A stretch of 32,202 nucleotides of DNA from Candidatus Uhrbacteria bacterium CG10_big_fil_rev_8_21_14_0_10_48_16 (lineage in GTDB: Bacteria; Patescibacteriota; Patescibacteriia; UBA9934; GWF2-40-263). The notes beneath the pieces were generated by a model, which had not been told where the DNA came from, did not search any database, and worked only from the letters and a program-made list of their open reading frames with translations. This document shows, piece after piece, positions 1 through 32,202 of this stretch. The stretch lies in assembly GCA_002793515.1 (NCBI GenBank), contig PFEU01000018.1, forward strand, positions 1-32,202, read 5' to 3'. Position 1 is the first letter of the stretch, and the number at the start of each line of letters is the position of its first letter. Position numbers and translations under genes: made by a program.

Positions 1-1367
1 GAGAACTATTCGTCATTGTGGCGAAGGAGTCGGGGTACCTCGAGAAACTCAATCAACTTTCAGAACAAAAGAAGCTCGATAGTTTTAGTTATCTTCAACA
101 GTTTTATCAGCGACTGAAATCGTTTGAGCAACGAAGTGAACATCCTGTTCTTCATGCGTTTCTCTTGGAGTACACCCATGAGAGAGACGCAGGAGAGGAG
201 GGTTCGTTGTCCGTGGATCTTGAATCAGGACCTGATGTTGTTCGCATCATGACGATTCATGCGTCAAAGGGACTTGAGTTCAAACATGTGTTCGTGGTGA
301 ATCTCATCGATCAACGGTTTCCGACGAATGCAAAGAACGATGCCATCCCGTTTCCGGAAGGACTCGGTTTGGAAGAAGCATCTGAAAAAGAAGCACATCT
401 GGAAGAGGAGCGCCGTTTGTTTTATGTCGCCATGACACGCGCCAAGAAGGGGTTATACCTCACTTCTGCAGAGGACTATGGAGGCGCTCGCAAACGCAAA
501 ATTTCACGCTTTCTCCTAGAACTCGGTTTCGATCCTCCTCAGTCACACCCGCAGGAATTCGAGCTCTTTGACGAGGACCTTGGTCCATTAGAAGCATCCT
601 CAGAAACGACGGTGAAGTTCGCCATTCCAAAACAATTTTCATTCACACAGCTTGCGGCGTTTCGCTCCTGTCCATTGCAATATAAGTTTGCGCATATTCT
701 GAAGGTTCCCGTCATGGGGAAGTGGACATTCTCGTATGGGAAGACCATGCACAACACGCTTCAGGAATTCTTTTCCGTGTGGCTTGCGCGTTCAGAAACA
801 TCAGATGCTGTCCCAGTCACTCTCAAGGAACTTGAAGAAATCTATGCTCACTGCTGGCAGGATGATTGGTTTGTGAATGATCGCCAGAGAGAAGAATATC
901 GCTCCCAGGGCTTGGCATCGCTCAAAAACTTCTACAAAAAAACCAAGAAAAACCCACCGAAACCACACTCGATTGAACAGCCATTTACCATCAAATTAGG
1001 CGATGTTGTTTTAAAGGGACGTATTGATCGCATGGATCATTTTGAGGGGGGAGTAGAAATTATTGATTACAAAACAGGAAAACCAAAAACGGCCAAGACC
1101 ATTTCCAAGGAGGATAAGGAGCAACTTCTTTTGTATCAACTCGCTGTTCGTGATGTTCTTGGCTTGAATCCTACGCGCCTCACCTATCACTATCTTGAGG
1201 ACAATAGCCAAGTTTCCTTCCTAGGAACAGGGGAGCAGTTACTTGCGCTTCAGGATTCGATTATCGAACGCGTTCAAGATATTCGCGCATCAAAGTTCGA
1301 TCCAACCCCAGGGTTTCATTGTTCGTTCTGTGATTTTGCAGATATCTGTGAGTTTCGTCAGTCGTAA
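1..1367 (+). CDS. UvrD/PcrA-type helicase fused to PD-(D/E)XK Fe-S nuclease (5' partial)
   Basis: This is the C-terminal part of a superfamily-1 DNA helicase with a RecB/AddB-type nuclease domain, acting in double-strand-break end processing or repair. The frame is open to the left edge (codons begin at base 3), so the GTG near base 18 is internal and the N-terminal motor half lies outside. Visible parts in order: helicase motif V (IHASKGLEF), motif VI (RLFYVAMTRAKKGL), then a nuclease domain with GRIDRMD and the catalytic IIDYKTG. Cysteines in FRSCPL and at the very end (CSFCDFADIC) match the four-Cys iron-sulphur staple of AddB-like nucleases. The family assignment is secure. Whether it is a stand-alone repair helicase-nuclease or part of an AddAB-like complex cannot be judged without the missing half and its upstream neighbours. 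Confidence 0.9.
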   Translation, partial: ELFVIVAKESGYLEKLNQLSEQKKLDSFSYLQQFYQRLKSFEQRSEHPVLHAFLLEYTHERDAGEEGSLSVDLESGPDVVRIMTIHASKGLEFKHVFVVNLIDQRFPTNAKNDAIPFPEGLGLEEASEKEAHLEEERRLFYVAMTRAKKGLYLTSAEDYGGARKRKISRFLLELGFDPPQSHPQEFELFDEDLGPLEASSETTVKFAIPKQFSFTQLAAFRSCPLQYKFAHILKVPVMGKWTFSYGKTMHNTLQEFFSVWLARSETSDAVPVTLKELEEIYAHCWQDDWFVNDRQREEYRSQGLASLKNFYKKTKKNPPKPHSIEQPFTIKLGDVVLKGRIDRMDHFEGGVEIIDYKTGKPKTAKTISKEDKEQLLLYQLAVRDVLGLNPTRLTYHYLEDNSQVSFLGTGEQLLALQDSIIERVQDIRASKFDPTPGFHCSFCDFADICEFRQS

Positions 1368-1384
1368 AGATTATCTGCTATAAT
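1355..1384 (+). promoter_or_regulatory. Promoter of the DUF721-like gene, near-leaderless
   Basis: A perfect TATAAT lies at 1379-1384, with a weak -35 match (TCGTCA, 18-base spacer). The ATG at 1393 is only eight bases past the -10 box, so transcription would start at or next to the start codon. No Shine-Dalgarno sequence can be present. Confidence 0.6.
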
Positions 1385-1392
1385 TGTTTTGT

Positions 1393-1722
1393 ATGTCCAC
1401 GTCGTCTATTCGAGATCTTCTCTCTGGTTCTGCATTTAATCGACCTGGCGTACGTCGATCTATTGCGTCATCTATGGTTGTTGAAGCGGCGAATAGAAAC
1501 ATCCCTGGATATTTAACGGGGATGCTTGTCTACGACGTCGTTGCGATCTCGTTTAAGGATGGCGTTCTCAGGTTGCGTGTAAAAAGTGCTGCCGCCAGAC
1601 ATGGAGTACGAGGAATTGAAAAACAACTTCTTGAAAAACTTCAACAAGAATTTCCTTCTGTTACGTTCGATAAAATTTCCGTTTTTCTCTCAAAAGAACC
1701 TTCTCGCTATGAGCTTCCGTAG
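1393..1722 (+). CDS. DUF721/DciA-like small protein
   Basis: This is a 109-residue protein. Its central block (DVVAISFKDGVLRLRVKSAA, then a helix rich in Leu and Gln, then VTFDKISVFL) has the layout of DUF721, the family of the replicative-helicase loader DciA: a beta-rich 'expression of the protein as a charged surface' followed by a helix and a last strand. The typical N-terminal helices are short. I chose the ATG at 1393 over a TTG three codons upstream because it sits directly downstream of a TATAAT. The 3' end overlaps the next gene by 14 bases, which suggests coupled translation. The family call rests on pattern, not on a search. A role in DNA replication is inference and unsupported by the neighbours, which are envelope genes. 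Confidence 0.5.
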   Translation: MSTSSIRDLLSGSAFNRPGVRRSIASSMVVEAANRNIPGYLTGMLVYDVVAISFKDGVLRLRVKSAAARHGVRGIEKQLLEKLQQEFPSVTFDKISVFLSKEPSRYELP

Positions 1723-2086
1723 CTACCTTATTCTTATGACACTTGGAACGGTCACGGCATGGATTGCTTGGGCTGTGGTGTTGCATGGAGTTGATCCAAC
1801 TCGTTCAGGGGGTTTGGGTTTCCTTCTCTTTTATACGACCCTTACCATGGCTCTCTTTGGGACCATTTCCCTTGCGGGAATGTTAATTCGTTTATGGCGA
1901 TCTAAAGAAGAACTCGCCTCACGAATCGTATTAAGATCATTCCGACAGGGAATTCTCTTTACGGTTTTGTTGTCAGGTTCTCTCATGCTATTTTCCCATG
2001 GATGGTTCAGATGGTGGACCATGTTGTTGGTCATTATCATTCTTGGACTGATCGAATTGACCTTTCTCTCTTCCCGTCACTCCTGA
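1709..2086 (+). CDS. Small multi-pass membrane protein, unknown function
   Basis: This 125-residue protein was not recognised. It has about four hydrophobic segments: near residues 7-27, 36-60, 78-98 and 103-120. A short basic stretch (RLWRSKEELASR) lies between the second and third. The start at 1709 lies inside the end of the preceding gene; a later in-frame ATG at 1736 is possible but would cut into the first helix. A longer upstream reading (from 1586) overlaps the neighbour heavily and is unlikely. It sits just before the mreBCD cluster, from which it is separated by a promoter, so a link to envelope growth is only guilt by association. Confidence 0.6.
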   Translation: MSFRSYLILMTLGTVTAWIAWAVVLHGVDPTRSGGLGFLLFYTTLTMALFGTISLAGMLIRLWRSKEELASRIVLRSFRQGILFTVLLSGSLMLFSHGWFRWWTMLLVIIILGLIELTFLSSRHS

Positions 2087-2111
2087 ACACTAAAACAGTC
2101 CAATAGACGGC

Positions 2112-2141
2112 TTGCTGGGATAGGTGTGAGCCTGGTAGAAT
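2112..2141 (+). promoter_or_regulatory. Extended -10 promoter of mreB
   Basis: TTGCTG at 2112-2117 and TAGAAT at 2136-2141 are separated by 18 bases, with a TG motif one base before the -10. Downstream, the self-complementary GGGTTAACCC (2146-2155) and a pyrimidine/T tract run into the ATG at 2167. No Shine-Dalgarno sequence is seen. Confidence 0.6.
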
Positions 2142-2166
2142 CTAGGGGTTAACCCTCTTCTTTTTT

Positions 2167-3219
2167 ATGTTCAATAAGCTACTTGGAAAGTTTTCAAAGG
2201 ATCTCGGAATCGATTTGGGGACATCGAATACTCTTGTCTATTCGAAGGATGGGGGCATTGTAATAAATGAACCATCAATCGTTGCCATCAATACTCGGAC
2301 AGATCAGATTCTCTCTGTTGGAAAAGATGCAAAAGACATGCTGGGGAAAACCCCCCCTCACATTCTGATCTCTAAACCTCTTTCAAAAGGGGTCATCTCT
2401 GATTTTGAGGTCACAGAAAAAATGTTGAAGTTTTTTATCGACAAGGTTCACGATGAATCATTTACGATTGTCCCTAGGCCAAGTGTCGTGATCGGTGTTC
2501 CATTAGAAACCACAGAAGTGGAACGAAAGGCGATTGAAGATGCTGCCTTGTCTGCGGGAGCCCGTAAGGTGCACCTGGTTGAAAACCCTCTTCTGGCAGC
2601 ACTAGGAGCAAGACTTCCTCTCGCGGAGGCGGTAGGAATGATGGTCGTCGATATCGGTGGAGGAACGACCGAGATCGCGGTCATGTCTTTGGCGGGTGTC
2701 GTGACATGGAAGTCACTAGACATTGCGGGAGAGGAAATGAATAAAAATATTATTCAATACGCACGTGACTCCTTTAATCTTCTTTTGGGTGAGCGCATCG
2801 CCGAACGTTTAAAGATTAGAATTGGAACAGCGATAGAACCAGATGAGCCATTAGAAATCGAAATGCGAGGACGAGACCTCTTATCTGGTCTTCCAAAAGA
2901 AATTATTATCAACGATACGCAGGTTCGAGAGGCAATCCAACGATCTGTCCGAATCATTGTAGAAAATATCAAGGCAACTCTTGAAATCACCCCTCCTGAG
3001 CTCGTGGCTGACATCTATGAACGTGGAATTGTTCTCACTGGCGGAGGAGCCCTCCTTCGTGGAATGGACACCCTCATTTCAAGACAAGCCGCTATCCCTG
3101 TGCGCGTTGCAGACGATCCGCTTACCTGTGTGGTACGAGGTGCCGGTCTTTTACTCGAAGACCCCGTTTTACTTAAGGATATTTCTCTCCCATCAGCAAC
3201 AGAAGGAAGTATTATCTAG
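2167..3219 (+). CDS. mreB: Rod-shape-determining actin homologue MreB
   Basis: MreB forms membrane-associated filaments that direct lateral cell-wall synthesis. The length of 350 residues is normal for the family. Actin-fold ATP-binding motifs are clear: phosphate-1 loop DLGTSNT at residues 16-22, phosphate-2 VVDIGGGTTEIAV around residues 160-172, and the adenosine motif LTGGGALLRGM around residues 290-300. The N-terminal FNKLLGKFSK could be a membrane-binding amphipathic segment. It is followed nine bases later by mreC and then mreD and the PBP2 gene, the classical elongasome order. The ATG at 2167 follows a plausible promoter. Confidence 0.97.
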   Translation: MFNKLLGKFSKDLGIDLGTSNTLVYSKDGGIVINEPSIVAINTRTDQILSVGKDAKDMLGKTPPHILISKPLSKGVISDFEVTEKMLKFFIDKVHDESFTIVPRPSVVIGVPLETTEVERKAIEDAALSAGARKVHLVENPLLAALGARLPLAEAVGMMVVDIGGGTTEIAVMSLAGVVTWKSLDIAGEEMNKNIIQYARDSFNLLLGERIAERLKIRIGTAIEPDEPLEIEMRGRDLLSGLPKEIIINDTQVREAIQRSVRIIVENIKATLEITPPELVADIYERGIVLTGGGALLRGMDTLISRQAAIPVRVADDPLTCVVRGAGLLLEDPVLLKDISLPSATEGSII

Positions 3220-3228
3220 GACGAGCGT

Positions 3229-4038
3229 ATGAAATCATCTCAGAAAGATAAGAAGCGCTCCAGACGCCTCCTCGCTCTATTATCTTTTTTTTTCCTTGCT
3301 GTCTTCTTTTCCTTGCAAGGACTTCTCACATCCATTATCGCCCCCGTTGCCTCTCCGCTCGTTTCATTAGGAACATGGGTGTCAGATGCCGTGTTTTGGT
3401 GGAGAGAAGCAGGAGACATCAGTTCAGAAGAACTCATGGACCTGTATGCTCAGCGTGATGATCTCATGATTGAGAAGGCAGAGTTCGAACGGCTAAAAGA
3501 GGAAAACGCCTACTTGCAAGAGGAACTCAAATTTATCGAACGCACAAATTTTTCGTACATCTCTGCGCGGGTCCTTTCAAAAAGCATTTCTAATTCTGTC
3601 AGTCGACTGGTGATTGATGTCGGATCTGAAGATGGTGCTGTTTTAGGTTCCGCTGTGGTCGTAGGGGAGGGAATCTTCATTGGCAAAATTACTGGGCTAG
3701 GGAAACGTTCTTCAACCATTACCGCCATTACAGACCCAACACATTCAGTAGCAGTGAGCCTTCTCAACAAAAGTCGCACCATCGGAGTCGCAACAGGATC
3801 TGTAGGTGACCTTTTACGCATCGAACTCATTCCGGTTGACGAAACGATCAACGAAAACGACCTTGTGGTGACATCAGGACTTGAATCTCCCATTCCAAGT
3901 GGATTGCTTTTAGGGATTGTAAATACCGTTCAGCAAGATCCTGGCTCTCCATTTCAAGAAGCTATCGTGGAACCTCTTGGTGATATACGTCGAGTTTCCT
4001 CTGTACTCATTCTTATTCCTTCAGATGTGGAATCATGA
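3229..4038 (+). CDS. mreC: Rod-shape-determining protein MreC
   Basis: MreC is the bitopic elongasome scaffold that links MreB to PBP2 outside the membrane. The 269-residue protein starts with a lysine/arginine-rich cytoplasmic tail and one transmembrane helix (about residues 12-38), then a coiled coil (about residues 66-104, ending LQEELKFIE). The two-domain beta region follows, with typical elements such as RLVIDVGSEDGAVLGSAVV and the late VTSGLESPIPSGLLLGIV. AGGA eight bases upstream of the ATG is one of the few Shine-Dalgarno-like sequences in this window. The 3' end overlaps mreD by four bases. Confidence 0.95.
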   Translation: MKSSQKDKKRSRRLLALLSFFFLAVFFSLQGLLTSIIAPVASPLVSLGTWVSDAVFWWREAGDISSEELMDLYAQRDDLMIEKAEFERLKEENAYLQEELKFIERTNFSYISARVLSKSISNSVSRLVIDVGSEDGAVLGSAVVVGEGIFIGKITGLGKRSSTITAITDPTHSVAVSLLNKSRTIGVATGSVGDLLRIELIPVDETINENDLVVTSGLESPIPSGLLLGIVNTVQQDPGSPFQEAIVEPLGDIRRVSSVLILIPSDVES

Positions 4039-4553
4039 TTCGAGCCATCCTCCTGATCTTAGCCCTTATCATCCTCTTCACGGTTCAAGTGAGCTTCATT
4101 CAAGCTCTGCCATTTCCATTTGATCGAATTCCCCTCGTGCTTGTTGTGACGATCTATCTGTATCAATATGAAACTCGCACCGTTGTCTGGTGGTGGTTGA
4201 TCTCTTACGGACTTGTCCTTGATGTCCTCGCCATCTCCTATGCTCCTCTAGAAGTTCTTTCTTATACGATTGTCAGCTTTTCCATGATCCTTCTTGTTCA
4301 GCATATATTTACGAACAAATCTTTTTATGGAGTAACAGCAACAGCTCTGTTAAGTCTTGTTGTATTGTCTATTTCTCAACTAGGGACGTCCGTTCTCTAT
4401 CACCTCAGTGGATCAACCCAGTTGATTTGGAGAAATATTTTGTTCACAAACGTCTGGGCAGGTCTTTTCGCGTGCCTTCTGCTTCTCTTCATTTTTCCAT
4501 CCCTCAAGAAGAGTTGGGGGCACATTGAACGTTTTGTCCTTAATCGAATATAG
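4035..4553 (+). CDS. mreD: Rod-shape-determining membrane protein MreD
   Basis: A 172-residue, very hydrophobic protein with about five transmembrane segments, beginning immediately at the N-terminus (IRAILLILALIILFTVQVSF). Length, hydropathy and position between mreC and the PBP2 gene fit MreD. MreD sequences diverge strongly, so context carries much of the call. It starts in a four-base ATGA overlap with mreC and stops three bases before the next gene. Confidence 0.88.
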   Translation: MIRAILLILALIILFTVQVSFIQALPFPFDRIPLVLVVTIYLYQYETRTVVWWWLISYGLVLDVLAISYAPLEVLSYTIVSFSMILLVQHIFTNKSFYGVTATALLSLVVLSISQLGTSVLYHLSGSTQLIWRNILFTNVWAGLFACLLLLFIFPSLKKSWGHIERFVLNRI

Positions 4554-4556
4554 ACT

Positions 4557-6509
4557 GTGTTTTTTCGGAAGAAACAATCTCCAACACATCTCTTTCACCT
4601 CCAACAAGACGGTCGTCATGGGATTGTCGGATGGGATGGATCAGATTCAGACCTTGAGCAATTTATTGCTTCAGGAGATGGTTCAAGCACTCGCGGAAGG
4701 GGACCTGTGCCTCTCACCACATCGATTCATTACCGACGCGTCAAAATCGGTGTGTTTCTCATTTTTGGAATCACCATGATTTTTGGGGCACGTTCTGCCC
4801 ATTTACAAGTGATCCGTGGGGAACATTATGCACTTTTATCAAATGACAATAAGGAACGGGCAGAACTCATTGTGCCATCACGTGGACTTATTTCTGATCG
4901 ATCCGGTATTCCACTTGCTTGGAATGAACCGGCCTTTGTTCTCACCATGACAAAAGCCGATCTTCCCGAAGGAGATGAACGTGACGTGTTGTTCGAACGA
5001 GTGGCCAGTCTCATTGGGACCCAGCCAACAGATTTAGATCTTCTTCTGTCTCAGTACGCCTCTCGTCCCTATGACCCTATTCCCATTGCAGATGATCTTC
5101 CTTATGAGTCAGCGATTCGTTTAGCTATTGAAGTATCAAACCTTCCTGGATTCTCACTCACCACACGAACAAAACGGATCTACTCCTCATCAGCTCCATC
5201 CCTCTCTCATATTTTAGGATATACAGGTTCATTGAATGACGTGGATTTTAAGAATCATGAGGGAGAGGGATATCGATTAATTGATTCCATTGGAAAGACA
5301 GGCGTTGAACAGGTGCAAGAGACCTTCCTTCGTGGCGTCCCAGGAAGACTCGTGTACGAGGTTGATGCCCTCGGGAATAAACTCTCAATTCTTTCTAAGG
5401 AAGACCCGGTTCTCGGTTCAAACATTACCCTGAGCATTGATGCTGATTTTCAAAAATTCATTGAGCAACAAATGCAAGAGACATTCACACGTGTCGGAGC
5501 CACAAGAGGGTCTGTTGTCGCTCTTGATCCTCAAACAGGAGCCGTGAGAGCCCTCGTCAGTCTTCCGACATATGATGCGAATGAGTTTATTGGGGGAATC
5601 TCATCTGAACGATATGCATCCTTTTTGAACAATACGGATCAACCACTGTTTTTTAAAGCGATCTCTGGAGAATTTGCCTCAGGTTCAACGTTTAAGCCTG
5701 TCGTTTCCTATGCCGCTCTCGCAGAAGGAGTCGTGAGTGAACACACCTCCTTTGTCTCAACAGGTGGCCTTCGCATTGGTCAATGGTTTTTCCCCGATTG
5801 GAAAGCGGGAGGGCATGGTGTCACGGATGCCCGTAAAGCTATTGCGCAATCGGTAAACACCTACTTCTATATTATTGGCGGAGGATTTGATACAGTAACA
5901 GGACTCGGTGTAGAACGCATTTCTGATTATGCCCAACGATTTGGGTTTGGCTCACCCACGGGAATAGATCTCCCGAATGAAGGGGATGGCTTCCTTCCAT
6001 CGAAAGAGTGGAAGGAGGAGGTAAAGGGAGAGCGTTGGTATGTTGGAGACACGTATCATCTTGCGATCGGTCAGGGAGATTTTTTGACCACCCCTTTGCA
6101 GATGGCCGTTGCCACAGCTGTGATTGCTAATGGTGGGTCAAAAGTAACTCCTTACGTCATGGAGCAGGCCGACGGGTTTGCTCAAGAGCTTGTCAGCCAC
6201 CCGGATCCTGTTCCCATTCAAGACCTTGATACGTATGCGCTCACCATCGTCCAACAGGGCATGCGAGAAACTATTACGATTGGAAGTGCCCGTTCGCTCA
6301 GCACGCTCTCAGAAGCTGTGGCGGGGAAGACAGGAACGGCACAGACTCCGGGAGACCGTCCGTATCACTCATGGTTCACAGGATTCGCTCCTTATGAGAA
6401 TCCAAATCTCGTTCTTGTTGTATTGATTGAAGAGGGAGGGGAGAGTAGTGATGCAGCGGTTCCTCTCGCTCGAACAATTTTCGACTGGTGGTTCAATTTC
6501 GGTTTGTAA
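4557..6509 (+). CDS. mrdA: Penicillin-binding protein 2, elongation transpeptidase
   Basis: This class B PBP cross-links peptidoglycan during elongation. It has 650 residues with a GTG start three bases after the mreD stop. Layout: a cytoplasmic tail of about 60 residues, one transmembrane helix (about residues 65-85), a pedestal domain, then the transpeptidase domain. Its active-site motifs are complete: SxxK at S377-K380 (SGSTFKP), SxN at S432-N434 (QSVNTYF) and KTG at 591-593 (AGKTGTAQ). Late in the domain GQGDFLTTPLQMA is typical of PBP2/FtsI proteins. Its place after mreBCD favours PBP2 over the division enzyme FtsI. The partner glycosyltransferase rodA is not adjacent. Confidence 0.94.
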   Translation: MFFRKKQSPTHLFHLQQDGRHGIVGWDGSDSDLEQFIASGDGSSTRGRGPVPLTTSIHYRRVKIGVFLIFGITMIFGARSAHLQVIRGEHYALLSNDNKERAELIVPSRGLISDRSGIPLAWNEPAFVLTMTKADLPEGDERDVLFERVASLIGTQPTDLDLLLSQYASRPYDPIPIADDLPYESAIRLAIEVSNLPGFSLTTRTKRIYSSSAPSLSHILGYTGSLNDVDFKNHEGEGYRLIDSIGKTGVEQVQETFLRGVPGRLVYEVDALGNKLSILSKEDPVLGSNITLSIDADFQKFIEQQMQETFTRVGATRGSVVALDPQTGAVRALVSLPTYDANEFIGGISSERYASFLNNTDQPLFFKAISGEFASGSTFKPVVSYAALAEGVVSEHTSFVSTGGLRIGQWFFPDWKAGGHGVTDARKAIAQSVNTYFYIIGGGFDTVTGLGVERISDYAQRFGFGSPTGIDLPNEGDGFLPSKEWKEEVKGERWYVGDTYHLAIGQGDFLTTPLQMAVATAVIANGGSKVTPYVMEQADGFAQELVSHPDPVPIQDLDTYALTIVQQGMRETITIGSARSLSTLSEAVAGKTGTAQTPGDRPYHSWFTGFAPYENPNLVLVVLIEEGGESSDAAVPLARTIFDWWFNFGL

Positions 6510-6521
6510 TTTCTCTTCCGT

Positions 6522-7616
6522 ATGAGACGCACGCTTCAAATTTTCACTTTTTTTTCACTCCTTGTTTTATCTGCCTCACCAAGCGCATTGTCTGCCCAGG
6601 AGGGATTTGAGGCAGTGGAGGTAGATGCTTCCATTACGTCCATTTCTCTCGATGAGATATTGGAAGGATCTGTTCATCACTACATCTTTGAGGCAGAGGC
6701 CGTTTCGGGAGAGCACTTCGAGGTTGATACCGCAGATTCATTTATTCTTGGTGTTGGGTATCGTTTGGACGTAGGGGATCGGGTGAGTCTTCGACTGATT
6801 CAGTCAGACACGGGTACACAGGTGTACCTCGATGATGTGCATCGAGAAGGAGGGTTGTGGTGGGTGGTGGGGGTGTTTGCGCTCATCACATTGGTCATTG
6901 GACTTGTACGAGGATTCCTCTCACTCATCGGCTTACTTGCAACCGTTGCGATCCTTGTTCTTGGTCTCTTTCCAGCCATTCTCAACGGAACAGATCCTGT
7001 CACCGCTACGGTCATCGCCTCGGCGGTAATCCTCGCGATCAACATGCACTTGTCTCACGGACTAAAGCTCCAGACTTTTTATGCATTTCTGAGCACGCTC
7101 GGAGGATTGGCCTTGGTCATTCTCTTCACAGATATCTTTGTTCCCTTAGCACGTCTCTCAGGTCTCGCATCAGAGGAAGGAGCGCTCCTGTTTTGGGAGC
7201 TTGATCCGGTTCAGCTTCCTGTAGGAATTCTTGCAGCAGGAATCATTCTCGGGGCGGTCGGTGTCCTAGATGATATCGCTATTACGCAAGGTGAAGTGAT
7301 TGATGAACTTCTTCTTGTGAATCCGCACATAACAAGAAAAGAGCTGTTTAAAAAGGGAATGCGACTCGGACGTCACCACATCGCCTCAACGGTAAATACA
7401 CTTATCCTCGTCTATGCAGGAGCTGCTCTCCCTGCGTTTCTGCTATACATGAATCAGGCGGGCGGTTATCAGTCTTTTTTTAACAATGAACTAATTGCGG
7501 AAGAAATTGTACGAACGCTCGCGGGAACCTGTGCTCTGGTCCTTACGGTCCCTTTAAGCACGTGGTTTGCTACGCTCCCTCATAAAGTGATTGACAAAGA
7601 CGCCCGTACGTCGTAG
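6522..7616 (+). CDS. YibE/F-family membrane protein
   Basis: A 364-residue protein with a signal-peptide-like N-terminus (hydrophobic residues 5-22, then SALSAQ), an extracytoplasmic beta-rich domain to about residue 105, and six or seven transmembrane helices. The stretch ILGAVGVLDDIAITQGEVIDEL and the late LALVILVYAG-type helices match the YibE/F family (annotated in other genomes as multitransmembrane proteins of unknown function). It follows the PBP2 gene by 12 bases, so it is probably the last member of the mre operon. Function is unknown; a transport role is often guessed for the family but nothing here shows a substrate. Confidence 0.8.
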   Translation: MRRTLQIFTFFSLLVLSASPSALSAQEGFEAVEVDASITSISLDEILEGSVHHYIFEAEAVSGEHFEVDTADSFILGVGYRLDVGDRVSLRLIQSDTGTQVYLDDVHREGGLWWVVGVFALITLVIGLVRGFLSLIGLLATVAILVLGLFPAILNGTDPVTATVIASAVILAINMHLSHGLKLQTFYAFLSTLGGLALVILFTDIFVPLARLSGLASEEGALLFWELDPVQLPVGILAAGIILGAVGVLDDIAITQGEVIDELLLVNPHITRKELFKKGMRLGRHHIASTVNTLILVYAGAALPAFLLYMNQAGGYQSFFNNELIAEEIVRTLAGTCALVLTVPLSTWFATLPHKVIDKDARTS

Positions 7617-7619
7617 CGT
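7591..7619 (+). promoter_or_regulatory. Possible greA promoter
   Basis: A perfect TTGACA at 7591-7596 lies inside the end of the preceding gene. The best-spaced -10 (TAGCGT at 7614-7619) matches poorly. The same 12 bases starting with TTGACA also occur at the lysS promoter. Weak candidate. Confidence 0.3.
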
Positions 7620-7674
7620 ATATGAACCACTCGAGCGACGTTTCGCACGGGTGTTGATTTTTTACGTAGAACCT

Positions 7675-8130
7675 ATGCCAACATATCTATCCGCCCAAGC
7701 TCTTGAAGACATGAAGAAGGAGCTTGAGTACCGAAAAGAAACGGAACGATGGGAGATCTCGGAAAAGATTCTTCACGCAAAGGAAATGGGAGATCTTTCT
7801 GAAAATTTTGAATACCAGACAGCAAAAGAAGAACAGGCGCTGAACGAAACTCGCATTTTTGATTTGGAAGCCAAGTTACATGATTATGTTCTTGTGCAAG
7901 ATGAAGTGGGAGCCAAACAAATTGGTCTTGGAACAACGTTTCTTGTAGAAACGGAGGGGAAACAAAAAACGTTTTCTCTTGTTGGTTCAAGTGAGGCAAA
8001 TCCAATCGAAGGAAAGATTAGCAACGAATCACCCATCGGAATGGCTTTTTTGGGAGCAAAGCCTGGAGAAGACGTTGAATTTGAAGCCCCATCCGGCTCG
8101 ATCAAATATCGTATAATCAGTCTTTCATAA
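7675..8130 (+). CDS. greA: Transcription elongation factor GreA
   Basis: GreA rescues backtracked RNA polymerase by stimulating transcript cleavage through the secondary channel. The 151 residues fit the family (about 158). The N-terminal coiled coil carries the acidic tip GDLSENFEYQTAKEEQA, containing the Asp and Glu that coordinate the catalytic metal. The C-terminal FKBP-like domain shows ISNESPIGMAFLGAKPGEDVEFEAP. I chose the ATG at 7675 because it begins with the family-typical N-terminus; the open frame extends 84 bases further upstream but into the preceding gene. It stands between the mre cluster and lysS; greA next to lysS is a common bacterial arrangement. Confidence 0.95.
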   Translation: MPTYLSAQALEDMKKELEYRKETERWEISEKILHAKEMGDLSENFEYQTAKEEQALNETRIFDLEAKLHDYVLVQDEVGAKQIGLGTTFLVETEGKQKTFSLVGSSEANPIEGKISNESPIGMAFLGAKPGEDVEFEAPSGSIKYRIISLS

Positions 8131-8132
8131 CT

Positions 8133-8162
8133 TTGACAAAGACGTCTCTTTCAGACTAAAAT
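8133..8162 (+). promoter_or_regulatory. Promoter of lysS
   Basis: TTGACA at 8133-8138 and TAAAAT at 8157-8162 with an 18-base spacer, directly after the greA stop codon. The expected start of transcription is near 8169, inside the hairpin described next. Confidence 0.65.
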
Positions 8163-8188
8163 ACGGCATATTTTGCTGTATTTTTTTT
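8161..8188 (+). terminator. Terminator-like hairpin abutting the lysS start
   Basis: Arms ATACGGCA (8161-8168) and TGCTGTAT (8174-8181) pair over eight positions with one G-U, around a five-base loop, and are followed by seven T residues that end exactly at the lysS ATG. It could terminate greA read-through. Because it overlaps the lysS promoter, a transcript from that promoter would carry only the second arm. Confidence 0.5.
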
Positions 8189-9655
8189 ATGACTCAAGAA
8201 GAACAAGATCGACTCGGTAGACTTCAAAAAATCAAAGAAGCAGGGATTAATCCCTACCCAACAAAAGGAAATAGGACACTCATGACCCAATCATTTTTGG
8301 ATCGTTTTGAGTCATTTCAAGAGACGAATGAGGCGGTAACCATTGCAGGACGTGTGCGTCTTTTTCGAGCACATGGAGGTCTAACCTTTGCGCAGATTCA
8401 AGATGAAAGTGGCATCGTCCAAATTGCATTTCGGAAAGACCACATGGGCGAAGAAGCGTATGCCTTTTTAAAAGAAACGACTGACCTTGGAGATTTTCTT
8501 GAAGTCACAGGAACCGCCTTCCTCACAAAGAAAGGGGAGCGTTCTATCGATGCTTCATCGTACAGACTCCTTACAAAAACGCTTCTGCCTCTTCCAGAAA
8601 AATGGCATGGTCTCCAAAACATCGAACAACGCTATCGTCAACGCTATCTCGATCTCCTAGGAAATGAGGATTCCATGCGTATTGCAAAGCTCCGAAGTGT
8701 GCTTGTTCGTCACCTTCGTGAGTTCTTTAACGAAAAAGGTTTTTTTGAGGTTGAGACTCCTATTTTGCAACCGTTGTATGGAGGAGCGAACGCAAAGCCA
8801 TTTATCACCCATCACAACGCTCTGGATATGCAGTTGTATCTACGTATCGCTCCTGAGCTTTACTTGAAGCGTTTGATTGTTGGGGGATTTGAAAAAGTAT
8901 TTGAAGTCGCACGGTGTTTCAGAAATGAAGGGATCGACAACAACCATAATCCTGAATTTACACAGATTGAGTATTATTGGGCGTATGCAGATTATCGAGA
9001 TTCCATGAACCTTGTGGAAGAGCTCATTCCTTATTTGTTTTCCCATGTTGGCTTAGACATGAAGTTGCAGACAGAAGACGGAGAGGTTGACTTCACTCCA
9101 CCGTATCCACGAAAAACCATGCGTGAGCTCATCATGGAATTTGCAAAGGTCGACATTGAGGATTTTGAAGATCAGGCTTCCATGTATCAAAAAGCGAAAG
9201 AGCTTCATGTGTCTGTCGAGGCATCAGATGGAAGAGGGAAGATTATTGATGAACTCTATAAAAAGTATGTACGTCTCCACATCATCAATCCGGTCTTTAT
9301 GATTGATCACCCTGTGGATCTTTCTCCACTGGCAAAACGAAAGCCAGAAGATCCTCGATACACAGAACGTTTCCAACTACTCTGTATCGGAGGAAATGAG
9401 CTTTGTAATGCGTTCTCAGAGTTAAATGATCCTGTCGATCAAGAAGAACGGTTTAAGGAGCAGGCCCGATTGGTTCAGGCGGGTGATGAGGAAGGCATGC
9501 CCCATGATGAGGATTATGTCACGGCGCTTAAACACGGAATGCCTCCAACAACCGGACTTGGTCTTGGGATCGATCGTTTCGTGAAGCTTCTTGTAAACGC
9601 TCCAAACTTAAAAGAGGTGATTTTGTTTCCAACCCTCCGCCCAGAACAAGATTAA
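8189..9655 (+). CDS. lysS: Lysyl-tRNA synthetase, class II
   Basis: This enzyme charges tRNA-Lys using ATP. The 488 residues are the usual length for class II LysRS. An N-terminal OB-fold anticodon-binding domain (about residues 45-150; VTIAGRVRLFRAHGGLTFAQ) precedes the catalytic core. That core has motif 1 (FFEVETPILQPLYGGANAKPF), motif 2 (FEVARCFRNEGID then HNPEFTQIEYY) and motif 3 (GLGLGIDRFVKLL). The last is close to the C-terminus as expected. There is no Shine-Dalgarno sequence; a T-tract runs into the ATG. The next gene starts four bases after the stop. Confidence 0.97.
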   Translation: MTQEEQDRLGRLQKIKEAGINPYPTKGNRTLMTQSFLDRFESFQETNEAVTIAGRVRLFRAHGGLTFAQIQDESGIVQIAFRKDHMGEEAYAFLKETTDLGDFLEVTGTAFLTKKGERSIDASSYRLLTKTLLPLPEKWHGLQNIEQRYRQRYLDLLGNEDSMRIAKLRSVLVRHLREFFNEKGFFEVETPILQPLYGGANAKPFITHHNALDMQLYLRIAPELYLKRLIVGGFEKVFEVARCFRNEGIDNNHNPEFTQIEYYWAYADYRDSMNLVEELIPYLFSHVGLDMKLQTEDGEVDFTPPYPRKTMRELIMEFAKVDIEDFEDQASMYQKAKELHVSVEASDGRGKIIDELYKKYVRLHIINPVFMIDHPVDLSPLAKRKPEDPRYTERFQLLCIGGNELCNAFSELNDPVDQEERFKEQARLVQAGDEEGMPHDEDYVTALKHGMPPTTGLGLGIDRFVKLLVNAPNLKEVILFPTLRPEQD

Positions 9656-9659
9656 ATCT

Positions 9660-10031
9660 ATGTCAAAACGTGTTCTTGTATTTGGAACGTTCGATAGAAT
9701 TCATGCAGGGCATGAATTCTTTCTTCGATCTGCCAAATCCCGAGGAACAACGCTTATTGTCGGTGTGGCACGAGATGCACATGTCGTTGAACTAAAAGAA
9801 CACAAACCTCACATCATCGAAAGCAAACGTTTACGTGCTGTTGAGATGCTTGGAGCTGTTGACGAAGCCGTTCTCTGCGATGAAGCATTAAATAGTTTTC
9901 ATATTATTGAGGAGACAAAACCTGATCTTATTGTTCTTGGGCATGATCAAATGGAACTGGAGCAAGCACTCATCACGTGGATGGGTGAGCACGGGCACTA
10001 TGTTCCAATGGTGCGTAGTAAAAAAGTATGA
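9660..10031 (+). CDS. Cytidylyltransferase-like nucleotidyltransferase
   Basis: A 123-residue protein of the cytidylyltransferase/adenylyltransferase superfamily, which activates phospho-substrates with CTP or ATP. The N-terminal GTFDRIHAGH contains the HxGH nucleotide-binding motif in the slightly altered form HAGH. Further on, DLIVLGHDQ matches the GxDQ-type motif of glycerol-3-phosphate cytidylyltransferase and archaeal-type FAD synthetases. The usual ISTT-type motif near the end of these enzymes is not seen; the chain ends VRSKKV, so substrate cannot be named. It overlaps the next gene by four bases (ATGA). Confidence 0.8.
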   Translation: MSKRVLVFGTFDRIHAGHEFFLRSAKSRGTTLIVGVARDAHVVELKEHKPHIIESKRLRAVEMLGAVDEAVLCDEALNSFHIIEETKPDLIVLGHDQMELEQALITWMGEHGHYVPMVRSKKV

Positions 10032-10450
10032 AACCAATAAAAGAAGTAACTATTGCCGTGGCAATTTGTGAGCGCGAAGGAACGATTCTCCTCATTCAGC
10101 GAAAGGACACCAATCCCTTGTGGGATAAACAATGGGAATTTCCTGGAGGGAAGATTGAGGCAGGGGAGTCACCAGAGGATGCTGTGAAACGAGAGGTATT
10201 TGAAGAGACAGGACTCGAGGTGCTTGATGCTTCGTTCTTTCATCTCCACCAGCATGATTGGGACCTCGAGGATCATTTTTTGCGAGTCCACCTCCATTGT
10301 TTTCATTGCCACGTAGGGGAGGGGGAGGTTCTCCTGGAGGAAGGCAAAGCCTATCGTCATGCATGGCCAACAACCTTAGACGCCTTGTCCTATGACAGTC
10401 TTTCTGCAAACACGGATATTTTAAAGATTTTTATACATGCAAACGCATAG
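10028..10450 (+). CDS. NUDIX hydrolase, MutT-like
   Basis: A 140-residue NUDIX pyrophosphohydrolase. The Nudix box is intact: it begins GGKIEAGESPEDAV and continues KREVFEETGLEV, supplying the metal-binding REVFEE glutamates, at about residues 42-66. The N-terminal VTIAVAICEREGTILLIQRK and WEFPGGK resemble MutT (8-oxo-dGTP diphosphatase), a housekeeping nucleotide-pool cleaner, but the substrate of NUDIX proteins cannot be read from the box alone. It is coupled on both sides: a 4-base overlap upstream and a 14-base overlap with alr downstream. Confidence 0.88.
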   Translation: MKPIKEVTIAVAICEREGTILLIQRKDTNPLWDKQWEFPGGKIEAGESPEDAVKREVFEETGLEVLDASFFHLHQHDWDLEDHFLRVHLHCFHCHVGEGEVLLEEGKAYRHAWPTTLDALSYDSLSANTDILKIFIHANA

Positions 10451-11576
10451 AACATGGGTAGAGATTAGCGCTCGTGCGCTCACATCAAACATTTCCGCCT
10501 TGCGTTCATTACTGGACTCAGAAGCGCGTTTTTGTGTTGTCGTAAAAGGGAACGCCTACGGGCACGGCCTTAAAGAATCAGCCTCCATTGCGCATTCAGC
10601 TGGAGTGGATGCATTCGCTGTTGATTCAATTGATGATGCGCTCTTTCTGCGAGAGCACTATCCCTCAGCGCTCATCCTTGTTCTTGGGTATACACTCTTC
10701 GATCGGTTCAAGGACGCTGTTACGCATGATATTCATCTGACCCTTTACGACAAAGAAGGGATTGAGCATGCGCAACAAATTGGGAAAGAAATGGCGCGTC
10801 TATTCCCGATTCACATCAAAATTGAAACGGGCACATCACGCCAAGGAGTCCTCGAAACGGACTTTGAGGATATCGTACGATTGATCCAACGTTCTGAGAT
10901 GGTTGAAGTGATCGGAATCTCAACACATTTTGCAAACATCGAAGATTCGAGGAATCCTGAGTATGCCGAACAACAATTTATACGATTCCAAGAGGCGGTA
11001 AACTTCTTCAAGGAACAAGGAATTGATCCGCCCTGGAAGCACTGCGCATGTTCTGCAGCGATCATTCTCTATCCTCAAACACATTTGAGTCTTGTACGCG
11101 CAGGGATCTCCCTGTACGGCATTTGGTCGTCTGAACTTGTCGAGAACACGGTTCGCACACAAGGTTTTTCTTGTGATCTTCAGCCTGTCCTGACATGGAA
11201 AACACGGATTGCACAGATTAAATCAATTGGCATGGGAACACCGATTGGGTATGGGCTGACAGAAGTCATGAAACGCAGTGGACGCATTGCTATCCTTCCA
11301 GTGGGGTATTGGGATGGTTATGATCGTAGACTCTCATCTGTAGGAGAAGTACTCATTAAGGGAACTCGCTGTAAAGTGTTGGGGCGCATCTGTATGAACA
11401 TGATGATTGTGGACGTATCGAATGTCCCTCAACCCAAAAAGGAGGATGAAGTGATACTATTAGGGGTAGATGGACGACACAAAGTCTCTGCTTCTGATAT
11501 CGCAGAACTGACACAAACGATTCCCTATGAAGTCCTGACACGAATCAATCCACTTATCCCACGTGTTGTTGTGTAA
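10437..11576 (+). CDS. alr: Alanine racemase
   Basis: A PLP enzyme that makes D-alanine for peptidoglycan. The 379 residues are the usual length. The PLP lysine is K37 in VVKGNAYGHG. The second catalytic base, a tyrosine of the C-terminal beta domain, fits Y272 in PIGYGLTEV. AILPVGYWDGYDRRLS and GRICMNMMIVDVS are strongly family-typical. It starts inside the end of the NUDIX gene and is followed five bases after its stop by the FtsQ-like gene, so it belongs to the same wall-synthesis and division transcription unit. Confidence 0.96.
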   Translation: MQTHRTWVEISARALTSNISALRSLLDSEARFCVVVKGNAYGHGLKESASIAHSAGVDAFAVDSIDDALFLREHYPSALILVLGYTLFDRFKDAVTHDIHLTLYDKEGIEHAQQIGKEMARLFPIHIKIETGTSRQGVLETDFEDIVRLIQRSEMVEVIGISTHFANIEDSRNPEYAEQQFIRFQEAVNFFKEQGIDPPWKHCACSAAIILYPQTHLSLVRAGISLYGIWSSELVENTVRTQGFSCDLQPVLTWKTRIAQIKSIGMGTPIGYGLTEVMKRSGRIAILPVGYWDGYDRRLSSVGEVLIKGTRCKVLGRICMNMMIVDVSNVPQPKKEDEVILLGVDGRHKVSASDIAELTQTIPYEVLTRINPLIPRVVV

Positions 11577-11581
11577 TAGCT

Positions 11582-12430
11582 ATGGCTCGCCGAGATTTTT
11601 TCAAAAAAACTCAACAAAGACGATATCAATCTCGCAGTTATCGTAACCCCCACATTCGAGAGACTAAGCGCCTGAATTGGAAGCTTCTTTCTCTTGTGAG
11701 TCTCTCTACCCTTGGATCGGTCTCTCTTTTCGGGTTTCTTTTTGCCCACCCATGGTTTCGCATTGAACATGTTGAAATCCTTGGAACGGAGTATCTTGAT
11801 CGTGGTTCGTTTGAGCGTGATGTACGGACCTATATTCAAGAGACTCCCTTTTTTATTTTTGAGCGATCAAATCGTTTTCTTTTTTCCACGGAGGATCTTT
11901 CAGCGATGCTCCTAACAAATTTCGCTCTTGCCTCGATCAATATTGGACTACGCGAAGGACAGCTCTACATCACGCTTGAAGAACGTACCTCGAACCTGTT
12001 GTGGCGTACGGAGGATAAACTCTTTGTCGTGGATCTCGAAGGGGTTGTTGCGCGAGAAATTACAGACCCAGAGGACGAAATCTTCCAACAATCAAATCTT
12101 TCAGAACTTCCAATTTTTATCGACAAGAACGACACGCCTGTTCACGTCGGTTCAACGGTTCTCAAAAAAGAAGAAGTTGATCAAGCCTTTCTGTTTTTGG
12201 AACTCCTGCAGGAAGCAGGAATTAGCTACAGCTATATAGACGTTGACCGGGTAGCAGGGAAGTGGGTGAAGCTCATGACCACCGATGGATACAGCATCTT
12301 ATTTGATCTCACAGGCGACATTCAAAACCAGTATGAAAATCTCGCCATCATTCTCACGAACCAAGTGAAGGACACATCAACGCTCGAATACATCGATCTT
12401 CGTTTCGGGGATAAAGTGTACTTCAAATAA
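11582..12430 (+). CDS. ftsQ: FtsQ/DivIB-like cell-division protein
   Basis: A 282-residue bitopic protein: a basic cytoplasmic tail of about 38 residues, one transmembrane helix (about residues 40-58), then a POTRA domain opening with the classical WFRIEHVEILGTEYLDR. A long beta domain follows (LYITLEERTSNLLWRTEDKLFVVDLEGVV), which fits FtsQ/DivIB, the divisome scaffold that recruits FtsB and FtsL. POTRA-plus-beta layout and the single helix support the call; primary sequence is poorly conserved in this family. The gene ends its operon: ftsA and ftsZ, frequent downstream partners, are not here, and a long gene-free region follows. Confidence 0.82.
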   Translation: MARRDFFKKTQQRRYQSRSYRNPHIRETKRLNWKLLSLVSLSTLGSVSLFGFLFAHPWFRIEHVEILGTEYLDRGSFERDVRTYIQETPFFIFERSNRFLFSTEDLSAMLLTNFALASINIGLREGQLYITLEERTSNLLWRTEDKLFVVDLEGVVAREITDPEDEIFQQSNLSELPIFIDKNDTPVHVGSTVLKKEEVDQAFLFLELLQEAGISYSYIDVDRVAGKWVKLMTTDGYSILFDLTGDIQNQYENLAIILTNQVKDTSTLEYIDLRFGDKVYFK

Positions 12431-12612
12431 AACTCTGTTGTCCTTTGTGTCGTAAAATCAATAGGGGAAACCGTCGAGGAGGGAAGAGGTAAGGGAAGTA
12501 CCGTGTGATGAATAGCCGGCAATGATCAAACAAGAGGAAGGAATACACGGATGATTTTCGACAAATCTCAACGAGACCCATGAATCACATTTCACAGAAT
12601 CGCTCAGATGGA

Positions 12613-12640
12613 TTTCACAGGTACTGGGATACCTGTGAAA
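12613..12640. repeat. Perfect 11-bp inverted repeat
   Basis: TTTCACAGGTA and TACCTGTGAAA flank the loop CTGGGA with no mismatch. No T-run follows on either strand, so it is not a standard intrinsic terminator. It could be part of a structured RNA or a protein-binding operator. Confidence 0.7.
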
Positions 12641-12839
12641 ATTCCTAGAGCCTTACAGAGCCTCGTGTATCCGTGAATATTCGCTACATAGAGCGAAATT
12701 ACAGGCTAGACTGTGTGTAAAAGTGGATATGATGATGCGTCAGCAAAACAAGTAACATGCTTGTTTCTACACCTCATAAGAGCCTCTATTTACAGATTAA
12801 CACCTATAAAACCTCCTGCCTCTTTCCTACGGATCTCAG

Positions 12840-12875
12840 TCTAGCGTCGCATAAGGTTTATTGTACGACGCTAGA
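12840..12875. repeat. Inverted repeat with dif-like 11-6-11 layout
   Basis: TCTAGCGTCG and CGACGCTAGA are perfect arms around a 16-base centre. Read differently, the 28 bases from 12844 to 12871 form two 11-base arms (GCGTCGCATAA and TTGTACGACGC, complementary at 9 of 11) around a 6-base core GGTTTA. This is the geometry of XerCD dif sites, but matches to the dif consensus are only partial. Confidence 0.5.
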
Positions 12876-12903
12876 TTATTAAGACAATTATTCCCCTTGA
12901 AAC

Positions 12904-12937
12904 AAAAGAGCTCCCCTGTTTCAGAGGAACTTTTTTT
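12904..12937. terminator. Bidirectional intrinsic terminator
   Basis: A 15-position stem with two mismatches and one G-T pair (12904-12918 with 12922-12936) has a three-base loop and ends in seven T residues on the plus strand and four on the minus strand. It lies 30 bases past the stop of the minus-strand membrane protein gene and would serve both converging operons. Confidence 0.6.
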
Positions 12938-12967
12938 GTCTCACACGTATACGTTGACCTCGCGTAT

Positions 12968-13171
12968 TTATAAAAAGTTTGTCAGGTATGAAACGACTAG
13001 GATGATCACCCCCATCAAGAACATGGTAAGGCCTAAAAGTGCCAGAGCAAGAATCAGAGCATCATCCTTCCCTACCCCCTTGATCAGGTTGACACTAATA
13101 ATGACAAACGCCGTAAACGGGATCAGGGTGAGCATCCACCCAAGAATCTTCAAGGTAAGCAAAAGGGTCAT
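12968..13171 (-). CDS. Small two-helix membrane protein, unknown function
   Basis: A 67-residue protein with two strongly hydrophobic segments (about residues 5-29 and 39-62) joined by a short polar turn (KGVGKDD). It was not recognised. Its ATG lies three bases after the stop of the M23 peptidase gene, and a terminator follows its end, which supports it as the last real gene of the wecG-gltX-M23 operon. The two-helix hairpin layout is also seen in pilin-like and holin-like small proteins, but nothing here decides between these. Confidence 0.6.
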   Translation of the reverse strand: MTLLLTLKILGWMLTLIPFTAFVIISVNLIKGVGKDDALILALALLGLTMFLMGVIILVVSYLTNFL

Positions 13172-13174
13172 ACA

Positions 13175-14371
13175 CTAATAAGAAATGAGGTAATCAAGAG
13201 GATTGGTTGGAATCCCGTTTTTTCGTACTTCAAAGTGAAGATGTGGCCCCGTCGAGAGTCCTGTGCTTCCCACAGCTCCTATTTGATCTCCACGAGAGAC
13301 AAACTGATCGGCTGACACATCAATACGCGATAAATGGGCGTAGAGCGTTGCAAGGCCGTTTGAGTGAATAATCATGATGTAATTTCCGTACTGTGTCCCC
13401 TGCTTTGTCCAAGCAACATACCCAGGACCGGCTGACGTCACAGGCGTTCCCGTTGGAGCTGGTAAATCAAGTCCTGAATGTTCAAACAGATGACGAAATG
13501 GGTAGGATGTATCGTGATAATAAGCAGAAATTCCGCGTGTGGTTGGATTTACTGGCCAAGAAAGAATGGATGAGTCTCCGAGACTATCCGATGCGTCCAG
13601 CTTTCCCTCGATTTCCTTTTGCAACAAAGAAATCTGTTGATTCACGTAGGCTTGTTCTTGTCTGAGATCTGTCAGGAGCTCCTGAAATTGCGCCTCTGAT
13701 TGTTGTGTCACGGAAAGAAGATACGATTTTGCTCCCACATTATCTTCGAGCTGTCTACTCTCAAGCTCAAGAGATTCCGTGAGTAAAACCAGCTGTTCTT
13801 TTTTCCCTTCAGTGCTCTTGTGCTTTTCTGTGAGACGATCCTTTGTGGATCGAGCCGCTTCAACCGCATCCTTCAGATCTGTACTCACGGCCTCAAGTTG
13901 TTCAAGATTACTGAAGAACTCAGAAAATGAATCCGTTCCAAAAAGCAATTGGATGGGAAGCGTGTTGTCTTGAACTTCAATTTCAAGAAGAATTTCTGCA
14001 ACGAACTCCCGATTTTGAACCATCTCTTCTTCGATCGCATGAATCTCATGCTCAATAAGGGCGATCTCTGCATTCACAAGATCAATCTCCGCCTCAGTCG
14101 CCGCAATATCAAGCTCGGTCTTTGCAATACGATTCTCAAGCAGGTCGAGTTCGCCGTACAAAGAAACTTCTTCTGACTGCTTCTCCTGAATCTTTGCTCG
14201 GTACGTTTCAATCTGGCGATTCAACTGATCAATAGACTGTTGCTTGAGTTCAATCTCATCATTGAGCAAATTGATCGCGTCAGAGGACGCTTCCTGCGCC
14301 AATACCGCAAAACCTCCGCCCAGAATAACGAGGAAACTTAGGGTAAGGCTTAGAATGATTCGTTGTGTCAT
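13175..14371 (-). CDS. EnvC-like M23 peptidase with coiled coil
   Basis: A 398-residue secreted protein: a signal peptide (hydrophobic residues 5-24, ending VLAQE), a long coiled coil (about residues 30-260, rich in Glu, Gln and Leu), then a C-terminal M23/LytM domain. The metal-binding motifs are present: HSGLDLPAPTGTPV (HxxxD) and GPHLHFEVRKNG (HxH), with LYAHLS between. So, unlike E. coli EnvC, it appears catalytically competent and is a likely peptidoglycan endopeptidase for division or growth. It overlaps gltX by four bases. Coiled coil plus LytM is the layout of EnvC and related divisome-associated hydrolases. Confidence 0.92.
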   Translation of the reverse strand: MTQRIILSLTLSFLVILGGGFAVLAQEASSDAINLLNDEIELKQQSIDQLNRQIETYRAKIQEKQSEEVSLYGELDLLENRIAKTELDIAATEAEIDLVNAEIALIEHEIHAIEEEMVQNREFVAEILLEIEVQDNTLPIQLLFGTDSFSEFFSNLEQLEAVSTDLKDAVEAARSTKDRLTEKHKSTEGKKEQLVLLTESLELESRQLEDNVGAKSYLLSVTQQSEAQFQELLTDLRQEQAYVNQQISLLQKEIEGKLDASDSLGDSSILSWPVNPTTRGISAYYHDTSYPFRHLFEHSGLDLPAPTGTPVTSAGPGYVAWTKQGTQYGNYIMIIHSNGLATLYAHLSRIDVSADQFVSRGDQIGAVGSTGLSTGPHLHFEVRKNGIPTNPLDYLISY

Positions 14372-15834
14372 GTAGAAAGTTTAGTGATTGCGCGCGTCAT
14401 GCGTTTCAAGGAGTCCTCTTTTCCAAGGGCCCACAAAAGATCAAACGGCCCTGCTGACTGCTTCTGTCCTGATAACGCAACACGCACAGGCCAAAGCACA
14501 TTTCCATTTTGATATTCTCCCTCTTCAATATACTTCTTTACGACCCCTTCGATCAATGCCCTGTCCGCAAAAACATCATCACTGACAGCACTCAGAAGCG
14601 TTGAGAGCGCTTGCATATGAAGGAGTGCGTCCTGTGCATCTGCTTTTTTCCATACGAGCATCTCTGTCTCATATTCCGGAAGGGTAAGATACATCTCGAC
14701 GCGTTCTTCGAGATCCTTCAAGATAGTGAGTCGATCCTTTTCTACTTCTAAAATACGCTGTTTTTGTGCTTCTGGAAGTGACTGTGCGGAGCCAAAGAAC
14801 GGCTTTGCACGCTCAAATAATTCTGCTGGCTCCATGGCACGAATATACTGACCGTTCATCCAGTTTAATTTTTCCGTATCAAAGACGGCTCCGCTTTTGT
14901 TGACGCTGGAAAGCTCGAACGATTCAATTAATTCTGTGATCGAGTAAATTTCACGATCTCCGGAAGGATTGAATCCAAGAAGAGCGACAAAGTTAATCAG
15001 TGTTTCTGGGAGATAGCCTTTTGCCAGAAAATCCTCAACCGCTACATCTCCTTGGCGCTTTGAAAGTTTTGATTTATCTGGGTTCAAGATGAGAGGAAGG
15101 TGTGCGAACGCAGGCATGGGGAATCCAAACGCGTTGTACAGCATGACGTGTTTTGGCACACTCGAAATCCATTCTTCTCCACGAATAATGTGCGTAACCC
15201 CCATCAAGTGATCATCGACTACCACAGCAAGATGATACGTTGGATATCCATCCGCTTTCATCAGGACTTGATCATCGATTTCCGCATTGCTGATCTTTAT
15301 TGATCCTCGAATTTCATCCTTGAAAATCGTTTCCCCGTCTGGAACAAGCAGACGGACCACATGAGACTCCCCTGCCTCAATGCGTTGCGTTATTTCATCC
15401 TGATCAAGTTTTAAGCACGCTCGGTCATATTTCGTAGGAAGCTTTGCGAGTTGTTGTTGTGAACGTAATTCTGTAAGGCGCTCTTTTGAACAAAAACAGT
15501 AGTACGCACTCCCCTGTTCAAGGAGCTTTTGTACGTATGTTTTATAGATGTCCAAACGCAAGGATTGTGTGTAAGGACCGTTCTCTCCCTTCTCAGAAAG
15601 CGCGCCTGCCGTTATCACTGGCCCCTCATCGTATTCGAGTCCGACTTCCGCCAAGGTTTTTATAAGCGATTCCACGGCCCCTTCAACGAGACGTTCGCGG
15701 TCGGTGTCCTCAACACGGACAATAAATTTCCCTCCATGCTTTCTTGCATAAAGGTAGTTATAGAGAGCGGTTCGAAGGGATCCCACATGCAGGAAACCCG
15801 TTGGTGATGGAGGAAAGCGTGTAACAATATTCAT
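14368..15834 (-). CDS. gltX: Glutamyl-tRNA synthetase
   Basis: This class I synthetase charges tRNA-Glu, and in many bacteria also tRNA-Gln for later amidation. It has 488 residues, normal for GltX. The HIGH-type signature is PPSPTGFLHVGSLRTALYN (HVGS) near residues 7-25. The KMSKS-type signature is KLSKRQGD around residue 256. GluRS-typical FIVRVEDTDRERLVEG and LRIIRGEEWISS-like elements are present. Start and stop overlap both neighbours by four bases (ATGA), so translation is coupled through wecG-gltX-M23. Whether it is discriminating or not cannot be read from sequence alone. Confidence 0.96.
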   Translation of the reverse strand: MNIVTRFPPSPTGFLHVGSLRTALYNYLYARKHGGKFIVRVEDTDRERLVEGAVESLIKTLAEVGLEYDEGPVITAGALSEKGENGPYTQSLRLDIYKTYVQKLLEQGSAYYCFCSKERLTELRSQQQLAKLPTKYDRACLKLDQDEITQRIEAGESHVVRLLVPDGETIFKDEIRGSIKISNAEIDDQVLMKADGYPTYHLAVVVDDHLMGVTHIIRGEEWISSVPKHVMLYNAFGFPMPAFAHLPLILNPDKSKLSKRQGDVAVEDFLAKGYLPETLINFVALLGFNPSGDREIYSITELIESFELSSVNKSGAVFDTEKLNWMNGQYIRAMEPAELFERAKPFFGSAQSLPEAQKQRILEVEKDRLTILKDLEERVEMYLTLPEYETEMLVWKKADAQDALLHMQALSTLLSAVSDDVFADRALIEGVVKKYIEEGEYQNGNVLWPVRVALSGQKQSAGPFDLLWALGKEDSLKRMTRAITKLST

Positions 15835-16643
15835 ACCGTGCGAAAATGTCTCAGAATTTCAGAAAAAACTCGAAATGTTGATTTAAGGAATGTTCGTTGC
15901 CTGAGTGTACTCAATGCGACGAGTAACGGGAAGATCAAGACCGCTCGAGCAATGCGACGCCAGCGACCAGGCTCGATCAAAAGTCGCCAAAGCCATTCAA
16001 GACCGACACGTGAATAAACACGTGGGGCACGCTTCTTGCGCCCGGAGATCATTTCAAATGCGCCCCCGACCCCGATCCAAATCTTTACCGAGGGACAGTC
16101 GTTTTTCAGTTGAAAGATGAACTGTTCCTGCTTCACCTGACCCAGACCAACAGCCACGATAGCTGGTTCTTCTTCTTGGATCTGTTCGATGAGGTGATGG
16201 GAGATCGTGAGACGATCATGATTCCATCCAATCATTCCAGGATCCATCCCTGAGATGGAGAGTTCTGGAAATTGCGTTCCAAGAACCTCGGCGGATGCAT
16301 CAGCGGACCCAGGCTCTCCTCCAAAAAGCAGAACGTGTGCCTTTTGTTTCTGTGCGAGTTCGCATACCATAGGAAGGAGATCCACTCCTGGATGACGATG
16401 CTCGAGACGGTTGGGAGTGAGCGCAATAATGGCGTACTGCAAGCTGATCGAATCGGCGACAGAAAGATCGCTTTTGTTCAGCAACGATTTGAACATAGGA
16501 TTCTTTCGGGCCTCAAGAAGAAACTCAGCATTTGGGGTCACGATGACTCGTCCTTGATCCCCTTTTAACCAGGTCTCAAACAACGGTTTAAGTTCATCCA
16601 ATGGCTCATCATCAATTCTTACTCCAAAGAGTTCATGGGTCAT
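15831..16643 (-). CDS. WecG/TagA/CpsF-family glycosyltransferase
   Basis: A 270-residue GT26-family enzyme. Members transfer N-acetylmannosamine(-uronate) to a lipid-linked sugar in teichoic acid or enterobacterial common antigen synthesis. Family features: VIVTPNAEFLLEARKNP, LSVADSISLQYA (position of the catalytic Asp), AHVLLFGGEPGSA, IVAVGLGQVKQEQFI and IGVGGAFEMISGRKKRAP followed by GLEWLWRLLIEPGRW. The C-terminal basic, hydrophobic tail would place it at the inner membrane face. It leads its operon behind an extended -10 promoter. The exact sugar is unknown, so no gene symbol is given. Confidence 0.92.
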   Translation of the reverse strand: MTHELFGVRIDDEPLDELKPLFETWLKGDQGRVIVTPNAEFLLEARKNPMFKSLLNKSDLSVADSISLQYAIIALTPNRLEHRHPGVDLLPMVCELAQKQKAHVLLFGGEPGSADASAEVLGTQFPELSISGMDPGMIGWNHDRLTISHHLIEQIQEEEPAIVAVGLGQVKQEQFIFQLKNDCPSVKIWIGVGGAFEMISGRKKRAPRVYSRVGLEWLWRLLIEPGRWRRIARAVLIFPLLVALSTLRQRTFLKSTFRVFSEILRHFRTV

Positions 16644-16666
16644 ATGACGCTTTAATCTGTGCTCCC

Positions 16667-16672
16667 ATTATA
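16667..16672 (-). promoter_or_regulatory. Extended -10 element upstream of the glycosyltransferase gene
   Basis: On the minus strand the sequence reads TTGCTATAAT, a perfect -10 with a TG extension, ending 23 bases before the ATG at 16643. No good -35 is visible, as is common for extended -10 promoters. Confidence 0.6.
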
Positions 16673-16698
16673 GCAAATAATTGGACTTTTCCACATTG

Positions 16699-16808
16699 AT
16701 CCCGCTGGTGGTCTAACATTCTGATGGGTCAATAGATGTGCAGAGCCGTAGGCGCCTAACGGCTTTCAATTTAGTAAACAGACGAACGTTTTTGACCACC
16801 AGCGGGAT
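16699..16808. repeat. 110-bp nested palindrome, MITE-like
   Basis: Outer arms ATCCCGCTGGTGGTC (16699-16713) and GACCACCAGCGGGAT (16794-16808) are perfect 15-base inverted repeats. A second inverted repeat, AGCCGT...ACGGCT around AGGCGCCT (16744-16764), is centred at the same point near 16754. The intermediate arms keep partial complementarity (AACATTCTGATG against AACGTTCGTCTG, 8 of 12). The element nearly fills the gap between the divergent glycosyltransferase and clpB genes. Its right end touches the clpB -35 box. No clear target-site duplication or encoded protein is visible. Confidence 0.75.
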
Positions 16809-16836
16809 TGACAGCTTTATTTTAGCACTCTACACT
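16808..16836 (+). promoter_or_regulatory. clpB promoter
   Basis: TTGACA at 16808-16813, a 17-base spacer and TACACT at 16831-16836. The -10 box lies in the loop of the CIRCE operator, so HrcA binding would block RNA polymerase directly. The last base of the palindrome's right arm is the first T of the -35. Confidence 0.8.
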
Positions 16837-16848
16837 AGAGAGTGCTAA
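16822..16848. promoter_or_regulatory. CIRCE element (HrcA operator)
   Basis: TTAGCACTC, nine bases, then GAGTGCTAA: a perfect match to the CIRCE consensus bound by the heat-shock repressor HrcA. It overlaps the -10 and start of transcription, 12 bases before the ATG of clpB. hrcA itself is not in this window. Confidence 0.95.
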
Positions 16849-16860
16849 TCTACCCACTCT

Positions 16861-19527
16861 ATGATGCCAAACAACTTTACCCGAAAATCTCAAGAAGCCT
16901 TACAAATGGCCCACGGAATCGCCGTAGAACATGGCCAACAGGCGCTCGAACCGATTCATTTACTCGCAGCCCTGCTTGAGCAAGACGACGGCGTGGTCGG
17001 AGCTGTTATTGATAAAGTCACCTCTCATCGCGCAAAACTGCGAGGCGAGGTCGACAAGATTCTTGATTCCCTCCCCTCAACGCCCGGACCTGCTTCCGGT
17101 GGTGGAGGCATGACACAGATTTACATGAGTCAGCAAATGGCGGATGTTCTTTCGCTTGCTTCTAAAAAAGCAAAATCTTTTTCTGATGAATTTGTTTCAA
17201 CAGAACATCTCCTCCTTGGACTTCTTGGCAACAAGGCAATCGCCCGACTTCTCACGAATTACGAGATCATCGAAGAGAGCATCATGAAGGCGCTCAAAGA
17301 AATTCGTGGTTCGCAACGCGTTGACTCCCCTGAACCAGAAGGTCGGTACCAAGCGCTTGAAAAGTACGGCAACGACCTTACGGAGCAAGCTCGCAACGGA
17401 AAGATCGATCCGATCATTGGACGAGACTCTGAAATTCGTCGTGTGATGCAAGTCCTGTCTCGACGTACCAAGAACAATCCCGTCCTTATTGGAGAGGCAG
17501 GTGTCGGGAAGACGGCCATCATTGAAGGGCTTGCTCAACGCATCGCCTCCGGAGACGTTCCTGAGATGCTTAAGGAGAAGCTCGTGATTGCGCTTGATAT
17601 TGGATCCATGGTGGCGGGAACAAAGTATCGTGGAGAATTTGAGGATCGTCTCAAGGCGGTCATCAAAGAAATTGAAGCCTCAAATGGAAAGATCATCTTG
17701 TTTATTGACGAGCTTCATACGCTCGTCGGAACCGGAACAACCGAAGGTGGATCACTCGACGCCTCAAATATGTTGAAGCCCGCCCTTGCGCGCGGAGAGC
17801 TACGAGCGGTTGGGGCGACCACGCTCAAAGAGTATCAAAAATACATTGAGAAGGACCCAGCACTCGAACGTCGTTTCCAACCCGTGATGGTGGAAGAACC
17901 AAGCGTGCAGGACACGATTGCCATTTTGCGTGGAATCAAAGAGAAGTATGAAGTCCATCATGGAGTTCGTATTTCTGATCCGTCGATCGTGGCGGCAGCT
18001 GAGCTTTCACATCGCTACATCACGGACCGTTTTCTGCCAGACAAAGCGGTTGATTTGATTGATGAGGCCGGATCCATGTTGCGCATGGAGATCGACTCGA
18101 TGCCTGAGGAGCTCGACGTGTTAAAGCGCGACCTCATGCGTCTTGAAATTGAAACAAAAGCGCTTGAAAAGGAGGATGACAAAGAATCTAAAGCGCGTCT
18201 TGCGGACATTGAGAAGCAAATCGCCGACTTAAAGGAACAAACAGAAGGCCTTGAAGGACGTTGGCAGAACGAGAAAGCAAAGATTACGGCGATTCAAGCC
18301 ATTAAGGCTGAGATCGATCAACTTCGAGCGAGTGCGGAAATTGAAGAACGCCGTGGAGATCTCGAGAAGGTCGCAGAGATTCGTTACTCTCAAATTCCTG
18401 GCAAGGAAAAGGCTCTTCATAAAGCCGAAAAAGAACTTACAGAACTTCAAAAAGAACGCGGACTCTTGAAAGAAGTGGTAGGAGAAGAAGATGTGGCGCT
18501 CGTGGTTTCTCGATGGACGCACATTCCTGTTTCAAAAATGCTCGAGTCTGAAATGGTGAAACTCGCACGCATGGAGGAAGAACTTCAGAAGCGCGTTGTC
18601 GGCCAAGAAGAAGCCATTACGGCGGTCTCCAACGCCCTGAGACGCTCACGAGCAGGCATAGGTGAAGAGAAACGTCCCATCGGTTCGTTCATCTTCCTGG
18701 GCCCTACGGGTGTCGGAAAGACAGAGCTGGCTAAGGCGCTCGCAGCCTTCATGTTCAATGAAGAGTCTTCTCTCATTCGACTCGACATGAGCGAATACAT
18801 GGAGAAGCACTCCACCTCCAAAATCATCGGCTCCCCTCCTGGGTATGTCGGGTACGAAGAAGGCGGTCAGCTCACAGAAATTGTTCGACGCAAGCCGTAT
18901 TCGGTTCTCTTGTTCGATGAAATCGAAAAGGCGCATCCTGATACATTCAATCTCCTCCTTCAGATTCTCGACGACGGACACCTGACAGATGCAAAAGGAC
19001 GCAAGGTGAACTTCAAGAACACGATTATCATCATGACCTCCAATATCGGGTCTGAATACATCTTAAGTGCTGGAACCACGAACGGTGAGATGGGATTCGA
19101 GGATGGTGAGCAGGCCAAGAGCCAAGAAGACGACACGCGCGATCACATCATGAGCATGCTCAAGGAGCACTTCCGCCCAGAGTTCTTGAACCGCATCGAC
19201 GACACCATTGTCTTCCACGCCCTCAAAGAGGCAGAGGTCGAAAAGATCGTCGAGCTCCAAATGGACATCGTCAGCAACCGTCTCATGGAACAACGTGATA
19301 TCTCCCTAAAAATCTCAGACACGGCCAAGAAGCTCCTCGCCAAAGAAGGCTTCGACCCAGCCTACGGCGCCCGTCCATTGAAACGCGTCATCCAATCATT
19401 AATCCTCGACCCATTGGCAATGAAAATCGTCTCCGGCGAAATCGGCGAAGAAACCGACGTCGCGATCAGCACAAAGGGAGAAGAGATTACGCTTAAGGCT
19501 ACGAAGAGGAAAAATGGAGGAAAGTAA
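16861..19527 (+). CDS. clpB: ATP-dependent disaggregase ClpB
   Basis: ClpB is a hexameric AAA+ chaperone that pulls proteins out of aggregates with DnaK. The 888 residues fit ClpB. The N-terminal Clp repeat domain (about 1-150) is followed by AAA-1, with Walker A GEAGVGKT at 211-218 and [14 protein letters not shown] long middle-domain coiled coil (about residues 405-530, ending [16 protein letters not shown]) is characteristic of ClpB rather than ClpC. AAA-2 has Walker A GPTGVGKT at 614-621 and then [12 protein letters not shown]. There is no ClpP-binding (IGF-type) loop that I can identify. A second ATG follows immediately; either could be used. There is no Shine-Dalgarno sequence. Control by HrcA is indicated by the CIRCE operator. 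Confidence 0.95.
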
Positions 19528-19540
19528 AAAAGATCCGTTC

Positions 19541-19570
19541 AAAAAAATCACCATTCACGGTGATTTTTTT
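19541..19570. terminator. Strong bidirectional terminator after clpB
   Basis: A perfect 12-bp stem (seven A, then ATCACC-type arm, against GGTGA and seven T) with the loop ATTCAC. T-runs exist on both strands, so it can end clpB transcripts and those of the opposing GIY-YIG gene, whose stop codon lies in the loop. Confidence 0.9.
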
Positions 19571-19848
19571 GTTGCATATTTTGGCCACTTATTATAACCA
19601 ATTACAGGATTATTTGATTGATATTGTTTAATAAATTCAACCTCTTTTTTATTGACATCCTGGTCAATGGCATTTGGTGATTGCCAAAGTATTTCTCGTC
19701 TAATCGTAAAATCGTTTTTCTCTGCCTCGGAAAAATCTGATTCAAGTAGCTTGCTGTCAGGACTACCAAAATACCTAAAGGTACCAGTAAGATCTTTACC
19801 GATATAGATTTTTCCGTTTGGATAAGTGATTTTATAAATCCATTTCAT
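19555..19848 (-). CDS. Small GIY-YIG nuclease-like protein
   Basis: A 97-residue single-domain protein of the GIY-YIG endonuclease superfamily. WIYKITYPNGKIYIGKD carries the signature with Trp in place of the first Gly (WIY...YIG). The domain continues with FTIRREILW (conserved Arg) and KKEVEFIKQYQ (candidate catalytic Glu), ending IGYNKWPKY. Proteins of this size and ending are common as stray genes in bacteria and phages; their cellular target is not known. I chose the ATG at 19848 over a TTG five codons upstream since the homologous-looking start MKWIYKIT begins there. Its first 27 bases are duplicated near 21982. Confidence 0.8.
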   Translation of the reverse strand: MKWIYKITYPNGKIYIGKDLTGTFRYFGSPDSKLLESDFSEAEKNDFTIRREILWQSPNAIDQDVNKKEVEFIKQYQSNNPVIGYNKWPKYATKKSP

Positions 19849-19851
19849 GTT
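19825..19851. repeat. 27-bp direct repeat, copy A
   Basis: It covers the start of the GIY-YIG gene (codons for MKWIYKIT). It is identical over 27 bases to 21982-22008, with five further matching bases after one mismatch. Confidence 0.85.
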
Positions 19852-19924
19852 ATAAAAAATCAAATTTGCGATGTCGCGATAGCGGAGTGCATGAGAGTAC
19901 AGCGTGGGGACGTATATTTTTCTC

Positions 19925-20575
19925 TTAGATCTTCTTTCGTTTGCCTTCCAATCGCCTCACCGCCTCCTTTACACTTCCGTTGAAATCTCGATCCATATTA
20001 ATCGTTTCAATCCCCTGCTTCTTTGCGTCGCGTTCAAACGTGCGACTGTACTCGGCGATCATAGTGGCGATCTTTGGGTAGATGGCGGGATCTTTTGTCT
20101 TTTGAGTGAACCAGTCGCTTTTTGCTTTGTGTGATAGACACCCTTTTACGATTCCCTCGACGTCAAAGCGAGTCACGACCAGTGCGCGCACCTGATGCGT
20201 TCCGTACTTCTTGATAAGTTTTTTCATCAGAGCCGGATGCACCTGATACCCCTCGATGATGTAGTCCTGCCCTTCTTGCTCCTGAACCAACGTCAGCATC
20301 TCAATCGCCTTTTGTGTTGCCTTGGCTTGTGTCCTGTAGGCATTGACGATCTGCTTTGCGGTGAACGTGTTATACATCAGATCGTTGCTGTGCTTGGTCT
20401 GTACACGCATGCGACGCTTAGGTAGACGCCGATCAAGCTCCTGATCTGAAAAGTACTCCACAACAATGGACTCGAGCGCATCCGCAGAAATCCAAGGCAC
20501 ACGCAATCTTTTAGACAACTGTTGCGCGATCGTCGTTTTCCCACACCTGGGCGCTCCACCAATCAAATAGATCAT
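19925..20575 (-). CDS. P-loop kinase-like protein, substrate unknown
   Basis: A 216-residue P-loop NTPase starting MIYLIGGAPRCGKTTIA: the Walker A motif is at the very N-terminus, as in adenylate-kinase-like and 2-phosphoglycerate-kinase-like small-molecule kinases. A second conserved-looking block, WISADALESIVVEYF, would be the substrate or lid region. DYIIEGYQVHPALMKK fits a Walker B-like strand, and VVTRFDVEGIVKGC a further strand. I chose the ATG at 20575; a GTG 23 codons upstream would add a non-typical tail. No partner gene points to the substrate. Zeta-toxin membership was considered, but neither an antitoxin nor zeta-specific motifs are evident. Confidence 0.65.
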   Translation of the reverse strand: MIYLIGGAPRCGKTTIAQQLSKRLRVPWISADALESIVVEYFSDQELDRRLPKRRMRVQTKHSNDLMYNTFTAKQIVNAYRTQAKATQKAIEMLTLVQEQEGQDYIIEGYQVHPALMKKLIKKYGTHQVRALVVTRFDVEGIVKGCLSHKAKSDWFTQKTKDPAIYPKIATMIAEYSRTFERDAKKQGIETINMDRDFNGSVKEAVRRLEGKRKKI

Positions 20576-20656
20576 AGGTGTTATCGAATCTTCTGGGTTG
20601 ATAGTTGCATACAGTTGTACTCTATCACAAACACCCTCCGACACGGAGCACGGTCT

Positions 20657-20684
20657 TTGAGTCGTGGCGAAAAAATGTTATCCT
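20657..20684 (+). promoter_or_regulatory. Promoter of the small coiled-coil gene
   Basis: TTGAGT at 20657-20662, a 16-base spacer and TATCCT at 20679-20684, with a TG extension. The ATG at 20694 is nine bases past the -10, so the transcript would be nearly leaderless. Confidence 0.55.
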
Positions 20685-20693
20685 GTATTTACT

Positions 20694-20948
20694 ATGAGTG
20701 ATCAAGTTACAACCAATGAAATCATGGATTTCCTGAAGGAGAACATGATGACAAGAGATGAAATCGTAGAGACGTTTCAGACAAAACTGGACGCCTCCGC
20801 TTCTGAGTCTCGAATTATTGAGCATGTTGATCGTTTCGCGAAGCTCCATGAGACTCTCGACCAAGAGCTCGTCATGTTACGCAGTAAGTATGATCGACTC
20901 GAAGAACGTCTTGACCTCGTCGAAGCAAAACTTGGAATAACTATCTAA
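20694..20948 (+). CDS. Small coiled-coil protein, unknown function
   Basis: An 84-residue acidic protein, not recognised. The N-terminal half (TTNEIMDFLKENMMTRDEIVE) looks like a short helical bundle. The C-terminal part (LHETLDQELVMLRSKYDRLE, continuing ERLDLVEAKLG) is a heptad-repeat coiled coil, likely for oligomerisation. A promoter precedes it and a terminator-like hairpin follows, so it is a one-gene unit and a convincing gene despite its size. It diverges from the P-loop kinase gene and converges on the glycosylase-like gene. Confidence 0.65.
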   Translation: MSDQVTTNEIMDFLKENMMTRDEIVETFQTKLDASASESRIIEHVDRFAKLHETLDQELVMLRSKYDRLEERLDLVEAKLGITI

Positions 20949-20950
20949 AC

Positions 20951-20979
20951 AAAAACCCCCTCCACCGCGGTAGGTTTTT
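20951..20979. terminator. Terminator-like hairpin between convergent genes
   Basis: AAAAACC (20951-20957) pairs with GGTTTTT (20973-20979); the loop contains the self-complementary ACCGCGGT. A- and T-runs on both sides allow termination in either direction, but the stem is interrupted. Confidence 0.45.
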
Positions 20980-20981
20980 CA

Positions 20982-21602
20982 TCATTTATTTTGATCGAGA
21001 GCATCTTTAACTTTTCTTAAAGAAGAAAAAATGATGTTTCTGTTTTGTTGTTTGCGATTTACAAACATCGGGCTTGGGTGAGGGGACGTTAGGATTGTTA
21101 AATTTCTAAACTGTTCTGCGAGTTCAGCTTTGATGGTCTGTGCTTTTTTACCAACCAGAACAATTATTTTTAGTCGTGGTAAAAGAGTTAATAGTTGTTG
21201 CAAATAAGGTAATCCTTGTTGAATATCACTCTTCTTTGCAGCTCGAATTCTTTTTCCATTGCCAATGTACCATGGAACGATATTCCAAATGATTGTTTTT
21301 CTGCGAGGGATACCTACTTCTTGATTGAACTCAAAAAAATTCTTAGCAGTTTCATCTGGATTGTTTCGAGATACAAAACCACTCTGTACCGATTGAGGGC
21401 CTGGAGCCTCAAGTAAAAACAAACATTCTGCATTAACTCCACCATCAAGTGGATCAAAATCTGGAATTTCTTTTTCTAGCCCACGCTCATTTCGTATTTG
21501 TTCAACGAAGCCAACAAGCGGTGAGACATGTTTTTTATCTAGAAGTTTGATTCTATTCTTACGCTCCTGGACATTACCTAAACTTTTTGCGATATCGATC
21601 AT
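20982..21602 (-). CDS. Uracil-DNA-glycosylase-superfamily protein
   Basis: A 206-residue member of the UDG superfamily. The motif A region reads FLLEAPGPQS (family-4/5-like GxxPG variant with Glu-Ala before PG), followed by the substrate-pocket region TIIWNIVPWYIG. Motif B is TSPHPSPMF, the HPSP loop that inserts into the minor groove. Members excise uracil or other damaged bases, but this subgroup also contains proteins without proven glycosylase activity. The start at 21602 follows TAAGAT (21610-21615, minus strand) by seven bases. It sits in an accessory block of DNA-related genes, which fits a repair or defence role. Confidence 0.8.
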   Translation of the reverse strand: MIDIAKSLGNVQERKNRIKLLDKKHVSPLVGFVEQIRNERGLEKEIPDFDPLDGGVNAECLFLLEAPGPQSVQSGFVSRNNPDETAKNFFEFNQEVGIPRRKTIIWNIVPWYIGNGKRIRAAKKSDIQQGLPYLQQLLTLLPRLKIIVLVGKKAQTIKAELAEQFRNLTILTSPHPSPMFVNRKQQNRNIIFSSLRKVKDALDQNK

Positions 21603-21612
21603 TTGAAAAATC

Positions 21613-21978
21613 TTATGTAGGTTTATTTACGATTTCTCTCACCACTCGCTTCAACTCTTCTCGCCCCTCGCACTCAATCACCTCTCGGGACACTCCGGAA
21701 ATGGCCGTCGATGGAACTGTCCCAGATTTGTGAATACACACAACGGGAATATCCAACGCATTCGCCCAGCCTATTTCGATTCCTAGACCTGTCGATGAGA
21801 ACGACACTTCCGCGACCATAAGGTCGATGGACTTCATGCGTTCCAGTGAGTTTGTTGGTGACTCTGAATCGACGTGAGGCAAGATGAACTCGCATCCTTC
21901 AATAGCAAGCTCTTGAATTGGTTTGTAAAGCTCCTCCTAGTAATCGAAGCTTGAAGCGTGGTTAATATAGATTTTCAT
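21613..21978 (-). pseudogene. Nucleoside 2-deoxyribosyltransferase-like gene broken by an amber codon
   Basis: Read from the ATG at 21978, the frame begins MKIYINHASSFDY, hits TAG at 21937-21939 (codon 14), then continues without further interruption as EELYKPIQELAIEGCEFILP to a natural stop. The remaining 108 codons show the family-typical LMVAEVSFSSTGLGIEIGWA and IPVVCIHKSG of small 2-deoxyribosyltransferase-like proteins. Lys or Glu stood presumably at the stop. TAG serves as a true stop for other genes here (mreD, the M23 gene), so recoding is unlikely. A shorter product from the TTG at 21882 would lack the first strand. Sequencing error is an alternative. Confidence 0.75.
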
Positions 21979-21981
21979 GTT

Positions 21982-22008
21982 AGTGATTTTATAAATCCAT
22001 TTCATGTT
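21982..22008. repeat. 27-bp direct repeat, copy B
   Basis: Identical to 19825-19851. Here it encodes a detached start MKWIYKIT in frame with, and nine codons ahead of, the start of the broken deoxyribosyltransferase-like gene. It therefore looks like a remnant of a GIY-YIG gene 5' end joined to another gene. Confidence 0.85.
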
Positions 22009-22018
22009 TTAAAACTTC

Positions 22019-23143
22019 CTATTCATTTTCGGACATATTAATAAACTGCTCATAACTACCAGTTCTGGCAAAGTTTATTTCAAAACTAGCAGTATCTGTT
22101 TTATCGATTCTTACAGAATCAATTCCAAAAATTTGTAGTTTTTCGTATGTTAAGAGTTCTCCTTCTTTGAGCTTCAAGACGTCTCTTAAAATCCATTGTC
22201 CTAACTCACGATTTGAATATGACATAAGTGCCTTTCCACCATCTTGGCAAACTTTTGATCGCATTATATTTCCATTTGGTAGTTTTAAATCAAAAGGCGT
22301 TTCTCGATCAGGAAAAAAACCTGGAAAATTTTTGTGAATTTCCGCTGGAATTGGTATATAAACCTCGTTAGCGTGCCTGTCTCTACCGCCAGCATTCCAT
22401 TGATTCAATCCACTTTTTTCAAAAACAATTTGATTCCTACCATACAAGGGCAAATATATTGTTTTCTTTATTTTTGATTCTTTTTCAAAATGCAAATCTG
22501 TTTTTTCAAGAAGTTTTCTCAATTCCAAAAGTGGATCATCTAAAACATCAATATTGAATTCATAAACAATCGGATCGGTTATAAATCTTTTGGTAAGAGT
22601 ACTTTTAGAAACCAAGAATGAATAATCATGTTTTCCATCATCAAAAGCGATTGAACCTTTTCTCTCCTTGATGTTTCTGATGTTAGAAATATCAACCTTA
22701 TCCATTGCTTCCTCAAAAATTAGGAATTTCCCCTTATCTCTCACAACACAATGATAAATTGAATTTTTTAAAGCGTGAGCACTCTCCGTAAACTCAATTC
22801 TGGCGTTTCTCAGCTCTGAGACTTTTCTAATCAAATCATCAGGTGATAATTGTTCGTAAACTCTTCTATCGCTATTAAATTCAGCAACTTTTTGGAAAGT
22901 TTTGTTATTATTTGCAAGAAAAGTTTTTAAACCAATTCCTAAAGCGTCTTTTTTGGCATCAGCTGAAACATCACTTCTTGATAAGTCTTCTGCTTCAAAG
23001 GCACGACAAAAAACCTTTTCCGCAACTCGATAATACAAGTATGGAATGTCTGATTCAGAAAAAAGATTAGAAAGACAACCAGCAATTTTTAGAAAACTCT
23101 CGTATTCTTTTTTCAGTTCGGCTCTTTGAGTTTGAAAAAACAT
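22019..23143 (-). CDS. Type II restriction endonuclease with B3/EcoRII-N-like C-terminal domain
   Basis: A 374-residue protein encoded three bases after the methyltransferase stop, so it is its likely cognate endonuclease. The C-terminal part (about residues 225-374) has SGLNQWNAGG, EVYIPIPAEIHKNFP, DLKLPNGNIMRSKVCQDGGK and LGQWILRDVLKLKEGELLTY. This resembles the B3-like DNA-binding domain found at the C-terminus of BfiI/NgoFVII-type enzymes. The N-terminal half should hold the nuclease. It shows no phospholipase-D HxK motif, but SRSDVSADAKKDALGIGLKT (residues 55-74) may be part of a catalytic core. Target sequence is unknown. The gene is markedly AT-rich compared with its surroundings, suggesting transfer. 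Confidence 0.7.
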   Translation of the reverse strand: MFFQTQRAELKKEYESFLKIAGCLSNLFSESDIPYLYYRVAEKVFCRAFEAEDLSRSDVSADAKKDALGIGLKTFLANNNKTFQKVAEFNSDRRVYEQLSPDDLIRKVSELRNARIEFTESAHALKNSIYHCVVRDKGKFLIFEEAMDKVDISNIRNIKERKGSIAFDDGKHDYSFLVSKSTLTKRFITDPIVYEFNIDVLDDPLLELRKLLEKTDLHFEKESKIKKTIYLPLYGRNQIVFEKSGLNQWNAGGRDRHANEVYIPIPAEIHKNFPGFFPDRETPFDLKLPNGNIMRSKVCQDGGKALMSYSNRELGQWILRDVLKLKEGELLTYEKLQIFGIDSVRIDKTDTASFEINFARTGSYEQFINMSENE

Positions 23144-23146
23144 AAC

Positions 23147-24106
23147 TTAATGAGTTAAAGCCTCCCTCATATTTTCAGCTATTCGTTGGACAACTGGTAT
23201 TGAAACGGAATTTCCAAATTGTTTGTATAGATGAGAATCAGCAATGTTGGGAAGTTTATAGTTTTTTGGAAACCCTTGGAAATTAGCACATTCTCTTGGT
23301 GTTAATTTTCTAATACCTTTTCCATTTAAAACTAGTGGAACATTATGACCACCCGTTCCCATATTTGCCGTTAAAGTAGGACAGACATTGTTTTTGTTTT
23401 CTCTAACATATTTTCTTCGCCATTGATAAATAGTATCTCGTTTTTTGATTTCTTTTTTCAATACTTTGTATAGTGGTTTATCGTTGTAGTAATATTTATC
23501 ATCAACCTCTTTTTCTTCAAGACAGTTATGAATTGTTTTAGTAAGTTTTACTTTTTCAGGAAAAGAAAATTTATCGTGTGCTTTTCGATCTAAAAAACCA
23601 ACAATATAAATTCTTTCTCTATTTTGTGGAAGATTACCATATTCCATGGTATTCAAAACTTTCACTTTAACAAAATAACCAAGCTCTTCTTCTAATTTCT
23701 CAAGGATAATTTTTAGTGTATTTCCTTTGTCGTGTGTTTTTAGATTTTTGACATTTTCGAGCAAAAAGCCCTTTGGCTTTTTGGTTTGTAAAATTCGTAC
23801 AATATCAAAAAATAAATTTCCTCTATCTTTTTCATCTTTAAACCCTTGCTTATATCCTGCAATAGAAAAAGGCTGACATGGAAAACCACCACATAAAATA
23901 TCAAAATCAGGAATTTTTGAAGTAGGTATTTTTTGAATATCACCTAATACCATCTCATTTTCTGTTTTAAATACATCAGAAAAATTAAGATCAAAAGTTA
24001 TCTTTGCATTTTCATCAAAATCATTAGAAAAAACACACTGGAATCCAGCGTTTTCAAAGCCTAATTTTATTCCGCCTATGCCGGCAAATAGATCTATAAA
24101 TTTCAT
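23147..24106 (-). CDS. C5-cytosine DNA methyltransferase
   Basis: A 319-residue Dcm-type enzyme that transfers methyl from SAM to cytosine C5. All main motifs are present: I DLFAGIGGIKLGF, IV GGFPCQPFS with the nucleophile C77, VI LLENVKNL (117-119), VIII QNRERIYIVGF, IX RKLTPRECANFQGFP and X YKQFGNSVSIPV. The target-recognition segment between VIII and IX is short (YQWRRKYVRENKNNVCPTLT then GTGGHNVPL); I do not assign a recognition sequence. It is the first gene of a methylase-then-endonuclease operon, the order that protects the host first. Strongly AT-rich. Confidence 0.95.
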   Translation of the reverse strand: MKFIDLFAGIGGIKLGFENAGFQCVFSNDFDENAKITFDLNFSDVFKTENEMVLGDIQKIPTSKIPDFDILCGGFPCQPFSIAGYKQGFKDEKDRGNLFFDIVRILQTKKPKGFLLENVKNLKTHDKGNTLKIILEKLEEELGYFVKVKVLNTMEYGNLPQNRERIYIVGFLDRKAHDKFSFPEKVKLTKTIHNCLEEKEVDDKYYYNDKPLYKVLKKEIKKRDTIYQWRRKYVRENKNNVCPTLTANMGTGGHNVPLVLNGKGIRKLTPRECANFQGFPKNYKLPNIADSHLYKQFGNSVSIPVVQRIAENMREALTH

Positions 24107-24112
24107 AGTATC

Positions 24113-24118
24113 ATTATA
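24113..24118 (-). promoter_or_regulatory. -10 box of the methyltransferase gene, leaderless spacing
   Basis: A perfect TATAAT on the minus strand ends six bases before the ATG at 24106, so the transcript should start on the start codon itself. No Shine-Dalgarno is possible. A clear -35 was not found. Confidence 0.55.
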
Positions 24119-24231
24119 ATTGATTTGCCCTGTTTAATAAATTATCAAGATATTTAGTGGTATTCATGAAGAGAAGTTTAGTGAATTTTACCTTATGGTT
24201 TTTATCTGACAAAGGAAATCTCTGACTCTTG

Positions 24232-24298
24232 GGATTAGGGGGGTGATTAAAATAAACACATATAACCAATAAACACGCTCCACAACTAAACCTAATCC
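24232..24298. repeat. Spaced inverted repeat and short direct repeats in the gap beside the RM pair
   Basis: GGATTAGG (24232-24239) and CCTAATCC (24291-24298) are perfect inverted copies 51 bases apart. Between them AATAAACAC occurs twice (24251 and 24268). The gap 24107-24316 otherwise holds no visible gene. Could be a weak terminator structure or an island boundary. Confidence 0.4.
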
Positions 24299-24316
24299 GT
24301 TTTGTTGAGGGTATTT

Positions 24317-24661
24317 TTACTCATTGTCCATAAAACACTCACAGGGTTTTTGTTTGAGGATGTTGCGTTGTTTTTTGATGAGGTCGATGAAAATCTTTTG
24401 ACTGCCGGAACCGATGGCGAGTTTCTTATCCAGGGGAGAGTGGTGTTTATACCCGCGTTTTGAAAATTCTTTGACGAGGGCTTCGTGACGATTATAGAGG
24501 GCTTTTTGCTTGCCTACCCAACGGAGTGTCTCTGGGTGTTTTGCATATCCCCCTTTGCCTTTATGCTTAGTCAAAATATTCCAAAGTCCATGGAGCTCAC
24601 GATGCTCGCCGAGTAAGTGTTTCCGACACAAATGTTTCGGATGGATATCCCATACACGCAT
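24317..24661 (-). CDS. Pyrimidine-dimer DNA glycosylase (T4 endonuclease V-like)
   Basis: A 114-residue protein of the T4 endonuclease V (DenV, Pyr_excise) family, which cuts DNA at UV-induced pyrimidine dimers. MRVWDIHPKHLCRKHLLGEH-RELHGLW aligns with the DenV start: the pattern HLxxExREL includes DenV His16, Arg22 and catalytic Glu23 (here H15, R21, E22). The later HKGKGGYAKHPETLRWVGK and RHEALVKEFSKRGYKHHSPL are typical of bacterial members. The catalytic N-terminal Thr2 of DenV is replaced by Met1-Arg2. It is the last gene of the tspO operon, starting three bases after its neighbour's stop. Confidence 0.85.
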   Translation of the reverse strand: MRVWDIHPKHLCRKHLLGEHRELHGLWNILTKHKGKGGYAKHPETLRWVGKQKALYNRHEALVKEFSKRGYKHHSPLDKKLAIGSGSQKIFIDLIKKQRNILKQKPCECFMDNE

Positions 24662-24664
24662 AGA

Positions 24665-25117
24665 CTAAAATTTTTGTGCAATGAACCAGACAAAAAGAGC
24701 CAAACCAACCCACCACCCGAGATCAGAAAGGATAAAGCTAATCACAATCTTTTTCTGGAGTGACGATGGCAACAGTTCTGTTTGGCGATGTTCGCGTTCA
24801 CGTGCGAGTAAATACGGACTGACGACAAACGAGAGAAATAATCCATTCGCGATCAACACAACGGCAATAACGGCATGATAAAGCGGAATTCCTGAAAAGG
24901 ATTCATTTCGATACAAAAACATCCCTCCAATAATGGCACAGACAACCCCAATCCAGATAAGAGGTTTTGTCACTTTATGTGTGCGCGTTGTTGCCTCGGT
25001 CCAGTAGCTTGATTTCCTTCCTAAGAATCCATGGATATCGACAACGATTACGGCACCAAGACCTACAATAAAACCAGAAATCATCATGAATAACCCAACG
25101 ACATCCAAATTTATCAT
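24665..25117 (-). CDS. Four-helix membrane protein, unknown function
   Basis: A 150-residue membrane protein with four hydrophobic segments: about residues 5-27, 50-68, 80-104 and 126-146. A polar loop (FLGRKSSYWTEATTRTHKVT) follows the first and a basic one (LLAREREHRQTELLPSSLQK) the third. It was not recognised beyond this. It overlaps the DUF1295 gene by four bases and precedes the pyrimidine-dimer glycosylase by three, so it is a firm operon member. Its job should be read together with tspO, DUF2177 and DUF1295, all of them membrane proteins. Confidence 0.75.
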   Translation of the reverse strand: MINLDVVGLFMMISGFIVGLGAVIVVDIHGFLGRKSSYWTEATTRTHKVTKPLIWIGVVCAIIGGMFLYRNESFSGIPLYHAVIAVVLIANGLFLSFVVSPYLLAREREHRQTELLPSSLQKKIVISFILSDLGWWVGLALFVWFIAQKF

Positions 25118-25884
25118 AGTATTTTCTTCGGCAATGGAATGAGAACGCGTACCGTACGCTTGTACTCGGCGAAATCTGGATGTTCAGCAAGTTTCTTTTC
25201 GAGCATGGGAATACCAGAGACCTTCAAAATGAGGAAGGTAATAGTGATTGGTCCAATCAGTCCGAACCAACCAAATGGTACGGCGAGTGCCATAAGCCCA
25301 ATTCCCCACCATTGTGTCACTTCACCAAAATAATTTGGATGACGCGAGTAAGCCCAAAGTCCACGCTTCATTAATTTCCCCTTATTCGCAGGGTCTTTGA
25401 GAAAACGTGCCAACTGCGCATCGCCGATGGATTCAAACAAAAATCCAAGAACCCACAGACAGACTCCTAATACATCAAGAATTCCAAGATTAGCTCCAGC
25501 GGATCGATTGATAAGTAACACGGGAGTCACGATGAGAAATAATAACGTTCCTTGTAGGAGATACACCTGAAAATAAGATCGTACATAAAACCACTTCCCC
25601 CATTCCTTTCGCCATGCGAGATATCGATAATCTTCTGCTTTCCCCTTATTGCGTGCATGAATATGCCATGCAAGTCGCAAGCCCCACACACTCACCAGGA
25701 TCCCAACAAGCAGACCTCGCACACCGGAATCATCCGATAGGTAAAAGGATATCCATGTCATGAGCACAAAGCCCAAACCCCATGCAACATCAGCAACATC
25801 ATTTCTTTTTTTTACCAACGAAAGAACAAACCAGAAACTCATGTAACAAAATAGAACGAAGGCAAGGATAATGAAATAATTCAT
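25114..25884 (-). CDS. DUF1295 / steroid-5-alpha-reductase-like membrane protein
   Basis: A 256-residue protein with about six or seven transmembrane helices. The C-terminal motif AYSRHPNYFGEVTQWWGIGL, then EKKLAEHPDFAEYKRTV, marks the DUF1295/isoprenylcysteine-methyltransferase-like superfamily, whose members reduce or methylate lipid substrates at the membrane using NADPH or SAM. NDVADVAWGLGF near residue 28 is typical of DUF1295. Substrate unknown; lipid modification is the reasonable guess. It overlaps both neighbours by four bases (ATGA). Confidence 0.88.
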   Translation of the reverse strand: MNYFIILAFVLFCYMSFWFVLSLVKKRNDVADVAWGLGFVLMTWISFYLSDDSGVRGLLVGILVSVWGLRLAWHIHARNKGKAEDYRYLAWRKEWGKWFYVRSYFQVYLLQGTLLFLIVTPVLLINRSAGANLGILDVLGVCLWVLGFLFESIGDAQLARFLKDPANKGKLMKRGLWAYSRHPNYFGEVTQWWGIGLMALAVPFGWFGLIGPITITFLILKVSGIPMLEKKLAEHPDFAEYKRTVRVLIPLPKKIL

Positions 25885-26279
25885 AGTCCTATTTTACTCG
25901 CAATCACGTACGTCACTGTCGAAATAGAAGCTGCAAGAATTGCCCCACATAGAAGGTCAACGATCGTCACAAGGAGTGGCCAATCTTTAGTCACTGCTAA
26001 ATTTGTCAGATCATACGTTGCGTAACACACAAGCCCAAAGAACGCTCCAAATACAAGCGCATGCGTCCATGAACCTTTTTCAATCGCTGGGGTAATCACA
26101 AACGTCACGAGTCCAGCAATGAAGATCAAATAGAAAATGACAGCCGCCACCCAGTTCACATCCGTCTTCATGAGAGACCCAATTTGTCCTCGGTAGAAAT
26201 TTTTTGCTACGAGTCCAAGCCAAACCATGTCGATCGCAAAGAACACAGGAAGGGCGATGGCAAAAAGTTTTAAAAACAT
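25881..26279 (-). CDS. DUF2177-family membrane protein
   Basis: A 132-residue protein with four transmembrane helices. Family features: FFAIDMVWLGLVAKNFYRGQIG at the first helix end, FGAFFGLVCYATYDLTNLAVTK in the third loop, and LLVTIVDLLCGAILAA. This matches DUF2177, known from genomic clusters with photolyase, DUF1295 and cyclopropane-fatty-acid-synthase genes (from memory). Biochemical role unknown. It lies one base after the tspO stop and overlaps the DUF1295 gene by four. Confidence 0.88.
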   Translation of the reverse strand: MFLKLFAIALPVFFAIDMVWLGLVAKNFYRGQIGSLMKTDVNWVAAVIFYLIFIAGLVTFVITPAIEKGSWTHALVFGAFFGLVCYATYDLTNLAVTKDWPLLVTIVDLLCGAILAASISTVTYVIASKIGL

Positions 26280-26280
26280 A

Positions 26281-26688
26281 TCATTTATTCAAAAACGTGA
26301 TCGTTAATTGTAAACACGTCGCAAAAGTTCCCCAGAGTAAATAGGGAATGTTCGCGTAGACAACCCACTTAAGGTCGGGAGCGAAATGCCAGACCGCATA
26401 AAACGCCCAGACGAGCGTCCCAACAACAAGCAAAATATCGAGAGATGCGAGGAGATTATTTTTCAGTCCAAACTGAATGGGAGAGAACGCGAAGTTGAAG
26501 ACCAGATTGAGAACAAACGGAAGTGCCACCATCCACCCAATCTTTCCCGTAAACGCTTTATAAAAAATCGTCCCGAATGAAACAACGATGATTGAGTATA
26601 AGACCGTCCATACAGGTCCAAAAAGCCACGAAGGTGGAGACCAGGAAGGTTTGATAAGTTGTGCGTACCATTCTTGCGTAGACGTCAT
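26281..26688 (-). CDS. tspO: TspO/MBR-family membrane protein
   Basis: A 135-residue five-helix membrane protein of the tryptophan-rich sensory protein family, which binds porphyrins and related molecules and acts in light- and oxidative-stress responses in several bacteria. Diagnostic features: WYAQLIKPSWSPPSWLFGPV-WTVLY at the N-terminus, then NLVFNFAFSPIQFGLKN in the middle and ANIPYLLWGTFATCLQLTI at the end. Trp residues are frequent. It is the first gene of the five-gene minus-strand operon; a possible promoter (TTTGGT, 17 bases, TAATGT) lies in the 104-base gap to the divergent plus-strand gene. Confidence 0.9.
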   Translation of the reverse strand: MTSTQEWYAQLIKPSWSPPSWLFGPVWTVLYSIIVVSFGTIFYKAFTGKIGWMVALPFVLNLVFNFAFSPIQFGLKNNLLASLDILLVVGTLVWAFYAVWHFAPDLKWVVYANIPYLLWGTFATCLQLTITFLNK

Positions 26689-26777
26689 ACATTATTTTCG
26701 AGTTCACATTAGGCTGTTTGTGACTCTTACCAAAGTATTTTATCACATTTCCTCTTTCTCCTAACCCCCTCATACGG

Positions 26778-26783
26778 TATAAT
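26778..26783 (+). promoter_or_regulatory. -10 box of the lysozyme-like repeat protein gene
   Basis: A perfect TATAAT ends nine bases before the ATG at 26793, giving a transcript with a leader of at most a few bases. The -35 region is weak. Confidence 0.55.
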
Positions 26784-26792
26784 ACCCACACT

Positions 26793-28208
26793 ATGAAACG
26801 AGTCTTTTTTGGGTTGATTTCTTTGATTCTTGTCTTGGAACCTTTCACGAGAGCGGTTGCTTCTGAGGATTTTTATGCGAATCCGGCGTATCTGGTTTCT
26901 GACGCGGAGATGTTAGATATTTATAGTATGTCGCTCACAGATGTGGAGCGCTTTTTGATGCGTGGAGGATTGGCGAGTTATGTGGGTCCCGATGTACATG
27001 GGGTTCAACGAAGTGCCGCGGAGATTATTTATAATGCCGCGCTCGAATTTGATTTGAGTCCTCGCTTCTTGTTAGTCCTTCTTCAACGTGAGCAGAGTCT
27101 TGTTGAAGACGACTCCCCTTCTGAGCGTCAATTAGACTGGGCGATGGGGTATGCAGTGTGTGACAGCTGTTCAAAAGAGGATCCTCGCATTCAAAAGTTC
27201 AAAGGATTTGGAAACCAGGTGCATTATGCGGCGGCTCGTATTCGAGAATCGTACTTGGAGGATCTTGATTACCGAGGCTACACAGAAACAGGAATGGGGC
27301 CTGGGATCGAGGTGACGATCGATGGAACATTTGTCACTCCTGTAAATAACGCGACGGCCGCCCTCTATACCTACACCCCACACCTGCACGGGAACGAAAA
27401 CTTCGCGCGCATCTGGGACAGATGGTTTACGTACCAATACGTCAGCGGAAGTCTTTTGCAAAACAAAGAAGATGGAGGAATCTGGTTGATCCAGCATGGA
27501 GAACGTCGTCCCATTACTTCACAGACGGCATTCTATTCACGATTCAATCCAGACACGGTTGTTCAGGTAAGTATCTCAACGCTTGAGAACTACCCAATCG
27601 GTGCGCCAATCAGTTTCCCAAACTATTCGCTCTTGCGCGCTCCAACCGGAACCATTTATCTCATCGTAGATGATACGCGACGTGGATTTACCTCCGCCGA
27701 AGCATTCCGTTCACTTGGCTTCTCAACCGATGAAGTCGTCGATGTCACTTGGGAGGATCTTGAAGCCTATACGGATGGTGAACCTCTCACAGTTGCTTCT
27801 ACGTATACACAAGGAGCGCTCCTTCAAGACAACACGACCGGAGGAATTTTTTACGTAAACGACACGCAGAAACATCCGATTTATTCCCGAGAAGTGCTCA
27901 CCAACCGCTTTGCGGACGCAGTCATCACCCCCGTCACTCCTGAAGACCTCAACGTGTTTGAGCGATCCACTCCCGTCTTGTTCCAAGACGGAACATTAAT
28001 CGCCGTTCCAGGTTCGCCTGATGTCTTTGTCGTTTCTGAAGGGATGCGACGACACATTGGCGATGAACTCACGTTCTACACCTTTGGTTGGGATTGGAGT
28101 CAGGTTGTGTGGACCTCAGAACGCGCCGTGCTTGAACATCCCCTTGGAGAACCTCTCTTTGTGGAAACCGACTTTGATACTGCTGACGTAGAAATAGCAC
28201 ATTTCTAA
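26793..28208 (+). CDS. Secreted lysozyme-like protein with four ~55-residue repeats
   Basis: A 471-residue exported protein. A signal peptide (residues 1-24, ending AVAS) precedes a lysozyme-like helical domain (about 70-215). Its features FLLVLLQREQSLVED (candidate catalytic E100), MGYAVCDSC and KGFGNQVHYAAARI resemble wall-associated transglycosylase-like domains of Actinobacteria and Patescibacteria. Four repeats follow, about 219-272, 279-333, 341-395 and 400-453. Each has the form LLxxxxxGxIYxVxxxxRRxI, a helix, then VxxVxxxxLxxYxxGxPL. They may form a beta-propeller-like or binding module. A Cys pair (C123, C126) could be a disulphide. It heads the operon with the LigB-like gene and priA. 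Confidence 0.75.
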   Translation: MKRVFFGLISLILVLEPFTRAVASEDFYANPAYLVSDAEMLDIYSMSLTDVERFLMRGGLASYVGPDVHGVQRSAAEIIYNAALEFDLSPRFLLVLLQREQSLVEDDSPSERQLDWAMGYAVCDSCSKEDPRIQKFKGFGNQVHYAAARIRESYLEDLDYRGYTETGMGPGIEVTIDGTFVTPVNNATAALYTYTPHLHGNENFARIWDRWFTYQYVSGSLLQNKEDGGIWLIQHGERRPITSQTAFYSRFNPDTVVQVSISTLENYPIGAPISFPNYSLLRAPTGTIYLIVDDTRRGFTSAEAFRSLGFSTDEVVDVTWEDLEAYTDGEPLTVASTYTQGALLQDNTTGGIFYVNDTQKHPIYSREVLTNRFADAVITPVTPEDLNVFERSTPVLFQDGTLIAVPGSPDVFVVSEGMRRHIGDELTFYTFGWDWSQVVWTSERAVLEHPLGEPLFVETDFDTADVEIAHF

Positions 28209-28209
28209 T

Positions 28210-28998
28210 ATGATTTGTTTTGCTGGCATCACCCCTCATACTCCCCTTTTGATTCCGGGGGTGGGAAAAGAAAATCTGAAAAAGCTGACGGCTACCACCA
28301 CCGCCATGATTGAATTATCTAAAGATCTGTACGCATCTCGCCCTGATGTCATTGTTGTGATCTCAGGACATGCCATTCAACACAAAGAAGCATTCTCCCT
28401 TAATCTCCATGATGAGTACTTCATCGACTTCAAAGACTTCGGCGACCTTGCCACCTCCCGGGCTCTGCAAGCTGATCTGGAACTCGCCACAGATGTTCAG
28501 CGTCACATGCAAACCCACGAGGTTCCTCTCACGCTCGACTCAAACGCCTCACTTGATTACGGAACAGGAGTGCCACTCTTTTTCTTTACCGAGAAGCTTC
28601 CTCATGTACGCATTCTTCCACTTTCTTACTCAGGACTCTCGTCAAAAGAGCATGTCCGATATGGAACAGAACTTCGAGACGTGTTCGAGCATTCATACAA
28701 GCGTATCGCCATCGTCGCCTCAGGTGATTTATCACATTGTCTGAGTTCCGATGCCCCACTTGGATTTCGACCTGAGGCAGAGGTATATGACCAAAAGATT
28801 CAGGACGCCGTGAAAGACCTTTCTACGGCTAAACTCCTCACCATTCCAGAAGACCTCATCGAAAAATCAAGCGCGTGCATTCAAGAGCAACTTCTTATTC
28901 TGTTTGGGATGTTTGAAAAGAAGCGTGGTCGTGTCGAACTTCTCTCCTATGAACACCCATTTGGCGTTGGGTATCTTGTTGCACAAATTCACGTATGA
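28210..28998 (+). CDS. AmmeMemoRadiSam system protein B / LigB-like
   Basis: A 262-residue protein of the MEMO1/class III extradiol dioxygenase (LigB) superfamily. Features: FAGITPHTPLLIPGVGKEN at the start (His for metal), VIVVISGHAIQHKEAF, VASGDLSHCLSSDAPLGF with the conserved SGDLSH, and YEHPFGVGYLVAQIHV at the end. In many genomes such a protein lies beside an AMMECR1 and a radical-SAM gene; neither is here. The reaction is not known. It begins one base after the preceding stop and overlaps priA by four bases. Confidence 0.82.
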   Translation: MICFAGITPHTPLLIPGVGKENLKKLTATTTAMIELSKDLYASRPDVIVVISGHAIQHKEAFSLNLHDEYFIDFKDFGDLATSRALQADLELATDVQRHMQTHEVPLTLDSNASLDYGTGVPLFFFTEKLPHVRILPLSYSGLSSKEHVRYGTELRDVFEHSYKRIAIVASGDLSHCLSSDAPLGFRPEAEVYDQKIQDAVKDLSTAKLLTIPEDLIEKSSACIQEQLLILFGMFEKKRGRVELLSYEHPFGVGYLVAQIHV

Positions 28999-30821
28999 TC
29001 GCTGAGGTGTATCCGTTACTTCGTCTTCCGAGAAATAAGCATGTTTTTGATTATCTCGTTCCTGAGACCCTCACCCTCCAGCGGGGAAATCTTGTTCGCA
29101 TTCCCTACCGCCATAAAGAGCTTTGGGGAGTGGTGCGAGCCGTAAAGGACAAACCTCCCCGAGGGATGACCCTCAAGACGGTGACGAGTGTTCATGAACA
29201 GATGAAACTAAGAGAGGAGGAACTCTCTTTTTTTGAACACCTCGCCCTGGATCTCGCCCAATCCGTCGCCTCCATCTTAAACGCCTCACTCCCAACACCT
29301 CCAAAACGCCTCACAAAACGCGTGCCTCCTACCCTCGCTTGGCTTCCTCTCACACTTCCAAGCTCAGAAGCGCAACACGCCCTGCGTATCGTGCATACGA
29401 TTGCCAATCGTGGGAAGGCATTCATTCAGACTCCTGACCTGCGACGATCAGCAGCAATCATTCTTGGATATCTTCAAAATCATCAGGAGCAGAAAATCCT
29501 GATCCTCGCTCCGACGGTTCGAGATGTCTCACTGCTCAAGAGTCATTTGACGGGACTCCAACCTCTCATCATCACCGGAGAAGAAAGTAATAATGAGCGT
29601 TACCGAGCCTGGCAAGAATTTCGAGAATCCTCTGAAGGGATTCTCCTTGGAACACGCACAGCTCTCTTATCCATCGACTCCTCCATCACAACCATTTTTC
29701 TGTTGCGCTCTGGGGATCGAAATCATAAGCAGTGGGATCGCAATCCGCGTTACGATGCCCGCGAACTCGTCTGGCAACATCATGCACAATTTTCTTCGAA
29801 CGTGTTTTGCCTCGATGTCGCTCCGCAACCCGCCACACTTACCCAATTCAACGATGCGGAAAGACTCAATTGGGGAACGTACCCAAGCGTGCAGGTCGTA
29901 AACATGAATCAAGAAAAGTTCGCCACAAAACATCAGTCTGTCAGTTACAGCGTGGGGTCAGCGATCGAAACAGCTCTCTCTCAAAACAAGCAGGTCTTAT
30001 GTGTATACAACAAAAAAGGAGCGTATGACCTACGCTGTCAGGATTGTTCACATCGATTTCTTTGCTCGAAATGTGCCACTCCCCTGACGGCATTTTCGCA
30101 CACGCTCGAGTGCGCGCGCTGTCGGCACAAAGAGCCACTCGCTCTTCGATGCCCGCAATGCCACTCGGCAAATCTTGGATCGTTTGGCCAAGGAAACCGT
30201 GATCTCGCGCAAGAATTATCCCAACTATTCCCTTCCGCTTCTGTCGCTATTATCGATAAAGAACATCCAGCCCCACAAACGTCAGATATTCTTGTCGTGA
30301 CCTCGTTCTATTACGAAGCACAGTATGACCCATTCAAATCTTCACGCATGGGACTCGTGGTGCATATGGACGTTGATTCACCTCTCTATAATGCAAAGCC
30401 AACGGCTGTGGAGGATCTTCTGCGAGATATCTGGCAATGGTCCTGGGTAGGGTTTGGGAAACGTGCCCCCGTCCTCCTCCAAACCGCAAGTCCAGACCTT
30501 GTGATGGATGCAATTGAGTCTCCATTCAAATCCGCACAAGAAGAACTCGATGCACGCATCCGCTATCATCTCCCTCCGGTGTATCGATGGTGTCGAATCG
30601 TGTACAAGGAAGATGAGCGACGCAAAGCCGAAATCGCCATGGGGCAACTCACGGATCAGATCGCTCACATTCCACAAGCGATCATCTATCCACTAGGCTG
30701 GAATGCAAAAGGACACGCATACGTTGAGTGTGGTGTGCCTGCGGAACAATTCTCCATACTATTGTCAATCTTCACGACCCTTCCAGATCGTTATATCATT
30801 GACACAAACACGCTCACCTGA
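28995..30821 (+). CDS. priA: PriA-like primosomal protein with degenerate ATPase motifs
   Basis: A 608-residue PriA homologue: the N-terminal DNA-binding domain opens AEVYPLLRLPRNKHVFDYLVP. The zinc region has all eight cysteines (about residues 347-391; CQDC, CSKC, CARC, CPQC), followed by GSFGQGNRDLAQELSQLFPS. The helicase motifs are lost. No GKT is found where Walker A belongs (around residues 135-150: RGKAFIQTPDLRRS). The DEEH box is replaced by RSGDRNHKQ (about 236-246), and the QVAGRAGR arginine finger by WSWVGFGKRAP. Hence it probably binds forks and loads the replisome without unwinding. priA-def-fmt is the common bacterial gene order, supporting the identity. Confidence 0.88.
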   Translation: MIAEVYPLLRLPRNKHVFDYLVPETLTLQRGNLVRIPYRHKELWGVVRAVKDKPPRGMTLKTVTSVHEQMKLREEELSFFEHLALDLAQSVASILNASLPTPPKRLTKRVPPTLAWLPLTLPSSEAQHALRIVHTIANRGKAFIQTPDLRRSAAIILGYLQNHQEQKILILAPTVRDVSLLKSHLTGLQPLIITGEESNNERYRAWQEFRESSEGILLGTRTALLSIDSSITTIFLLRSGDRNHKQWDRNPRYDARELVWQHHAQFSSNVFCLDVAPQPATLTQFNDAERLNWGTYPSVQVVNMNQEKFATKHQSVSYSVGSAIETALSQNKQVLCVYNKKGAYDLRCQDCSHRFLCSKCATPLTAFSHTLECARCRHKEPLALRCPQCHSANLGSFGQGNRDLAQELSQLFPSASVAIIDKEHPAPQTSDILVVTSFYYEAQYDPFKSSRMGLVVHMDVDSPLYNAKPTAVEDLLRDIWQWSWVGFGKRAPVLLQTASPDLVMDAIESPFKSAQEELDARIRYHLPPVYRWCRIVYKEDERRKAEIAMGQLTDQIAHIPQAIIYPLGWNAKGHAYVECGVPAEQFSILLSIFTTLPDRYIIDTNTLT

Positions 30822-30836
30822 TATTTTAGCTCCCTT

Positions 30837-31313
30837 ATGACAAACCAGCCCGTCATCCTAAATCCAAGCGCTATTCTCCGAGAACCTTCTGAAGAAGTCT
30901 CTTTAGAGGCACTCGCCACCCAGGAGATCCAGACGCTGATTGATGACCTTCTTGAAACCATGGAGGTAGAAAACGGGGTTGGGATTGCGGCGCCTCAGAT
31001 CGGTGTACACAAGCGCATCATTATTGTCGATGACGGCATGGGAGCTCAGGCGTACATCAATCCAAAAATTGTGGGACGCTCCTTGCGCAAAGGACATTTT
31101 ATCGAAGAAGGCTGTCTTTCTATTCCTGGAATCTGGGGATTCGTCACACGTCACAAAGCGGTCAAAGTTCGAGCGCTCAATCGAGAAGGAGACAGGATCA
31201 CTCTGAAGGTTTCAGGTCTGGGTTCGGTTGTTTTTCAGCATGAGATTGATCACCTCGATGGAATCCTGTTCATTGACAAAGTCGACACGTACACCCGTCA
31301 TCCAAAAATGTAG
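30837..31313 (+). CDS. def: Peptide deformylase
   Basis: It removes the formyl group from nascent protein N-termini. The 158 residues and three motifs are standard: GVGIAAPQIG, EEGCLSIPG with the metal ligand C93, and QHEIDHLDG with H135, E136 and H139. The last carries the two His ligands and the catalytic Glu. It lies 15 bases after priA and three before fmt, the gene that adds the formyl group, so formylation and deformylation are co-expressed. Confidence 0.97.
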   Translation: MTNQPVILNPSAILREPSEEVSLEALATQEIQTLIDDLLETMEVENGVGIAAPQIGVHKRIIIVDDGMGAQAYINPKIVGRSLRKGHFIEEGCLSIPGIWGFVTRHKAVKVRALNREGDRITLKVSGLGSVVFQHEIDHLDGILFIDKVDTYTRHPKM

Positions 31314-31316
31314 ATT

Positions 31317-32202
31317 ATGAAGGTTGTTTTTTTCGGTACCCCACAGTTTTCTGTTCCGTTTTTACGTGAACTTATTTTGGATCCAGACATCGATGTCGTG
31401 GCCGTTGTCACACAACCCGATAAACCCGCTGGTCGAGGAGAAGAAATCACCGCATCACCGATAAAGCTTCTTGCGTACGACGCGCTTATTCCGGTGTTCC
31501 AGCCAGCGTCTTTGAAAGCAGATCGACATATTCAGGAAAAGCTCCAAGCGCTCAATGCCGATTTTTTCGTCGTCGTCGCGTACGGAAAACTCATCCCAAA
31601 AGACATCCTCGATCTCCCTACGAGCGGATGTATCAACGTACACCCATCTCTCCTGCCTCGACACCGTGGACCTTCCCCCATGCAGTGGGCTATTGCAGAG
31701 GGTGATGCATCAACAGGTGTGGCCGTCATGCTCTTAGATGAAGGGATGGACACGGGACCCCTTCTTGCCATAGAACACATCGATCTTGATGCAGACGAAA
31801 CCTATGAGTCCCTCGTCGAAAAAGTTCATCTCATCGGACCCACACTTCTTTCCTCAACCCTTAAACGCTATCTTGCCCAGGAAATTGTCCCGCTTCCTCA
31901 AGACGAATCAAAGGCGACCCTCACCCACCTCCTCACTAAAGAGGATGGGCATGTGAACTGGTCGGAAACACTCGCTGTCATCGAACAAAAGTCTCGGGCG
32001 TACCGTCCATGGCCAGGCACCTGGACTTATTGGGAGCGAAAAAAAGGTGTGTGTCTGCGCATAAAGCTTCTTGCTCTTCAACCAGCTGATTTCAACGCAG
32101 ATCTTCCTGAAGGAACGGTCGTGATCAAAGACGGAAGGCTCTTTGTGGATTGCAAGGATGGCACACTCGAAATCCTTACCCTCCAGCTGGAAGGCAAACC
32201 AA
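31317..32202 (+). CDS. fmt: Methionyl-tRNA formyltransferase (3' partial)
   Basis: It formylates initiator Met-tRNA using 10-formyl-tetrahydrofolate. The open frame runs off the right edge after 295 codons of an expected 310 or so. The N-terminal VVFFGTPQFSVPFL is the family start. The catalytic triad is N107 and H109 in INVHPSLLPRHRG, with D145 in DEGMDTGP. KSRAYRPWPGTWTYW marks the linker to the C-terminal OB-fold, whose last part is missing. It is three bases from def. Confidence 0.97.
   Translation, partial: MKVVFFGTPQFSVPFLRELILDPDIDVVAVVTQPDKPAGRGEEITASPIKLLAYDALIPVFQPASLKADRHIQEKLQALNADFFVVVAYGKLIPKDILDLPTSGCINVHPSLLPRHRGPSPMQWAIAEGDASTGVAVMLLDEGMDTGPLLAIEHIDLDADETYESLVEKVHLIGPTLLSSTLKRYLAQEIVPLPQDESKATLTHLLTKEDGHVNWSETLAVIEQKSRAYRPWPGTWTYWERKKGVCLRIKLLALQPADFNADLPEGTVVIKDGRLFVDCKDGTLEILTLQLEGKP

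Follow-up and report, generated by a model that had tools for sequence, protein, structure and literature searches.

The window, the whole 32,202-nucleotide stretch of DNA analyzed here (contig PFEU01000018.1 of Candidatus Uhrbacteria bacterium CG10_big_fil_rev_8_21_14_0_10_48_16), contains a 108-bp palindrome that, judging from sequence comparison, is very probably a mobile, MITE-like insertion in the −35 box of the clpB promoter. The case is well documented: a mobile hairpin would have entered a promoter and restored it through the target duplication that it made, which in a compact genome is a means of insertion that does no harm.

The outer arms of the palindrome (16699–16716 and 16791–16808) are 18 nt long and 94% complementary, with 15 perfect pairs, and the inner palindrome, GAGCCG-T-AGGCGCCT-AA-CGGCTT, has about the same center. 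A preliminary description of this DNA had claimed a perfect 15-bp outer repeat and an inner palindrome sharing one center, and both are indeed present and roughly concentric. This is the sole perfect inverted repeat of at least 15 bp with a spacing of up to 140 in the window, and none of 60 dinucleotide shuffles of the window contained a perfect inverted repeat of at least 15 bp. Fold prediction of both strands, which had been proposed as a check, found both to be much more stable than shuffles as RNA (z −6.3 and −6.4); as DNA, the plus strand gave z −4.7. The right arm was also said to end at the first base of the clpB −35 box, which is exact: position 16808 is the first T of TTGACA (16808–16813). 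The outermost A/T pair (16699/16808) belongs to a 4-bp target duplication, and the element proper spans the 108 bp between the two duplicated copies (Table 1). It is overlapped by no ORF of at least 100 aa.

Table 1. Features in and around the palindrome upstream of clpB (window positions)
Feature	Position	Strand	Basis
WecG/TagA/CpsF-family glycosyltransferase, divergent from clpB	15831..16643	-	Pfam PF03808
Left target-site duplication, TTGA	16696..16699	.	Single TTGA at the same spot in the G004 empty site
Very probable mobile hairpin (MITE-like), 108 bp	16700..16807	.	Empty-site comparison; copies in own genome (C29, C10) and relatives
Left terminal inverted repeat, TCCCGCTGGTGGTC	16700..16713	+	Compensatory changes between copies
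Conserved central hairpin, GAGCCG-TAGGCGCCTAA-CGGCTT	16743..16765	+	Alignment and pair counts, 10 copies
Right terminal inverted repeat, GACCACCAGCGGGA on the + strand	16794..16807	-	
Right target-site duplication, TTGA, first four bases of the clpB −35 box	16808..16811	.	
clpB sigma-70-type promoter, TTGACA-17-TACACT	16808..16836	+	Same −35 and −10 in orthologues
CIRCE operator, TTAGCACTC-N9-GAGTGCTAA, perfect, overlapping the −10 box	16822..16848	.	Kept in three same-genus orthologues
clpB, 888 aa	16861..19527	+	NCBIfam TIGR03346 above cut-off

An empty site is found in a genome of the same genus, G004, where the clpB promoter reads CACATTGACAG against CACATTGA-(108 bp)-TTGACAG in the window. 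Over a longer stretch the G004 orthologue reads ...TTTTTTTTCACATTGACAGTTCCATTTTAGCACTC... and the window ...TTTTCCACATTGA-(108 bp)-TTGACAGCTTTATTTTAGCACTC..., with one copy of TTGA in G004 and two in the window, flanking the element. The clpB promoter of G005 is also empty (CACAGGTTGACAA). Since the −35 box begins with TTGA, duplication of these bases on insertion would have regenerated the box. A non-autonomous element with 14–15-bp terminal inverted repeats would have entered the TTGA with which the −35 box of clpB, a gene under CIRCE control, begins, and the four duplicated bases would have rebuilt the unit of −35, −10 (TACACT, 16831–16836, after a 17-bp spacer) and CIRCE at the right edge of the element. 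Only AT-rich DNA upstream of the −35 box would have been displaced, as judged from the empty site. The suggestion in the preliminary description that insertion may have shaped the promoter is supported, with one correction: upstream sequence was replaced and the first four bases of the −35 box were duplicated, but the promoter was not created, the −35 box having pre-existed. The effect on clpB is probably modest, with an upstream A/T tract lost and the core promoter and heat-shock operator unchanged. CIRCE is the site of the HrcA heat-shock repressor, and the clpB promoter here is an ordinary CIRCE promoter that differs from other CIRCE/HrcA heat-shock promoters in that its −35 box coincides with the exact end of the putative mobile element.

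A further orthologue, that of G002, has an unrelated stretch of ~90 bp at the position of the element. This insert (locus L040) occupies the same interval as the window hairpin and carries palindromes of its own (GGGGCTAAAGCCCC); the clpB promoter may be a repeated landing site.

The hairpin recurs at unrelated loci, with three copies in the genome of the window and seven more spread over four relatives of the same family. Besides the clpB copy, the own genome holds two diverged copies, C29:20253–20373 (73%) and C10:19350–19456 (75%), the latter with an orthologue in G004 in similar flanks; the others are in G004 (two), G002 (one), G040 (three) and G049 (one). The own-genome copies differ by 25–27%, a divergence that makes the insertions old, and this genome shows no recent jump. 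Exact 4-bp duplications, all fitting TNNA (TTGA/TCAA or TGGA/TCCA), flank nine of the ten copies. The tenth, in G049, lies inside a duplicated 5′ fragment of a tRNA gene, for which a nearby intact copy provides a paralogous empty site. The earlier characterization as a MITE or cruciform-forming element is supported by these copies and by the clean empty site with its 4-bp duplication. Both the additional copies and the empty sites that it had proposed looking for exist, and the outcome it had named as favoring a fixed structure, an absence of copies together with palindromes conserved at orthologous sites, was not observed: neither the G004 nor the G005 clpB orthologue carries the element.

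Across the ten copies the 15 arm pairs are about 98.6–98.7% paired, a score that none of 500 shuffles and no slid version equals. In six of the pairs both partners have changed, and 20 cells are changed on both sides. Within positions 16744–16765, 15 of 22 are invariant and four more nearly so, giving the conserved core AGCCG-N-AGGCGCCT-NN-CGGCTT between two poorly conserved spacers. From the covariation we infer that arms and core are kept by selection. Because transposon ends must match both the enzyme and each other, such covariation is compatible with end–enzyme coevolution and with hairpin folding alike. A G-U bias in the arms was considered as evidence for RNA and set aside; it is suggestive in the close family but shows opposite asymmetries in the wider one.

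That wider family was delimited with a covariance model built from the ten close-family copies, with nine candidates scored per genome. Matches at E ≤ 0.001 occur in at least 18 of 381 class genomes and at least 12 genera. The elements are 107–113 bp long, plus one 54-bp form, with ends that include CCCCGTTAGAAGTT, CCCCGCCCCTATCC and CCCCCACACYAAT and a related core, AAGGCGAAGCCGCCT..CGGCT. Exact 4-bp duplications flank 17 of all 31 hairpins found with the model and are missing or imperfect in about 45%. On 373 kb of unrelated bacterial and viral DNA the model returned one full-length match (E 0.6) and core-sized fragments, the latter from loci fetched for matching the core. The arm CCCCGTTAGARRTTC is found in 24 of the 381 genomes; among the matches listed, most have a partner arm within 300 bp, and exact 4-bp duplications accompany 13 of 24 distinct paired matches. 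Hairpins with identical arms have varied interiors. As a control for the mostly paired class genomes, viral contigs gave 28 matches to the arm CCCCGTTAGAARTTC, none with a partner arm; no core pattern was found in the viral contigs, and blastn searches of phage and plasmid collections returned nothing. GTDB-wide, the core pattern has convincing matches only in two CPR bins, Ca. Uhrbacteria bin.153 and Parcubacteria group bin.251; those of the remaining matches that were viewed lack arms.

These hairpins share much with bacterial MITEs such as MITEAba12 (PMC6382973): they are short, non-coding and intergenic, have inverted-repeat ends and target duplications, occur in several copies, and can sit at promoters. 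They differ in their 4-bp TNNA target with an apparent −35-box preference, in the strongly conserved central hairpin between drifting spacers, in being without a known parent transposase, and in being found, in this analysis, only in CPR/Patescibacteria genomes. The RUP, Correia and ERIC elements are further bacterial MITEs.

Several loci show unusual arrangements of the hairpins. At L120 (G166:C14:6977) two CCCCGTTAGAAAT arms exactly enclose a tRNA gene, with no target duplication. At L085/L096 (G185:C2:302469) a hairpin abuts the end of another type of element, GGTGCGGGG-TTGA-CCCCGTCAGAAG, an arrangement suggestive of one insertion nested in, or in tandem with, another where TTGA is duplicated. 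In G205, a 2.4-kb hairpin pair was considered as a composite transposon and rejected, as the pair merely flanks gyrB (named from sequence).

The −35 box seems, on statistical grounds, to be a preferred target of the hairpins. All nine of the TTGA-duplication insertions examined read TTGAC (control rate 16.5%), and six of the nine have a −10-like hexamer (at least a 4/6 match) exactly 17 bp downstream (joint-event control 6%; binomial about 3e-6), figures that are indicative, the set having been picked after the pattern was noticed and two of its members (both in G152) sharing ~12 bp of flank. Another subset of hairpins targets TATG/CATA, that is, start codons, and at L139 the ATG of the downstream gene is restored. 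The CCCCGTTAGAAGTTC hairpins at such sites (L139, L122 and L143) include, close to one end, a hairpin resembling a terminator (e.g., GACGAAAAAAATATTAATTTTTTTCGTC), and L139 has a TATAAT close to its opposite end, as if these elements stopped upstream transcription and then restarted it.

At locus L128 (G349) a GIY-YIG ORF lies complete within an arm pair, and with this ORF as query 18 hairpin-bearing or related genomes gave ~100 GIY-YIG matches. Inverted repeats of at least 12 bp lying within 45 bp of both ORF ends bracket 14 of 30 GIY-YIG genes in the loci, compared with 7 of 296 control ORFs (Fisher 9e-12) and 8 of 948 random intervals. Inverted 13-bp ends (up to two mismatches) together with an exact 4-bp duplication flank 12 of 91 GIY-YIG genes, of which two (L192 and L228) look fortuitous, compared with 1 of 368 control intervals. 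The clear elements are about 277–327 bp long, and their sole gene encodes a GIY-YIG nuclease of ~90 aa. The duplication is TATG in G104, G152 (two), G205 and G004 (two); elsewhere it is TGAG (G124), TGAA (G382), TAAA (G205) or CGCG (G152). One G004 element, TATG-CCCAGTAGTAC...GTACTACTGGG-TATG, interrupts the start of a gene that is element-free in five genomes of the same genus, the window's own included, where the sequence upstream (AGGAGGATTTTATATG) aligns and the start codon occurs once. In G004 the nuclease is fused in frame to the host start codon, and the host gene starts anew at the second TATG copy. As expected of autonomous transposons, the GIY-YIG elements are thus discrete, with inverted ends, a target duplication and an empty site.

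The GIY-YIG proteins have 18 invariant residues, including two tyrosines of the GIY-YIG motif region, Arg34 and Glu58. A predicted model (pLDDT 88.6) is closest to UPF0213 (1zg2) and Slx1, with a best fold-search E of 1.4e-3, and sequence matches are to 1zg2 (E 8e-11) and an SLX1 homolog (E 6e-4). The proteins therefore resemble these structure-specific nucleases in sequence and in predicted fold and differ from them in being single GIY-YIG domains. Slx1 cuts branched DNA, an activity that would suit hairpin or cruciform ends; neither UPF0213 nor Slx1 is known as a transposition enzyme.

Some hairpins and GIY-YIG elements have ends in common. In G152 the hairpin L139 and the GIY-YIG elements L204 and L223 have a common end, CCCCGTTAGAAG, and a common TATG target, and the end CCCCCACACCAAT is common to a G247 hairpin and a G152 GIY-YIG element. 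Two window-family hairpins directly abut GIY-YIG start codons (G040:C8 and G049:C8), the genes being of a second, tRNA-adjacent type described below. None of the GIY-YIG elements found carries the window's arm sequence, YCCCGCTGGTGGTC, the shared ends occurring only in other subfamilies, and the only GIY-YIG match in the window's own genome adjoins a tRNA gene and is without bracketing repeats. For the window hairpin the link passes by way of the wider family, whose covariance-model E is about 1e-8 per genome. Our best, though tentative, candidate for the mover of the hairpins is a small Slx1/UPF0213-like GIY-YIG nuclease, which would act in trans on the hairpin ends. By extension, these elements might represent a CPR class of the smallest known autonomous transposons, a proposal put forward with less than even confidence. 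Such elements, of ~280–330 bp and with a ~90-aa GIY-YIG nuclease as their only gene, would drive swarms of non-coding hairpins, that of clpB included, by a chemistry other than DDE, HUH, tyrosine, serine or Cas1. Hairpin-forming ends would be recognized and 4-bp duplications made, with landing preferentially at TATG start codons and TTGAC −35 boxes and the motif restored by the duplication. If the GIY-YIG link is true, a new enzyme class is added to transposition, with single-gene elements small enough to synthesize.

The link, if true, could also explain unclassified inserts in CPR rRNA genes. Some of these carry GIY-YIG genes, match no intron and seem to stand outside spread by homing, and others are uncharacterized, ORF-less inserts, mostly <200 bp and without explanation (PMC11270868). 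The elements described here share with those inserts and with GIY-YIG homing endonucleases a small mobile GIY-YIG ORF in the same bacteria (PMC11270868), and are distinguished by terminal inverted repeats, 4-bp target duplications and a non-coding hairpin form. In the open literature searched, neither a GIY-YIG transposon nor CPR MITEs were found described, an absence that is weak evidence because that library is incomplete.

It is also quite possible that the hairpin is a MITE of an ordinary, unseen DDE insertion sequence and that the GIY-YIG gene in similar elements is a passenger. Inverted-repeat ends with fixed-length target duplications are the classic DDE signature, the genomes are incomplete, and varied interiors between identical arms would fit; yet no transposase lies between such ends among the one-type arm matches listed from the 381 genomes, and the coding elements seen are always GIY-YIG. 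The survey of transposase families covered IS1380 (PF13701) only, chosen for its short duplications and CC.. ends. It was rejected as the parent, being absent from the hairpin-bearing genomes and carrying other ends at its own loci.

The other alternatives concern the nature of the clpB palindrome itself. A structured RNA gene or leader element would account for the RNA fold (z −6.3), the covarying arms and the conserved core, but is very unlikely: the element lies upstream of both the clpB promoter and the likely promoter of the divergent gene, so neither transcript should contain it, no Rfam covariance model matches the window at the gathering threshold, and target duplications are present. 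A fixed regulatory palindrome or cruciform controlling clpB deserves very little credence despite the strong fold, the adjoining −35 box and the arms conserved between copies, as it is missing at two of three orthologous clpB promoters, with other sequence in the third, and has copies at unrelated loci; the empty site already contradicts it. An element like REPIN/RAYT or integron attC, moved by a single-strand (HUH or tyrosine) recombinase, would be similar in size, hairpin form and intergenic location, but is highly improbable given the clean 4-bp target duplications, which such mechanisms are not known to make.

The small GIY-YIG genes of these genomes include further forms. Three GIY-YIG elements in different genera (L190, L192 and L193) have unequal flanks, TTCA/TAAA, with no duplication, and are perhaps a subfamily with a different boundary. 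In the window, a 102-aa ORF right after clpB (19555–19863, minus strand) has a GIY-YIG-like start, WIYKITYPNGKIYIGKD, and no Pfam or NCBIfam match. The second small GIY-YIG type adjoins tRNA genes (L202, G000:C21:27054–27284; L197; L211; L115:4025; L241). Here the 5′ part of the tRNA (about 15–25 bp) is duplicated on the far side of the GIY-YIG gene, as if that gene had inserted in the tRNA gene with a long duplication.
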